Below, in pieces: positions 1 to 64,000 of a stretch of DNA of 64,000 nt; position 1 is the stretch's first letter, and each line of letters begins with the position of its first letter. Below the pieces are notes generated by a model. The model ran no database searches, had not been told where the DNA came from, and saw only the letters and a list, made by a program, of their open reading frames with translations. Source of the DNA: Oceanospirillaceae bacterium (GTDB taxonomy: Bacteria; Pseudomonadota; Gammaproteobacteria; Pseudomonadales; Balneatricaceae); contig JAPYOS010000002.1 in assembly GCA_029938085.1 (NCBI GenBank), forward strand, positions 186,001 through 250,000, in the 5' to 3' direction. The translations under genes and the position numbers were made by a program.

Positions 1-67
1 CTTTAACAGAAACGGTGTCGCCCAATGCGCCTAACTTACCAATTTTTTCAAGAAGAATTACATTCAT
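1..67 (-). CDS. rplI: 50S ribosomal protein L9, N-terminus only (cut by window edge)
   Basis: The first 22 codons read MNVILLEKIGKLGALGDTVS and continue past the left edge. This is the conserved start of bL9, a protein that bridges the base of the L1 stalk on the 50S subunit. An AAGGA ribosome-binding site precedes the ATG at position 67. It is the last visible gene of the rpsF-rpsR-membrane protein-rplI operon, and the gene between rpsR and rplI agrees with the Pseudomonas order. Only the start is present, but the identification is firm. Confidence 0.9.
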   Translation of the reverse strand, partial: MNVILLEKIGKLGALGDTVSVK

Positions 68-114
68 GTTCAATTCCTTAAGTTGCTCAACATGTATACA
101 TGGAGAGTCTAATT

Positions 115-957
115 CTAGTTTTTTACCCTAACCGGCAACCGTTTACGCAACCCGAACAAGCTGTCCAGAGTGGCTAACAACGCCAGCAGAGTGAAGACCA
201 ATGCACTGGAAAACAACAACCCTAAGTAAGTTGCTATCAACCACATGCGGCCTAATTTCATTTGCTCAACCAACCCATGCACTAATGCCAAACCTGCAAA
301 TAGCAGTGGTATGGCCAGTATAAACAACCATTGCGTCATATCCGCAATATTGCTTAAACCAAACACAGCCAAAGCTAAACTACCCGTGAGCCATACTGGC
401 AAACGCAGTTGATGAAATTCGGTTTGAAAACCACCTGGGTTAAACAATACCGATTGCCACCAACGGGCTAATACTGTGCAGGCTAATAAAATAGCCAAAT
501 GTACAGCACCTAGCACACCCTCCATAAGGGCTTGCACTTGTTCGGGCGTGACTTCATCGGGTAGGCTATTTTTCGCTTCCAGCTGGATTCCAGCTTTGGC
601 AAAAGTGAGCATAACCTCTTGCAAGTAGCTCGCCAAAATAGGCATAGATACGAAGGCCACCAACATACTGGCAACCAACACATAGGTCCAATGGGCACTG
701 TAGCGTAAAACGCTAGCAAGTCCGGCCACACCAATTAAGGTTAAAGCCGGGGTTGGATCGCCATTGCTCCACCACATTAAGGCAGGCAATAGGCTCCACA
801 TAAACACCTGCGCACCCGCTTGATAACCTTTTCGCAAGATTACCAGGGCCACAACTGCAGCACTAATCCAAAACAACACCGGAATAATGGCAAACAAAAC
901 GGCAACCAAGGTTGCTTGTTTGCCGCCCTTCATGGCGTATTGAGCGAGTCTGCGCAT
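115..957 (-). CDS. polytopic membrane protein inside the ribosomal protein operon (DUF2232/YybS-like)
   Basis: A 280-residue, very hydrophobic protein with about seven to eight predicted membrane segments and few charged loops. It ends in a basic tail (RKRLPVRVK). It sits between rpsR and rplI, where pseudomonads also have a membrane protein and where firmicutes have the DUF2232 protein YybS near rplI; assignment to that family is from context and hydropathy and is tentative. The start at 957 lies 13 bases after the rpsR stop, with no strong ribosome-binding site. Function unknown; a role in membrane or ribosome-linked physiology would be guesswork. Confidence 0.72.
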   Translation of the reverse strand: MRRLAQYAMKGGKQATLVAVLFAIIPVLFWISAAVVALVILRKGYQAGAQVFMWSLLPALMWWSNGDPTPALTLIGVAGLASVLRYSAHWTYVLVASMLVAFVSMPILASYLQEVMLTFAKAGIQLEAKNSLPDEVTPEQVQALMEGVLGAVHLAILLACTVLARWWQSVLFNPGGFQTEFHQLRLPVWLTGSLALAVFGLSNIADMTQWLFILAIPLLFAGLALVHGLVEQMKLGRMWLIATYLGLLFSSALVFTLLALLATLDSLFGLRKRLPVRVKN

Positions 958-970
958 GGGTTAATGCAGC

Positions 971-1198
971 TTACTGATGAGCGTCAGTGTATGGCAACAA
1001 TGCAACGTAACGAGCGCGCTTAATGGCAGTAGAAAGCTGACGCTGGTAGCGTGCTTTGGTGCCAGTAATACGGCTAGGTACAATCTTGCCAGTTTCAGAT
1101 ACGTAGCCTTTTAAAACTTCAATATCTTTATAGTCGATTTGTGCAACGCCTTCGGCGGTGAAACGACAGTACTTACGACGACGAAAAAAACGTGCCAT
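971..1198 (-). CDS. rpsR: 30S ribosomal protein S18
   Basis: A 75-residue basic protein with the bS18 hallmarks [10 protein letters not shown] at the N-terminus and the [12 protein letters not shown] segment in the middle. S18 binds S6 and 16S rRNA in the platform of the small subunit. Length and motifs are normal. It follows rpsF by 18 bases with a GGAG-type ribosome-binding site, so the pair is cotranscribed. Confidence 0.97.
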
Positions 1199-1216
1199 GT
1201 CAATATCTCCAGTTAA

Positions 1217-1639
1217 TTATTCGGCAGCTGCTTCAGCGGCAGGTGCTTCTTCAGCTTTAGCTTCTGCTTGAGGAGCTTCGGCACGAGGGGCGCGTTCTTG
1301 ACGACGTTTGTCTTCACGGCTTTCGGCAGCTTTAACAGGAGAATCTTCAGTTACGGCACCTTTCATACGCACAACCATGTTGCGGATAACGGCATCGTTG
1401 TAACGGAAGTTGCTGTCTAGCTCTTCCAATGCAACGTTTGAACATTCAACGTTCATAAGTACATAGTGAGCTTTGTGGATTTTGTTAATTGGGTATGCCA
1501 AGTGACGACGGCCCCAATCTTCCAAACGATGAATCGCACCACCATCGGCTTCGATAGTCGTGGTGTAGCGCTCGATCATAGCGGGAACTTGTTCGCTTTG
1601 GTCAGGGTGGACCAAAAACATAATTTCATAATGACGCAT
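1217..1639 (-). CDS. rpsF: 30S ribosomal protein S6
   Basis: A 140-residue bS6 protein: [19 protein letters not shown] start, central [14 protein letters not shown] motif, then an extended C-terminal tail of about 40 residues rich in Ala, Glu and Arg. S6 pairs with S18 in the 30S platform. The acidic tail ends in EAAAE; in E. coli the S6 C-terminus is the target of the glutamate ligase RimK, and a similar modification here would be an inference. It is first in the operon, with an AAGGAG ribosome-binding site and a clear promoter about 105 bases upstream. Confidence 0.97.
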
Positions 1640-1717
1640 TGCTGCTCCTTATGGGTTAAATAGCCTCAAGTGTCTAACAATTCGTTATTGAACAGTAGCC
1701 TTAAAGCAAGGAGGAAA

Positions 1718-1737
1718 ATCACACCTAAAAATGTGAT
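1718..1737 (-). other. small hairpin at the start of the rpsF leader
   Basis: ATCACA and TGTGAT arms (1718-1723 and 1732-1737) flank an eight-base loop, right where the transcript from the promoter at 1743-1771 should start. It may shield the 5' end or be part of a leader control element. The half-site orientation and spacing do not fit a CRP site. Confidence 0.35.
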
Positions 1738-1742
1738 GGCAC

Positions 1743-1771
1743 ATTATACGTAAACCCAACGCCAAGTTCAA
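1743..1771 (-). promoter_or_regulatory. sigma70 promoter of the rpsF operon
   Basis: On the minus strand the -35 element TTGAAC (1766-1771) and a perfect -10 element TATAAT (1743-1748) are separated by 17 bases. This is the best promoter match I found in the window and fits a highly expressed ribosomal protein operon. The predicted leader is about 97 bases long. Confidence 0.75.
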
Positions 1772-1884
1772 GCCACCCTCAATCCCGATCAAGTGGCCCT
1801 CAGCCGACTATTGCATTCTAATGTAAGCAGTAACACACTGATCGTCGCAAACAGACATAAAGCAGCATTTTTGGAGGCAGTACC

Positions 1885-4245
1885 ATGACCCAAAGCGTTT
1901 CAATCAAACTCGTGAAGTGGTTGTTACAACTCGCCGTTCTCCTCATCATTGGTACTGCCTCCGCACTAGCTTACCTTTGGTTGCAACAAGAAGACTGGCT
2001 GCCAGAACCTAGCAAACCCTTTGCTGCAGAGCTAGGCCAACCACAGCCCCTGCCAGCAAGCCATTATCGTATTGATTTATTAGCCACCCATGACCTCGCT
2101 TTTCGTTTACAAAAAGCTGTTATAGAGGCCCGTCCCGGCACGCTAATCGTCTTGCCTGAGGGCCGTTTTGAATTTAACGACGAGTTAATCATCAACCAGC
2201 CCAATATTACTCTGGCTGGCCAAGGCATGCTTAAAACCACCCTCGATTTCACCAACCAAGCCTCCGGCGCGCAAGGCATTTTAGGTTTAGGCGATGCGCT
2301 ACGCATTCAAGACTTAGCCGTGGTGAATGCGCCTGGCGACGGCATAAAAACAGAAGGCATCAACCATCTACTGATTCAACGTACAAAAGTGGCATGGGAG
2401 AACGGTCCTAGCCCCCTCAATGGCGCTTATGGCTTATACCCAGTACAAAGTAAAAACATCGTCATTGAAGACAGCCACGTTTCAGGCGCTTCCGATGCGG
2501 GCATTTATGTGGGGCAGTCCAGTAACATTGTGGTGCGCCGCAACACCGTGGAATACAACGTCGCCGGCATTGAAATTGAAAACTCTATATTTGCCGACGT
2601 ATACGACAACTGGACCGCCTACAACACCGCCGGAATATTAGTGTTCGACCTGCCCAATCTGCCCGTCTATGGCGGCCGTAATACTCGGGTATTTAACAAT
2701 GTAGTGTTTGATAACAGCACCAAAAACTTTGCCCCAGAAGGCAACATCGTCGGCATTGTTCCCTCGGGCACGGGCCTAATGGTGATGGCCAATGACGAGA
2801 TCGAAATCTTTGGCAACTTAGTGCGCAACCATGGCACGGCCAGCCTTGTGGTGGTGAGCTACTTAGTCACAGAAATCCCTGTCACCGATGCCAATTATGA
2901 GCCTTACCCAGAATCTCTATGGGTGCACGACAACCGTTTTGAAAAGCCTGACCGTTGGTATTTGGATGGCAGCGACTTTAACTTACTGCCAAATCTGCTG
3001 TTTGATATGGACCCACCCGAGATTATTGTTGACGGCATTGCTAAAATCTACAACACCCAAGCAGAGGCTGACGCAGGCCAAAGCTGCTTCGCCAACAACA
3101 CCAATGACAACCTAGGCCCTATTCGAGTAGGCAGCATGAACCTAGGCAGTGGCAATACTAACCTGTTTGGCCTACCCTCTGGTCCGGCACTGTATAACGA
3201 GCCACAATACAATTGCCAGCGCAGCAGCTTACCGGAAATCACCATTGATACGTGGCCCAGTGCCGCGCAAACCCAGGCTACCAGTCAGCGACTAGAACTC
3301 TGCAAAACCACCATGGACGGCATTAACTGGCAAGCCATAGAGGCCGACTGCCCCAACCTTGAAGACTATGGTTTAACAGCTTCACTGGGCTACCGTTACA
3401 ATCTGCAAACGCCACTATTTTCTGATTATATGAAAAAACAGCGCACTATTTATCTACCTCCAAATAGCTCCCTGGGTTATACCGCCACTGGGCCTTTAAA
3501 CGCGCCTATTGGCACTATTATTAGCAAAACCTTCGTCAACCCAAGCAGCCAACAAATCATTGAAACGCGCCTACTCATTCACCGTCAATCGGGCTGGGTT
3601 GGCCTGCCTTACTTATGGAACAATGGCGTTGCCAAACTCCATGTGGGCGGCGCGCTAGTACCTCAAAGCATTAACCTAGAAGGAAAACGTACAAACTGGG
3701 ATTATCAAGTGCCCAACCAAAACCAGTGTGGCAGCTGCCACAAACAAGGCAAACAAATGCAACCTATTGGTTTAGCCAGTAAATGGCTTAATCATTCCAA
3801 CCAGCTTCAACAGTTAGCAGATAAAGGCTGGCTCACGGGATTGCCCGAAGACGCTAACCAAAGGCCACAGGTAGCCGCCTGGGATGAGGCCAACCCCAAC
3901 AACCTGCCGCAAAGAGCAAGAGCATATCTGGACATTAACTGTAGCCACTGTCACAATCCGGCAGGCTTAGCACATACCTCTGGCTTAGTGCTTAAAGCAG
4001 AACTGCCCATGAGCACTAAAACAGGCGTGTGCAAACCGCCGGTAGCCGCAGGGCGCGGTGCGGGCGATTTGAGATATGCCATTGCGCCAGGCGAGGCCCA
4101 AGCCTCTATTTTGCACCTACGCATGAGCTCACTTGATCCTGCAATCAAAATGCCTGAGTTATCCAAGGGGCTAGTACACCAACAAGGTTTGGCACTCATT
4201 AAACAGTGGATAAACCAAATGCCTGGTACCTGTGAACAGCTTTAA
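1885..4245 (+). CDS. fused parallel beta-helix protein and diheme c-type cytochrome (TIGR03805 plus TIGR03806 type)
   Basis: A 786-residue exported protein. Residues 8-30 form a signal anchor. Residues about 60-455 are a right-handed parallel beta-helix with repeated IVIEDSHVSGASDAGIYVG-like turns. From about residue 500 the sequence changes to the diheme cytochrome family of Shewanella SO2930 (TIGR03806): YNLQTPLFSDY, an IETRLLI segment, heme motifs CGSCH (615-619) and CSHCH (686-690), and candidate axial Met in MQPIG and in IKMPELSKG (Met756). In other bacteria these two families are usually separate neighbouring genes; here they are one frame with no stop between. A GGAGG ribosome-binding site supports the start. 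Substrate and redox partner are unknown; envelope location is inferred. Confidence 0.85.
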   Translation: MTQSVSIKLVKWLLQLAVLLIIGTASALAYLWLQQEDWLPEPSKPFAAELGQPQPLPASHYRIDLLATHDLAFRLQKAVIEARPGTLIVLPEGRFEFNDELIINQPNITLAGQGMLKTTLDFTNQASGAQGILGLGDALRIQDLAVVNAPGDGIKTEGINHLLIQRTKVAWENGPSPLNGAYGLYPVQSKNIVIEDSHVSGASDAGIYVGQSSNIVVRRNTVEYNVAGIEIENSIFADVYDNWTAYNTAGILVFDLPNLPVYGGRNTRVFNNVVFDNSTKNFAPEGNIVGIVPSGTGLMVMANDEIEIFGNLVRNHGTASLVVVSYLVTEIPVTDANYEPYPESLWVHDNRFEKPDRWYLDGSDFNLLPNLLFDMDPPEIIVDGIAKIYNTQAEADAGQSCFANNTNDNLGPIRVGSMNLGSGNTNLFGLPSGPALYNEPQYNCQRSSLPEITIDTWPSAAQTQATSQRLELCKTTMDGINWQAIEADCPNLEDYGLTASLGYRYNLQTPLFSDYMKKQRTIYLPPNSSLGYTATGPLNAPIGTIISKTFVNPSSQQIIETRLLIHRQSGWVGLPYLWNNGVAKLHVGGALVPQSINLEGKRTNWDYQVPNQNQCGSCHKQGKQMQPIGLASKWLNHSNQLQQLADKGWLTGLPEDANQRPQVAAWDEANPNNLPQRARAYLDINCSHCHNPAGLAHTSGLVLKAELPMSTKTGVCKPPVAAGRGAGDLRYAIAPGEAQASILHLRMSSLDPAIKMPELSKGLVHQQGLALIKQWINQMPGTCEQL

Positions 4246-4269
4246 CTAATACAAAATTGAGACGTTATT

Positions 4270-4704
4270 ATGTGGAATATCTATTTATCTGGCGAAATTC
4301 ATACTGACTGGCGCGAGCAAATCATCAACCGCTGTGCGGAGCTAAAATTGCCGGTGAACTTCACGTCGGCATGCACTAATCATGAGGCCAGCGATGCCGC
4401 TGGAGACCACTTAGCCGATACCGCCACTAACTTTTGGCGCGACAATCAATCGGCCAAGGTAAATGCCATTCGCACCAAAAACCTCATTGCCCAAGCCGAC
4501 ATTGCCATTATTCGTTTTGGTGACAAATACAAACAGTGGAACGCTGCCTTTGATGCCGGTTATTGTGCTGCCATGGGCACGCCTTACATTACCTTGCACA
4601 GTGAAGACATTGTGCACCCGCTTAAGGAAGTGAACGCTACTGCTATGGCGTGGGCTAAAGATGTGAATCAAGTGATTACCACCTTGCAGCACGTAACCCA
4701 GTAA
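4270..4704 (+). CDS. YtoQ-family protein
   Basis: A 144-residue soluble protein opening with MWNIYLSGEIHTDWREQI, the signature of the YtoQ family. Further conserved segments are ADIAIIRFGDKYKQWNAAFDAGYCAAMGTPYITLH, which resemble a nucleoside 2-deoxyribosyltransferase-like Rossmann fold. No biochemical function is established that I know of. It follows the beta-helix/cytochrome gene by 24 bases and precedes a MATE exporter by 31, so all may share a transcript, but the functional link is unclear. Confidence 0.85.
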   Translation: MWNIYLSGEIHTDWREQIINRCAELKLPVNFTSACTNHEASDAAGDHLADTATNFWRDNQSAKVNAIRTKNLIAQADIAIIRFGDKYKQWNAAFDAGYCAAMGTPYITLHSEDIVHPLKEVNATAMAWAKDVNQVITTLQHVTQ

Positions 4705-4735
4705 CTAAACTAGCGTATAACAAGGACGTTTCACC

Positions 4736-6127
4736 ATGAGTCAACACACCGGCCACCTAGGCACCAAACCCATCCTCGGCCTATTTTTTGGTATGGCCGC
4801 ACCCATTGCCGTGGGTATGATGGTGCACGGGTTATACAACATAGTGGATGCCATTTTTGTCACCCGCGCTATTGGTGTTAATGCCATGGGTGGCATTTCC
4901 ATCGTATTTCCCATTCAAATGCTGATCTTTGCACTGGCCACATTAATTGGTAGCGGCATGGCGTCTATCGTCGCTCGTCAATTAGGTGCCAAACAGGATG
5001 ATGCCGCCAACGCCACTATCGATATGGCCTTTCGTTTAGGCCTAGCCATTGCCATTGTAGTCACCTTAGGCATTTACTTTAACATCGATACACTGCTCGA
5101 GTTCTTGGGCGTGTCAGCAGCTTTATGGCCCTACGCCCATGACTACTTGGTGCCGCTGGTATTAATGAGCTTCCCCATTGTATTTATCAGCAGCATCCCC
5201 AGCGACTTACTTAGAGCCGAAGGCAAGGCCATGCTAATGATGGCCGGCATGGTGTCATCTGCGGTCCTAAATATCATTTTAGACGCCGTGTTTATCTTTG
5301 TACTCGACATGGGTGTAGAAGGCGTGGCCTACGCCACCATCCTGTCTCAAGTATTTGCCACAGTCCTAATGCTATACTTCATTCTTGGCGGCAAAACGCA
5401 CCTTAAATTGCGGCCATTTGTGTACGCCATGGATTGGGCTGTACTCAAAAATATTGTGTTACTGGGCATACCCATATTGATTTCGCACGCGGGCGTTTCT
5501 GTTTTTATTGGCCTTACCAACTACACAGTCACCCAATTTAACGACGTGGACAGCGACTTATATGTGAGCGCCTATGGCCTTATTGGACGCTTAATGATCT
5601 TCTTTATCCTGCCGGCCATTGCCATGACCATTGCTTTTCAAACTATTGCCGGCTACAACTACGGCGCCAAACACTATGACCGCGTATTGGCCATGGTTAA
5701 GCTGGGCGTTATCTCAAGCCTCGGTTATGGTTTGGCCGTGAGCGCCATGATGCTACTTGCCCCGCATCAAATTATTGGTATTTTCACCCAAGACGAGGCT
5801 CTGTTAACCGCCACCGCCAGCATCGCCTTTTGGTCCTTCTTATTGTTCGCACTTGCCAATACGCACGCGGTTATTAGCTCCCTATTCCAGGCCTTAGGTA
5901 AAGCTCGCCATGCTATTTTCTTGTCCTCTCTAAGAATTTATTTTGTACTCATCCCTGCCCTACTCATCCTGCCAGGCATTTACGGCATAGACGGCATTTG
6001 GTATTCATTCCCTATTGCCGACATCATCGCCTTTATTGTGGTTATCTATTTTGTATTGCGCGAGCGAGGTAATTTACGTCGACTAGACTTAGGCTCGAAA
6101 CAACCCGAACCAAACAAGGAAGCTTAA
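4736..6127 (+). CDS. MATE family efflux transporter
   Basis: A 463-residue protein with about 12 membrane segments in two similar halves. The first half has the [16 protein letters not shown] motif and the second repeats the pattern at [21 protein letters not shown] exporters move cationic drugs or metabolites out of the cell using Na+ or H+ gradients. The sequence resembles the MepA/NorM-like branch, but substrate cannot be predicted. An AAGGAC ribosome-binding site lies 10 bases upstream. The next gene starts one base after its stop. Confidence 0.92.
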
Positions 6128-6128
6128 T

Positions 6129-6917
6129 ATGTATTGCGACGAAGTAGACTACGAAATAATTGGCCAAAGCATGCAAATCCTTGAGGTAGAACTAGATCCT
6201 CAAGAAACCGTGATTGCCGAAGCTGGCATGATGAATTACATGGAACAAGACATCACCTTCGAAACCCGCATGGGTGATGGCTCTGCCACAGATGAAGGCT
6301 TTATGAGTAAAATGTTCTCTGCTGGCAAGCGCATGCTTACTGGCGAGTCGTTATTTATGACGCATTTTTCTAACGACGGCAGTAAAAAACGCCGTGTGGC
6401 GTTTGCAGCACCATACCCTGGCACAATCATCGCCTTAGATATGGCCGAACAAGGTGGTCAAATACTATGCCAAAAGGATGCCTTTTTAGCCGCCGCCCGT
6501 GGCACAAAAATCGACATTGCCTTTAACCGCAAGCTGGGGACCGGATTCTTTGGTGGCGAAGGCTTTATTTTGCAGAAGCTACAAGGCGACGGCATGGCCT
6601 TTTTACAAGCGGGCGGCACCGTCATTAAACGCCAACTCAACAACGAAACCTTGCGCCTAGATACGGGTTGCTTGGTGGCCTTTGGGCCCGGAATTGATTA
6701 CGACATAGAAATGGTTAAAGGTATTAAGTCCATGCTCTTTGGTGGTGAGGGCATTGCCCTAGCCACCCTCACCGGTACCGGTGACGTGTGGATTCAAAGC
6801 TTACCTTTCTCGCGCCTAGCAGACCGAATCCTAGCCAATGCCCCACGCGCGGGTGGATCACGCAAAGGTGAAGGATCTATTTTAGGTGGTATTGGCGACC
6901 TACTCGACGGAGATTGA
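6129..6917 (+). CDS. AIM24 / TIGR00266 family protein
   Basis: A 262-residue soluble protein with the beta-rich AIM24 (DUF124, TIGR00266) pattern: [31 protein letters not shown] near the N-terminus, [18 protein letters not shown], and [18 protein letters not shown] in the middle. Bacterial members have no firmly known function; the yeast homologue supports inner-membrane organisation in mitochondria. It starts directly after the MATE gene and its stop is one base before the J-domain gene, so these three are very probably cotranscribed. Confidence 0.9.
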
Positions 6918-6918
6918 T

Positions 6919-7380
6919 ATGATTTTAATACTATGGATTTTAGGCATCGTTATTGTTGCCCTACTGGTCCGCTTATTGTTAAACCGAGCACCAAGCAACG
7001 GCAAACCCTTTCTACTGAGAGCCGCTGTAGTGGTTATTGTATTGGTGGCTATTGGGTTAGCTCTGCGTGGGTTGTGGCCTGTGGCCATGAGCTTATTTGG
7101 CGGTTTAATGGTTTACGGTAAGCCAGTGCTTAAAGCTTTTGGATTGTGGCAGACGATTAAGGGTTTTAATCGAGCAGACGCCACTAAAAACGCACCTACA
7201 ACGGCGGCTATGGACAAGGCACAAGCACGCAAAATATTGCAGCTTGAAGACAATGCTAGCGCCGAAGAAATCATCGCTGCACATAAGAAGATGATGGCGA
7301 AAAATCACCCAGACAAGGGTGGAAGCACCTACTTAGCAAGCCAAATTAATCAGGCTAAAGACGTATTACTTAAGGATTAG
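6919..7380 (+). CDS. membrane-anchored J-domain protein
   Basis: The start at 6919 sits one base after the preceding stop and gives a 153-residue protein. Two or three membrane segments occupy residues 1-75. A short Tim14-like J domain fills residues about 100-153, with the HPDKGG motif that stimulates Hsp70 ATPase. The arrangement (N-terminal anchor, C-terminal J domain) is like mitochondrial Pam18/Tim14 and unlike canonical DnaJ, since no G/F or zinc domains follow. It probably recruits DnaK to the inner membrane. Pairing with an AIM24-like gene is suggestive but unproven. Confidence 0.85.
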   Translation: MILILWILGIVIVALLVRLLLNRAPSNGKPFLLRAAVVVIVLVAIGLALRGLWPVAMSLFGGLMVYGKPVLKAFGLWQTIKGFNRADATKNAPTTAAMDKAQARKILQLEDNASAEEIIAAHKKMMAKNHPDKGGSTYLASQINQAKDVLLKD

Positions 7381-7389
7381 AGCATTATT

Positions 7390-7511
7390 GCCATCCTGAA
7401 CTCCCCGTCATCCTGAACTCCAAAACGTCATCCTGACGAAGGTCAGGATCTTTAGATTCCGGCCTGCGCCGGAATGACGATAAGCTTCGTCGGAATGACG
7501 TGCCGGTATGA
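7390..7511. repeat. composite palindromic intergenic repeat, copy 1
   Basis: Between the convergent J-domain and rlmB genes lies a dense set of inverted repeats. Two partial CATCCTGAACTCC units are followed by GTCATCCTGAC-gaag-GTCAGGATCT, then ATTCCGGC-ctgc-GCCGGAAT, then further GGAATGAC copies. The same succession of elements occurs, inverted in coordinates, at 13614-13775. Each half can fold as a strong hairpin in either strand, so it may also end transcription from both sides. Confidence 0.8.
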
Positions 7512-8249
7512 CTAGCTACGTTGGCGGACTGCCTCGAACAAACACACGCCCGCAGCAACAGACACGTTGAGGCTACTCACCTCGCCTGCCATGGGGATCT
7601 TCACCAGCTGATCGCAGCCTTCACGGGTGAGGCGGCGCATGCCTTCGCCTTCGGCACCCATCACCAAGGCCATGTTACCTTTGAGGTCGGCTTGATGAAT
7701 ATCTTGAGTCGCTTCGCCTGCCGTACCGGTAATCCACACACCCGATGCCTGCAAGCTTTTTAAGCAGCGGGCTAGGTTGGTGACTTGCACAAACGGCATG
7801 CTCTCAGCAGCGCCACAAGCCACTTTGCTTACCGTGCTGTTAAGTGATGCTGATTTATCTTTAGGCGCGATAACCGCATGTACTCCGGCGGCGTCTGCCG
7901 TACGTAAACAGGCACCCAAATTATGCGGGTCTGTAACGCCATCTAGGATCAATAAAAACGCGGGCTCGTTAAGCTCCTCTAACAACTGGGTAAGAAAGTG
8001 CTCATCTTTGGCGGGGCTTGGCGTGCAGGCAGCCACCACACCTTGGTGACGACCCTTAACCTTGTTGTCGAGCTCCCGGCGCGGCATGATTTGGCATTCG
8101 ATACCCTGATCGTCTGCTAAACCTCTAACCTGATTAAGACGCTGGTCTTCACGGCCTTCTTGAAACCAAATTTCCTGCACCCGCTCGGGGTTGCGTTGCA
8201 ATTTTGTTTGCACGGCATGAATGCCAAACACATATTCGATATTAGCCAT
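7512..8249 (-). CDS. rlmB: 23S rRNA (guanosine2251-2'-O)-methyltransferase
   Basis: A 245-residue SpoU/SPOUT methyltransferase. An N-terminal substrate-binding domain ([22 protein letters not shown]) precedes the trefoil-knot catalytic domain with motif 1 [21 protein letters not shown], motif 2 [13 protein letters not shown] and motif 3 [18 protein letters not shown]. RlmB methylates G2251 in the peptidyl-transferase P loop. It follows rnr by 21 bases, as in E. coli and Pseudomonas. Length is normal. Confidence 0.96.
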
Positions 8250-8270
8250 AATTAACGCGCCTCAATTACC

Positions 8271-10661
8271 TTAGGATGCCGCGGGCTTTTTACGACGAGG
8301 CTTTTTTGCACGGCCAGAAGGTTTACCCTTTTGATCAAACAAGGGCGCATCTGCCGTTTCGCTAGGCTGTTTGGCCTTGGGCTTAGACTTAGATTTTGAC
8401 TTGGGTTTTGGCCCAGACTTTGACTTAGGCTTTGGCGGTGCATCGGCCAATTCAAAATCAATCTTCTTCTCGTCTAGATCTACCCGTACCACTTGCACTT
8501 CAATAATGTCGCCTAAGCGGTAGCTCTTACCACTGCGCTCGCCGTGTAGGCGATGCTTGGGGGCGTCAAAGTGATAGTAGTCGCCTGGTAACGCACTAAT
8601 GTGCACCAGGCCTTCAACATACACGTCTTCTAGCTCTACAAACAAACCAAAGCTGGTAACGGCATTAATGGTGCCATAAAAATAATCACCAATATGGCCT
8701 TGCATGTATTCACACTTAAGCCAGCCTTCTACGTCCCACACGGCCGCATCTGCACGGCGTTCGGCCATAGAACAGTGCTCGCCTAAGGCCACAACATCGG
8801 CAGTGGTATATGGATACCATGGCGACGACGGCTGCCTTTGAGTCGCTTTAATGCGTTTTACAGCGCTTGTTCTGCGCTTGCTTTGAATCACACCACGAAT
8901 AGCGCGATGAACCATCAAATCTGGGTAACGACGAATCGGCGAGGTGAAATGGGCGTAGGCGTCATAACCCAAACCAAAGTGACCTTCGTTTTCTGGCGTA
9001 TACACCGCTTGGCTTAGTGAACGGAGCATTACCGTTTGCACTAGACTAGCATCTGGGCGTTCTTTAATAGACGTCAACAACGCTTGATAATGCTTAGGTT
9101 GTGGCTCTTCACCACCTTGTAATGACAGACCCATCTCACCTAAAAAGGCGCGCAAGTTTTCTAACTTGGTTGGTTTTGGCCCTTTATGCACACGGAACAA
9201 ACCGTCCAACTTGTGCTTAGCTAAGAACTTAGCGGTACTAACGTTGGCCGCCAACATACACTCTTCTATGAGCTTATGGGCGTCGTTACGTCGTACAGGA
9301 ACAATATCATCGATCTTGCGATCTTCACCAAACACAATACGTGTTTCTTGGGTTTCAAAATCAATGGCACCACGGGCATCACGGGCAAAACGCAAGGCCG
9401 CATACAGTTGATGCAAATCGTCTACAGGTTTAACCACATGTTGATATTCATTACGCAAAGGCTGACATTGCGCGTCTGCAGAATCTAACATGGCACCCAC
9501 TTTGGTGTAGGTTAAACGCGCATGTGAGTGGATCAGGCCTTCGTAAAATTCGTAACCATTTAGCTTGCCCTTGCTGCTAATGGTCATCTCACACACCATA
9601 ACCAAACGGTCAACATGGGGGTTAAGAGAACACAAACCATTAGAAATGGCTTCTGGCAACATAGGAATCACACGCTCAGGAAAATACACTGAGGTTGCGC
9701 GCCTGTGGGCTTCTGTATCTAATGCTGTGCCGGTACGAACATAATGACTCACATCGGCAATAGCCACGTATAAACGCCAGCCACCTAAGGTACGTTTACG
9801 GCAATAAACGGCGTCGTCAAAATCGCGCGCGTCTTCACCGTCAATGGTAACAAAAGGCAATTCACGTAAATCGATGCGATCGTACTTATCGGCTTCTGCC
9901 ACTTCGGGCGCCAACAAATCCGCTTCGCGAGTAGTTTCAACTGGCCATTGGTGGGGGATCTCGTGGGTGCGAATAGCAACATCGATCTCCATACCCGGCG
10001 CCATATGCTCACCCAAAATCTCCGCCACTTCACCAATCGCTTGGTTACGCTTGTTAGGCTGATGGGTAATCTTCACGCTCACGTACTGGCCATGTTTGGC
10101 CTGTAGTACGCTATCGCTGGCAATCAAAATGTCTTGGCTAATGCGCTGATTATCGGGGCGCACAAAACAAATGCCATTTTCTTTGGTTAAACGGCCCACA
10201 ACTTGTGTAGTGTTACGCTCGGTAACCTCCACAATGGCACCTTCGCTACGGCCTTTACGGTCGACGCCGGTGACACGTGCGAGGGCTTTATCGCCATCGA
10301 TCACAGCACGCATTTGGCGGTGGCTTAGAAATAAATCATCGCCGCCTTCATCAGGCTTTAGAAAACCAAAACCATCACGGTGGCCAATAATGCGGCCATG
10401 GATTAAGTCCATCTTGTTAATGGCACCATAAGCGCCCTTGCGGTCACTAATAAGCTGGCCATCACGTTCCATGGCTCGCAACCGTCGACGTAATGCTTCT
10501 ACGTCTTCTGCCTCAAACAGCTCTAGCTCAAAGCTAACTTGTTGAAGGGTCGCTGGGCCGCTACGGTCACGCAAGTGATCCATGATAAATTCACGGCTTG
10601 GAATCGGATTTTCGTACTTCTGCGCCTCACGCTGAGCGTGAGGATCGTCAATTTGTGTCAT
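8271..10661 (-). CDS. rnr: ribonuclease R
   Basis: A 796-residue 3'-5' exoribonuclease: N-terminal helix-turn-helix (about 20-85), cold-shock domains (about 90-240), RNB catalytic domain with the GEDARDFDDAVYC acidic cluster (about 275-600), S1 domain (about 660-745) and a Lys/Pro-rich basic tail with repeated KPKSKS units. It degrades structured RNA and takes part in rRNA and tmRNA quality control. The region around residues 610-620 (KRRTSAVKRIKATQRQPSS) looks like a short insertion. The gene lies between purA and rlmB, its usual neighbours. Confidence 0.96.
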   Translation of the reverse strand: MTQIDDPHAQREAQKYENPIPSREFIMDHLRDRSGPATLQQVSFELELFEAEDVEALRRRLRAMERDGQLISDRKGAYGAINKMDLIHGRIIGHRDGFGFLKPDEGGDDLFLSHRQMRAVIDGDKALARVTGVDRKGRSEGAIVEVTERNTTQVVGRLTKENGICFVRPDNQRISQDILIASDSVLQAKHGQYVSVKITHQPNKRNQAIGEVAEILGEHMAPGMEIDVAIRTHEIPHQWPVETTREADLLAPEVAEADKYDRIDLRELPFVTIDGEDARDFDDAVYCRKRTLGGWRLYVAIADVSHYVRTGTALDTEAHRRATSVYFPERVIPMLPEAISNGLCSLNPHVDRLVMVCEMTISSKGKLNGYEFYEGLIHSHARLTYTKVGAMLDSADAQCQPLRNEYQHVVKPVDDLHQLYAALRFARDARGAIDFETQETRIVFGEDRKIDDIVPVRRNDAHKLIEECMLAANVSTAKFLAKHKLDGLFRVHKGPKPTKLENLRAFLGEMGLSLQGGEEPQPKHYQALLTSIKERPDASLVQTVMLRSLSQAVYTPENEGHFGLGYDAYAHFTSPIRRYPDLMVHRAIRGVIQSKRRTSAVKRIKATQRQPSSPWYPYTTADVVALGEHCSMAERRADAAVWDVEGWLKCEYMQGHIGDYFYGTINAVTSFGLFVELEDVYVEGLVHISALPGDYYHFDAPKHRLHGERSGKSYRLGDIIEVQVVRVDLDEKKIDFELADAPPKPKSKSGPKPKSKSKSKPKAKQPSETADAPLFDQKGKPSGRAKKPRRKKPAAS

Positions 10662-10684
10662 GCTGAGATTAGGTCTCTCTTTAT

Positions 10685-12052
<1,368 letters not shown>

Positions 12053-12062
12053 CTATAAAAAA

Positions 12063-13256
12063 CTACAGAGCCTCTATAACCCATGCTTGGTTTTTCCAGA
12101 CTAGCTCTTGAGAACATTGCTCTGGCTTGGCCTGTTGCTGCAACTGCGCCACTACACGTTGGCCCTGTTGACGCAATTGTGTTTGTTTGTGCCATAACTG
12201 CTGGCGCTGCTCTGCCGATAAGTTAGCTTCAAGAGGCATAGCAATGCCTTCGACTTGTTGTTGTGGCCGCTCGGACAGTTCAGCCAAAACTTTTAAATCT
12301 GCACTAAAACCAGTGGCAGGGCGAGCCCGACCAAATACTTTGCCAATGTCATCATAGCGGCCACCTTTTGCAATGGCTTGGCCAAAGGCTGGGGTTAACG
12401 CCGCAAACACTACACCTGTGTGGTATTCGTAGCCGCGTAACTCGGCCAAATCAAAATACAAAGTAACCTGTGGGAAGCGCGCACTAATGGCGTTGGCTAA
12501 ATCACGCAAGTAAGCAATGGCGTCACTCACCTGAGCGGAAACTTCACCAAACAACTGTTGAGCGTGGTCTAAAACCTGTGTGTCGCCGTACAAACGTGGC
12601 AACTGCTGCAGCATGGTTTTGCTTTGCTCACTCAAATCCATGGCGGCCACTAACGCATCGATGTCTGCCACAGCCTTGCTTTGTAACAAGTTGAACAAAT
12701 CACGTTCGTCGTCTGCGGCCAAACCAATGGCATCGATCAAACCGCGGTAAATCCCCACGTGGCCTAAGTCGAGTGTAATCGGGTGTTTAATATCTACACT
12801 GGTTAAGGTGGTTAACATCAAACTAATGACTTCTAAATCACTTTCAATACCCGCATGACCGTAGAGCTCCGCGCCCACTTGCAACGGACTGCGTGACGCC
12901 AACGGGTTAGCCGCGCTGGTGTGTAATACGGTATTGGAATAACACAGGCGGTTAATACCTTGGCAATTGAGGCTGTGGGCATCTATGCGCGCAACCTGAG
13001 GGGTAATGTCGGCACGAATACCCATGGTACGGCCGGTCTTTTGATCAATCACCTTGAATGTAGCCAGGTCCAAATCGTCGCCTGTGCCAATTAATAAGGA
13101 ATCAATGTATTCAATCAGGGGCGGCATAACTAGGTCATAGCCCCACGCTTGGTACTGATCTACTACCGTACGTCGCAAACCTTCTATGCGCGCAGCTTCT
13201 GGTGGCAATACTTCCTTCACGCCATCCGGTAATAACCAACGATTTGCTCGACTCAT
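12063..13256 (-). CDS. hisZ: ATP phosphoribosyltransferase regulatory subunit
   Basis: A 397-residue HisRS-like paralogue: PDGVKEVLPPEAARIEGLRR start, motif 2-like RADITPQVARIDAHSL, and LRGYEYHTGVVFAAL in place of a catalytic synthetase motif 3. It lacks the C-terminal anticodon-binding domain of true HisRS. HisZ pairs with the short form of HisG to give active, histidine-regulated ATP phosphoribosyltransferase. This predicts a short hisG elsewhere in the genome. Position between DUF2065 and purA is the pseudomonad one. Confidence 0.95.
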   Translation of the reverse strand: MSRANRWLLPDGVKEVLPPEAARIEGLRRTVVDQYQAWGYDLVMPPLIEYIDSLLIGTGDDLDLATFKVIDQKTGRTMGIRADITPQVARIDAHSLNCQGINRLCYSNTVLHTSAANPLASRSPLQVGAELYGHAGIESDLEVISLMLTTLTSVDIKHPITLDLGHVGIYRGLIDAIGLAADDERDLFNLLQSKAVADIDALVAAMDLSEQSKTMLQQLPRLYGDTQVLDHAQQLFGEVSAQVSDAIAYLRDLANAISARFPQVTLYFDLAELRGYEYHTGVVFAALTPAFGQAIAKGGRYDDIGKVFGRARPATGFSADLKVLAELSERPQQQVEGIAMPLEANLSAEQRQQLWHKQTQLRQQGQRVVAQLQQQAKPEQCSQELVWKNQAWVIEAL

Positions 13257-13290
13257 ATGAGTTCCTGTTTCAACAACTTTAGCGTTTTAA

Positions 13291-13485
13291 TCAGCGCACC
13301 AATAACAACAAGCCAAGCCCTAAGAGCATGCTTGCTAAGCCTAATAGGCGCATATGTCGATCGCTTATTTGTGCTAACTGCACCACCAATTTACGCCACC
13401 TTTGGGGGTATAAAAAGGGCAAAATACCTTCCAGTATTAACATCAAGCAAAAAGCCACCAATAGGTGCTGTATCAATTCATTCAT
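13291..13485 (-). CDS. DUF2065 (YjeT-like) small membrane protein
   Basis: A 64-residue protein with two hydrophobic segments (about 7-25 and 47-63) around a basic loop containing PFLYPQRWRK, the DUF2065 pattern. E. coli YjeT occupies the same place downstream of hflC. Function unknown. It is separated from hflC by a repeat block and a terminator-like hairpin, so it may have its own promoter; hisZ follows 34 bases later. Confidence 0.88.
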   Translation of the reverse strand: MNELIQHLLVAFCLMLILEGILPFLYPQRWRKLVVQLAQISDRHMRLLGLASMLLGLGLLLLVR

Positions 13486-13510
13486 GGTTTTTTACTTATG
13501 CTGCAAACAC

Positions 13511-13558
13511 AAAAAAACCGAGCATCATACGGCCCGTCTCGGACCCTACTTCTCGGTT
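13511..13558 (-). terminator. probable intrinsic terminator downstream of hflC
   Basis: On the minus strand a seven-base stem AACCGAG/CTCGGTT (13552-13558 with 13516-13522), with a second internal pairing CTCGG/CCGAG, is followed directly by a run of T residues (13511-13517 complement). It lies after the hflC-proximal repeats and before the DUF2065 gene. Confidence 0.6.
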
Positions 13559-13613
13559 ACGCAATTGTACTGCTTTTGAGTGTAAATGGCTAGCTTTGGC
13601 AAGGGCCTAGAAC

Positions 13614-13775
13614 GCGTCATTCCGACAAACCGGCACCGGGTCATTCCGGCGCAGGCCGGAATCTGTACCAAAGGGCTGAGATCCTGACCTGCGTCAGGAT
13701 GACAGACCTACAGATCCTGACCTGCGTCAGGATGACAGACCTACAGATCCTGACCTGCGTCAGAATGACAAATAC
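13614..13775. repeat. composite palindromic intergenic repeat, copy 2
   Basis: This segment carries GTCATTCCG units, the hairpin ATTCCGGC-gcag-GCCGGAAT, then ATCCTGAC-ctgc-GTCAGGAT hairpins. Read on the minus strand the order of parts matches copy 1 at 7390-7511. It ends immediately at the hflC stop codon. Such GGAATGAC/CCTGAC palindromes recur as dispersed intergenic elements in several Proteobacteria. Confidence 0.8.
13679..13775. repeat. 33-base tandem repeat, about three copies
   Basis: Units start at 13679, 13712 and 13745. The first two are identical 33-mers; the third is shorter and has a G-to-A change in the right arm. Each unit contains the perfect hairpin ATCCTGAC-ctgc-GTCAGGAT. 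The third unit abuts the hflC stop codon (13776-13778). The array is an expansion inside palindromic repeat copy 2. Confidence 0.88.
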
Positions 13776-14648
13776 TTACTTCAGCGTAGACTGGTTCATG
13801 TACTTAAAGAACTCACTATCAGGTTCGATAAGCATCACGTCGCCACCCGCGCCAAAGGTTTTACGGTACGCATCTAAGCTACGGTAAAAACTGTAGAACT
13901 CGGGGTCTCGATTAAAGGCTGCTGCATAAGTTGCTGCTGCAACGGCATCGCCGTCACCACGTACAAGCTCAGACTCACGATAAGCATTGGCTTCGATAAT
14001 GGTCTCTTGACGATCAGCGTCGGCACGAATACCTTCAGCCAATTCCTTACCTTTAGAACGAAGCTCACGTGCTTCACGTTCACGTTCGGTACGCATACGG
14101 CCATACACCGACTCACTTACCTCTTGCGGTAGGTCGATACGCTTTACACGTACGTCAACCACTTCGATACCCATGTCGTTGATAACCACTTGGTTAAGCT
14201 CGTCACGCAGTTCGGTCATTAACTCGTCACGCTCACCGGAAACCACTTCCGTTAAGGTGCGCTCACCAAACTGGTTACGCAAACCGGTATCCACACGAGA
14301 CGCCAACAACTTGGCGGCGGTAAATTCGTCACCCGAGGTAGCGGTGTAGAAGTCGGCTACGTTTTTGATACGCCATTTTACAAACGAATCTACGATTAGG
14401 GCTTTCTTCTCTAGTGTTAGGTAACGCTGTGGACGTGCATCCAAGGTTAGCACACGGGCGTCAAACACACGCACGGTGTTCATAAACGGCACTTTAAAAT
14501 GCAAGCCCGGCTGAATATCAAACTGCACCACTTCACCAAACTGCAGCATGATGGCACGTTGCGTTTCTTTAACCACAAACAAGGAGGTTGAGGCCACTAA
14601 AAGCGCCACAAACAAGCCAATTAAGGTTACTAATGTACGAGTAGCCAT
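13776..14648 (-). CDS. hflC: FtsH protease modulator HflC
   Basis: A 290-residue SPFH/prohibitin protein with an N-terminal membrane anchor (about 5-23), then QRAIMLQFGEVVQFDIQPGLHFKVPF and the ERTLTEVVSGERDELM segment. HflC with HflK forms a large membrane ring that encloses and restrains FtsH. I chose the ATG at 14648 (MATRTLVTLIG), because an upstream in-frame ATG lies within hflK. This start is one base past the hflK stop, which suggests translational coupling. The 3' end meets the tandem repeat array. Confidence 0.96.
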   Translation of the reverse strand: MATRTLVTLIGLFVALLVASTSLFVVKETQRAIMLQFGEVVQFDIQPGLHFKVPFMNTVRVFDARVLTLDARPQRYLTLEKKALIVDSFVKWRIKNVADFYTATSGDEFTAAKLLASRVDTGLRNQFGERTLTEVVSGERDELMTELRDELNQVVINDMGIEVVDVRVKRIDLPQEVSESVYGRMRTEREREARELRSKGKELAEGIRADADRQETIIEANAYRESELVRGDGDAVAAATYAAAFNRDPEFYSFYRSLDAYRKTFGAGGDVMLIEPDSEFFKYMNQSTLK

Positions 14649-14649
14649 A

Positions 14650-15834
14650 TTAACGAGACTCCCTTGAAGAGGCACCAGAGGCACCCTGTGTCAATTGCTG
14701 GATCACACGGTTAGTAATTTCATCCACCATACTAGAGGATACTTTACCACCGGTGCCCGTTGCTGAACGCACGGACTGGTTTTGCATAATTTGATCTAGC
14801 GGTAGCACCATCATGTTATTGCCACCTTCAACATCAACCATGACCTTAGAGGCGTTGGAAAGCACGTCTTCCATGGCCACGATGTAAAGGCGCTCACGGG
14901 TGACTTCTGGTGCCTTTTGGTATTCTGTTAGCAACTTGGTAAAACGAGTTGCCTCACCTTCGGCACGAGCCACCACTTGCGCACGATAGGCTAACGCCTC
15001 TTCGCTGACACGCTGAGCACGACCACGGGCTTCTGGCACAATGCCATTAGCGTAGGCTTGAGCTTCGTTCTTAACACGTTGCTCATCTTCACGGGCCTTG
15101 ATCACGTCATCAAACGCGTCTTGTACTTGAGATGGCGCAGCGGTGTTTTCAATGTTGACCTTAATCACTTCTAAGCCAGTTTGGTAGTCATTCAAATAGC
15201 CTTGCAAACGAGTTTCAATGTCTAAGGCTAATACTGCACGGCCTTCGGTTAACACTGAATGCATTTCTGAGCCGCCTACAACATGGCGCAATGCGCTTTC
15301 TGTGGCTTGTAACAAGCTGCCTTCGGGGTCACGCACTTCTAGCAAGAAGTCTTTAGGGTTAGACACCACGTACTGCACAGACAAACCCACTTCAACGATA
15401 TTTTCGTCTTCGGTGAGCATCAAGGAACGGTGATCAACGTTACGTACGGCAGTCACATTGACCTTGGTGACGTTATCGACCAACGGTGGATTCCAATGCA
15501 AACCAGGCTGCACGGTTTCGGTAAACTTACCTAAACGCAATATAACGGCGCGTTCTTGTTGGTCAACGGTATAGAAACCCATACCCGCCCACAACACTAA
15601 AACGATGGCGGCACCAAAACCAATCAGCTTGCCACTTGGCGCAGCAGTATCACCGCCGTCCGAGTTGTCAGATTTTTTGTTGCCAGAACCACCAAATAAG
15701 CCATTGAACTTTTCAATGAGTTTACCGAGTGCTTCGTCTAAATCAGGGGGTCCCTGATCTTGTCCGTTCGGGCGGCGATTGCCACCCCATGGGTCTTGGT
15801 CTTTACCGTTATTACCCGGTTCATTCCAGGCCAT
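14650..15834 (-). CDS. hflK: FtsH protease modulator HflK
   Basis: A 394-residue SPFH protein beginning MAWNEPGNNGKDQDPWGG, a Gly/Asn-rich cytoplasmic tail typical of HflK. A membrane segment (about 67-86) is followed by QQERAVILRLGKFTETVQPGLHW and the prohibitin domain. The start at 15834 has a CAGGAG ribosome-binding site and avoids an upstream extension into hflX-proximal sequence. It partners with HflC in the FtsH complex. Order hflX-hflK-hflC is conserved. Confidence 0.96.
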   Translation of the reverse strand: MAWNEPGNNGKDQDPWGGNRRPNGQDQGPPDLDEALGKLIEKFNGLFGGSGNKKSDNSDGGDTAAPSGKLIGFGAAIVLVLWAGMGFYTVDQQERAVILRLGKFTETVQPGLHWNPPLVDNVTKVNVTAVRNVDHRSLMLTEDENIVEVGLSVQYVVSNPKDFLLEVRDPEGSLLQATESALRHVVGGSEMHSVLTEGRAVLALDIETRLQGYLNDYQTGLEVIKVNIENTAAPSQVQDAFDDVIKAREDEQRVKNEAQAYANGIVPEARGRAQRVSEEALAYRAQVVARAEGEATRFTKLLTEYQKAPEVTRERLYIVAMEDVLSNASKVMVDVEGGNNMMVLPLDQIMQNQSVRSATGTGGKVSSSMVDEITNRVIQQLTQGASGASSRESR

Positions 15835-15870
15835 AATCTTCTCCTGAGTATTGCTTTTATAAATGATCAC

Positions 15871-17178
15871 TCAATCCCATGGGTTAGATGGTTTGCCAAC
15901 AAACGGCGTTGCATCCATTCCCACACGACTCAATGTTTGTAAAAAATCTCGTTTTTGTAACCTAACGTCCAACACCATTTGGCCTTGTTCGCTAATGGTT
16001 TCTTTTTCCACAGCACCTTGAGCATAGAGTTGCGCCCTTAAATTACCATACTGCGGCTCTAATACAATTTGCTGGGCGAATATCTCGCCGCCTAAGCGCT
16101 CGCTAATCGCTTGCACCAGTAATTCTACACCTTCGCCCGTTAAGGCGCTTAACCAAACACGCCGTGGTACACCATAACTGTCACGATCAATCCTTGCAGG
16201 GCAATCGTCTAGCATGTCGATTTTATTGTAGACCAATAAGTGCGGTAGTTCATCGGCACCAATTTCGCTCAATACAGAATTCACTTCTTCTATGTTATCG
16301 TCACGCTTTTCGTCACTGGCATCAATTAGATGCAACAGCAAAGTCGCTTCGGCCGTTTCTTGCAAGGTAGCACGAAAGGCATCCACCAACTTATGCGGTA
16401 AGTGACGAATGAAACCCACCGTATCAACTAAGATAGTGGGGCCTACATCTTTGATTTCAAGGCGCCTAAAGGTTGGATCTAAAGTGGCGAACAGTTGGTC
16501 TGCGGCATACACGTCGGCAACAGTAATGCGATTAAACAAACTCGATTTACCGGCGTTGGTATAACCCACCAAAGAAATGGTGGGCACTTCGGCACGGCGG
16601 CGGGCTCTACGGCCCTGCTCGCGTTGCTTACGCACTTTACCTAAACGCTTAAGAATAGAGTTAATACGCACACGTAGTAAGCGTCGGTCGGTCTCTAGCT
16701 GAGTTTCACCCGGGCCACGTAAACCAATACCGCCTTTTTGGCGCTCTAGGTGAGTCCAGCCTCGTACTAAGCGGGTAGACATGTGTTCTAGTTGCGCCAA
16801 CTCAACTTGCAGTTTGCCCTCGTGGGTACGTGCCCGCTGGGCAAATATATCAAGGATCAAACCGGTGCGGTCGAGCACACGGCACTGTAGTTCGTGTTCT
16901 AAATTACGCTCTTGACCTGGGCTCAAAGCATGGTTAAAAATCACTATTTCGGCTTCGTGATGCTTCACGGCAGCCTTTATTTCTTCTACCTTGCCAGAAC
17001 CCACGTAGGTCTTCGGGTGTGGTGTAGCACGCGAGCCACCAATAGTTTCAAGAGGGTCTGCACCGGCTGAATAAACCAGTTCTTTTAGTTCGTTGGCATC
17101 TTCACGCTCGCCTTCTTGACCCATCTCAAGATGAACAAGAATAGCGCGTTCGCCGGCTTGGTGACGTTCAAAAAACAA
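15871..17178 (-). CDS. hflX: ribosome-splitting GTPase HflX
   Basis: A 435-residue Obg-HflX GTPase. An N-terminal nucleotide-binding-like domain (GGSRATPHPKTYVGSGKVEEIK) and a helical linker with GIGLRGPGETQLETDRR precede the G domain: G1 GYTNAGKSSLFN, G3 DTVGFIRHLPH, G4 NKID. HflX splits stalled 70S ribosomes, for example after heat shock. It ends 36 bases before hflK and lies downstream of hfq across a hairpin. Confidence 0.96.
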   Translation of the reverse strand: MFFERHQAGERAILVHLEMGQEGEREDANELKELVYSAGADPLETIGGSRATPHPKTYVGSGKVEEIKAAVKHHEAEIVIFNHALSPGQERNLEHELQCRVLDRTGLILDIFAQRARTHEGKLQVELAQLEHMSTRLVRGWTHLERQKGGIGLRGPGETQLETDRRLLRVRINSILKRLGKVRKQREQGRRARRRAEVPTISLVGYTNAGKSSLFNRITVADVYAADQLFATLDPTFRRLEIKDVGPTILVDTVGFIRHLPHKLVDAFRATLQETAEATLLLHLIDASDEKRDDNIEEVNSVLSEIGADELPHLLVYNKIDMLDDCPARIDRDSYGVPRRVWLSALTGEGVELLVQAISERLGGEIFAQQIVLEPQYGNLRAQLYAQGAVEKETISEQGQMVLDVRLQKRDFLQTLSRVGMDATPFVGKPSNPWD

Positions 17179-17198
17179 AGTGATGGCCTAAATCAAAG

Positions 17199-17218
17199 CG
17201 AGCACCTAGAGGTGCTCG
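17199..17218 (-). terminator. hairpin between hfq and hflX (weak terminator or attenuator)
   Basis: An almost perfect palindrome CGAGCACC-taga-GGTGCTCG forms a very stable hairpin. On the minus strand it is followed by CTTTGATT, only a weak T-tract, so partial termination after hfq with read-through into hflX is the likely outcome. Confidence 0.5.
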
Positions 17219-17244
17219 TTGGGGATACATAAAAATCAACAAAC

Positions 17245-17478
17245 CTAGTCGAGTTCGTCTTCGGCTGGCATTTTAACTGGGCGCGAAGGCACTACAGTTG
17301 AAATGGCATGTTTGTATACCATTTGGGATACGGTATTTTTTAACAAAATCACAAATTGGTCAAACGACTCAATCTGACCTTGTAGTTTAATGCCGTTTAC
17401 CAAAAAAATTGATACGGGTACCCGCTCCTTGCGTAATACGTTGAGGTAAGGGTCTTGTAAGGTTTGCCCTTTTGACAT
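17245..17478 (-). CDS. hfq: RNA chaperone Hfq
   Basis: A 77-residue Sm-like protein starting [20 protein letters not shown], with Sm1 ([16 protein letters not shown]) and the Sm2 YKHAIS motif. The hexamer pairs small RNAs with mRNAs. The start at 17478 is the conserved one; upstream in-frame codons belong to the leader. The C-terminal tail is short and acidic (PAEDELD), as in Pseudomonas and unlike the long E. coli tail. miaA lies upstream. Confidence 0.98.
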
Positions 17479-17579
17479 GATAGCTCCTTGTGTCATTAAT
17501 CCAACCATAAAATATGGCTAGATGGGTGATAATGCGTAAAACATCGATCCAGTACAAGGCATTTTACGCCTGCTTTACA

Positions 17580-18521
17580 CTAATGCCTTATTCTATCGAA
17601 TAATTGCAAAACATTGAATACTAATTTTGTATCTAAGCTATCAAACACCTGCAAATCTGGCCAACTACGCAGCCAAGTCAACTGCCGCTTCGCTAATTGC
17701 CGGGTAGCAACAATGCCTTTGTGCTCCATAGTGGCGTAATCGTACTCCCCTGCAAGGTACTGCCACATCTGTCGGTAACCCACACACCGCATAGACGGCA
17801 TATTAAGATTTAGGTCGCCGCGTTGCATAAATGTGGCTACTTCTGCTTCAAACCCTTGCTGCAGCATTAGTTCAAAACGCTGCTCAATACGCCGGTGTAA
17901 TAGCGCGCGCTCGGGTGGCCACACGCCAATCGAGGCCACATTATAAGGTAGTTGCTGTTGTTGCTGCCGTTGCCAATGGCTAGTGAGGGTTTCACCGCTC
18001 AATAGATACACTTCCATGGCTCGGGTAATACGCTGGGGGTCGGTGGCGTTAATACGCTCACCCGCCACTGGGTCGATGGCACATAAGCGTTCATGTAGTG
18101 CCGCCAAGCCGTGCTGGGCTATATCTTGCTCTAATTGAGCACGCATTGCCGGCTCAGACTCAGGCAACGGCGCCAAACCTTCCATTAATGACTTGTAGTA
18201 CATCATGGTGCCGCCTACTAACAAGGGCACCTTGCCGCGCTGGGTAATTTGTTGCATTAGCAACAAGGCATCACGGCGAAAGTTTGCCGCAGAATAGGCT
18301 TCGGCCGCATCACGTATATTAATTAAGTGGTGCGGGGCCAGCGCCAAAGTTTCGGCATCCGGCTTAGCGCTACCGATATCCATGTCGCGATAAATAAGCG
18401 CAGAATCCACCGAAATGATTTCGCAATCGCGCCGCTGCACCAGCTCTACCGCCAAGTCGGTTTTACCAGCAGCGGTGGGGCCCATGAGAAATATGGCCGG
18501 CGGCAATGGGTTCAACGACAC
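17580..18521 (-). CDS. miaA: tRNA dimethylallyltransferase
   Basis: A 313-residue P-loop enzyme that adds a dimethylallyl group to A37 of tRNAs reading UNN codons. It has the GPTAAGKTDLAVEL P-loop, the ISVDSALIYRDMDIGSAKP substrate-binding segment, LVGGTMMYYKSL, and GYRQMWQYL near the C-terminus. It starts two bases before the mutL stop on the same strand, so the genes are coupled. Length is normal. Confidence 0.97.
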   Translation of the reverse strand: MSLNPLPPAIFLMGPTAAGKTDLAVELVQRRDCEIISVDSALIYRDMDIGSAKPDAETLALAPHHLINIRDAAEAYSAANFRRDALLLMQQITQRGKVPLLVGGTMMYYKSLMEGLAPLPESEPAMRAQLEQDIAQHGLAALHERLCAIDPVAGERINATDPQRITRAMEVYLLSGETLTSHWQRQQQQQLPYNVASIGVWPPERALLHRRIEQRFELMLQQGFEAEVATFMQRGDLNLNMPSMRCVGYRQMWQYLAGEYDYATMEHKGIVATRQLAKRQLTWLRSWPDLQVFDSLDTKLVFNVLQLFDRIRH

Positions 18522-18522
18522 G

Positions 18523-20394
18523 TTATTGGCCTCGCATAAATAATTTATCCAGCTCCGACAAGCTCAGCTGAGTCCATGTAGGGCGGCCATGGTTACATTG
18601 GCCACTGCGCTCGGTAATTTCCATGTCTCTCAAGAGCGCATTCATTTCCACATGGTTAAGACGGCGATTGGCCCGCACAGCGCCATGGCAGGCCATAGTG
18701 CCCAACAATTCGTTATGAGCAGCCCGAATACGGTCGCTACTACCAAAGGTCACCACATCGGCCAGCACATCGCGCACTAGCTGCTCTACGTTGGCATGCT
18801 GCAACAGGCTGGGCACTTGGCGCACCACAAGGTTCTCTGTACCGGCGCGGTCAATCACAAACCCCAGTTCTGCAAATACGTCTTGGGCCGTTTCCACATG
18901 ATCGGCTTCTCGGGAGCTCACGGCCATGGAAATAGGCACCAACAAAGGCTGGGCTTTAATACCCTGGCCGGCCCACGACAGCTTCATTTTTTCGTACACA
19001 ATACGCTCATGGGCCGCATGCATATCTACTAAAACCAACCCTTGGGCATTTTCAGACACAATATAAATACCGTGCAACTGGGCCACCGCATAACCTAACG
19101 GCGGCACTTGCCCAGCTTCGCCCATTGGCTGTGTTGGCGCCACGGCATCACCATGTAAACTGCCATACACTTTGGTTTGTTCTTGTAACTGCTGTGGCGA
19201 CGGCTGATGCAACGCCGACTGCCAAGATTGGGGTTGGTAGCCCCCCATAGGCGACGCAGCATTATTACCATTTTGGCCTAAATCAACCTGTGTTTGACCG
19301 GCAAATACTCCAGCCTCCAAACCTTGGGCTAAAGGCTGATTTTGAGTTACACCCAGCTGTTCTAAGCCGCCGCCGGTAGGGGTTTCTGGCCGCACTTGCG
19401 CCAGCGCCTTGTGTAAACTACGGAAGATAAAGTCGTGTACTAAACGACCATCACGAAAGCGCACTTCGTGTTTAGTTGGGTGAACGTTAACGTCCACATT
19501 GGCGGGTTCCAACTCAAGGAAAAGCACAAAGGCAGGATGACGCCCGTGATACAGCACATCGCGGTAGGCTTGGCGCACCGCATGGCCCACCAGTTTGTCG
19601 CGTACTACGCGGCCATTGACAAAAAAGTACTGCAGGTCGGCCTGGCTACGGGAAAAGGTGGGCAACCCCACCCAACCCCAAAGCCGCAACCCTGGCACTT
19701 CCATTTCTATATGTAGTGCTTGCTGCATAAACGCTGGGCCACAGACGCTGGCCACACGTTTTTCTTGTGTTACTTGGGTGTCTGCAGGCCGTAAATTGTG
19801 AATCACTTTTTGATTGTGCTTAAGGCTAAAAGCCACATCAAAACGACTCAAAGCCAAACGTTTAATCACTTCTTCTAAGTGCCCAAATTCGGTTTTTTCG
19901 GTACGTAAAAACTTGCGTCGTGCTGGGGTATTAAAAAACAAATCCCGCACTTCTACACTGGTGCCTACCGGGTGCGCCGCTGGCTGCAACTGGGCGGCCA
20001 TGTCACGGCCTTCAGTCATCACCTGCCAGGCACTGTCTTGCTCAAGCACATTGGAGGTTAAGGTTAAGCGCGACACAGAACTGACACTGGCCAAGGCTTC
20101 ACCACGAAACCCCAAACTTTGTACCGCTTCTAAATCATCTAAACTGGTTATTTTACTGGTGGCATGGCGGCTAAGGGCTAACGCCAAGTCTTGTTTATCA
20201 ATGCCACTGCCGTTGTCGCGCACCCGCATCAACTTTACGCCGCCCTGCTCAACGTCTACATCTACTTTGCTAGCGCCAGCATCCAAACAATTTTCTAGCA
20301 GCTCTTTAATCACCGAAGCTGGCCTTTCCACCACTTCGCCGGCGGCAATTTGGTTAGCTAATCTGGGGCTGAGTTGACGAATTTTAGTAGTCAT
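18523..20394 (-). CDS. mutL: DNA mismatch repair protein MutL
   Basis: A 623-residue GHKL ATPase: N-terminal motifs [27 protein letters not shown] and [12 protein letters not shown] (residues about 15-110), the transducer domain to about 330, a Gln/Gly-rich linker, and the C-terminal dimerisation domain. MutL couples MutS mismatch recognition to strand incision. I do not see the DQHAxxER endonuclease motif in its exact form: it reads [14 protein letters not shown], and the C-terminal CxHGRPT motif is present as [10 protein letters not shown]. Whether it has nuclease activity is uncertain. Confidence 0.96.
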
Positions 20395-20410
20395 ATAAAT
20401 GGCTTTTAAG

Positions 20411-21787
20411 CTAGCTGGTAGGGATAACGAGGGTTTTTCCGACTAATAGAACGGATTTACTGGTCATTTTATTAGCGCTTTGTAAGCGCTTAACGGTAGT
20501 ACCAAAACGCTGGGCAATAGCCGATAGGGTATCGCCAGACACCACTTTGTACGAGCGCAACTTGCGTTTAGCTTCAACCACCGAAGCAACGTAAGTATTG
20601 GTGACTGGATGGCTATAAAAGTAGCTCTTTAAGCCTTTAAAAATAGCCTGAGCCATTTGTTTTTGATAGCTTTTAGTGCGTAATTTGGCGGCTTCTTGAG
20701 GGTTAGAAATAAACCCAGTTTCCACCAATATAGACGGCACATCAGGCGATTTGAGTACCACAAAACCGGCCTTTTCAACGTGTTTTTTATGCAACTTAGC
20801 AATTTTACCAATATTGCCCAGCACCGCTTGAGCAACACCTTGGCCAGTAGTCTGGCTATAATTCATCGACATATCTAACAGCGTTTTAGCCAAGTCTTCT
20901 TCTTTGTCTTCTAAACTGACGCCACCAATGCCACCAATCAGGTCGGCGTCGTTTTCGGTTTGCGCCAACCAGCGGCCCATTTCACTGGACGCACCACGAG
21001 AGGACAAAATCCATACCGAGGCGCCTTTGGCTTTACTATTTTTAAAGGCATCGGCGTGGATAGAAATAAATAAATCGGCATTGGCTTTGCGGGCTTTTTT
21101 AGTCCGCCCGCGCAGGCTAATGTAGTAGTCACCGCTACGAGTTAGAAGCGGCTCAAAACCAGGCTCCCGTTTAATCAAGGTCTGCAATTCTTTAGCAATG
21201 CCCAACACCACGTGTTTTTCGCGCAACTTACGGCCGCTAAATTTAGGCCCTAGAGCACCCGGGTCTTCACCACCGTGACCTGCATCTATGGCAATGATAA
21301 TGTCGCGCTGGCTATCGAGCAGGTCCAAGCTATTCAAAATGGTTGTTTGTGGCTGCGCCGGCTTAATCACGGCGCCCTTGGTGGGTGTTTTGGTTTGCCG
21401 GTAATTGGATAAATCCACCACCAAACGGTGCCCATAGCTGGAATTAGGTGCAAGAGCAAACACGTTATGGCTTACTTTATAGGCCAAATCCAACACCAGC
21501 CTTAGTTTATTGTCACTGCGTTGGCTAGAACGAATAGCTCGCACCGGACTTTTACTCAAGTCCAGCTTAGCCACAGAAGTAGAAAGTAAGCTGCGATCAA
21601 TATCAATCACCAGCCGGTCGGGGTTAGATAAACTAATTAGCTCGTAGGTCACCGGCTGGGTGACATCAAATACCAAGCGGGTATGATCCGGCGCGGGCCA
21701 AATACGAATATTTTCAATTTTTGCAGCCCCAGCAGATACACCAAAGCCACTCAACACCAGCAGCAACAACCAAGACCCTAATCTCAT
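20411..21787 (-). CDS. amiB: N-acetylmuramoyl-L-alanine amidase with AMIN and LysM domains
   Basis: A 458-residue periplasmic amidase: signal peptide (1-22), AMIN targeting domain (about 25-125), amidase_3 catalytic domain (about 160-385) with [23 protein letters not shown] and [11 protein letters not shown] zinc and catalytic motifs, and one C-terminal LysM (about 412-457, [16 protein letters not shown]). It splits septal peptidoglycan during daughter-cell separation. The start overlaps the tsaE stop by four bases, an ATGA junction. Confidence 0.95.
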
Positions 21788-22266
21788 GCCGCAGCCGCCT
21801 GCAACTGCTGCACCAATGCGCAGCCCACGTCACTAATTGCCACAAAACTCAAACAACGGCCACGATCGGCACTGGTAATGGTGAGCTCAATATCGGCAGA
21901 GGGCAAGAAGCCTCGGCCTTTGTCTGGCCACTCAATAAGGTTAATGGATTGGTCATCAAAATAGTCTCGAATGCCCAAATATTCCAACTCTTCTGGGTGA
22001 CCCAAACGATACAAATCAAAATGGTGCACCTTGTACGAGCCCAGCTCATAAGGCTCAACCAGGGTGTAAGTGGGGCTCTTAGCCGCACCTTGATGGCCAA
22101 AGTGGCGCAACACCCCGCGGGTAAAGGTGGTTTTACCCATACCTAAGTTGCCCTGTAAAAACACCACGCAACCATCACCAGCCTGTGCCAAAACTTGACC
22201 AAACTGCATGCCCAAAGCCACCATGGCGTCTTCGCCGTGGGCTTGAATTTGGTGCTCTTGGGTCAT
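21784..22266 (-). CDS. tsaE: tRNA threonylcarbamoyladenosine biosynthesis ATPase TsaE
   Basis: A 160-residue P-loop protein with FLQGNLGMGKTTFTRGVLRHFG, SPTYTLVEPYELG and HHFDLYRLGHPEELEYLGI. TsaE works with TsaB and TsaD to make the t6A37 modification of ANN-reading tRNAs. It is first in a minus-strand series running through amiB, mutL and miaA. In E. coli and Pseudomonas nnr lies upstream of it; here the next gene is divergent queG. Confidence 0.95.
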   Translation of the reverse strand: MTQEHQIQAHGEDAMVALGMQFGQVLAQAGDGCVVFLQGNLGMGKTTFTRGVLRHFGHQGAAKSPTYTLVEPYELGSYKVHHFDLYRLGHPEELEYLGIRDYFDDQSINLIEWPDKGRGFLPSADIELTITSADRGRCLSFVAISDVGCALVQQLQAAAA

Positions 22267-22415
22267 GGGTAAGGCAGTCCTTCATAATTAAGTAACCAAT
22301 GGAATGCAAATATAGCCTAAAAGCGCACTAAAAATCGCCTATTGAAGAGGTATTTCCTTGGTTTTATGGCATTTTTTAAAGATTCACTCTATTGGCCTAG
22401 GGTAGAATAGCCAGC

Positions 22416-23597
22416 ATGTCCGAATTTGATTCTGCAAATGCACCTGCGCCTGCCGCCCACCCCAGCTTAACCAGCCAGCAGTTGGAAGAGTTAGCCGTGC
22501 GTATCAAACAATTAGCCACCGAGTTTGGATTTGCCGATTGCGGCATTACCGACACCCATAACGAAGCCGCTGGCCAACGCTTAAACCAATGGCTCGATTT
22601 GGGTTACCACGCCAACATGGATTACATGGGCAAACACGGCACTATGCGTTATCGGGCCAACGAATTAGTGCCCGGTACCCAACGTATCATATGTTTACGC
22701 ATGGATTACCTAGACCCAAACCTCACCACCCTAAGCAGCCTAGAAGACGGCCAACAAGCCTATATCGCCCGCTATGCCCTAGGCCGCGACTACCATAAAC
22801 TGGTACGTAAACGCCTAGCGCAACTGAGCAAAGCCATAGAAGCACTAATCGGCCCCTTTGGCCACCGCGTATTTGTAGACAGCGCGCCGGTATTAGAAAA
22901 ACCCCTAGCCCAAAAAGCAGGCTTAGGCTGGCAAGGCAAACACACCCTTATTATCAACCGCAAACAAGGGTCGTGGTTTGTCTTAGGCGAGATTTTTGTA
23001 GACCTGGCCCTACCTATAGATGTCCCCTACAACAAAGACCACTGTAGCCGCTGCGAATCCTGCATTACCGTATGCCCCACAAATGCCTTCCCGCAACCTT
23101 ACGTGCTAGACGCCAACCGCTGTATTGCCTACCTCACCATAGAACACAAAGGCCGCATTGCAGAAGAACTACGCCCACTCATGGGCAACCGCGTATTTGG
23201 TTGTGACGACTGCCAGCTCGCCTGCCCCTGGAACCGTGCACCCAGCGCCACCCAAGAAGATGACTTCAAACCCCGCCACGGGCTGGACCAAGCCCAGCTA
23301 GCCGACCTACTCACATGGACAGAAGACGAGTTTCTTAAACGCACCGAAGGCTCGCCCATAAGGCGCGCAGGCTTTGACGGCTGGCAGCGCAACCTTGCTA
23401 TTGGCTTAGGCAATGGCCCAGCCACAGCCAAAGTACTCACTGCCCTCAACCAGCAACTAACACTCGCAACACCCATGGTGAAAGAACACATCGAATGGGC
23501 CCTAGACCAACTCCAGAAACGACAACACAAGAACATTCCCCTAGCGCCGGTGCCACTGAGCCAGCACTTAGGGCGAAAGTTGAAGCATTTGAATTAG
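22416..23597 (+). CDS. queG: epoxyqueuosine reductase
   Basis: A 393-residue cobalamin-dependent iron-sulfur enzyme that performs the last step of queuosine synthesis in tRNA. Two 4Fe-4S clusters are signalled by CSRCESCITVCPTNAF and CDDCQLACPWNR. The GLGWQGKHTLIINRKQGSWFVLGE segment is conserved in the family. An N-terminal Ala/Pro-rich extension of about 15 residues precedes the core. It is transcribed away from tsaE across a 149-base promoter region. Confidence 0.96.
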   Translation: MSEFDSANAPAPAAHPSLTSQQLEELAVRIKQLATEFGFADCGITDTHNEAAGQRLNQWLDLGYHANMDYMGKHGTMRYRANELVPGTQRIICLRMDYLDPNLTTLSSLEDGQQAYIARYALGRDYHKLVRKRLAQLSKAIEALIGPFGHRVFVDSAPVLEKPLAQKAGLGWQGKHTLIINRKQGSWFVLGEIFVDLALPIDVPYNKDHCSRCESCITVCPTNAFPQPYVLDANRCIAYLTIEHKGRIAEELRPLMGNRVFGCDDCQLACPWNRAPSATQEDDFKPRHGLDQAQLADLLTWTEDEFLKRTEGSPIRRAGFDGWQRNLAIGLGNGPATAKVLTALNQQLTLATPMVKEHIEWALDQLQKRQHKNIPLAPVPLSQHLGRKLKHLN

Positions 23598-23677
23598 CAT
23601 ACTCTAATAACAAGAAGGCAAATACGTTATGATCTACACGACCTGAAAATCCGCTTAACAACCCAAGGAACAACAAG

Positions 23678-24130
23678 TTGAACCCAGCCAAAATAATCCG
23701 CGCATGTTGCTCGCTCATCGTAGCCAGTACTTTTGCCATCTATGCCAATGCTAATGGCACTGCGTCGCTACAAGTACAAGTAGATGAACTACGCAATACT
23801 ATAGGTCTTGTGCAAGTGGCCATCTACAACCGAGATGGCACAATACCTGATGAAAAATACCAAAATCACTTCCGCGTACAAACCGGAAAGATCATCAACA
23901 ACAGTGTAACCATCACGTTTGATAACCTTCCACATGGCATATATGCGATTAATATTATGCATGATGAAAACACCAATGGTCAGGTAGATAAAGGTTATAT
24001 ACTGCCAAAAGAAGGCATCAGTTTTAGCAATTACAGCCAGATTAATTTAACCAACCGGCCCAATTTCAAAGACGCTAGCTTTGATTTTTCTGGAGATATG
24101 ATAAAGAATGTAACGGTGGTCTATTTTTAA
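23678..24130 (+). CDS. DUF2141 secreted protein
   Basis: A 150-residue exported protein with a signal peptide (about 1-26, cleavage after ANA). The mature part has the DUF2141 pattern: an N-terminal strand VQVAIYNRDG, a central FDNLPHGIYAINIMHDENTNGQVDKG motif and PKEGISFSN. The HDEN-NG segment resembles a calcium-loop-like turn. The start codon is TTG at 23678, preceded by AAGGA. It is more A/T-rich than its neighbours and sits in an insertion relative to the usual queG-orn order. Function unknown. Confidence 0.82.
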   Translation: MNPAKIIRACCSLIVASTFAIYANANGTASLQVQVDELRNTIGLVQVAIYNRDGTIPDEKYQNHFRVQTGKIINNSVTITFDNLPHGIYAINIMHDENTNGQVDKGYILPKEGISFSNYSQINLTNRPNFKDASFDFSGDMIKNVTVVYF

Positions 24131-24172
24131 TAGGTGGCCATTTAATCCAACGCTATAAAGGTAGCCCTTAAC

Positions 24173-25024
24173 GTGACTATACCCACCAGCCTAAACGGCT
24201 TTTATGCCAGCCCAGTCGCATTGAACACAGACAAAAAATGGGTTGTTGCCGTGGTTGGGCGGGACATTTTATTGGCTGATAGTGGCGCAGTGACTCACAA
24301 CCCAGTTATTGATAATGACACTGCCCACTCGCTTAGTTTTTTCTGCCAACGAAAAATAACCCTTGGCCAATGGCGTGGTCGTGACTGTGAGGTTTGGGAT
24401 CTAATCCCAGAAGCGACTGATGCGGGAGGGTTTAACCTAGTTGCATTGCGTGACGTGTTAGTTTTAGCTGACGAGGAGATGTTTTCTTTGGCCTGCCGGG
24501 CCGTACAATTATTAGACTGGCAAGACACACACCGCTTTTGCGGCCGCTGTGGTAAAACGACCCAAACCAATGATAAAGAACATGCCATGATTTGCCATAA
24601 GTGCAACATCAGCAACTACCCGCGAATTTCGCCTTGCATTATTGTGTTGGTGACCCGCGGCGATCACTGCCTGTTGGCGCGTAATGTCAATTGGCCGGTT
24701 GGCCGCTTTAGCGCTTTGGCTGGGTTTCTGGAAGCCGGCGAAAGTGCCGAGCAGGCATTACATCGAGAAGTGTTTGAAGAAGTGGGTTTGGAAATTGACA
24801 ACATTGGTTATGTTGGCAGCCAGTCTTGGCCGTTTCCTGGGCAGTTGATGCTGGGCTACATTGCCGACTCTGCGAGCGGAGATATTAACGTAGATGGCGT
24901 CGAAATTGTTGAGGCTCAGTGGTTTCGTTACGACCAATTGCCCACCAACATTGCGCCACCAAGCATTATGGCTGGCCGCCTGATGCAACACTATGTGCAA
25001 CAGGCCACCTTGACCTACGGGTAG
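24173..25024 (+). CDS. nudC: NAD+ diphosphatase / RNA deNADding enzyme
   Basis: A 283-residue Nudix hydrolase with a zinc ribbon (CGRCG and CHKC, residues about 123-145) and the Nudix box GFLEAGESAEQALHREVFEEVG. The SQSWPFPGQLMLG motif downstream marks the NADH-pyrophosphatase subfamily. NudC cuts NAD(H) to NMN(H) and AMP and removes NAD caps from RNA. The start is GTG at 24173. It is convergent with orn. Confidence 0.95.
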   Translation: MTIPTSLNGFYASPVALNTDKKWVVAVVGRDILLADSGAVTHNPVIDNDTAHSLSFFCQRKITLGQWRGRDCEVWDLIPEATDAGGFNLVALRDVLVLADEEMFSLACRAVQLLDWQDTHRFCGRCGKTTQTNDKEHAMICHKCNISNYPRISPCIIVLVTRGDHCLLARNVNWPVGRFSALAGFLEAGESAEQALHREVFEEVGLEIDNIGYVGSQSWPFPGQLMLGYIADSASGDINVDGVEIVEAQWFRYDQLPTNIAPPSIMAGRLMQHYVQQATLTYG

Positions 25025-25051
25025 GCCTTTAGCGCTGGTGAAGCTACTGCT

Positions 25052-25600
25052 TTACGGCGTCATATTCAAAAAGTGCTCACGGTAATACGTCATCTCGGCG
25101 ATGGAATCACGAACATCATCCAAAGCCAGGTGACTGCCACCTTTCTTTAAGCCATCGAGTAATTCTGGACGCCAGCGGCGGGCTAATTCTTTGAGGGTGC
25201 TTACATCCACATTGCGGTAATGGAAATGGGCTTCTAGCTGTGGCATGTATTTCACTAAAAAGCGCCGGTCTTGGCCTATGGTGTTGCCACACATGGGTGA
25301 ATGACCGCTATCCACCAAAGTTTTTAGAAAGGCAATGGTTTGTTGTTCGGCTTGGGCACAGCTAACGCTACTTTCTCGCACTCGCTGGGTGAGGCCAGTT
25401 TTGCCATGTTGCTTGATGCACCACTCATTCATGTTGGCCAACACTGTGTCGCTTTGGTGAATGACAATGGACGGTCCTTCGGCCAATACGTTGAGGTGAG
25501 GGTCGGTGACAATGGTCGCAATTTCTATAATTACGTCTTGCTCTGGGTCTAGGCCCGTCATTTCTAGGTCTAGCCAAATCAGATTTTTGGGGTGTTTCAC
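25052..25600 (-). CDS. orn: oligoribonuclease
   Basis: A 182-residue DEDDh exonuclease: [15 protein letters not shown] (exo I), [19 protein letters not shown] (exo II) and [18 protein letters not shown] (exo III). It degrades two- to five-base RNAs, including pGpG from c-di-GMP breakdown. It diverges from rsgA, as in Pseudomonas and E. coli. Length is normal. Confidence 0.97.
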
Positions 25601-25695
25601 AAGAAAATGCCTTGTTGTTAGTTGGATAAACTGAATTATGCCTCACTTCGCGGTAGAATAAAGCCCTTACTGACCACAGCTTACATTTATTCTTA

Positions 25696-26733
25696 ATGGC
25701 CAAACGTAAATTAACCCGCCGCCAGCAATGGCAAATCGACAAAGTACAAGACGAACGACGTGTGCGTGCCAACAAACAGGATGGCGCCATCGACGAAGCC
25801 ATTGAACATGGCGACCTGTCAGCGGAGCAGCTGGGGTTAATTATTGCTCACTATGGCTCACTTATTGATGTGGAGGCCCTACAAGGCCAACACCAAGGCG
25901 AAATTTTTCGTTGTAAAATTCGTTCGAATTTAGGTTTTTTGGTCACCGGAGACAAGGTGTCTTGGCGTCAATCGGCAGATCAAAGTGGCGTGATTGTAGC
26001 CCGCGACGAACGCAACAGTATTCTCAGCCGGCCTAACAAATATGGCGACTTAAAACCGGTCGCTGCCAATATCGACCAAATTATTGTCACCTTTGCGCCT
26101 AAACCCTATGCTCACGCTAACCTAATTGACCGCTATTTGGTGGCGGCAGAGGCGAGTGACATTGAACCCATCTTATTGCTCAACAAAACCGACATTTTAG
26201 ACGATGAGGCTCAGGCTCATTTAGAACCGATGCTGGCCCGGTATCAAAAGCTAGGTTACCGCATCATTCGCGCATCCACTAAGAGCCTGTCGGGTCTAGA
26301 AGAACTTCATGCCACGTTGGATCAAAAAGTGAGCGTATTTGTGGGGCAGTCTGGTGTTGGCAAGTCTAGCTTGGTTAACGTGTTGCTCCCGGGCGTAGAC
26401 ATTAAAACCCTGCCTTTATCAGAACAAACCAATAAGGGTGTACACACCACCACCACGGCTAAACTATTTCACTTGCCCAATGGTGGCCAATTGATCGATT
26501 CTCCAGGTATACGTGAATTTGGTTTATGGCACATGGACACAGCCACCCTCCTAGAAGGCTTTGTAGAATTTAGACCTTACCTAGGTTATTGCAAATTTAG
26601 CGATTGCAGCCACGAACACGAGCCTGCATGTGCCTTACTAAAAGCCTTAGAAGACGGCCACATCGACCCTGCCCGTATGCACAGTTTTCAAAATATCAAA
26701 GCGTCGTTAGACGATTTCACCACACACAATTAG
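25696..26733 (+). CDS. rsgA: ribosome small-subunit GTPase RsgA
   Basis: A 345-residue circularly permuted GTPase: an OB fold after a basic N-terminus (MAKRKLTRRQQWQID), then G4 LLLNKTDIL, G1 GQSGVGKSSLVN and G3 IDSPGIREFG, and a zinc-binding C-terminus CKFSDCSHEHEPAC. It tests maturation of the 30S decoding centre. Psd follows nine bases downstream; motA and motB, which separate them in Pseudomonas, are absent. Confidence 0.97.
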   Translation: MAKRKLTRRQQWQIDKVQDERRVRANKQDGAIDEAIEHGDLSAEQLGLIIAHYGSLIDVEALQGQHQGEIFRCKIRSNLGFLVTGDKVSWRQSADQSGVIVARDERNSILSRPNKYGDLKPVAANIDQIIVTFAPKPYAHANLIDRYLVAAEASDIEPILLLNKTDILDDEAQAHLEPMLARYQKLGYRIIRASTKSLSGLEELHATLDQKVSVFVGQSGVGKSSLVNVLLPGVDIKTLPLSEQTNKGVHTTTTAKLFHLPNGGQLIDSPGIREFGLWHMDTATLLEGFVEFRPYLGYCKFSDCSHEHEPACALLKALEDGHIDPARMHSFQNIKASLDDFTTHN

Positions 26734-26742
26734 GAACACACC

Positions 26743-27594
26743 ATGGGCGACCGTCTATTCGTTGTAATGCAGTACTTATTACCTCAACATTTGATTTCAC
26801 GTATTGTAGGTATGCTAGCTGCGAGTTCTTTACCTATCATTAAAGACACCTTTATTAACGTATTTATTAAGCGTTTCAAAGTTGACATGAGCGAAGCTGA
26901 GCGTCAGAACGCCAGCGAGTTTGACAGTTTTAACGACTTCTTTACCCGCAGCCTTAAAGCCGACGCGCGCATGATCGACAGCAATCCAAAACATTTGGCC
27001 TGCCCTGTAGATGGCGCCATCAGTCAGCTAGGCAGCATTAGTGGTGAAAACTTATTCCAAGCCAAAGGCCATGATTTTGATCTCACTACCTTACTGGGCG
27101 GCAATGCTGATCTGGCAAAACCGTTTATCGATGGTGAATTTGCGACGGTGTATTTAGCGCCTAAGGATTATCATCGTATTCATATGCCCTGCGATGGTAC
27201 CTTAACGCACATGGTGCATGTGCCAGGCCAATTATTCTCTGTTAACCAAGCCACTGCAGCTCAAGTACCGGGCCTATTTGCACGTAACGAACGTGTAGTG
27301 ACCCTATTCGAAACCGAGTTTGGCCCTATGGCGATGGTGTTGGTGGGTGCAATGATTGTGGCCAGCGTGGAAACCACATGGGCCGGATTGGTATGCCCTA
27401 AGGGCAAGACTGTGAGTCAGTTCAACTACACTGTACAAGACCCTATTGAATTCAAAAAGGGCGACGAAATGGGCCGCTTTAAGCTGGGCTCTACGGTAAT
27501 TGTGTGTTTGCCAAAGGGCGTAAGCCAATGGCCTGCAGAGCTCACCGCCGGTACGACCACCCGCTTAGGGCAAATGTTTGCTGAGTTAGTTTAA
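26743..27594 (+). CDS. psd: phosphatidylserine decarboxylase proenzyme
   Basis: A 283-residue membrane-associated enzyme that makes phosphatidylethanolamine. The self-cleavage site that creates the pyruvoyl cofactor is the LGST motif in GRFKLGSTVIVCLP (residues about 246-250). The FNDFFTRSLK and HRIHMPCDG segments are typical. It is likely in one transcript with rsgA and is convergent with epmA. Confidence 0.97.
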   Translation: MGDRLFVVMQYLLPQHLISRIVGMLAASSLPIIKDTFINVFIKRFKVDMSEAERQNASEFDSFNDFFTRSLKADARMIDSNPKHLACPVDGAISQLGSISGENLFQAKGHDFDLTTLLGGNADLAKPFIDGEFATVYLAPKDYHRIHMPCDGTLTHMVHVPGQLFSVNQATAAQVPGLFARNERVVTLFETEFGPMAMVLVGAMIVASVETTWAGLVCPKGKTVSQFNYTVQDPIEFKKGDEMGRFKLGSTVIVCLPKGVSQWPAELTAGTTTRLGQMFAELV

Positions 27595-27613
27595 CTAACA
27601 CCGCAAGCTTAGC

Positions 27614-28588
27614 TTAGGCGCGAGGGTGGTGAAAGGCCACCACCTTGGCAATGTCGGTTTCGCCCAAAGCTAACATCAACAAACGTTCTATGCCTAACGC
27701 TACGCCCGAGCAATCGGGCAAGCCGCTTTGCAGGGCTTCAATGAGGCGCTGATCCGCCACCATCTCTGGCTTACATAAAGACTGCCTGCCTTGATTATCG
27801 GCCATAAAACGCTGCCGCTGCTCTTGGGCATCTGTGAGTTCGTGATAGCCGTTAGCCAGTTCCACACCGTTAATGTACACCTCAAAGCGCCGTGCCACGG
27901 TGGTACCTTGTTCATCAACACCCAGCCGAGCTAAGGCGGCCTGACTGGCAGGGTAATCATAAATAAAGCAGGCTTGCGGCAAGGCCGGTTCAATACAATG
28001 GCTCATTAACAAATCGAGCCAGGTGTCTCTGGGTGTCGACGCATGCATTTGGATGTCGATGTGACTTAGAGCACACTCCCGCAACTGCGCATCGGTAGCG
28101 GTGTGAGGGTCAAGCTTGAGTACATTTTTAAACGCCGTTCGGTAACTCCAATAGCGCCATTGCTGCTGGCCTAATTGAGGCTCAAGCACCCGATCAACCA
28201 GATCTGCCACTTCATGCATCAACGAGCCTAAATCAAAGCCCACGCGGTACCATTCGAGCAAGGTGAATTCGGGGTTGTGTCGCCTGCCTGCCTCGCCGTT
28301 TCGAAACGCTTTAGCAATTTGGAAGATGCTGCCACTGCCCGCGGCCAACAGTCGTTTCATGGCATACTCTGGCGATGACATGAGCCACATGGTTTGGCTG
28401 GTTGCCGCACCATCGGGGGTAAAGGCGACTGGTATTGAATCGATATGAGGGTCAGACACCCCGTAATGAGACATCACGGGGGTATCGACTTCGAGCAGGT
28501 TTCGATCTCGAAAAAAATCTCGAATCTGACCTAAAACTAAGGCACGCTGCCTCAGCTGGGGGACGGTTGCACTCGGTTGCCACTGCAT
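27614..28588 (-). CDS. epmA: EF-P beta-lysylation ligase EpmA
   Basis: A 324-residue class II LysRS-like protein without the anticodon-binding domain: VDTPVMSHYGVSDPHID, SPEYAMKRLLAAGSGSIFQIAKAFRNGE (motif 2) and GVALGIERLLMLALG (motif 3). EpmA joins (R)-beta-lysine to EF-P Lys34. It lies directly downstream of efp, with epmB divergent on the other side of efp, so the whole modification pathway is in one place. Confidence 0.96.
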   Translation of the reverse strand: MQWQPSATVPQLRQRALVLGQIRDFFRDRNLLEVDTPVMSHYGVSDPHIDSIPVAFTPDGAATSQTMWLMSSPEYAMKRLLAAGSGSIFQIAKAFRNGEAGRRHNPEFTLLEWYRVGFDLGSLMHEVADLVDRVLEPQLGQQQWRYWSYRTAFKNVLKLDPHTATDAQLRECALSHIDIQMHASTPRDTWLDLLMSHCIEPALPQACFIYDYPASQAALARLGVDEQGTTVARRFEVYINGVELANGYHELTDAQEQRQRFMADNQGRQSLCKPEMVADQRLIEALQSGLPDCSGVALGIERLLMLALGETDIAKVVAFHHPRA

Positions 28589-28593
28589 AATAA

Positions 28594-28607
28594 AGGGCCG
28601 CGGCCCT
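28594..28607 (-). terminator. hairpin between efp and epmA
   Basis: A perfect 14-base palindrome AGGGCCGCGGCCCT lies in the 26-base gap. On the minus strand it is followed by TTATTAT, so it can act as a partial terminator that keeps epmA below efp in expression. Confidence 0.5.
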
Positions 28608-28614
28608 CTGCTAT

Positions 28615-29181
28615 TTAAGCACGGCTAACGTATTCGCCGCTACGGGTGTCTATCTTCAAGAATTCACCTTGCTCAATAAACAAAGGCACACGTACTGTAG
28701 CGCCTGTGGCTAAGATTGCTGGCTTGCTGCCGCCTTGGGCGGTGTCGCCTTTAAGGCCTGGGTCAGTTTCGGTGACTTCTAGGTTTACAAAGTTAGGCGC
28801 TGCCACAGCGATTGGAGCGTCATTCCACAAGGTAACAATGTAAACTTCCTGTTCTTTAAGCCATTTGATGCTATCGCCTAGGGCGCTCTCGTCTGCACCG
28901 TATTGCTCAAAGGTGCCGTCTGTCAGCATAAAGTGCCAAAACTCACCATCGGTGTATAGGTACTCCATGTTGAGATCCATCACGTCTGCTGCTTCAATGG
29001 ACTCACCCGACTTAAAGGTACGATCCCATACTCGGCCAGACTTCAAGTTTTTCATACGTACACGGGTAAATGCTTGACCTTTACCGGGCTTAACAAACTC
29101 CACGTCCACCATGTTACATGGGTCACCTTCTAGCATGACTTTAAGGCCAGATTTGAATTCGTTGCTGCTATAATTAGCCAT
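28615..29181 (-). CDS. efp: translation elongation factor P
   Basis: A 188-residue three-domain beta-barrel protein. The modification loop reads KPGKGQAF, placing the modified Lys near residue 34, and the C-terminal domain ends [15 protein letters not shown] rescues ribosomes stalled at polyproline. Lys at the loop tip together with epmA and epmB alongside indicates beta-lysylation and not rhamnosylation or 5-aminopentanol modification. Confidence 0.98.
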
Positions 29182-29213
29182 TTTGTCGCTCTAGTAAATA
29201 AAGATTGGATATA

Positions 29214-30266
29214 ATGTCGTCTATGATACCGCAAAGCACAGGCCAAGTTGAACCGTTAAGCTTGATAAAGCATATTCAACACAGCGATGACTGGCGTACA
29301 CAGTTGCGTAACGCATACCGCAGCCCCGCGCAGTTACTTGCAGCACTGGACTTTGACAAGCAACAAATCCTGGCCATGACCGCCCATGACCAAGGGTTTA
29401 ACACCCTGGTGCCGCACGCCTTTGTACAAAAAATGTCCAAGCAAGACGCCAACGACCCATTATTACTACAGGTGTTACCCCAAGCTGCAGAAGCCATAGC
29501 CCACCCCGACTTTAATACCGACCCACTAAAAGAGGCCAGCTTTAACCCTCAGCCAGGTGTGGTACATAAATATAAAGGCCGTGCGTTATTAATTACCGCC
29601 GGCCACTGCGCGATCAACTGCCGCTATTGTTTTCGCCGCCATTACCCTTACGGCGAGCAACGTCGGGCACGCAGTGAATGGCAACAAAGTTTGAATTATA
29701 TCCAGCAACAAACCGATATTGAGGAAGTTATTCTCAGTGGTGGCGACCCACTGGCACTCACCGATGGCCAACTGTTTGAGATCATCACCGCCATCGAAGC
29801 CATTGCTCACGTCAAACGGTTACGCATCCACAGCCGGTTGCCTATAGTTTTGCCCGCCAGAATCACCCCAGACCTGTGCAAGCGGCTAGCAAATTCAAGA
29901 TTAGATTGCGTTATGGTAGTCCACGCCAACCATGCCAACGAACTCGACGAAGACGTGGCTCAAGCGTGTAACTCATTGCGCCAACACGGTGTGCTGCTAC
30001 TTAACCAAAGTGTGTTACTTGCGCAGGTGAATGACTCACTAGCAGCCCTAAAGGGGCTGAGTGAGCGCTTGTTTGAACTCGGCATTTTGCCCTACTACCT
30101 ACACTTGCCAGACCATGTGGAGGGCACCACCCACTTTTTCGTGAGCCTAGAGCGCGGCCAACACTTGGTGGCGCAAATGCAGGCCACTATGTCGGGCTAT
30201 TTAGTACCTAAATTAGCCCGCGAAGAGCCCGGCAACAGCAGTAAAACCGTGTACGCTAGCCATTAA
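29214..30266 (+). CDS. epmB: EF-P beta-lysylation protein EpmB (lysine 2,3-aminomutase)
   Basis: A radical-SAM enzyme of about 350 residues with the cluster motif CAINCRYCFRRHYPYG (CxxxCxxC) and the PLP-binding region near EVILSGGDPLAL. It converts lysine to (R)-beta-lysine for EpmA. I use the ATG at 29214; a TTG nine bases upstream and an ATG at 29223 are alternatives. Only about 32 bases separate it from divergent efp, so the promoters overlap. Its 3' end overlaps serB by four bases. Confidence 0.95.
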   Translation: MSSMIPQSTGQVEPLSLIKHIQHSDDWRTQLRNAYRSPAQLLAALDFDKQQILAMTAHDQGFNTLVPHAFVQKMSKQDANDPLLLQVLPQAAEAIAHPDFNTDPLKEASFNPQPGVVHKYKGRALLITAGHCAINCRYCFRRHYPYGEQRRARSEWQQSLNYIQQQTDIEEVILSGGDPLALTDGQLFEIITAIEAIAHVKRLRIHSRLPIVLPARITPDLCKRLANSRLDCVMVVHANHANELDEDVAQACNSLRQHGVLLLNQSVLLAQVNDSLAALKGLSERLFELGILPYYLHLPDHVEGTTHFFVSLERGQHLVAQMQATMSGYLVPKLAREEPGNSSKTVYASH

Positions 30267-31147
30267 ACAAGGCAGCTCAATACATCTAAACCAAAGTGGC
30301 TAATTTGCTGAGGGGCTTGTTGCTTAACTAATGGTTTAGCGTGGAATGCCACACCTAAACCCGCAGTATTGAGCATCGGCAAATCGTTAGCACCATCACC
30401 CACGGCAAGGCACTGGTCAATAGACAAGCCTAACTCTGCTCTGAGTTGCTCTAGCAGGGCTACCTTTTTGTTTGCATCAACAATGGGCACACTAATTTGG
30501 CCAGTGAGCTTGCCATTAATCTGTTCCAGTGGGTTGGAAAAAGCTTGCTGCATGTCTAAGTGTTGGGCAAGACGGTCAGCAAAGTAGCTAAAGCCACCCG
30601 ACAATATAGCGCAGTAAATGCCGTTGGCTTGTAGTTGCTGCATGAGTTTTTCGGCACCGGGCATCAGCTCAATGTTGCGGTAAATAGCATCCAACTGGGT
30701 GGTATCAAAACCTTTCAACAAGGCTAAACGTTGCTCAAAGCTCTGCTCAAAGTCAATTTCCCCCGCCATGGCACTGGCAGTAATCGCGGCCACTTTGGGG
30801 CCAATACCTGCCACATAGGCCAGTTCGTCCATCACTTCTGCCTGAATCAGAGTGGAGTCCATATCAAACACGGCCAACTTAATCGGGGCGATAGGCGTGT
30901 TTGACGTTTGCCACGTGTAATCCAGTTCACCTTGATCGCGTATTGGGTTTAACAATGTACTCACGCTGTGCTTTAGCACATCAGTAGCACTGTGTTCGCT
31001 TTGCCAGTTCCATTGATGCACTATGGTCTGGCCCATTTGCGTTACCTCACGCATGGTCAAGTTAATCGCTTGCGGGCGCAAAAGGGTCTCTATGGTGGCA
31101 ACCGTTTGCAGCGCATCTTGTTGAAACAGGGTAAAACGATGAAACAT
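30263..31147 (-). CDS. serB: phosphoserine phosphatase
   Basis: A 294-residue HAD enzyme that completes serine synthesis. Motif I is FDMDSTLIQAEVMDELA, motif II SGGFSYFAD, motif III/IV VGDGANDLPML. The first 95 residues are an N-terminal regulatory region. It is divergent from the AhpA/YtjB-like gene, the same pairing as in E. coli and Pseudomonas. Confidence 0.96.
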   Translation of the reverse strand: MFHRFTLFQQDALQTVATIETLLRPQAINLTMREVTQMGQTIVHQWNWQSEHSATDVLKHSVSTLLNPIRDQGELDYTWQTSNTPIAPIKLAVFDMDSTLIQAEVMDELAYVAGIGPKVAAITASAMAGEIDFEQSFEQRLALLKGFDTTQLDAIYRNIELMPGAEKLMQQLQANGIYCAILSGGFSYFADRLAQHLDMQQAFSNPLEQINGKLTGQISVPIVDANKKVALLEQLRAELGLSIDQCLAVGDGANDLPMLNTAGLGVAFHAKPLVKQQAPQQISHFGLDVLSCLV

Positions 31148-31241
31148 ATAATCTACTCCAAAGACGGGCTTAGCATTTTAGCATTTGTAGGTTAGAATGG
31201 ACTGCTTTTTTCTTGTTTGACACCGTACCGAATCACACCCA

Positions 31242-32822
31242 ATGCCCAATAAAATTCTTTCGTTTCGACACTTAATGCAATCTCGCCTAACGTTAGTGCA
31301 GAAGACCGTGTGTCTGCTAATTGCCGTATTCCTACTCGTGGGCGCATCATTGGGGCTGATGACTTACCAACACATCAACCAAGTGGCGGGCCAACAAAAT
31401 ACCTTTTTTGCCCAACAAATGGGGCAGCAGTTAGCCAATTTAAGCGCGCCACTGATCATAAAACAAGACTACATTAGCCTTAATGTGACCTTGGCAGAAC
31501 TGCGCGAGCAAGGTGCCATTATCGGTGCTGCCGTATACGACGCCGAAGACCAAATGCTGGCTAAAACCGGGTACTTAAATGACATCGACCACCTGGTGCT
31601 GCCCATTCGTTTAAACGAAGCCACCATTGGCAGTTTGCACTTACGCCAAGCCGATTTAAACCTTTACCCAAGCTTGGCTCAACTGAGCCAATTGTTATGG
31701 CCTACGGTAGGCCTCACATTTTTGGCCTGTATCATCCTCGGTTGGTGGTTTGGTGCCAAACTAGTACAACCCTTACGCCGTCTGCACGAAGCCCAGGATC
31801 AATTGCTTGAATACGGTAAAGCGCCACCTCTAGATGACTCCAGACTCGATGAATGGGGCATTATTAACTTGGGCTTTAACTCAATTAACGAAGAACGCTT
31901 GTTACATGCGAAAACGGATTATCAATACGAGCTCGACATGCCAGCGGGCAAAGGCTTAACCGCGCCGGAAGCACCAGACCACCAGCCCGAGCTAGAGGCT
32001 CCTGGCCAACAAGAAGCCTTTAACCATGAGCTACATGACTTAGCCCGAGAGCTCTCGGGCGAGCCTTCCCTTGGCGACTTAAGCGATCCTCTGTTTGCCC
32101 CTAAGCTCGAACAGAGCCCACCGGCCACAGACACCAAGCTACCTATTTTTACCATGGACGACTTGCGCCAGAGCCACAATTCAGAGCCATTACGAGCCAC
32201 ACCGGTGGCGTTAGAAGATGAACCCGCAGCAACGCCTGTCGTTACACCCTTGGTGACTGCAGAAGAAGAGCCGCTGGTGAGCTTGCTCTATATCAACGTC
32301 AACACCCGTGATCAAGGCCCCATGGAAGCGGCAGAGAAGCATCTACTACTCAAGGCCTACCAACGTTTGGTGGATCAGGTGTGTGCCATCTACGGTGGCA
32401 CCATAGAAACAGAAGACAACCACGACGTATTGGTGACTTTCGATAAACCCCACGAACACATGACACACTGCGTTAACGCTTTGTGCGCGGCTCAGTTTTT
32501 CTTTGGTTTGTACAAAGCGTTTAATGAACAGCGGGCCAGCAACAACAAATCTAGTTTAAACATTCAGATTGTTGTGCATACCGGCACCTTAGATGATGTG
32601 AGCCAGCTTACCGAACAAGCGGCGCAACTGTCGCGCCGCGAAAGGCAAAATCACATGGTGATTAGCCGTCATGTGGCTTACCACCCTGAGCTACAACAAC
32701 GGGTACTACAAGCCGACAACTGTGTGGCATTAGCCAGCGGCGCCTTTAGTCTGAGCCGCTTAAGCAGCGACTACCAAGACTTGTTGGATATGCAGATTAC
32801 CCATTTTAGCCAAACGCTTTAA
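31242..32822 (+). CDS. AhpA/YtjB-like membrane protein with C-terminal cyclase-like domain
   Basis: A 526-residue inner-membrane protein. Two membrane segments (about 20-40 and 148-170) enclose a small periplasmic domain, and a HAMP-like stretch (about 172-215) follows. This part matches the Smp/YtjB (AhpA) family next to serB. An acidic, Pro-rich linker (about 225-340) leads to a C-terminal domain (about 345-520) with the outline of a class III nucleotide cyclase ([26 protein letters not shown]). The metal-binding positions look replaced (YINVN, NHD for the usual D and GD), so it is probably inactive and sensory. Confidence 0.8.
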
Positions 32823-32831
32823 GCGTTTGGC
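32809..32831. terminator. palindrome across both stop codons of convergent ahpA-like and parC genes
   Basis: GCCAAACGC-tttaa-GCGTTTGGC forms a nine-base-pair hairpin whose centre contains the overlapping stop codons of both genes (TAA at 32820-32822, parC stop complement at 32819-32821). No T-run follows on either side, so it may stabilise 3' ends more than terminate on its own. Confidence 0.5.
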
Positions 32832-35107
32832 GTGGGTTCCTCGGCTACATTTAGCACCAACCCTTCCACTTCTAGACTATCTACCTTTTGGAATCCACGG
32901 GGCAGTTTGTTGCCTCTGCGGCCCCGCTCACCTCGATAATGCACAAGATCGGAAGCCTTTAAGCGTAGGTAACGTTTGCCAGAATGAACCAACAATTCAC
33001 TAGCTTCGGTCACCAAGGCGCAAGACACCATGAACTCCTCACGGCTCGCCACGCGGGCTGACGAAATGCTAATAATTTTATTGCCTTTACCACGCGCTAA
33101 CTGAGGCAAATCTTGCAATGGGAATACCAACATACGGCCCTCATTACTCACGGCCACCAACCACGTATCTTCTAGCTGCGTGATATGTTGTGGGGCAATG
33201 ACCTTAGCGCCTTTAGGTACCGACATAGCAGCCTTACCGGCCTTATTTTTGCTTAGCAGGTCTTCAAAAGTAGTAATAAAGCCGTAACCCGCATCGGTGC
33301 TCATCAGTAACAGCTGGTCAGGCTTGGCACACACTGCCGCCGCAAACTGCACGCCACTGGGCGCATTAAAGCGACCGCTCAAGGGTTCGCCCTGACCTCG
33401 CGCAGACGGCAAAGTATGCGCTTCTAAGGCATAGGTGCGGCCACCTTCATCGAGAAAAGCCACACTTTGGTTGCTGCGCCCCAACACCATGAGTAAGAAA
33501 TCATCACCCGACTTATAACTCATGTTTTCTGGGTCGATGTCATGGCCCTTAGCGCCACGCACCCAGCCCTGCTTAGACAAGACTACGGTTACCGGCTCTG
33601 AGGTGAGTAAATCACGCTCAGACAAGGCTTTCGCTTCTTGACGCACCACAATAGGCGAACGACGATCGTCGCCAAAGGCTTCGGCATCGGTGGTCAATTC
33701 ACGTTTAATGAGGGTTTTTAGGCGGGCTTTAGAACCTAACAAAAGCTCTAACTTGTCTCTTTCTGCAGCTAACTCTTCTTGCTCGGCTGCAATTTTATGT
33801 TCTTCCAACTTAGCCAAGTGACGTAACTTTAAGTCTAAAATAGCATCGGCTTGGCGGTCTGACAATGCAAATCGCTGCATTAACACCGGTTTAGGTTTGT
33901 CTTGCTCGCGAATAATAGCGATGATTTCATCGATATTAAGGTAGGCAATCAACAAACCTTCTAACAGGTGCAAGCGCTCTAACACTTTGTCTAAACGGTA
34001 TTGCAAGCGCCGAGTGACCGTGTCCATACGAAATGCCAGCCATTCTTTAAGAATATGACTAAGGCCTTTAACCTGCGGTTTACCGTCCACCCCAATGAGG
34101 TTGAGGTTAACGCGGTAAGTACGTTCTAAATCCGTAGTGGCAAACAAATGGTGCATTAATTGTTCGGTATCAATACGGTTGGAACGCGGCACAATCACTA
34201 AGCGAGTGGGTTTCTCGTGATCCGATTCGTCCCGTAAATCGGCCACCATAGGCAACTTTTTAGCCTGCATTTGGGCCGCAATTTGCTCTAAAATCCGAGC
34301 ACCAGACACCTGATACGGCAAGGCACTAATAACAATGTCGCCATCTTCATGATCAACCACGGCACGCATACGAATGCTGCCACGGCCGGTTTGATACATC
34401 TGCAACATATCACTTTGTGGGCTAATAATTTCCGCTGTGGTGGGCATGTCTGGGCCCTGCACAAACTGCAGCAAATCTTCGGTAGTGGCCGATGGGTTGT
34501 CTAACAAATGAATACAGGCAGACACCACTTCACGCAAGTTATGAGGCGGAATATCGGTAGCCATACCCACCGCAATGCCGGTGGCGCCGTTGAGCAGTAC
34601 GTTAGGTACCCGTGATGGCAGCACCAGCGGCTCTTGTAGAGTACCGTCAAAGTTATTACCCCAATCCACCGTACCTTGGCCTAGTTCGCCTAATAATACG
34701 TCGGCATAAGCGGTGAGCTTGGCTTCGGTATAACGCATGGCGGCGAAGGATTTTGGGTCATCGGCGGAACCCCAGTTGCCTTGACCATCCACCAAGGTAT
34801 AGCGGTAAGAGAAGGTTTGGGCCATATGTACCATGGCCTCATAACACGCACTGTCGCCATGGGGGTGAAACTTACCCAACACGTCACCAATGGTACGCGC
34901 CGACTTTTTGTACTTAGACGTGGTCTTTAAACCCAATTCAGACATGGCATATACAATACGCCGCTGCACGGGTTTAAGACCGTCACCAATGTGGGGCAAG
35001 GCACGGTCCAAAATCACGTACATGGAATAATCTAAATAGGCTTTTTCGGTATATTCTTTGAGGGGGAGACGCTCAACGCCTTCATCGATGGGTATGACAC
35101 CAGACAT
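32819..35107 (-). CDS. parC: DNA topoisomerase IV subunit A
   Basis: A 762-residue type IIA topoisomerase A subunit that decatenates sister chromosomes. From the start at 35107 it reads [31 protein letters not shown]. The [26 protein letters not shown] and active-site [10 protein letters not shown] (Tyr) motifs are intact, and the quinolone-target region [10 protein letters not shown] is the wild-type form (Ser and Glu present). The C-terminal beta-propeller runs from about 490. parE is not in the window. Confidence 0.97.
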
Positions 35108-35471
35108 AAACAGACAAATCCTTATTGAGCTTGCGGGCGGCAAAACAGGCCCTGCTCATGCAACAAATTAGCCTTGAGTATACCGTAAAAAAAGCCCAGG
35201 TGAGAAGACGATGAATATTTGTTGAGTGAATGCGACCTATCGTATCAATGCCGGACATAAGGCAGCGCTTGTGGTTACTTTTTAACCAAAAATAAGTTAC
35301 AATTTAACCACTGAAAACCGCACCCATGATGGACCGCGCTGTTCCAACTTTCGTCACTGCGCAAACCATCAGACCAGCAAGGCAGGGCCGCCAGAGCCTA
35401 CCTTACAATAATTTGTTGAGTCATTGATTTTCATAGTAAAAATTAATTTTAACTTCTCTCGGAAAATGACT

Positions 35472-35855
35472 ATGTCTCAGCATCCAACCCTTACTGAAAT
35501 GGGTATCACTAGCTTCGAAGCTATCAACAAATACACCCTGCGCCAAGAAGGCGATTTTGACATCCTCAAAATCTACTACAAGCGCGAAAAAGGCTCTTTC
35601 TTACCACGCAGCAAAAAGTTCCGCTTTGGTCGTGCTACACGCACTGTCATGGTTGATTCTGGCCGCCAACAGTGGCAAGAAGTGAGCGAAATCTCTCCTT
35701 TCTTGTTACGCGCACTCACCGAGCTAAACAAACTCGCTCACGAAGAAAAGAAAGTGACCGATAGCAAAGAAACTATTGAGCAAGATCTTGTGCACTTAGA
35801 GCGCATCATGACTGAAAAGTTAGCTGAAATTCGCGCCAAGTTAGAGCAGCTATAA
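35472..35855 (+). CDS. DUF3461 family protein
   Basis: A 127-residue acidic protein: MSQHPTLTEMGITSFEAINKY start, basic centre PRSKKFRFGRATRTVMVD, and a C-terminal coiled coil (about 85-127). This matches DUF3461, known from many gammaproteobacteria and of unknown function. I chose 35472 because a GGAA ribosome-binding site lies seven bases upstream; earlier in-frame codons have none. A strong terminator follows. The 364 bases between it and the parC start hold a TGGTTA/TAACCA inverted repeat (35273-35287) and no gene I can support. Confidence 0.86.
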   Translation: MSQHPTLTEMGITSFEAINKYTLRQEGDFDILKIYYKREKGSFLPRSKKFRFGRATRTVMVDSGRQQWQEVSEISPFLLRALTELNKLAHEEKKVTDSKETIEQDLVHLERIMTEKLAEIRAKLEQL

Positions 35856-35878
35856 GCCTCTCTAACCTAAGCCGCACT

Positions 35879-35913
35879 AAAACCGCACTAGCCAAGCTAG
35901 CTGCGGTTTTTTT
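35879..35913. terminator. bidirectional rho-independent terminator
   Basis: AAAACCGCA (35879-35887) pairs with TGCGGTTTT (35902-35910), extended by an inner CTAG/CTAG pairing, and seven T residues follow on the plus strand with four A residues on the other side. It separates the DUF3461 gene from the convergent hexR operon and overlaps the end of the small lipoprotein gene. Confidence 0.85.
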
Positions 35914-36100
35914 ATAGCGGAATATCATCCACCGCGTCAGCCACTGTTTCAATACTTTCATCCAGCGCATTGCCCACCACGGGAACTACCGACACCACGG
36001 CACCCACCACCCTCATGGGCACTGTGACCACTTTGGTTAACACACAGCCGCTTACGCTTATGGCCAACACCATAACTACAATCCATCGTGTAACATTCAT
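35912..36100 (-). CDS. small lipoprotein downstream of hexR (DUF6726-like)
   Basis: A 62-residue precursor with a short hydrophobic signal and the lipobox VSGC (Cys19), then a hydrophobic CVLTKVVTVPMRVVGAVVSVVPVVGNALDE segment and an acidic tail. It resembles small lipoproteins annotated DUF6726; that name is from memory. Its ATG overlaps the hexR stop (ATGA), so translation is coupled. Function unknown; the mature chain could itself insert in a membrane. Confidence 0.72.
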   Translation of the reverse strand: MNVTRWIVVMVLAISVSGCVLTKVVTVPMRVVGAVVSVVPVVGNALDESIETVADAVDDIPL

Positions 36101-36966
36101 ACTTCATCCTCTGCTAGCGCTACGCGCGTACCTTTAAGGCTCTGTTTAATGGTTTTTAAATGATGATGGAAATCTTCGCCGCGGCGTAAGATAACGCCAG
36201 TGGCCAGCACATCCAATAAGGTAAGTTGAATCAAGCGCGATTGCATCGGCATATACACATCAGTGTCTTCTGGCGCATCAACACCTAACACTAGCGTGGC
36301 CTCTTGCGCCAATGGCGAATCAACGGCTGTAATAGCCACCACTACTGCTCCCGCTGCACGGCCAATACGGGCCACTTCTACCATCTCTTTAGTACGGCCG
36401 GTAAACGACAAGAGCACTAACACATCGCCACGCTTACAGGCCGATGCCATCATGCGCATCATCAACGAATCGTTATGCGCCACCACCGGAATATTAAAAC
36501 GAAAGAATTTGTGCAGTGCATCTTGAGCTACAGCACCAGACGCACCCATACCACAAAAACAAATTTGCTGAGCCTGACTTAAGTAATCAACGGCACGCTG
36601 CACCACATTACTGTCCACTTGCTGCCTAGCGGCATCCAAACTGGCAATGGAGCTGGTAAAAATCTTATCGGTGTACTGTGCTGCAGTATCATTTTGGCCC
36701 ACACTTTGACTCACATAGGGCGTACCACTGGCCATACTTTGTGCCAGCTCCAGCTTGAAATCTGGATAACCTTTAAGTCCAAAGCTACGGCACATGCGAT
36801 TTACTGTGGGTTCACTCACTTGTGCCAAGCCCGCTAAGGCGGCAATACTCATGCGGGTAGCCGCGCGTGGGTCGGCCACAATCACCTGCGCCACTTTACG
36901 TTCCGAACGATTAAGCTGATCTTGCTGCTGCACCAGCTGCTGAAGCAAGTTATTATTAGACGTCAT
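36097..36966 (-). CDS. hexR: RpiR-family regulator HexR
   Basis: A 289-residue repressor: RpiR-type helix-turn-helix (about 20-75, AALAGLAQVSEPTVNRMCRSFG) and a SIS sugar-phosphate domain (about 120-260, CFCGMGASGAVAQDALHKF). HexR senses KDPG and controls zwf, edd, eda and gap genes in Pseudomonas and Shewanella. It is divergent from zwf across 125 bases containing a motif that also occurs upstream of edd/gap. Confidence 0.94.
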   Translation of the reverse strand: MTSNNNLLQQLVQQQDQLNRSERKVAQVIVADPRAATRMSIAALAGLAQVSEPTVNRMCRSFGLKGYPDFKLELAQSMASGTPYVSQSVGQNDTAAQYTDKIFTSSIASLDAARQQVDSNVVQRAVDYLSQAQQICFCGMGASGAVAQDALHKFFRFNIPVVAHNDSLMMRMMASACKRGDVLVLLSFTGRTKEMVEVARIGRAAGAVVVAITAVDSPLAQEATLVLGVDAPEDTDVYMPMQSRLIQLTLLDVLATGVILRRGEDFHHHLKTIKQSLKGTRVALAEDEV

Positions 36967-36999
36967 AGATAGGATTCTTTAATAAAGTTGCATAATATA

Positions 37000-37015
37000 T
37001 GTAATATTACCAACA
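37000..37015. promoter_or_regulatory. candidate HexR operator in the hexR/zwf gap
   Basis: The 16-mer TGTAATATTACCAACA differs by one base from the 16-mer at 57252-57267 in the edd/gap gap. It contains the perfect palindrome GTAATATTAC and lies 34 bases before the hexR start. HexR regulation of both promoters is known in related bacteria; the site assignment is inferred. Confidence 0.55.
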
Positions 37016-37017
37016 TT

Positions 37018-37045
37018 TTGTCATTATTGGTGACTTTTGTGTAAT
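37018..37045 (+). promoter_or_regulatory. probable zwf promoter
   Basis: TTGTCA (37018-37023) and TGTAAT (37040-37045) are spaced by 16 bases, each one mismatch from the sigma70 consensus. The predicted start site is about 40 bases before the zwf ATG, next to the candidate HexR box. Confidence 0.45.
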
Positions 37046-37091
37046 TTTAAAGGTATTATTACCTCTTGAGCAGAGACGAACTAGGTTTTCC

Positions 37092-38612
37092 ATGTCAGGC
37101 ACCCAATCCACAACGCATCACCAAACGTTAAGCAAGCATACCTTAAGCCACAGCTTAGTTCTATTTGGTGCTCTAGGTGATTTGTCACTACGTAAGCTAA
37201 TGCCAGCCCTATATCAGCTAGAAGCCGCCAAACTACTGAGCGACGAACTTCGCATTATGGCAGTGGCCCGCACCGCGTTAGACGACCCAGAACTACGGCA
37301 ACGTATTGCACAAACGTTAACCCAATACGTGAGTGAAGATCAACTAGATCACGCCACCGTAAGCCGGTTTTTACAACGGCTGAGCTACTGTCAGGTTGAC
37401 CTTACCCAAGCACAAGACTATCAAGCGTTAGCCCAAAAACTAGCCACATGGCATCCCAAAATAAGTTTCTATTTGGCCACACCGCCCAGTCTGTACGGGC
37501 AAATATGCGACCACCTCCATAGCGCTGGCGCCATCACCGATCAGTGCCGCATGGTGGTGGAAAAACCAATCGGCCATGACCTTGCCTCGTCGGTTGTTAT
37601 CAATGACAAGCTCGGCCAATACTTTGATGAGCAACAAATCTTTCGTATCGACCATTATTTAGGCAAAGAAACCGTTCAAAACCTCATCGCCTTGCGTTTT
37701 GCTAACCCACTATTTGAAAGCCAGTGGAATCATAAGCACATTGCTTATGTTGAAATTAGTGTTGCCGAAGACGTTGGCATCGAAGGCCGCTGGGGGTATT
37801 TCGACCAAGCCGGACAAATGCGCGACATGGTGCAAAACCACCTATTACAATTGCTATGCATGGTGGCTATGGACCCACCATCACAACTCAACGCCAATAG
37901 CATTCGTGACGAAAAGGTAAAAGTATTACGGGCGCTAAAACCCCTACCGCAAAACCAAGTCGACAAACACCTTGTGCTCGGCCAGTATGCCGACGGCCAA
38001 CATCAAAACCAAGCTGCGCCGGGTTATCTTAACGAAGCCGATGCCAACACGAGCAGCAATACCGAAACCTTTATCGCCCTACGTGCAGAAATTGCCAATT
38101 GGCGCTGGACCGGCACCCCATTTTACTTGCGCACGGGCAAACGGATGGCCGAAAAGGTCACCGAGATCATCATTCACTACAAACCAAACAGCCACTTTAT
38201 CTTTGACCAACAGCAAGCTGCTATTGCTCAAAACAAACTGGTGATTCGTTTACAGCCATACGAAAGCATTTCTTTACAGGTGCTCACTAAAGAACAGGGC
38301 ATCGACAAAAGCATGCAATTGCGGCGCGACCCACTGCATTTAGACTTTGCCCAAACCCAATCGCAAGCTCGTATCCCAGATGCATACGAACGCTTGTTGC
38401 TCGAAGCATTAAAAGGCAACCAAAGCCTGTTCGTTAGGCGTGACGAAGTCGAATTAGCATGGCAATGGTGTGATCAAATTAGGCTAGCATGGCAAGCACA
38501 AGATGTGACTTTAGATCTCTACGCCGCCGGCAGCAACGGCCCAACACAGGCTTGCGATATGATCGAATCCTATGGCCATAATTGGTATGAGCACTGCAAT
38601 GACACAGCCTAA
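37092..38612 (+). CDS. zwf: glucose-6-phosphate 1-dehydrogenase
   Basis: A 506-residue enzyme that oxidises glucose-6-P to 6-phosphogluconolactone. The Rossmann motif is FGALGDLSLRKLMPALYQL, and the catalytic RIDHYLGKE motif is intact; FYLRTGKRM is also typical. It feeds the Entner-Doudoroff and pentose-phosphate routes. First gene of zwf-pgl-eda, with the next start overlapping its 3' end by 14 bases. Confidence 0.97.
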   Translation: MSGTQSTTHHQTLSKHTLSHSLVLFGALGDLSLRKLMPALYQLEAAKLLSDELRIMAVARTALDDPELRQRIAQTLTQYVSEDQLDHATVSRFLQRLSYCQVDLTQAQDYQALAQKLATWHPKISFYLATPPSLYGQICDHLHSAGAITDQCRMVVEKPIGHDLASSVVINDKLGQYFDEQQIFRIDHYLGKETVQNLIALRFANPLFESQWNHKHIAYVEISVAEDVGIEGRWGYFDQAGQMRDMVQNHLLQLLCMVAMDPPSQLNANSIRDEKVKVLRALKPLPQNQVDKHLVLGQYADGQHQNQAAPGYLNEADANTSSNTETFIALRAEIANWRWTGTPFYLRTGKRMAEKVTEIIIHYKPNSHFIFDQQQAAIAQNKLVIRLQPYESISLQVLTKEQGIDKSMQLRRDPLHLDFAQTQSQARIPDAYERLLLEALKGNQSLFVRRDEVELAWQWCDQIRLAWQAQDVTLDLYAAGSNGPTQACDMIESYGHNWYEHCNDTA

Positions 38613-39312
38613 ACCAACCACCTTACCCTCACACAACCATTGGTTAGCCGCCAGCAGCCACGAGGAACTTGCAGCCTCCTTGGCCTCGGCCGTGGCGGCA
38701 CAGTTGCGACAAGCCCTTGCGGCCCAATCCAGAGCCAGCTTGGCGGTTTCTGGCGGACGCACACCCACGGCCATGCTCCAGCAACTCAGCCAACAAACAC
38801 TGGACTGGCACCGAGTAGACGTAACCTTGGCTGACGAACGCTGGGTAGACGAGCAACATAGCGCCAGTAATGCTGCCTTGGTAAAAACCTGGCTATTAAA
38901 AAACAACGCTGAAGACGCGACTTTCTACCCGCTATTTAATGGGGCGAATAGCGCAACATTGGGACAAACCCATTGCCAGCAACAACTCCAACACATGCAT
39001 TGGCCACTTGACGTGCTCGTGCTGGGCATGGGTGACGACGGTCATACCGCCTCATTATTCCCTTTGTGCCCAGCCCTTCCGCAAGCATTATCCACCCAGG
39101 ACTTATGCATCGCCACCCAAGCGCCGGTAGACCCGACTCAACGAATGAGTTTATCCGCCAACGCACTGATGCAGGCCCAACATATCCATTTACATATAGA
39201 AGGCGCAGCAAAGCTACAGGTATTGGAACAAGCCACTGCCCTACAAGATCGCAATCAAATGCCAATCTACACCTTTATTCAGCAAACCCTCAACATCCAC
39301 TGGTGCCCTTAA
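38599..39312 (+). CDS. pgl: 6-phosphogluconolactonase
   Basis: A DevB-type lactonase of 237 residues: LAVSGGRTPTAMLQQLS, VTLADERWVDEQHSASNAALV and VLVLGMGDDGHTASLFP are the conserved segments. It hydrolyses 6-phosphogluconolactone. The ATG at 38599 is the most likely start; another in frame is at 38587. The gene ends directly against the eda ATG. Confidence 0.94.
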   Translation: MTQPKPTTLPSHNHWLAASSHEELAASLASAVAAQLRQALAAQSRASLAVSGGRTPTAMLQQLSQQTLDWHRVDVTLADERWVDEQHSASNAALVKTWLLKNNAEDATFYPLFNGANSATLGQTHCQQQLQHMHWPLDVLVLGMGDDGHTASLFPLCPALPQALSTQDLCIATQAPVDPTQRMSLSANALMQAQHIHLHIEGAAKLQVLEQATALQDRNQMPIYTFIQQTLNIHWCP

Positions 39313-39969
39313 ATGACATCTTTACAAAATACTCAAATAGACATTAACACTCAGCGCCTAGACCAAATTTGTGCTATCACACCGGTGATTCCCGTATTAA
39401 CGCTCGACAATGCCGAACAAGCCCTAGGTATCGCCAGCGCTCTGGTTAAAGGTGGTTTATGTGTACTGGAAATTACCTTGCGTAGTGATTACGGCTTAAG
39501 TGCCATCAAACAGCTCAAACAAGCCTTGCCCGAAGCCATCATCGGTGCCGGTACAGTGCTCAATCCAACACAATATCAGGCCTGTATTGATGCGGGTGCC
39601 GACTTCATCGTTAGCCCAGGCAGCACCACAGCATTACTGCAATACGGTAGCCAAGCCACAGTGCCGTTACTACCCGGGGTAGCTAGCGTCAGTGAAGCCA
39701 TGCAGGCCATGCAGCTAGGGTATCGCCGGTTTAAGCTATTCCCCGCTGCGGTGGTGGGTGGCGTAGATGCATTAAAGGCCTTTGCTGGGCCTTTATCCGA
39801 ACTCAAATTCTGCCCCACCGGCGGCATTAAACCTAACAATGCAGCAGACTATTTAGCGCTGAATAACGTGATGTGTGTAGGTGGTACATGGCTAACGCCA
39901 AAAAGTCTAACCGACGCCAAAGACTGGCATGCTGTACATCAACTTGCATTACGGGCCGCTGCAATGTAA
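39313..39969 (+). CDS. eda: KDPG / 4-hydroxy-2-oxoglutarate aldolase
   Basis: A 218-residue class I aldolase: VIPVLTLDNAEQALGIASALVKGGL, the EITLRS catalytic Glu segment, GAGTVLNPTQYQACIDAGADFIVSPG, and the Schiff-base Lys in RRFKLFPAAVVGG. It splits KDPG into pyruvate and glyceraldehyde-3-P. The start codon touches the pgl stop (TAAATG). Confidence 0.97.
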   Translation: MTSLQNTQIDINTQRLDQICAITPVIPVLTLDNAEQALGIASALVKGGLCVLEITLRSDYGLSAIKQLKQALPEAIIGAGTVLNPTQYQACIDAGADFIVSPGSTTALLQYGSQATVPLLPGVASVSEAMQAMQLGYRRFKLFPAAVVGGVDALKAFAGPLSELKFCPTGGIKPNNAADYLALNNVMCVGGTWLTPKSLTDAKDWHAVHQLALRAAAM

Positions 39970-40026
39970 GCGACACACTATAATTAGTGTTAAACTAGCC
40001 TCCTGCGGATCTACTTTGAGGCAGTC

Positions 40027-40788
40027 ATGTCACTAACCTTTGATGCCCTTTTGCTCGATTTGAGCGGTGTGCTCTATGACGACAATAAGGTCATTGATGG
40101 TGCAATTGACTGCGTGCGTGAAGCAAGACATCTAGGCTTACAATTACGCTTTGTTACCAATACTGCGACCCGCAGTCATCACCGCATTTTGCAACAACTG
40201 CTGGGTATGGGTTTTAGCATTGAATCTAGAGAGCTTTACACTGCTCCAAGAGCCGCAGCTAAATATTTAGAGCAACATAACCTATCGCCCTTGGCCTTAG
40301 TTCACCCATCGATCGCCAGCGAATTCTCACACCTGACCAAGACGCAACCCAACTGTGTGGTGTTAGGCGATGCCCGCGATGGACTCACCTATGAAGCCTT
40401 GAACCAGGCATTCCGACTTTGCCACCAAGGGTTGCCTCTCATTGGCATTGGGCTTAACCGCTACTTCAATGGCAGTAATGGCTTAATGTTGGACGCTGGC
40501 GGCTTTATCACAGGCTTGGCTTGGGCGGCCCAAGTTGAGCCAATTATCATGGGCAAACCCAGCGTCAAGTTTTATCAGCACATAGTGGCATCCACAGGAC
40601 TCAATGCAAAACAATGCTTAATGGTGGGCGATGATGTGGCCGCCGACGTGGTGGGCGCCGTGGCTGCTGGTTTACAGGCTTGCTTAGTACAGACCGGAAA
40701 ATTTCGTGCTAACGACCTTCACCAGCTACCCCAAGAGGCGCGAACCATTGCCAGTATTAATGATTTGTTTAAAGCATATGCGCGTTAA
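40027..40788 (+). CDS. HAD-IIA phosphatase, LHPP-like (TIGR01458 type)
   Basis: A 253-residue HAD hydrolase. Motif I is LLLDLSGVLYDD, with Ser in place of the second Asp, as in phospholysine phosphohistidine inorganic pyrophosphate phosphatase (LHPP). Motif II is FVTNTATRS, motif III/IV IIMGKPSVKFY and MVGDDVAADV. The natural substrate is uncertain: pyrophosphate, phosphohistidine or a small phosphate ester. It follows eda by 57 bases and may be read with it. Confidence 0.85.
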   Translation: MSLTFDALLLDLSGVLYDDNKVIDGAIDCVREARHLGLQLRFVTNTATRSHHRILQQLLGMGFSIESRELYTAPRAAAKYLEQHNLSPLALVHPSIASEFSHLTKTQPNCVVLGDARDGLTYEALNQAFRLCHQGLPLIGIGLNRYFNGSNGLMLDAGGFITGLAWAAQVEPIIMGKPSVKFYQHIVASTGLNAKQCLMVGDDVAADVVGAVAAGLQACLVQTGKFRANDLHQLPQEARTIASINDLFKAYAR

Positions 40789-40800
40789 ACAAGGTTTGTA

Positions 40801-41835
40801 TTAACCGTATAGAGGTTGTTGTAGCTGGCCTGTAGCGATGCTTAAGGCTTCGGCCTCTACCACCGCCAAAGCATCAACGGCACTGTGTAGAGAATCAAAG
40901 TCAGTGCTTTGAGACGACAATATAGCCCTCACGAGATGCTTGATCTCATGCTCATAACCCATGCCAGCGGCTAGGTCCACGGCTTGAGCCACTCCCCCGT
41001 GATACAAGATTAGATGTTCGCCGTCTCCGAGCTCATAGCCTAGTGTTGCTTGCTCAAAGTTGGCAGTATAGCTCATGTTAAACGGGTAACCCTGAGCCAT
41101 AGACCAACCACCTTGAGCAGTCACAACAGCATCTTTAAATTCACCGGCAAAGGTATATTGAGTATGCACATGATCCAAACCACCCGATCGCCCTATATGG
41201 CCACGGCTAACTACTTCACTAGGGCGACCTAAACAATGACTAATGAAGTCCACGTCATGAATATGTAAATCTAATATCGCACCGCCACACTGCTCACAGG
41301 AGTTGTAAAACTCACCTTCAGGGAAGCTTGCTAGGCGCGAACAAGATAAAGATTTCAAGCTGCCGTAACGCTTGTCATCAATGGCTTGCCTTAAGCAAAC
41401 CCACGCAGGCCAATAGCGCAAACACATGCCCAACATAACAAATGACTGACTCGCTCGAGCTAAAGCCAACATTTCTAGACCTTGCGCATGGCTTTTTGCC
41501 ACCGGCTTCTCCACCATTAGGTGGTAACCTTTCAACAACACCGCCTTTGCCATAGCTAAATGTAAGTGAGTACCCACGCACACATCAACCAGATCAACAG
41601 CTGCAGACTCAATCAACTCATAACCATCAGTGAAACGCTGCACCCGGGTCAAATCGGCCTGACCCTGCCCCTGCCCTTGAATATTGCCTTGTGCCTGAAC
41701 CGCACCAAACAGACGCGCTTCATCTTGATCTGCTATCGCCACTAACTCCACGTTGTCCATTTGGCTGTACACATCCAAGTGGGTCTGACCCATTATCCCT
41801 AGGCCTATCACTCCAACTCTTACCTTACGACTCAT
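40801..41835 (-). CDS. Gfo/Idh/MocA family oxidoreductase
   Basis: A 344-residue NAD(P)-dependent dehydrogenase: Rossmann motif GVIGLGIMGQTHLDVY, the EKPVAKSHAQG motif of the family, and a C-terminal alpha/beta domain with CGGAILDLHIHDVDFISHCLG holding the catalytic Asp/His pair. Members oxidise sugar or inositol hydroxyls. It is last of nagB-nagA-isomerase-oxidoreductase, with an ATGA overlap to the isomerase. Its substrate in an amino-sugar operon is not obvious; a 3-keto-glycoside or GlcNAc-derived intermediate is speculative. Confidence 0.88.
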   Translation of the reverse strand: MSRKVRVGVIGLGIMGQTHLDVYSQMDNVELVAIADQDEARLFGAVQAQGNIQGQGQGQADLTRVQRFTDGYELIESAAVDLVDVCVGTHLHLAMAKAVLLKGYHLMVEKPVAKSHAQGLEMLALARASQSFVMLGMCLRYWPAWVCLRQAIDDKRYGSLKSLSCSRLASFPEGEFYNSCEQCGGAILDLHIHDVDFISHCLGRPSEVVSRGHIGRSGGLDHVHTQYTFAGEFKDAVVTAQGGWSMAQGYPFNMSYTANFEQATLGYELGDGEHLILYHGGVAQAVDLAAGMGYEHEIKHLVRAILSSQSTDFDSLHSAVDALAVVEAEALSIATGQLQQPLYG

Positions 41836-42689
41836 TGCCCAGCCTCCTGGCGGCTATTCAGTGCCATAATCTGATCCATCGCCACTGATGTTCGCTGTAA
41901 CAAACAGGCATCCCACGGTAACATTTCAGCGGTTAGCGTGGAGTCGTAATTAATTTCCTTGAGAGCTGCCATGGTTGCTTGCCATGGCACCTCACCCGCT
42001 CCCAAATCACAGAAATTATAGGCACCAGACCAACCAAAACTTTCTCGGTAGTCCTTAATGTGAACACGCTTTATCCGTTCGCCCAATAGCTCAATCCAGT
42101 GCGGCGGGTATTGATGAATACCCATCAAATTACCCACGTCTAAATACACGCCCAACCGAGGCGAGTCAAAGCTATCTATAAAGTCACGCAACTCCAAAGG
42201 GGAATAAAACAAACCATTCCAAACATTCTCTAAACACAGATCAACATCAACCCGTTCGGCAACTTCCAGCAAGGGCAATAACATTTGGCGCATGCGTTCT
42301 ACTGCAATGTCATAACGCACCAAGTCTGCACTTATGGGGCTACGGCTAACGCCAGGCACCATGAGCAAGGCACCACAACCCAGCTCCGCAGCCATTATTA
42401 ACGCGCGCTGATGAAACTCGATACTTGCTAACCGCATATCCAAGTCGTCACTGGCAGGATTCTGGCTCCAGCTCATGCCGGTGGCTAAACTAGACACCAC
42501 TACTGGTGATGCTTCTATGGCTCGCTTGACGGGGGCTAAATGAGTATCACATGTCAAAACACCAACGTCTGACACAGCTAGTTCAAGGTGGGTAAAGCCA
42601 AATCTTTGAGCATCAACTAGTGCTTGCTCAATGCTATGATTGGCCTGTAAACCATACTCCATTGACCAATAGCTTATTGCTTTATGCAT
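41832..42689 (-). CDS. sugar phosphate isomerase/epimerase (AP-endonuclease-2-like TIM barrel), first of two
   Basis: A 285-residue TIM barrel. Candidate metal ligands are Glu in LCLENVW, Asp in YLDVGN, His in RVHIKDY and Glu in LTAEMLP, the pattern of xylose isomerase-like epimerases (L-xylulose-5-P epimerase, D-psicose epimerase, IolE/IolH types). It is one base downstream of nagA and overlaps the oxidoreductase gene, so it works in the same pathway. Substrate unknown. Confidence 0.87.
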   Translation of the reverse strand: MHKAISYWSMEYGLQANHSIEQALVDAQRFGFTHLELAVSDVGVLTCDTHLAPVKRAIEASPVVVSSLATGMSWSQNPASDDLDMRLASIEFHQRALIMAAELGCGALLMVPGVSRSPISADLVRYDIAVERMRQMLLPLLEVAERVDVDLCLENVWNGLFYSPLELRDFIDSFDSPRLGVYLDVGNLMGIHQYPPHWIELLGERIKRVHIKDYRESFGWSGAYNFCDLGAGEVPWQATMAALKEINYDSTLTAEMLPWDACLLQRTSVAMDQIMALNSRQEAGQ

Positions 42690-42690
42690 A

Positions 42691-43839
42691 TTAGATCTCT
42701 CCCTTGATCCACGTTTGCTGCACTATTAAATATTCGTCCAACAGCACTAAATCGGCTTGAAAACCGCTGGCTATCCTACCTAGTTGCTGATCCAACCTCA
42801 AGAACTGGGCCGGATAAAGCGACGCCATACGCAAAGCTTCCTCCAGCTCCAAACCAACTTTATTCACTGTATTACGCACTGCGCTAGCCATATTCAAATC
42901 ACTACCGGCGAGAGTTCCATCAAGGGTTGTCACCTTGCCATTTTCACTCACAATAGGCCGTCCCATAAGATCAAATTGACCCGCACCGGCCCCTACAGTA
43001 TGCATCGCATCGGTTACTAACATCATTTTACCTTGTGATTTGGCTTTAATGGCTTGCCGCAATGTAGCAGGGTGTACGTGGTACCCATCAACAATCAGAC
43101 CACACCAACTGTCGGCATGGTCAAGCGCTGCACCAACCACTCCCGGCTCTCGGCTAGTCATTGGCGTCATGGCATTAAATAAGTGGGTAAACCCCCGAAC
43201 CCCATGCTCCAACGCGATTTGCATTTGCTCATAATTAGCCGCCGTATGACCCGCCGATATAATCATGCCATCAGCTGTCAAACGTTGAATAAACTCAGGA
43301 CTCACCTGTTCCGGCGCTAAAGTCATGAGCTTGATTAATTTAGCCGGAAAGGCGTCAAACAAATGACTCAAGTCTTCATAGCTGGTAGGCACTCGAATGC
43401 TAGTGGGAGGATGCACTCCTTTTCGCTCTTCATTTAGATAAGGACCTTCTAAGTGAATACCTAAAATACCCGGCACGCCCAGTTCCACTGCCGCGGCGAC
43501 TGCCGCGACCGCATTTACCATTTGCACCCAGGTGTCAGTAATCAGCGTCGGGATAAATGAAGTGGTACCATACTGCCTGTGTGCTTGAGCAATGGTTGCT
43601 AACGAACTAGCACTGGGCTGGTGATTAAGCAGCTCTCCGGCACCACCATTGACGTGCACATCTATAAAGCCAGGTACCAATAAACCATCATTAAGGTCAT
43701 AGGTATTAACAGCAGAAGACAGCGAAGCATGGGGCACCAAATCAACGATAAGGCCATTTTCAATAAGCAATGCATGGTCACTTACGATCTTATGTCCGGT
43801 GAAAATTTGGCCGTTTATTAGTGCTTTTATTGTTACCAT
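42691..43839 (-). CDS. nagA: N-acetylglucosamine-6-phosphate deacetylase
   Basis: A 382-residue amidohydrolase: PGFIDVHVNGGAGE, the HLEGPYLNEERKGVH metal/substrate motif, GHTAANYEQ, THLFNAMTP and LVTDAM with the catalytic Asp. It deacetylates GlcNAc-6-P to glucosamine-6-P and acetate. Three bases separate it from the nagB stop. It shows that the locus handles N-acetylated amino sugar phosphates. Confidence 0.96.
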   Translation of the reverse strand: MVTIKALINGQIFTGHKIVSDHALLIENGLIVDLVPHASLSSAVNTYDLNDGLLVPGFIDVHVNGGAGELLNHQPSASSLATIAQAHRQYGTTSFIPTLITDTWVQMVNAVAAVAAAVELGVPGILGIHLEGPYLNEERKGVHPPTSIRVPTSYEDLSHLFDAFPAKLIKLMTLAPEQVSPEFIQRLTADGMIISAGHTAANYEQMQIALEHGVRGFTHLFNAMTPMTSREPGVVGAALDHADSWCGLIVDGYHVHPATLRQAIKAKSQGKMMLVTDAMHTVGAGAGQFDLMGRPIVSENGKVTTLDGTLAGSDLNMASAVRNTVNKVGLELEEALRMASLYPAQFLRLDQQLGRIASGFQADLVLLDEYLIVQQTWIKGEI

Positions 43840-43841
43840 AG

Positions 43842-44636
43842 TCAGCTACTCTCCAGTTTTTCTCGCGTTATTTCAGCACGCATCTTTTCCACCCAATGAT
43901 AATATTGCTGAGCATCTAACAAAGATGCCGCTTCAGCATCCAATACGACCGTCACCGTTGTATGGAATTGCAGCACCGATGCTGGTGCCATAGCACTCAC
44001 TGGTCCTTCCACCATCGCCTTTACCGCCTGCGCTTTATGCTTTCCCGTGGCCAACAATAAAATGTGTCGAGCTTCCATTATAGTGCCGATACCCATGGTT
44101 AGGGCTAACGAGGGTTGCTGCTCTTGAGCCCCAAAAAAATGCGCATTTGCGGCCATCGTGTCTTCCGTGAGGGTTTTGATACGGGTACGTGATGCTAAAC
44201 TTGACGTAGGTTCGTTAAAACCAATATGTCCATTGGCGCCCAACCCCAAAACCTGTAAGTCGATGCCCCCTGCCGACTTTATCGCCGCTTCATAACGGGT
44301 GCACTCTATTTGAGGGTCAGCCAACCCTTGCGGCACTTGGGTTGCCACGGGGTCCATATTAATGTGGTCGAATAGATGCTGTTGCATAAAGTGCCGGTAA
44401 CTCTGATGATGCTCCGGGTTTATACCAACGTACTCATCTAGGTTAAAGCTTTTGGCCCGACTAAAACAAACTTCGCCCGCCTCATAGCGGCGAACTAATT
44501 CTCTGTACAAAATCACTGGAGTAGAGCCCGTGGCCAACCCCAAAACCGAAGTCGGCTGGCCAATCAATTGTCGACTTACTATCTGAGCACTGGTTGTCGC
44601 AACGGTATTGGCATCGCCAGCAATAACTACTCGCAT
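43842..44636 (-). CDS. nagB: glucosamine-6-phosphate deaminase
   Basis: A 264-residue isomerase/deaminase making fructose-6-P and ammonia. Motifs: GLATGSTPVILYRELV, SFNLDEYVGINPEHHQSYR (catalytic Asp) and LGLGANGHIGFNEP (catalytic His/Glu). The ATG at 44636 (MRVVIAGDAN) fits the family start; upstream in-frame codons lie in the regulatory gap. First gene of the minus-strand arm. Confidence 0.96.
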   Translation of the reverse strand: MRVVIAGDANTVATTSAQIVSRQLIGQPTSVLGLATGSTPVILYRELVRRYEAGEVCFSRAKSFNLDEYVGINPEHHQSYRHFMQQHLFDHINMDPVATQVPQGLADPQIECTRYEAAIKSAGGIDLQVLGLGANGHIGFNEPTSSLASRTRIKTLTEDTMAANAHFFGAQEQQPSLALTMGIGTIMEARHILLLATGKHKAQAVKAMVEGPVSAMAPASVLQFHTTVTVVLDAEAASLLDAQQYYHWVEKMRAEITREKLESS

Positions 44637-44920
44637 GTAACTAAACTCCAGTGGCCAAACGGCAGGCCGCAATTATAAAGGTGGGAAAGCATAACAAAAC
44701 AATACCAATATAATACACAAATAAGTCGTATTACAAACCAATTTAGCATAAATTTCAACACCAAACCTTCTAAACGGTACTTTTAACGTCGAAATGGCAT
44801 AGTTTTCATGAAGATAGGCATAGACTACAAACATGGATACGAAATTGGTACTAAAATACTTGCAAGACCGATAAATTGGATATATATTGGTATTTAAATA
44901 ACTAAAGTTAGGTACGCAGA
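44637..44920. promoter_or_regulatory. divergent regulatory region between nagB and the hexosaminidase arm
   Basis: About 284 A/T-rich bases with no gene I can support. It contains AATACCAATATA at 44701-44712 and its exact inverse TATATTGGTATT at 44883-44894, plus a partial ATTGGTA at 44844-44850. Each full copy lies near one of the two divergent start codons. These are candidate operators for the GntR/UTRA regulator at 51943-52725. Confidence 0.6.
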
Positions 44921-46801
44921 GTGCGTCAGGCAAAACCGATAATGGTTCTTCACAGTTACGTGAACACCCAAAGTAAGATAGAGCTTCAGCTCACCAATGT
45001 TGGTGCCGTCGCGATATCTGATTTTTGCCTGTGCTTTAGCCTATTAGCACCAGCAACCACTGTGAGTGGATGCAAGATAACCGAACAAGTGGGCGGCTTT
45101 ACCCGCCTAATCCCTACCAACCAGATGCCTCTAGAGCCAGGCAACAGCTGGGCTTGCTGCATCAGCTATAGAGAAGACACTCTGCCACTTAACGTGGCCT
45201 GGGGGCCAAAAAATGCCTACATCACGCACACCGGCAAGTCCACTCCAGTGCAAACCCAGCCGACCCGCTTTGCTGCCTTGGGCACAAACAAACCCACCAG
45301 CCTTAGCTACCCACACAAGCAACTCAAACTAAGCCCAAAACCAACACTCTGGACGCCGACTGGTAATTACTGCGACTGCACATCTGGCTTCAATACCTCC
45401 GGCCTGAAGCTGCCAATGGCCCATAAGGCGTGGCAAGACTCTAGCGCCTTAGGGTTACGTAGCGGCCTCACAAATACGGCGCAAGGCCACACGCTAATTG
45501 CATGCAGCATCAATTCAACACTTCACCAAGAGGCTTACCATCTGCAGATAGATGATCATTCAGTGTCGCTGGAGGCTAGTCACGAACATGGGTTTTTTTA
45601 TGGGTTTATCAGCCTTATGCAAATGCATTGCAGTTATGACGGCAGATTGCCCTGTGGCCGCATTGAAGATCAACCACGTTTCAATTGGCGCGGCCAACAT
45701 CTAGATTGCGCACGTCAGTTTTTCGATGTTACAACCTTATGTGAATTGTTGGATGTAATGGCGCTTCTTAAACTCAATCAGTTTCATTGGCACGCCATTA
45801 ACGATGAGGCTTTTCGCTTTGAACTTGAGTGCGCACCAGAACTAGCGCAAAGAACCGCGTGGCGCGGCGAAGGCCAACTCATACCCGGCGTTTTTGGTGG
45901 CGGCATCGGCCCTGCCGGCGGAAGTTACAGCAAAGGTGATGTGGAAAGACTGTTGCAACATGCGCGCAGCTGCCACTTACAGGTAATGGCAGAAATTGAG
46001 TTGCCTGGGCACAGCCTTGCATTACAACAAGTCCTACCCCAGCTTAACGAGGAGCTTTCCACCTGCGAAGACGCCCAACCAGAGTCAGTTCAGGGCTACC
46101 ATAACAATACTATCAACCCTGCTCTGGATAGCACCTGGTTGCTATTAACACCCATTATCAAAGAACTATGTAATCTGTTTGGCAGTAATCACTTACATCT
46201 AGGCGGCGATGAAGTAACGGCTGGATGCTGGGATGGTTCGCCCGCAATTGATTTATTAAAACAAACCCATAATCTTGCCAGTGACGCCGATGTACTAGGC
46301 TGGTTCATGTGCAAAGCCGCCGCCATTGTACGCCAACAAGGGGTGCTGCCTGCGGCCTGGCAGGAATCTGCCGAGTGTATGGAGTTCAATATTGGCACTG
46401 ATGCGTTAGTGTTCGCTTGGCAAGACACTAAATCTGGGCAAGCCCTTTTAGACCGAGGATTTCAGGTTGTCATGACCCCTGCGCAGCACCTTTACTTTGA
46501 CATGAGCAGCGATAATAACTCACAAAGTGCTGGTGCCAATTGGGCCGCAACCATTAGCTTAGAGGACACCACTGCTTGGCACCCAAGTGATGGAATTGCC
46601 GGTATTCAGGGTGCACTTTGGTGTGAAACCATTGCCAGCACAAAAGACCTTAAAAAAGCCCTAGCACCGCGTATTATAGGCTTAGCAGAAAGTGCTTGGT
46701 GCACTGAAAACAACACTCGCAGAGGTGCCGACTTAATTCAGGCGGCACATGATTTTAACCCTATTTGGCAAGCCCTAAGCTGGCCTACCCAGCGCTTTTA
46801 A
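44921..46801 (+). CDS. GH20 beta-N-acetylhexosaminidase
   Basis: A 626-residue glycoside hydrolase. The first 250 or so residues hold a carbohydrate-binding-like beta domain and the GH20 N-terminal domain; the catalytic barrel has FNWRGQHLDCARQFF, NQFHWHAINDEAF and the HLGGDEVTAGCW motif with the Asp-Glu pair of substrate-assisted catalysis. No signal peptide is seen, so it probably acts in the cytoplasm on imported chitooligosaccharides. The start is GTG at 44921 after a TTAGG site, or ATG at 44942. It heads the plus-strand arm. Confidence 0.92.
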   Translation: MRQAKPIMVLHSYVNTQSKIELQLTNVGAVAISDFCLCFSLLAPATTVSGCKITEQVGGFTRLIPTNQMPLEPGNSWACCISYREDTLPLNVAWGPKNAYITHTGKSTPVQTQPTRFAALGTNKPTSLSYPHKQLKLSPKPTLWTPTGNYCDCTSGFNTSGLKLPMAHKAWQDSSALGLRSGLTNTAQGHTLIACSINSTLHQEAYHLQIDDHSVSLEASHEHGFFYGFISLMQMHCSYDGRLPCGRIEDQPRFNWRGQHLDCARQFFDVTTLCELLDVMALLKLNQFHWHAINDEAFRFELECAPELAQRTAWRGEGQLIPGVFGGGIGPAGGSYSKGDVERLLQHARSCHLQVMAEIELPGHSLALQQVLPQLNEELSTCEDAQPESVQGYHNNTINPALDSTWLLLTPIIKELCNLFGSNHLHLGGDEVTAGCWDGSPAIDLLKQTHNLASDADVLGWFMCKAAAIVRQQGVLPAAWQESAECMEFNIGTDALVFAWQDTKSGQALLDRGFQVVMTPAQHLYFDMSSDNNSQSAGANWAATISLEDTTAWHPSDGIAGIQGALWCETIASTKDLKKALAPRIIGLAESAWCTENNTRRGADLIQAAHDFNPIWQALSWPTQRF

Positions 46802-46820
46802 CTTTAGGAGACGACGAGTA

Positions 46821-47738
46821 ATGCAACTGCTTCGACGTTTAATGCCCCGCAAGGGACTACATTCTACGAAATTTTTTGCCTGGGCCTTAATCGCCCCTGC
46901 AGCAGCTTATATGTGTTTGATTGTGGCATGGCCGTTGGTGGAAACCATTCGTCTATCCTTCACCAATTCTGGCCTAGGCATAGAAGATTATGTGGGTTTC
47001 GCCAACTACGAAAAACTTCTGAGTAGCCGAAAGTTTCCCGACACCATTGGCAGAACTTTTTATTGGATGTTTTTATCGGTCGGGCTCAAGCTCATTCTTG
47101 GGCTCATTGGTGCCTCATTGTTAGCCGCCAACCTCAAAGGCAAAGCGGCTTTTCGAGTGCTGGTTATGCCGCCTTGGATCGTGCCTATTGCCATTGGTTG
47201 TATTGGTTGGTTATGGCTCTACAACGGCCACTTTGGCATTCTCTCTGGGGTATTGCAAAACCTAGGCATCATCGATGGTCCATTTGAATTTTTAGCCTAT
47301 AAGAACAGTGCCTTTTACTCCGCCATTGTTACGGACGTGTGGATTGGCACGCCCATGATCACTATATTTTTACTGGCTGCTATACAAAATGTGCCCCGTG
47401 ATTTATATGAAGCGGCGTATATAGATGGTGCTTCTCGCTGGTATCGTTTTCGTCGCATCACCATGCCCCAAATCATGCCTATGTTTGCATCGATGGCCTT
47501 ATTATCTGCCATTTGGACCTTTAATTCCTTTGAAATCATTTGGATATTAACCGAAGGGGGACCTCGAGGAGGCACTACCACACTTATTGTAGATACCTAT
47601 AAAACGGCCATTGCTAATTATAAGTACGGCCAAGGTGCTACTCGAGCGGTGCTTATCGTTGCCATACTCGCGGTGTTTTCCTTGCTGTATCTATGGTTGG
47701 TGAACAAGGTCAATAAAAAATATGGAGACGAGAAATGA
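46821..47738 (+). CDS. sugar ABC transporter permease, MalF-like
   Basis: A 305-residue inner-membrane protein with six membrane segments and the permease loop EAAYIDGASRWYRFRRITMPQI that docks with the ATPase. This is the CUT1 (carbohydrate uptake 1) type for oligosaccharides. A TAGGAGA ribosome-binding site lies ahead. The next permease overlaps by four bases (ATGA). Confidence 0.93.
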   Translation: MQLLRRLMPRKGLHSTKFFAWALIAPAAAYMCLIVAWPLVETIRLSFTNSGLGIEDYVGFANYEKLLSSRKFPDTIGRTFYWMFLSVGLKLILGLIGASLLAANLKGKAAFRVLVMPPWIVPIAIGCIGWLWLYNGHFGILSGVLQNLGIIDGPFEFLAYKNSAFYSAIVTDVWIGTPMITIFLLAAIQNVPRDLYEAAYIDGASRWYRFRRITMPQIMPMFASMALLSAIWTFNSFEIIWILTEGGPRGGTTTLIVDTYKTAIANYKYGQGATRAVLIVAILAVFSLLYLWLVNKVNKKYGDEK

Positions 47739-48577
47739 TTGATAAATACTCAGCCCTAGAAAAGCTAGGCCTCTATACAGCCATTGGTATCTTTTTAACC
47801 TTTATGCTGCTGCCGTTCGTGGAAATGCTTTTAGCGTCCCTAAGGCCGCTCACTCACCTGTTCCGATCGCCGTACCAGTTTTGGTCTGACGACATGTCAT
47901 TGCAAGCCTATTCGGACATTTGGGTAACCGTACCTAAATTGCCTCGCTACATTTTTAACAGTGTGTTTTTGGCCAGCATGACCACCCTGATTTGTATGGT
48001 TTTTGTAGTGCCCGCTGCGTACGCATACGCGCGCTTTCAATTTCGTGGCAAAGCGGTGAGCCTGGCGTTGTTTTTAGCTGTGAACATGTTTGCTGGCGCA
48101 GTCCTATTGATTCCCCTATACAAGTTGTTGCGCGGCATGGGCTTGCTCAATACCTACTGGGCGATGATCATTCCTGGTGCTGCATTTCTAGTGCCCACCG
48201 GCATTTATTTGCTCAAATCTTTTCTTGAAAAAATCCCAAAAGAGCTTGAGGAAGCAGCGTTCGTCGATGGCGCTTCACGGCTTTATACCCTACGACGGGT
48301 GATTTTACCCCTAGCGGTCCCTGGCTTGATCGTGGTTGGCGTCTATTCCTTCATCGGTGCCTACGCTCAACAATTTTTGTTCGCTATTACCTTTAACCAG
48401 AAACGCGACTACATGCCCTTACCCGCGGGCATCTTTGAATTTATCGGTTATCAAGAAGTCATTTGGAACCAAATGATGGCTGCTAGCATAATCGGCATTT
48501 TGCCCGTGTTGTTTATTTTCTTGTTCTTGCAGAAATTTCTCATGGCAGGACTAACAGCAGGAGCAGTTAAATCGTGA
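47735..48577 (+). CDS. sugar ABC transporter permease, MalG-like
   Basis: A 280-residue permease with six membrane segments and the loop EAAFVDGASRLYTLRRVILPLAVPG. It pairs with the preceding MalF-like subunit to form the translocation channel. The start overlaps the previous stop. Forty-nine bases separate it from the binding-protein gene. Confidence 0.93.
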   Translation: MIDKYSALEKLGLYTAIGIFLTFMLLPFVEMLLASLRPLTHLFRSPYQFWSDDMSLQAYSDIWVTVPKLPRYIFNSVFLASMTTLICMVFVVPAAYAYARFQFRGKAVSLALFLAVNMFAGAVLLIPLYKLLRGMGLLNTYWAMIIPGAAFLVPTGIYLLKSFLEKIPKELEEAAFVDGASRLYTLRRVILPLAVPGLIVVGVYSFIGAYAQQFLFAITFNQKRDYMPLPAGIFEFIGYQEVIWNQMMAASIIGILPVLFIFLFLQKFLMAGLTAGAVKS

Positions 48578-48626
48578 CAGCTTGTCACTTGGCGCTTAGC
48601 GCTCTAATCACAAAGAGGAAAAAGAT

Positions 48627-49841
48627 ATGAAAAAGCTCTTAACCGCGGCCGCTGTAGGCGCCGGCATCATCATGATGATGGCGCCCGCAGTACAGGCTGA
48701 AGAACTACATTTTGTTATGTGTGGTGGCGAAGTTCGAGAAGCCGACCAAAAAGTTATTGATACCTTTTTGGCCAATAACCCAGATGTTACGGTAAATATG
48801 GAAGCTGTGCCTTGGGGCACGTGTCAGGATAAGTCCATGACCCTAGCTGCCGCAGGCGACCCTGTTAGCTTAGCTTATATGGGATCTCGCACACTCAAGC
48901 AATTGGCGCAAAACGACCTGATCGTACCGGTTGAAATTTCTGAGGAAGAGCAGGCTAGTTATCAGCCAGGCATTCTCAACACCGTAAGCAGCGATGGCAA
49001 ATATTGGGGTTTCCCCCACGCCTTTTCTACCAAGGCTTTGTTTATCAACTGTCAGTTAATTGAAGACGCGGGTTTACCCTGTGTTGGGCCAAAAACATGG
49101 ACCGGTTTGTACAACATGGCTAAGGCTGTGAAAGATAATACTGGCATAGCGGGCATTGGTTTGGCAGGTAAAGACTTTGACAACACCATGCATCAGTTCT
49201 TTAGCTACTTGTACAGTAACGGTGGTTCCGTCATCAATGCTGACACCAATGAAATCACTTTGAACAGCCCACAAACGGTTGAAACTCTAGAGTTATATGG
49301 CAAGCTATTAGATGTAGCCCAAGAAGGCCCAACTGCCTTTGAACGCTCACAAATAAAAGCCTTGTTCAATGACGGCAAAGTGGCCATGTATATTCAGGGC
49401 CCATGGGGTCGTGGTGCACACAAAGCAGGCATGAAGGTTATCACTGTTCCTGTTCCAGCTGGACCATCTGGCGTGAGTGGCACATTATTGATTACCGACT
49501 CTATTGCTGTGTTTAATGGCACAGGCCATGAAGATACGGCCATGGAATTAGCTCGCGCACTGTCTTCGGGTGAAGCTCAGTACGATCTAGACTCTAGCTG
49601 GGGCCTAACGCCTATCAAACAGTACGAGAATGGTATCGTAGATAAGCCTTATTATGAAAATGATGATTACTGGAAAGTGTTTGTTGATCCTATTGGCAGC
49701 GGCGGCCCAGAGCCAATGTTTGTTGATTTTAAGTCACTTCAAACGTCCATTAATAGCATGATTCAAGGCATGTTGCTGGGTGAAGATTCAGCAGAAAACT
49801 TAGTGGCAATCGCCGCAGAAGAACTGGAAGAGTTCAAGTAA
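48627..49841 (+). CDS. extracellular sugar-binding protein of the ABC transporter
   Basis: A 404-residue periplasmic protein with a signal peptide (1-24, cleavage after VQA) and the family 1 solute-binding fold (CGGEVREADQKVIDTFLANNPDVTVNME). Its gene is flanked by a good AGAGG ribosome-binding site and a strong hairpin after the stop, both of which favour high expression. Position next to hexosaminidase and nagAB suggests GlcNAc, chitobiose or longer chitooligosaccharides as ligand; this is inferred from context. Confidence 0.92.
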   Translation: MKKLLTAAAVGAGIIMMMAPAVQAEELHFVMCGGEVREADQKVIDTFLANNPDVTVNMEAVPWGTCQDKSMTLAAAGDPVSLAYMGSRTLKQLAQNDLIVPVEISEEEQASYQPGILNTVSSDGKYWGFPHAFSTKALFINCQLIEDAGLPCVGPKTWTGLYNMAKAVKDNTGIAGIGLAGKDFDNTMHQFFSYLYSNGGSVINADTNEITLNSPQTVETLELYGKLLDVAQEGPTAFERSQIKALFNDGKVAMYIQGPWGRGAHKAGMKVITVPVPAGPSGVSGTLLITDSIAVFNGTGHEDTAMELARALSSGEAQYDLDSSWGLTPIKQYENGIVDKPYYENDDYWKVFVDPIGSGGPEPMFVDFKSLQTSINSMIQGMLLGEDSAENLVAIAAEELEEFK

Positions 49842-49858
49842 AACTCATCCCTAACCAG

Positions 49859-49887
49859 AAGGAAGCTAGCTCTGTGCTAGCTTCCTT
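49859..49887 (+). terminator. strong hairpin after the binding-protein gene
   Basis: AAGGAAGCTAGC (49859-49870) and GCTAGCTTCCTT (49876-49887) form a perfect 12-base stem with a five-base loop. Only a mixed ATTACTC follows, so partial termination or 3'-end protection is likely. This would give more binding protein than ATPase. Confidence 0.65.
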
Positions 49888-49925
49888 ATTACTCATTTCA
49901 TAGATCACTTACAGTAGGTTTACAC

Positions 49926-51035
49926 ATGGCGACTGTTGCTCTTCAAAATATCAGCAAAAGTTTTGATGATACCCAAGTACTTAATAACATCAATCTATCC
50001 ATTGAAGACCGAGAATTTATTGTTTTTGTTGGCCCTTCAGGCTGCGGCAAAACCACTTTATTACGCATTATCGCAGGCCTAGAAGAAGCAAGCGAAGGAC
50101 AAATTATTATTGATGGTGAGGACGTTTCTAGCGCCCACCCGGTAGATCGTGGCATTTCGATGGTGTTTCAATCATATGCCCTCTATCCACACTTAAGCGT
50201 GTTTGAAAACATTGCTTTTCCACTAAGGGTTGCCAAAGTTCCAGAAGCGGAGCTCAATCAACGGGTTGAGCATGCCGCCAACATTTTACAACTCACCAAT
50301 CGCTTACAACATAAACCTGGGCAACTATCAGGTGGACAACGCCAACGTGTTGCCATTGGTCGCTCTATTGTACGTAACCCAAAGGTATTTTTATTTGACG
50401 AGCCTTTATCCAACTTAGATGCAGCCCTTCGCGGCGACATGCGCGTAGAGCTAGCAAGCCTGCATCAAGATCTAAATGCCACCATGATTTACGTCACCCA
50501 TGACCAGGTAGAAGCGATGACCATGGCAGATAAAATAGTGGTGATTAACGGCGGTAATGTAGAGCAATTTGGCACTCCAATGGAGCTATACCACCACCCT
50601 GAAACGCAATTCGTAGCTGGGTTTATTGGCCAGCCTAACATGAACTTTATCTCTTCTACTCGCACCGCAAGCACCGCAACCAATTGCAGCATTAAGGCCG
50701 ACGGCATAGGCGCCCTAACGCTACCCGTATCCTCTTGCGTAGGCAAAGAGGGCGATAGCTTGTGCCTAGGCATTCGTCCAGAAGACCTCTCCTTAACATC
50801 TTCCGGCCAAGGTTTTGAGATGCAGGTCAAGGTTCTAGAAAGGCTGGGCGGTAGTGCCATCGCCTATGGCACGATTAACAGCCAAGTTAGTGGCGAACAA
50901 AGTTTTAAAGCGGTGCTTCCAGGCGACGTGCAAGTCTCTCCTGGACAGCATATACATTTACAGGTTAACCCAGACAAATGCCACTTATTTACCAGCCAAG
51001 GCGATGCCATGCACCGCTTAAAGGCAGAGGTATAG
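49926..51035 (+). CDS. sugar ABC transporter ATP-binding protein, MalK/UgpC-like
   Basis: A 369-residue ATPase: Walker A GPSGCGKTTLL, signature LSGGQRQRVAIGRS, Walker B VFLFDEPLSN, H-loop YVTHDQ. Residues about 240-369 form a MalK-type TOBE regulatory domain. It powers the CUT1 importer encoded just upstream. Cys-rich TOBE sequence (ATNCSIKADG, SSCVGKEGDSLC) is somewhat unusual. Confidence 0.95.
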   Translation: MATVALQNISKSFDDTQVLNNINLSIEDREFIVFVGPSGCGKTTLLRIIAGLEEASEGQIIIDGEDVSSAHPVDRGISMVFQSYALYPHLSVFENIAFPLRVAKVPEAELNQRVEHAANILQLTNRLQHKPGQLSGGQRQRVAIGRSIVRNPKVFLFDEPLSNLDAALRGDMRVELASLHQDLNATMIYVTHDQVEAMTMADKIVVINGGNVEQFGTPMELYHHPETQFVAGFIGQPNMNFISSTRTASTATNCSIKADGIGALTLPVSSCVGKEGDSLCLGIRPEDLSLTSSGQGFEMQVKVLERLGGSAIAYGTINSQVSGEQSFKAVLPGDVQVSPGQHIHLQVNPDKCHLFTSQGDAMHRLKAEV

Positions 51036-51060
51036 GGCGCCGATTTAAAGGGGCGTTTCA

Positions 51061-51909
51061 ATGTCGATTGCAATAGAACGAGTGGCAGTGTGTTCCTGGT
51101 CACTGCAACCCACATCACCACAAGCATTAATTGATTCGATAAGAGCGATCGGCCTAAAACGTGTACAGATCGGGCTGAACCCAATGTTCGATAACAGACA
51201 ATGGATCGATGCTGGATCACTCCTTCAAGACGCCAACATTACGCTTATCTCAGGCATGCTGAGTACCGAAGGCGAAGATTACTCGAACCTCGGCACTATT
51301 AAAGCTACAGGCGGTATCGTACCTGACGCTACATGGCCAAAGTCATGGGAAAAGATACAAGCCATAGTACCCATCGCAGCCGATCTTGGGCTCAACCTCG
51401 TCACCTTCCACATAGGTTTTATACCACCAAATGAAACTGACCCGACCTACGAATCACTTGTCCAACGTGTCATTCAAATTGCAGACATTTTCCAGTCACA
51501 CGGAATTAACCTTGGCTTCGAAACAGGCCAAGAAAACGCTCACACGTTAAGGGCTTTTCTCGAGCACATAGATCGCCCAAACATTGGCGTCAACTTCGAC
51601 CCTGGAAACATGATACTGTATAACAAAGGCGACCCTATAGCTGCGCTTCGAACGCTCTCGCCTTTTCTCAAACAATGCCACATTAAAGATGCAATCCGCG
51701 CCACTACTGCCGGTATGTGGGGCACTGAAGTTGCTGTGGGAACGGGACAAATCGATTGGCCTAACTTCTTTGCAACACTAGACGAGCTCGGATTTTCAGG
51801 CAAATTTGCCATCGAACGCGAGTCTGGCGAGCAACGCATCGCCGATGTCAAAAATGCAATCGACTACATCATAAATATTAATTATTCGCATCACCATCTA
51901 CAGGGTTAG
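51061..51909 (+). CDS. sugar phosphate isomerase/epimerase TIM barrel, second of two
   Basis: A 282-residue xylose isomerase-like TIM barrel with candidate metal ligands Glu in GFETGQE, Asp in NFDPGNM, His in CHIKDA and Glu in AIERESG. It differs clearly from the first isomerase at 41832-42689. It lies 25 bases after the ATPase gene and so belongs to the transporter transcript. Substrate unknown; two such enzymes plus a MocA-type oxidoreductase are not needed for the standard NagA-NagB route. Confidence 0.87.
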   Translation: MSIAIERVAVCSWSLQPTSPQALIDSIRAIGLKRVQIGLNPMFDNRQWIDAGSLLQDANITLISGMLSTEGEDYSNLGTIKATGGIVPDATWPKSWEKIQAIVPIAADLGLNLVTFHIGFIPPNETDPTYESLVQRVIQIADIFQSHGINLGFETGQENAHTLRAFLEHIDRPNIGVNFDPGNMILYNKGDPIAALRTLSPFLKQCHIKDAIRATTAGMWGTEVAVGTGQIDWPNFFATLDELGFSGKFAIERESGEQRIADVKNAIDYIININYSHHHLQG

Positions 51910-51942
51910 CATGGCGAACGTAATATAATCGAGGTATGCTTA

Positions 51943-52725
51943 TTGAAATCACCTATGACGAATAAAACAATGCAAGACGATCCGGTAACTGCCCTATTTG
52001 GGCGCATGGAAAAAACCTCATCTAGCCCACTATATGTGCAGTTACAGAGCCGTGTCCGTAACGCCATTCACGAGGGTATATTGCAAGCGGGGCAGTTTCT
52101 GCCACCGGAACGGGAAATCGGCCAGCGTATGGACGTGTCCCGAGTGACCGTACGCAGAGCCATCGACACCTTGGTACAGGAAGGTCTCCTTGTGCAACGC
52201 CAAGGCGCGGGTACCTTCGTCGCTAAGCGCCTAGAACAACCTCTAAACTTCCTCAAGAGTTATACTGAAATTATGGCCTCCCAAGGCAAGCGCCCCGGTT
52301 CCCGTTGGATCGATCGTTCTATGGGAATCGCAAGCGCAGAGGAGGCTCTTGCCTTACAGCTTGAAGACGGTAAGGAAGTTGTACGCTTTAACCGCTTGCG
52401 CTTAGCCGATGACCAACCTATGGCCTTAGAGTTGGCAGCAGTGCCACGATCCTTTATCGACAATCCGTTTACTGTGGAAGATTCTCTTTACGATGTCTTA
52501 CGACAGCAAGGCGTAAGACCTGTTAAAGCGACTCAGCTCTTGAGGGCCATCACTATTGATGCAGAACGGGCTGGCTTTCTAGGCATCCCCACTGACAGTG
52601 CAACATTATACATCGAACGTTTAGGGATGCTCGCAGATGGTACACCGGTTGAGTTTACGCGCTCTTATTTTCCAGGTGATAGCTATGACTTCGTCACCGA
52701 AATTCGCGACCCAATATTGAATTAA
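51943..52725 (+). CDS. GntR/HutC-family transcriptional regulator (UTRA domain)
   Basis: A 260-residue regulator: winged helix (about 20-85, PPEREIGQRMDVSRVTVRRAIDTLVQEGLLVQRQGAGTFV) and UTRA effector domain (about 105-250). This is the NagR/DasR/NagQ layout, proteins that sense GlcNAc-6-P or glucosamine-6-P. The TTG at 51943 has a GAGG site at the right distance; ATG at 51955 is the alternative. It very likely controls the amino-sugar locus. Confidence 0.92.
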   Translation: MKSPMTNKTMQDDPVTALFGRMEKTSSSPLYVQLQSRVRNAIHEGILQAGQFLPPEREIGQRMDVSRVTVRRAIDTLVQEGLLVQRQGAGTFVAKRLEQPLNFLKSYTEIMASQGKRPGSRWIDRSMGIASAEEALALQLEDGKEVVRFNRLRLADDQPMALELAAVPRSFIDNPFTVEDSLYDVLRQQGVRPVKATQLLRAITIDAERAGFLGIPTDSATLYIERLGMLADGTPVEFTRSYFPGDSYDFVTEIRDPILN

Positions 52726-52734
52726 TGGAGTCTA

Positions 52735-54375
52735 TTAGACACGCGATTGTTTAAAATAATCAATCAAAGCGTTAGTCGAGTCGTCATGTGCATGGCTCAC
52801 TTGGCCATTTATTTCTTGCAGAATACTCTTGGCTAACGTTTTACCTAGCTCCACACCCCATTGGTCAAACGAACAAATATCCCAAATCACGCCTTGAGCA
52901 AAAATCTTGTGCTCATAGAGTGCAATCAAAGCACCCAAGTTACGTGGGTCCACTTGTTTTAATAACAGCGTATTAGTGGGCCGGTTACCTTGGTGCACCT
53001 TGTGCGGCAGAAGTTTTTCTACTTGCTCTTCGTCTAAGCCTTGGGCGCGTAATTGCGCCTCTACTTCGGTGTCATCAATGCCATTCATCAAGGCTTTAGT
53101 TTGTGCAAAAAAGTTAGCCATCAGGTTTTCGTGGTGGCCCCGCACCGGTGTGGAACTGGCCAACGAGCCAATAAAATCGGCCGGCACAATCACATTGCCT
53201 TGGTGCAACAGTTGGTAAAATGCATGTTGGCCATCAATGCCCAGCTGGCCCCAAACGACCGAGGCGGTGTGATAGTCCACGGCCTGTCCATGACGGTCAA
53301 CGTGTTTACCGTTGCTTTCCATATCGGCCTGCTGAATATAGGCCGTAAAGCTCTCTAATGGCTGGTCATAAGGTAAAATAACTTGGCTCTGAGCACCATG
53401 TAGCAAGCCGTTCCAGATGCCTACTAAGGCCATGACGATAGGCATGTTGTGAGTGGCTGGCGCATCTCGAAAGTGGCGGTCCATATCATGAGCACCGGTG
53501 AGCAACTCTTCAAACTGGCTAAACCCTAAATACAGCGCAATAGGCAGGCCAATCGCAGACCAAAGGGAATAACGCCCACCAACCCAATCCCACATGGAAA
53601 ACATGAATTCTGATTTAATACCAAAGGCTTGCACTGCTTCTGCATTAGACGATACAGCCACAAAATGCTGTTCTACTGCACGCTCATCAAAGGCCGATGC
53701 CATCAACCAGTTACGCGCAGTTTGAGCGTTGGTCATGGTTTCGCTGGTGGTAAAGGTCTTTGAGGCCACCACAAATAATACTTGTTCGGCGTTGAGCGGG
53801 CGCAAAATCTCCGCCACTTCTACGCCGTCTATGTTGGAAATAAAGTGCACATTGATGGTCGAATCTGCATATGATCGTAAGGCCTGAGTGACCATTTTAG
53901 GGCCTAAATTGGAGCCACCAATACCAATATTCACCACATCGGTAATCGGTTTACCCGAATACCCACGCCATTCACCTGATCGCACCTGATCCACAAACTG
54001 GCGCATGTGTGACAATTCACTGTTGATCAGGTCCATCACGTTGCTTTGATCAACATACACTGGCGTGTTACTGCGGTTGCGCAGGGCGGTATGCAGCACT
54101 GCACGGTCTTCGGTAGTGTTGATCTTGGCGCCTCGGTACATACGTTCAATGGCGCCTGCCAGATCCATGTCGTCAGCCAAGCCAAATAATGCCTGCATGA
54201 CCTCTGGGGTCACGCAGTTTTTAGAATAATCTAATAATAAACTAGGTAACTCAATTGAGTAGTCGGCAAAACGATTACCCGACTCGGCAAATAAATTTCG
54301 CAGGTGAACCTGTTGGTATTTAACCGCCAACTGCTGTAGTTGCTGCCAATGGCTTGATTGTCCGAGTTGTAACAT
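52735..54375 (-). CDS. pgi: glucose-6-phosphate isomerase
   Basis: A 546-residue enzyme that interconverts fructose-6-P and glucose-6-P. The VNIGIGGSNLGPKMVTQAL and GGRYSLWSAIGLPIAL motifs and the C-terminal GVELGKTLAKSIL are intact. In this setting it lets fructose-6-P from NagB enter the Zwf/Entner-Doudoroff branch. It starts two bases after the glk stop in edd-glk-pgi. Confidence 0.97.
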   Translation of the reverse strand: MLQLGQSSHWQQLQQLAVKYQQVHLRNLFAESGNRFADYSIELPSLLLDYSKNCVTPEVMQALFGLADDMDLAGAIERMYRGAKINTTEDRAVLHTALRNRSNTPVYVDQSNVMDLINSELSHMRQFVDQVRSGEWRGYSGKPITDVVNIGIGGSNLGPKMVTQALRSYADSTINVHFISNIDGVEVAEILRPLNAEQVLFVVASKTFTTSETMTNAQTARNWLMASAFDERAVEQHFVAVSSNAEAVQAFGIKSEFMFSMWDWVGGRYSLWSAIGLPIALYLGFSQFEELLTGAHDMDRHFRDAPATHNMPIVMALVGIWNGLLHGAQSQVILPYDQPLESFTAYIQQADMESNGKHVDRHGQAVDYHTASVVWGQLGIDGQHAFYQLLHQGNVIVPADFIGSLASSTPVRGHHENLMANFFAQTKALMNGIDDTEVEAQLRAQGLDEEQVEKLLPHKVHQGNRPTNTLLLKQVDPRNLGALIALYEHKIFAQGVIWDICSFDQWGVELGKTLAKSILQEINGQVSHAHDDSTNALIDYFKQSRV

Positions 54376-54376
54376 A

Positions 54377-55339
54377 TTAGCTCCGTAGTGTTTGCTCTAA
54401 GGCAATTGCTGCCCCGTGTAAGCCGGGTTGTTCGGCTCTACAAAGGAATATTGGAATGTCTTTTAGATAACTGCTCAAACGCCCTTTGTGGGTGAAATTG
54501 AGAGCAAAATCACTGGCCATTAAAAAATCTTGTATGCGCGGTAGAATACCGCCAGTCAAATACACACCACCCACTGCGCCATACAACAAGGCGGCATTAG
54601 CCACGGCATGGCCCAACATGCTGCAAAATACCGACAGGGTTTGCAAGGCCAATGGGTCTGGCGTAGTGCCTTGGGCATTTTGGACTAGCGTAGCCACGTC
54701 GGTTAATATTGCTGGTTGGCCCGACACATGGGCGACTGCGGCATAAAGACCCATCAACCCCGAACCCGACAACAATCGCTCTGCCGACACGTGCTCATGC
54801 TGCTGCCACATGTAGCTCAGAATTTCGCTATGCTGTGAGTTGGCGGGAGCAAATCCAACATGCCCCCCCTCGCCCATAACCGGCAACCAACCGTCGCCGT
54901 GCGCCACTAACCCTGCCACTCCAAGGCCTGTTCCAGGCCCCATCACCAAACGATTACCTTGAGTGACCTGCGTGCCCGATTTAATGGTGACCAAATCAGG
55001 CTGGGTGATTTGAGACATAGCCCACGCTTGGGCGGTAAAATCGTTAATCCACAACACCTCACTACCCAGTGCGGCATGTACATGGGCTTTATTAACCTGC
55101 CAATGGTTGTTGGCTAACTGAAAGATGGGCTGATGCACCGTGCCGGCGATGGCAATACATACGGCCTTAACCAACGACTTTGCATGCTCTTGTTCTAGAT
55201 AAGCCACCATCGCCGACTCAAGGTTAGGGTAGTCTGCACAAGGGAATATGGCGATCTTTTGTAGCTCACCCCTATCTGAAACAAGGGCAAAACGGGCATT
55301 GGTGGCGCCGACATCGGCGACTAAAGAATACTGACACAT
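54377..55339 (-). CDS. glk: glucokinase
   Basis: A 320-residue bacterial-type glucokinase: DVGATNARFALVSD (phosphate 1), WINDFTAQAWAM (catalytic Asp), VMGPGTGLGVAGLV and GEGGHVGFAP. It phosphorylates glucose for the Entner-Doudoroff pathway. Because no GlcNAc kinase is present in the window, acceptance of GlcNAc by this enzyme is one possible, untested, way to feed NagA. It lies between edd and pgi. Confidence 0.96.
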   Translation of the reverse strand: MCQYSLVADVGATNARFALVSDRGELQKIAIFPCADYPNLESAMVAYLEQEHAKSLVKAVCIAIAGTVHQPIFQLANNHWQVNKAHVHAALGSEVLWINDFTAQAWAMSQITQPDLVTIKSGTQVTQGNRLVMGPGTGLGVAGLVAHGDGWLPVMGEGGHVGFAPANSQHSEILSYMWQQHEHVSAERLLSGSGLMGLYAAVAHVSGQPAILTDVATLVQNAQGTTPDPLALQTLSVFCSMLGHAVANAALLYGAVGGVYLTGGILPRIQDFLMASDFALNFTHKGRLSSYLKDIPIFLCRAEQPGLHGAAIALEQTLRS

Positions 55340-55350
55340 AGGTTAACACT

Positions 55351-57153
55351 CTAATAGCAACTACTGGCGCCTAATTCGGCGGCGCTGACTTGTTGGCGCA
55401 TATTTACAAATAACTCTCGTCCCATACCGACACCTAAATCTGGCTGCTGCTCGGCTTGTGGCCGACTGGCTAATACCTTGGCATCGACTAAGAGTTCCAA
55501 GCTACCATTATGGCAGTCTAGCTTTAACAAATCATCGTTTTCTATTTTACCTATTAGCCCGCCGGCTTTGGCTTCTGGGTACAAATGAATGGCTGCGGGC
55601 ACCTTACCCGAAGCTCCCGACATACGCCCATCGGTCACCAATGCCACCTTAAAACCCCTGTCTTGCAGCACTCCTAAATAGGGTGTCAATTTGTGTAGCT
55701 CAGGCATGCCGCAGGCTTGTGGACCTTGGAAGCGCAGCACCGCAATAAAATCTTGCTCCAGCAAACCTTGCTTAAAGGCGTGCTCAAAGTCGGCTTGACT
55801 ATCAAACACCTTAGCCGGTGCTTCTACCACCCAGTGGGCGCTTTTAACGGCCGACACTTTCGCCACCGCACGGCCTACATTACCCTGTAACGTCACCAAG
55901 CCGCCGGTTGCAGAAAATGGATCACTGGCCGCACGCAGGACGTCTGTGTCGGCACTTTTTTGGGGTGCAGACTGCCAAACTAACTTGCCTTGATCGAGCT
56001 TAGGTTCTTGGCAATAACGCGTTAGACCATGCCCCATCACCGTCTCTACGTCTTCATGCAACAAGCCATGCTGCAACAAGGTTTGCACCAAATAAGGCAC
56101 GCCACCAGCCGCATGAAAAACGTTAATATCTGCTTCACCATTGGGGTATATGCGCGTCAAACTGGGGACCACATTAGACAAGGCGGCAAAATCATCCCAA
56201 TTGATGATAATACCCGCAGCCCTAGCGATAGCGACCAGATGCAACGTATGGTTAGTCGAGCCACCAGTGGTCAGCAATGCCACCATGGCATTAACAATGG
56301 TTTTTTCCGACACTATCTGGGCCAAATTCTGATGTTGCGATGCATGGGTCAACTTCACCGCTTGCTGCGCAGCTGCCGTGGTTAAGGCCTCTCTTAAGCC
56401 CCCTTCTGGGGGTACAAAAGACGCACCTGGCAAATGTAAACCCATCACTTCCATGAGTAATTGGTTGCTATTGGCAGTGCCATAGAAAGTACAGGTGCCG
56501 GCACTATGGTAAGACGCAGACTCACACGCCAACAGCTCATCACGGCCTACTTTACCTTCTGCATACAGCTGTCTAATACGCGCCTTCTCGGCATTAGGCA
56601 GGCCCGAGGGCATGGGACCTGCGGGTACAAACACTACAGGTAAGTGGCCAAAGCTCAAGGCGCCAATCAATAAGCCTGGTACGATTTTGTCACACACACC
56701 TAAGCACAACACGGCATCAAACATATTGTGGGAAAGCGCTACCGCGGTAGACATAGCAATAATGTCTCGGCTAAATAAGCTCAGCTCCATACCCGGCTGG
56801 CCTTGGGTAACGCCATCACACATAGCGGGTACACCGCCGGCAAATTGCGCAACGCTGCCCATATCCCGTACCGCTTGCTTAATTAACTGTGGGTAATTTT
56901 CAAACGGCTGGTGCGCCGACAACATGTCGTTGTAGGCCGACACAATAGCCACATCGGCTTGATCCATCATGGTTAAGCGATCTTTGTCTGACTGCGGGCA
57001 CGCAGCGAAGCCGTGGGCCAAATTGCCGCACGACAAATTGGCGCGGCTGACCTTACTGCCCTTGGCCGCATCGACGGCGGACAAATAATCACGTCTGGTA
57101 CCTACACTGCGATCAATGATGGCCTGTGTGACCAGCGCTACAACTTCATTCAT
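55351..57153 (-). CDS. edd: 6-phosphogluconate dehydratase
   Basis: A 600-residue IlvD/Edd dehydratase. Cluster ligands lie in [29 protein letters not shown] and [32 protein letters not shown] is the C-terminal motif. It makes KDPG from 6-phosphogluconate, the first committed Entner-Doudoroff step. First of edd-glk-pgi, diverging from gap across 138 bases. Confidence 0.97.
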
Positions 57154-57251
57154 AATCTCATCCCTACCGTATAATTAAGTAATATTAACAAATAAAAACA
57201 CGATATAAAACCTATATTGTAAAATATTATTTGATATATGCTATAAATGTT

Positions 57252-57267
57252 TGTAATATTACTAACA
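57252..57267. promoter_or_regulatory. candidate HexR operator in the edd/gap gap
   Basis: TGTAATATTACTAACA matches the hexR/zwf 16-mer with one difference. It overlaps the possible gap -10 element (TAATAT at 57254-57259, with TTGATA at 57231-57236 as -35), a good place for repression. A partial copy GTAATATTAACA lies at 57179-57190 closer to edd. Confidence 0.55.
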
Positions 57268-57291
57268 TAATATGATTTCAGGAAATAACCC

Positions 57292-58311
57292 ATGAGCATA
57301 CGCATCGCCATCAACGGCTTTGGTCGCATCGGCCGAAATACACTTCGCGCACTCTACCAACAACAAGCCAAAAACCCTTATTCAGAGCTAGAGATCGTTG
57401 CCATCAACGACCTTGGACCACCCCAAACCAACGCCCACTTAGTTGAATTTGACAGCGTACATGGACGCTTCGATGGCACCGTAGATAACGATGCCGAACA
57501 CCTCTATATCAACGGCGATAGCATAAGACTCTACCAGCAACACGACCCAAGCCAACTGCCGTGGCGACAACTTAACATCGACTTGGTGCTCGAATGTACC
57601 GGTTTGTTTACCCAACGCCACCAAGCACAAGCACATCTAGACGCGGGCGCAGGCAAGGTGCTTATTTCGGCCCCCGGCACAGATTTAGACGCCACTATTG
57701 TGTACGGCGTCAACCACAATACCCTCACAGGTAACGAGCGCATCGTCTCTAACGCCTCCTGCACGACTAACTGCCTCGCCCCAGTGGTGAAAATATTAGA
57801 TCAAGCGGTAGGCATCAGCCAAGGGCAAATGACCACCATTCACGCCTACACTAACGATCAACTACTCACCGATGGCCTACATTCAGATCTTTATCGAGCA
57901 CGCTCTGCGACGCAATCCATGATCCCCACTAAAACAGGTGCTGCGGCGGCCGTCGGTTTAGTATTGCCAAAGTTAGCGGGGCGCTTAGACGGCATGTCCA
58001 TACGCGTGCCTACCATCAACGTCTCTTTAGTCGACTTAACCTTTATTGCCAAATCTCAAACCAGCAACCAAGAAATCAACCAAGCCATACAAAGTGCCAT
58101 ACACCAAGACCCTCTACTAGCACACATTATGGAGTACGTTGAAAAGCCGTTGGTTTCAGTTGATTTTAATCACAGTTCAAAGTCGTCTTGTTTTGACAGC
58201 AACCATACCCATACCCAAGACAAGTTAGTTAAGGTGATGGCTTGGTATGACAATGAATGGGGCTTTTGTAATCGAATGCTGGACACTAGCTTAGCGCTCA
58301 TGCACCATTAA
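57292..58311 (+). CDS. gap: glyceraldehyde-3-phosphate dehydrogenase, type I
   Basis: A 339-residue enzyme: [19 protein letters not shown] at the start, catalytic Cys in [12 protein letters not shown], and [14 protein letters not shown] at the C-terminus. It oxidises glyceraldehyde-3-P released by Eda. It diverges from edd and shares the candidate HexR-controlled region. In several Entner-Doudoroff organisms an edd-linked gap is the catabolic isozyme. Confidence 0.97.
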
Positions 58312-58364
58312 CCTATCAACCCAAAACCGAAGCTCCGCACCATCAAGGAAAAGATCAGCCCACT

Positions 58365-59813
58365 ATGCAATTACGTCGTACCAAAATTGTTGCCACCCTA
58401 GGCCCCGCCACCAGCAGCCCCGAAGCCCTAAAAGCCATCATCACCGCAGGCACCGACGTGGTGCGGCTTAACTTTTCCCACGGCAGTCCAGCTGACCACA
58501 AACAACGGGCCGAAACGGTACTCGAGGCCGCCAAACAGGCAGGCCGGCATGTTGCCCTGCTGGCCGACCTACAAGGCCCAAAAGTACGCGTAGCCCGTTT
58601 TATCAACAATAAAGTACAACTTAAAGACGGCCAAGACTTTGTACTGGACCCCAACATGGACTTGGAGTCGGGCACCGACCAAGCCGTTGGCTTGGATTTC
58701 CCGCAGCTAGGCAAAGACCTACAAAAAGACGATATATTATTATTAGACGACGGTCGCATCGTCCTAAAAGTGGTCACCGTCGAACAAGGCAAAGTGCATA
58801 CGAAAGTAGAAATTGGCGGCCCACTTTCCAATAACAAAGGCATCAATTTGCAAGGTGGCGGCCTGTCTGCGCCAGCACTCACCAACAAAGACCGCGCCGA
58901 CTTAATTACCGCTGCCGAAATTGGAGTCGACTATATTGCCATCTCCTTTGTGCGCAACGCAGACGACATGCACGAGGCGCGCGCTTTGTTGGAACAAGCC
59001 AACAGCAACGCCAGCCTGATTGCCAAAATCGAACGCGCAGAAGCCATAGAGCCTGCAGTACTTGAGGGCATTATTGAAGCCTCCGAGGGTATCATGGTAG
59101 CGCGTGGCGATTTGGCCGTAGAAATTGGCGATGCACTGTTAGTTGGCGTGCAAAAAGACATTATTAAACACACTCGCCGACTCAACCGCATCGTCATCAC
59201 GGCCACGCAGATGATGGAATCTATGATCACCAGCCCCATGCCGACTCGAGCGGAAGTATCGGACGTAGCCAATGCCGTTATGGATGGTACCGATGCTGTG
59301 ATGTTATCGGCAGAAACCGCCGTGGGTGACTTTCCTGCGCAAACCGTAGAAGCTATGGCTCGCGTCTGCCTCGGTGCAGAGCAACATCGCAAGGCCAACA
59401 AGTCATCCCACAGGCTGGATATTGCGGTTCACAGCATTGATGAAAGCGTGGCCTTAAGCGCCATGTATGCGGCCAACCATTTAGATGGCGTAAAAGCCAT
59501 TATTTGTATGACTCAAACAGGACAAACCCCCTTACTGATGTCTCGCATACGCTCAGGCATCCCCATTTTCGCCTTTACCCCACAAGCCGACACCCAACGT
59601 CGCGTATGCCTTTATCGCGGAGTGATTACTCACCCCTTCGATTCAGAAGTGCTCGACAACAACAAGGTCAACCACATTGCCGTGGAACAACTCAAAGACC
59701 TAGGCGTGGTGAAAGATGGCGATATTGTACTCATTACCAAAGGCGATTATGTTAAAGCCCATGGCGGCACCAACACCTTAAAAGTGGTAAGAGTGGGCAA
59801 CCATATTCAGTAA
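58365..59813 (+). CDS. pyk: pyruvate kinase
   Basis: A 482-residue enzyme: RRTKIVATLGPATSSPEALKAII, LLADLQGPKVRVARF, the AKIERAEAIEP and MVARGDLAVEIG active-site segments, and ATQMMESMITSPMPTRAEVSDVANAV. It belongs with the PykA-like branch. It follows gap by 53 bases on the same strand and completes the route from glucose-6-P to pyruvate, apart from phosphoglycerate kinase, mutase and enolase, which are not in the window. Confidence 0.96.
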   Translation: MQLRRTKIVATLGPATSSPEALKAIITAGTDVVRLNFSHGSPADHKQRAETVLEAAKQAGRHVALLADLQGPKVRVARFINNKVQLKDGQDFVLDPNMDLESGTDQAVGLDFPQLGKDLQKDDILLLDDGRIVLKVVTVEQGKVHTKVEIGGPLSNNKGINLQGGGLSAPALTNKDRADLITAAEIGVDYIAISFVRNADDMHEARALLEQANSNASLIAKIERAEAIEPAVLEGIIEASEGIMVARGDLAVEIGDALLVGVQKDIIKHTRRLNRIVITATQMMESMITSPMPTRAEVSDVANAVMDGTDAVMLSAETAVGDFPAQTVEAMARVCLGAEQHRKANKSSHRLDIAVHSIDESVALSAMYAANHLDGVKAIICMTQTGQTPLLMSRIRSGIPIFAFTPQADTQRRVCLYRGVITHPFDSEVLDNNKVNHIAVEQLKDLGVVKDGDIVLITKGDYVKAHGGTNTLKVVRVGNHIQ

Positions 59814-59837
59814 CACTGTCGCCTGCAACCGGCATAA

Positions 59838-61271
59838 CTATTGATTCAACCTAAACGCCACATACAGTGGCCTACCTTGGCGCACAATACGTAAGGAAAT
59901 AGAGCGGTGTAGCGGCAACTGCGCTACTAACCCAACAATTTGCTCTACGCTTTCTATGCGCTGGTTAGCGATGCTAGTGATCACATCGCCGGCCTGTAAG
60001 CCCAGCTCTTGAGCTACGCCCTGGTCGGCTTCGATGATTTCCACACCATGGCCTATGCGCCACGCTTTGGCTTTATCGGCCGGCAAACTTGCCACCCGCA
60101 GGCCAATCCGTGCAAGGTATTGGCCTTGTTCTGGCGCGCCAAGGGCGGCCGAAACTTGATCGGGCAAGGCCCCGATAACCACCTTGATATATATATTTTC
60201 ACCACCCCTAACCAAACCAATAAGCGCAATTTCTTCTGGCACTAGCGCACCGATAAAGTGGGCAACTTGTGCCGATAAAATAATTTCGTGGCCATTGACC
60301 GAGGTGATCACATCACCTGCCTGCAAACCGGCATCCAGAGCAGGGCTACCCTCTATAACTTGTGCGATTAAAGCACCTGCGGCTTTATCTAAACCAAAGG
60401 ATTCGGCCAAATCCTGACTCACCTCTTGAATCTGCACACCCAGCCAACCCCTGGACACCTCGCCATGGTCGCGCAACTGAGCCACCACAGAGGTTGCAGT
60501 GTTACTTGGAATAGCAAAACTAAGGCCCATAAAACCGCCCGAACGGGTGTAGATTTGCGAATTAATACCCACCACTTCACCGTCGAGATTAAACAGCGGC
60601 CCGCCAGAATTGCCTGGATTAATGGCCACATCGGTTTGAATAAACGGCACGTAGGTTTCAGTACGTAAGCTACGGCCTTTAGCGCTGACGATACCCGCGG
60701 TTACCGAATGGTCAAAACCAAAGGGTGAACCAATGGCCAATACCCACTCGCCCACTTTGAGCTGATCGGAGTCGGCAAGGGTTAAATAGGGCAACTGGTC
60801 GGCGTCTATTTTTAATAAGGCCAGATCTGAACGAGGGTCACTACCGACTAATTCGGCTTCCATCTCTCGGCGGTCACTCAGGGCAACGATGATTTTATCT
60901 GCGCCTTCAATAACGTGATAATTGGTTAACAGGTAGCCATCGTCGCTGATTATAAAACCAGAACCAAGTGACTGAAGCTTGGGATTTGGCCCTTGCTGAC
61001 GGGGCTTTTGCTGCGGGAACTGGCGCTCAAAAAAATGTTTAAAAATATCGGGGAGTTGATCTTGATTAGGCAAACTGAACGACTTGCCTGCCGTTTTTTC
61101 ATCAACAGTACGGCTGGTACTGATATTCACCACCGCCGGTGCGGCCTGCTCAACAAGCTGAGTAAAATCGGGTAGCGCAGCTGCAACAGTGAGCGGAGAC
61201 ATCGCTGACAACAATAACGTGGCCCACACGATATGGGCTAGCGGTCGTTTGAAAAAAGGCATTATACGCAT
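59838..61271 (-). CDS. Do-family periplasmic serine protease (DegP/MucD-like)
   Basis: A 477-residue protease: signal peptide (about 1-32), trypsin-like domain with catalytic His in TNYHVIEGA, Asp in SDLALLKID and Ser in GNSGGPLFN, then two PDZ domains (about 290-375 and 390-475). The start at 61271 has an AGGAG site; upstream in-frame codons are not supported. Its place after rpoE, anti-sigma and rseC makes it the MucD counterpart, a chaperone-protease of envelope stress that limits sigmaE activity in Pseudomonas. Confidence 0.94.
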   Translation of the reverse strand: MRIMPFFKRPLAHIVWATLLLSAMSPLTVAAALPDFTQLVEQAAPAVVNISTSRTVDEKTAGKSFSLPNQDQLPDIFKHFFERQFPQQKPRQQGPNPKLQSLGSGFIISDDGYLLTNYHVIEGADKIIVALSDRREMEAELVGSDPRSDLALLKIDADQLPYLTLADSDQLKVGEWVLAIGSPFGFDHSVTAGIVSAKGRSLRTETYVPFIQTDVAINPGNSGGPLFNLDGEVVGINSQIYTRSGGFMGLSFAIPSNTATSVVAQLRDHGEVSRGWLGVQIQEVSQDLAESFGLDKAAGALIAQVIEGSPALDAGLQAGDVITSVNGHEIILSAQVAHFIGALVPEEIALIGLVRGGENIYIKVVIGALPDQVSAALGAPEQGQYLARIGLRVASLPADKAKAWRIGHGVEIIEADQGVAQELGLQAGDVITSIANQRIESVEQIVGLVAQLPLHRSISLRIVRQGRPLYVAFRLNQ

Positions 61272-61372
61272 AGCGTATTCCTCTAGGAGATGAATGGCGT
61301 GGTTTAATATACGATGAATTGAGGACACTAGAGCCAATAAATCACGCCCTTTACACAATATTGCACAGCGAC

Positions 61373-61879
61373 CTACTCGCTAAAACGCAACGCCTGGACA
61401 CCTTCAGCCTGCTGCTGGCGCAATATGACGGGCTGCCATTGATTGCTTGCTGCTGTATTGTTAGAAGCGCTTAAACTGCGACTATACAAACGCACTAAGG
61501 AGAGCCCCAACCCCAACCCCAACAGCGCCGTTAGTGCGATAACTGGTTCTGAAGCCGATAAGGCCTGAGCAATGATGGCCGTTATTAACATCACCACCAG
61601 AGGCATAGCAAAGGTCATTAAACTGGCCTTGATAAAGGCCTTTTGAGGTACGCCCAACACCACTTCGTCACCCACTTGGAGTGACATATGGGCAGGCAAG
61701 GGTAATTGAATGCGAGAACGTTTGCAGTCTGTGGCTTGATTCATGAGCCGTTGGCCACAGCCGCTTTTCATACTGCAGGAGTTGCATGTACTCAAGCGAA
61801 CAGTGTCTAACCAGACAGAGGTTGGATCAATGGCGTGGACTTGTGCCACCTGCTCGATCATAGATTCGGCGTCGTGCAT
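61373..61879 (-). CDS. rseC: RseC/MucC family protein
   Basis: A 168-residue membrane protein: an N-terminal domain with four conserved Cys (CNSCSMKSGCGQ plus a later Cys in TDCKRSR), two membrane segments (about 88-108 and 115-135) and a cytoplasmic tail. This is the RseC/MucC pattern; the Cys cluster suggests an iron-sulfur or redox site. RseC members act in sigmaE control and in SoxR reduction. It lies between the anti-sigma gene and the protease gene. Confidence 0.92.
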   Translation of the reverse strand: MHDAESMIEQVAQVHAIDPTSVWLDTVRLSTCNSCSMKSGCGQRLMNQATDCKRSRIQLPLPAHMSLQVGDEVVLGVPQKAFIKASLMTFAMPLVVMLITAIIAQALSASEPVIALTALLGLGLGLSLVRLYSRSLSASNNTAASNQWQPVILRQQQAEGVQALRFSE

Positions 61880-61900
61880 AACGGTGCTCGTGGAAAAGCG

Positions 61901-62752
61901 TTATTGGGCTTTTAAGGATACCACAGAGTTGGCCACTTGCTCAGCTTGCGCCAAACTGAGTTGCCCTACCAGGGTCACAAATACTGGTTCGCCATTATTG
62001 CTCAACGACTGGCCTAAAACTAAGTTAGAACCAGCATAAGCATGACCTTCTGCAATATCACGGCCATTGAGCGCTTCAACATAAAGTGTAAAGCTGGCGT
62101 CACCGTCGCTATAGGTCAGCACTTCCCGCGGGGTTTGATTAGCCTCATCTAAGCTACGCTGAGTGAGTACAAAACCGGCAGGTGAATACTGGGCTAGCCA
62201 TTGGCCGTCGGTGGCATTAATAGCTTGAGTAGGCGCAGGCAGACGAATGATTTGATTGGTGTTGGCAACCGACACAGTGGTGTTAGCCGCATTAGTGCTC
62301 GCCAATTCAATACCACGATTACTGTTTCTAGGCTCTAACAAAACCACGCCTTGCTGAGCTGGAATGATATTGGGTTGCGATGCTACACCTATACGCTGGG
62401 CGCCCATTACCATCACCACAGTTACACTAGCTGCCACGGCCAAACCCGCAACGGGCTGCCAAAACTGATTGAACTTGTGCGCCACAGTACTCGGTTTAGA
62501 CACCTGTATGGTGGCTTCAGACTCCAGCGCAGTGCGTACACTGTCGGCCAAACTCAGGGGCGAACTAGTGCTGGTGGCTTGCCGTTTTAACGCCGCACTA
62601 GCCAGCTGATAACGCGCCCATTGCTCGCGCACCTGACTGTCATCATGGCTCGCCTTTAACACCCGTTGCAATTCCAAGGGCTGTGCAGCATCATCCATAA
62701 GCGCCGATAATGATTCGCGTACTGAGTCTGCTGTGGTTTGTGTTGGTTGCAA
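61901..62752 (-). CDS. RseA-RseB fusion: anti-sigma domain plus RseB C-terminal domain
   Basis: A 283-residue membrane protein. Residues about 10-60 (ESLSALMDDAAQPLELQRVLKASHDD) match the sigmaE-binding domain of RseA/MucA. A membrane segment spans about 98-118. Residues about 185-280 match the small C-terminal domain of RseB: WLAQYSPAGFVL, YSDGDASFTLYVEAL, VTLVGQLSLAQAEQVANSV. The large LolA-like N-terminal domain of RseB is absent, and no separate rseB is found. It likely holds sigmaE at the membrane and carries its own periplasmic sensor or protease-access domain. Confidence 0.87.
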   Translation of the reverse strand: MQPTQTTADSVRESLSALMDDAAQPLELQRVLKASHDDSQVREQWARYQLASAALKRQATSTSSPLSLADSVRTALESEATIQVSKPSTVAHKFNQFWQPVAGLAVAASVTVVMVMGAQRIGVASQPNIIPAQQGVVLLEPRNSNRGIELASTNAANTTVSVANTNQIIRLPAPTQAINATDGQWLAQYSPAGFVLTQRSLDEANQTPREVLTYSDGDASFTLYVEALNGRDIAEGHAYAGSNLVLGQSLSNNGEPVFVTLVGQLSLAQAEQVANSVVSLKAQ

Positions 62753-62867
62753 AATATCTATTCCTAAAATGGGCTCATGGGGGGGAATTCAAAAACCACG
62801 AGCTTCAAAGTTACTGCATTGGACGACGAACATTCAATTTGGTTCAATTTATTTCTAGCCAACAGAA

Positions 62868-63464
62868 CTAACCCATGAGTTTTGCCACTTCTTTGTCGAT
62901 GGCATCCCGCGCTCTAAATATTCGTGAGCGTACCGTGCCCACCGGACAGGCCATAACTTCGGCAATTTGTTCGTAGCTCATGCCTTCAAATTCCCTGAGC
63001 GTGAGCGCAGTCCTGAGGTCATCGGATAATTTTTCTAAGGTGGCAAAAACCTTGTCTTGTAATTGATCGCGGGCCATGAGGTTTTCTGGCGTTTCAACAT
63101 CGGCCATAATATCAGCACTACCATAATCGCCTTGCTCATTGGCCTCTACATCAACGTCTGGCGGCCTGCGCTTGCGTGCAACCAAATAATTTTTGGCGGT
63201 GTTAATGGCGATGCGATAGAGCCAGGTGTAAAACTGACTGTCGCCTCTAAAGTTGGCTAACGCACGATAGGCCTTGATAAAGGCTTCTTGGCTCACATCC
63301 ATGGCTTCGTGGTGGTCGTTAACATAACGCCCCACCAAACTAATTATTTTATGTTGATATTTAAGCACCAATAAATCGAAGGCGCGTTTATCCCCTGCTT
63401 GCACACGTTCGACCAGCTGTTGATCTGATTCTGCTGCCTTGGGTTGTAAAAGGGGGTTGGGCAC
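62868..63464 (-). CDS. rpoE: RNA polymerase sigma factor RpoE/AlgU
   Basis: A 198-residue ECF sigma factor: region 2 (about 25-95, DVSQEAFIKAYRALANFRGDSQFYTWLYRIAINTAKN) and region 4 (about 135-190, YEQIAEVMACPVGTVRSRIFRARDAID). It directs envelope-stress transcription and is held by the anti-sigma protein encoded next, after 115 bases. The nadB gene is divergent, as in E. coli and Pseudomonas. I could not find a convincing sigmaE-type autoregulatory promoter upstream. Confidence 0.97.
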   Translation of the reverse strand: MPNPLLQPKAAESDQQLVERVQAGDKRAFDLLVLKYQHKIISLVGRYVNDHHEAMDVSQEAFIKAYRALANFRGDSQFYTWLYRIAINTAKNYLVARKRRPPDVDVEANEQGDYGSADIMADVETPENLMARDQLQDKVFATLEKLSDDLRTALTLREFEGMSYEQIAEVMACPVGTVRSRIFRARDAIDKEVAKLMG

Positions 63465-63649
63465 TTAGGTGTCCTTATCGAGACGATTACTGTACGCCAT
63501 ACTATTTGAATTAGTGATTTACTCTATTAGAGTACAACAGATTAGACTGACTCGCACCAATTTCGCGCTCAAGTTATAATACCTTTTTCTTTGCTCTTAT
63601 TCATGCTCTGCAAATACTGACTCAGTGTGGTGCAGCGAGTTCCCATAAC

Positions 63650-64000
63650 ATGCAACAAGATTTTACATACGACGTTCTTATCATTGGTTCGGGTGCCGCT
63701 GGCCTCAGTTTAGGTTTGCGCTTAGCCACCAACCGGCGAGTTGCGATCCTTAGTAAAGACGAGCTTAATGCCGGCGCTTCCGCCAAGGCCCAAGGTGGCA
63801 TTGCCGCTGTACTGGATCACAAAGATCAGTTAGAAAACCATATTCAAGACACCCTCATCGCCGGCGCGAACCTAGGCAACCCAGAAGCCATTCAGTTTAC
63901 CGTAGAGCAAGCCAAGAAGAGCGTTGATTGGCTCATAGAGCAACGAGTACCCTTTACCCAAGATGCCAACGACGCCACGGGTTATCACTTAACCAAAGAA
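63650..64000 (+). CDS. nadB: L-aspartate oxidase, N-terminus (cut by window edge)
   Basis: The first 117 codons, open to the right edge, read MQQDFTYDVLIIGSGAAGLS with the FAD-binding GSGAAGL motif, then AGASAKAQGGIAAVLDHKDQ and the DTLIAGANLGN segment. NadB oxidises aspartate to iminoaspartate in NAD synthesis. A TATAAT at 63575-63580 could be its -10 element, but I see no good -35 at the right distance. Divergent from rpoE. Confidence 0.94.
   Translation, partial: MQQDFTYDVLIIGSGAAGLSLGLRLATNRRVAILSKDELNAGASAKAQGGIAAVLDHKDQLENHIQDTLIAGANLGNPEAIQFTVEQAKKSVDWLIEQRVPFTQDANDATGYHLTKE

Follow-up and report, generated by a model that had tools for sequence, protein, structure and literature searches.

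A single-frame fusion of RseA with the small domain of RseB in the rpoE operon of a marine gammaproteobacterial family

The gene that directly follows rpoE in the window analyzed here, a 64,000-nucleotide stretch of an Oceanospirillaceae genome (contig JAPYOS010000002.1), encodes one protein in which the sigma-binding domain of RseA and a membrane segment are joined to the C-terminal (small) domain of RseB. This fusion is confirmed as a single frame, it occurs in every genus of its family, and it lacks the large, lipid A-binding domain of RseB. We consider it somewhat probable that the fused domain acts as a covalent periplasmic cap that would be removed upon a cut by a protease of the AlgW/DegS type, without lipid input through a large domain. 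The domain content, the operon, the absence of the large domain, the proteases present, the selection on the small domain and the spread of the fusion all support this reading.

Table 1. Positions in the window of the fusion gene, its parts and its operon neighbors
Feature	Positions	Strand	Basis
RseA-RseB (small domain) fusion, 283 aa, TTG start	61901..62752	minus	frame and Pfam domains
RseA_N sigma-binding domain, residues 12-88	62489..62719	minus	PF03872, 43.6 bits
Membrane span, residues about 100-118	62399..62455	minus	hydropathy
Periplasmic linker, residues 119-181	62210..62398	minus	expected to hold the site-1 cut; position inferred
IIRLP stretch, residues 168-172	62237..62251	minus	alignment; assignment inferred
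MucB/RseB C-terminal (small) domain, residues 182-277	61922..62209	minus	PF17188, 39.8 bits, and PDB
rpoE/algU sigma factor, upstream	62868..63464	minus	TIGR02939, 295.1 bits, above cut-off
rseC/mucC, downstream	61373..61879	minus	PF04246, 100.4 bits
mucD-type Do-family protease, downstream	59838..61358	minus	TIGR02037, 499.1 bits

A preliminary description of this DNA had placed an RseA N-terminus, a membrane segment and an RseB-like C-terminus in one frame at 61901-62752. The positions proved correct; the gene lies on the minus strand, and the opposite strand there is full of stops. Profile searches of the two halves were both significant, RseA_N scoring well above its Pfam cut-off of 24 bits (E 4.5e-11) and MucB_RseB_C above its cut-off of 30.1 (E 5e-10). 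Among PDB entries, residues 8-81 matched 6in7 and 8z6g, which bear the names AlgU negative regulatory protein and RseA N-terminal domain protein, respectively. Residues 172-277 matched the MucB entries 6in8, 6in9 and 6jau, aligned to 180-287 or 184-291 of those chains, so that the part of MucB represented in the fusion is its C-terminal third. The NCBIfam equivalogs for RseA (NF008116, 26.7 bits) and RseB (NF006990, 31.8 bits) matched the respective halves, far below whole-protein cut-offs of 263 and 368. The best hydrophobic 19-mer is residues 100-118, and the presumed orientation would leave RseA_N in the cytoplasm and the small domain in the periplasm. Two traits of RseB/MucB are lacking: the small domain is not a separate secreted protein but shares its frame with RseA_N and the membrane span, and Pfam found no N-terminal LolA-like large domain in the 283 residues. 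Structure prediction placed strands before a C-terminal helix, the order of the MucB C-terminal domain, but this carries no weight at a pLDDT of 34.0 for the window protein alone and 38.5 for the C-terminal 113 residues with L041.

The operon reads rpoE - fusion - rseC - mucD, all on the minus strand, and the order in Pseudomonas aeruginosa is algU-mucA-mucB-mucC-mucD. The fusion thus has the position of RseA/MucA, directly after rpoE. A domain scan of the operon found no separate rseB and no large sensor domain at the locus, as had been described. One in-frame deletion between neighboring rseA and rseB genes probably produced this protein, and would have removed the RseA tail together with the signal peptide and large domain of RseB. 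On the far side of rpoE, a divergent plus-strand frame (63650-64000) reads by eye like nadB (L-aspartate oxidase) and runs off the window.

The first sample of relatives comprised 56 genomes, 35 from the family of the window genome (f1, presumably the Nitrincolaceae of GTDB) and 21 from other families in the order. Both domains were found in one frame in 33 of the 35 f1 genomes. G010, which is 72% complete, had neither domain, and G001 shows separate frames only owing to a run of N inside the gene. When the whole family was searched with profile A1, 113 of 116 genomes matched, 110 of them as one stretch; the match was split in G001, G704 and G720, and there was none in G010, G699 and G721. Because the single frame recurs in these numbers, single-contig genomes included, an assembly artefact is ruled out. 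The fusion is present in 16 of 16 f1 genera. At one f1 locus (L068) the small domain scored 27.8 bits, slightly under the Pfam cut-off, and one of the 110 genes (G714:C24:35289-36134) carries an in-frame TAA that may be a sequencing error. A second match of the contig scan, 25 residues in a Terriglobia MAG (L042), was a chance match within a methyltransferase frame.

The other families of the order were represented by 20 loci (L076-L095), G036 having given no match to fetch. Separate rseA and rseB frames were found at 19 of these. The remaining locus, L092 (G052, family f19, 1953-2745), has RseA_N in a 264-aa frame, and neither RseB domain was found in that genome at the thresholds used; RseA without RseB is therefore a third state, seen in a relative of the same order. 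Among the genomes listed in the order sample, six of f35 (2.3-3.5 Mb) and five of f15 had no RseA_N match. Loss of RseA in these two families is possible, but we are unsure of it because the genome search may miss weak matches: the f15 genome G048 was unmatched in one search and matched in another.

The preliminary description had also called for a genome-wide search for a free RseB large domain. The genome of the window (2.44 Mb, 95.6% complete) yielded no full-length RseB in searches with the large-domain profile PF03888 and the small-domain profile, and the latter matched only the fusion gene. A candidate second RseB at C2:66231 was rejected, since its PF03888 match (26.3 bits) covers profile positions 98-164 only and the protein belongs to PF17131, LolA_like, at 150.8 bits. 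The gene before this LolA-like protein (G000:C2:66231, locus L001 1024-1908) reads by eye like an RND/MMPL-type transporter, and the long frame on its other side looks like an outer-membrane protein. LolA-like proteins of this type give large-domain profile matches in several genomes of the window's genus (g1). Neither finding that had been named as fatal to the fusion, an insignificant small-domain match or a full rseB elsewhere in the genome, was made.

Nor did the family as a whole show the large domain. A full one was found in 0 of the 116 f1 genomes; at E 0.001 any match at all was seen in 14, all of them partial, the longest covering 113 of 178 positions and the best scoring 32.1 bits. 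In the first sample, five single-contig genomes (G015, G019, G025, G028 and G031) had no large-domain match at E 0.01. As a yardstick, the same search matched the large domain in 19 of the 21 genomes drawn from the order's other families, and for 18 the match spanned 165 or more of the 178 positions.

To follow the fusion further, an even sample of 370 genomes of the class was searched, of which 262 had a match. Long or odd RseA frames were picked among the matches listed in the order and class samples, and 19 such regions were fetched. Thirteen of these comprised three fusions (L104, L106 and L107) and ten loci with separate rseA and rseB; among the six others none was fused, three having a separate rseB and three no small domain in the fetched stretch. 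At L135 (G245), L139 (G547) and L140 (G636) an RseA frame was present and the small domain was not found in the 4-4.5 kb fetched. The small-domain profile used on these three was built from f1 only, and divergence rather than absence may account for the result. Pfam confirmed RseA_N and the small domain at L106 and L107, and at L104 the small domain reached 27.9 bits, slightly under the cut-off of 30.1. Family f131 was fused in five of six genomes, with one unmatched; in f144 one genome was fused (G525) and the other had separate genes (G420). The lineages sharing the fusion, among the matches listed, are thus all f1 genera and at least two other families.

A tree of RpoE, RseA_N and RseB_C (74 rows, 388 columns) needs three changes between the fused and separate states, of which at least two are forced by starred branches. 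Support for the f1 clade rose from 23 in the first tree to a starred 97 in the second. In AU tests, a single clade of all fusions was not rejected (p-AU 0.114); placing f131 and f144 together gave an even better tree (p-AU 0.684), and f1 with f131 was not rejected either (p-AU 0.216) when six rows, five with long branches and the f144 fusion, were left out. The fusion likely arose two or three times, with one clade left unrejected by the tree tests.

The fused small domain is under purifying selection. Its dN/dS by the Nei-Gojobori method was 0.04-0.13 in the eight pairs computed within g1; in four pairs from other genera it was 0.05 twice and 0.25 in the g3 pair, with one not computable. These ratios are rough, since synonymous estimates that exceed 1 approach saturation. 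When the window protein was compared with 12 congeners, mean identity was 0.69 in the small domain, 0.64 in RseA_N, 0.65 in the membrane part and 0.54 in the linker. If a deletion made the fusion, the small domain would be what it left behind, and might be a leftover with no function. We regard this as very improbable given the low dN/dS, unless the domain is only inert bulk, and given that the domain is kept in all 16 f1 genera and that fusions occur in two more families.

Whether the fused domain can still hold its old partner was judged from helix alphaI, the part of RseA that RseB grips. Its core was taken as Y-hydrophobic-x-x-H, the H of which is presumably H170 of MucA. Helix alphaI of MucA (R157-S177) makes the primary contact with the MucB C-terminal domain, and MucA mutants at W158, R162 and H170 lose MucB binding, as reported in PMC7400510. 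We looked for the core in the periplasmic part of each protein, using 39 fusions and 37 separate RseA proteins that remained after nine duplicates and one N-gapped locus had been dropped from the two sets together. It was present in 22 of the 39 fusions, against 0.34 expected from shuffled sequences, and in 25 of the 37 separate proteins, against 0.43. By group, it was found in 17 of 33 f1 fusions (13 of the 16 genera sampled), in 5 of 5 from f131 and in 0 of 1 from f144. Its end lies 8-9 residues ahead of the small domain in the f1 fusions and 29-34 ahead in those of f131.

The 16 f1 fusions without the core are all 13 of g1, the single one of g9 and, by the strict motif, both of g3; the g3 pair retains a relaxed version, GLRGQIDEH. 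The window protein has no alphaI core, and the alignment shows only IIRLP kept, which may be what is left of the RseA stretch leading up to alphaI or of its start. In the tree, the 14 rows of g1 and g9 together make up one starred group, and a single loss of the helix there is therefore probable. It should be noted that the MucA-MucB contact is not the reason for retention of the domain in g1, g9, g3 and f144, which lack the helix core. Strong purifying selection on the domain in spite of this loss in the 14 starred rows would be expected if the domain had become a sensor or docking site of its own, with cleavage controlled by a different ligand or protein bound in its free groove. We rate this as unlikely, because the operon points to no partner or ligand and because the known role of the small domain, as described in PMC7400510, is binding of RseA/MucA.

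The preliminary description had also proposed built-in shielding, which in its strict form would have the small domain lie over the site-1 cut and substitute for RseB entirely. The covalent link and the retention of alphaI beside the domain in most sampled f1 genera are in its favor. Against it, RseB in the RseA-RseB complex buries the cleavage segment RseA142-151 in a hydrophobic pocket, where RseB93-104, a strand of the large domain, protects it (PMC7400510), and that domain is found in none of the 116 genomes. As the RseB-gripping helix is also absent from the window's genus, built-in shielding is only partly supported, and we think it distinctly improbable that the small domain replaces RseB in this strict sense. 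The companion claim of a simpler sigmaE switch fared better, as it fits the absence of the lipid A-binding domain throughout the family.

A covalent cap would work with proteases that the genome encodes. These include RseP (468 aa; TIGR00054, 341.8 bits against a cut-off of 147.55) and a 393-aa Do/DegS-like protease with a single PDZ domain, whose two best models were the Do family (299.4 bits, cut-off 416.2) and DegS (282.0, cut-off 422.95), with both scores below threshold. The cytoplasmic part of the fusion would hold sigmaE, and the small domain would form a permanent 1:1 cap in place of a dissociable RseB. In most sampled f1 genera it could fold back on alphaI, so that the old partner would be held in cis. 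With alphaI contact reduced in the window's genus, the cap there may act mainly through bulk and anchoring, or the domain may have a new partner. The PDZ tandem of RseP is reported to be a size filter for intact RseA (PMC7728848); the cap would add to the size by which the uncut protein is barred from this filter, and it may restrict access to the linker. According to the same source the filter already shuts out intact RseA that has no RseB domain, so the cap need not serve exclusion from RseP. An AlgW/DegS-type protease, switched on by the ends of misfolded outer-membrane proteins, would cut the linker, the cap would leave, and RseP would then free sigmaE. Lipid A binds the N-terminal (large) domain of MucB (PMC7400510). 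With this site and the cut-protecting pocket both missing, one would expect no lipid gating through RseB, with control left to the AlgW/DegS signal.

In the textbook two-signal switch the second input, which senses lipid, comes through RseB, and the envelope-stress switch of this marine lineage probably runs on one input fewer. A broader picture, which we put forward tentatively and with more doubt than belief, is that the sigmaE response of a whole family runs on one lipid A-blind RseA-RseB chimera that arose two or three times, and that in g1 the domain, its helix lost, is now a new periplasmic regulator. In a lineage that lacks the lipid input but has kept the RseA-gripping domain in cis, nature has separated the two functions. 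Such a lineage offers a way to learn what the small domain of RseB contributes when there is no lipid pocket, and whether the ends of outer-membrane proteins are a sufficient signal by themselves. Separate genes, fusion with helix and fusion without helix form a graded series of natural variants.

In the open-licence literature searched we found no description of an RseA/RseB small-domain fusion; so far as that literature shows, this form of the RseA/RseB switch is new. The name 'MucB/RseB C-terminal domain-containing protein' has also been given to a gene listed apart from the RseA gene (PMC13108547), and a fusion cannot be recognized by this name alone.

Compared with MucA/MucB of P. aeruginosa, the fusion has a like operon order, homologous sigma-binding and MucB C-terminal domains and, in most sampled f1 genera, helix alphaI. 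However, MucA and MucB are two proteins, with a reported Kd of 1.5 uM, and MucB has the lipid A-binding N-terminal domain that the fusion lacks (PMC7400510). RseA of Escherichia coli shares with the fusion RseA_N, a membrane span (by hydropathy in the fusion) and the presence of DegS/RseP-type proteases, but burial of RseA142-151 in RseB, as reported in PMC7400510, is not expected of a small domain alone. The E. coli RseB is, moreover, separate and complete. In FecR-type anti-sigma regulators, as in the fusion, a cytoplasmic sigma-binding part and a fused periplasmic regulatory part make up one protein, although their periplasmic domain and signal are unrelated to those of the fusion. The FecR type is reported to be cleaved by RseP (PMC8144685).
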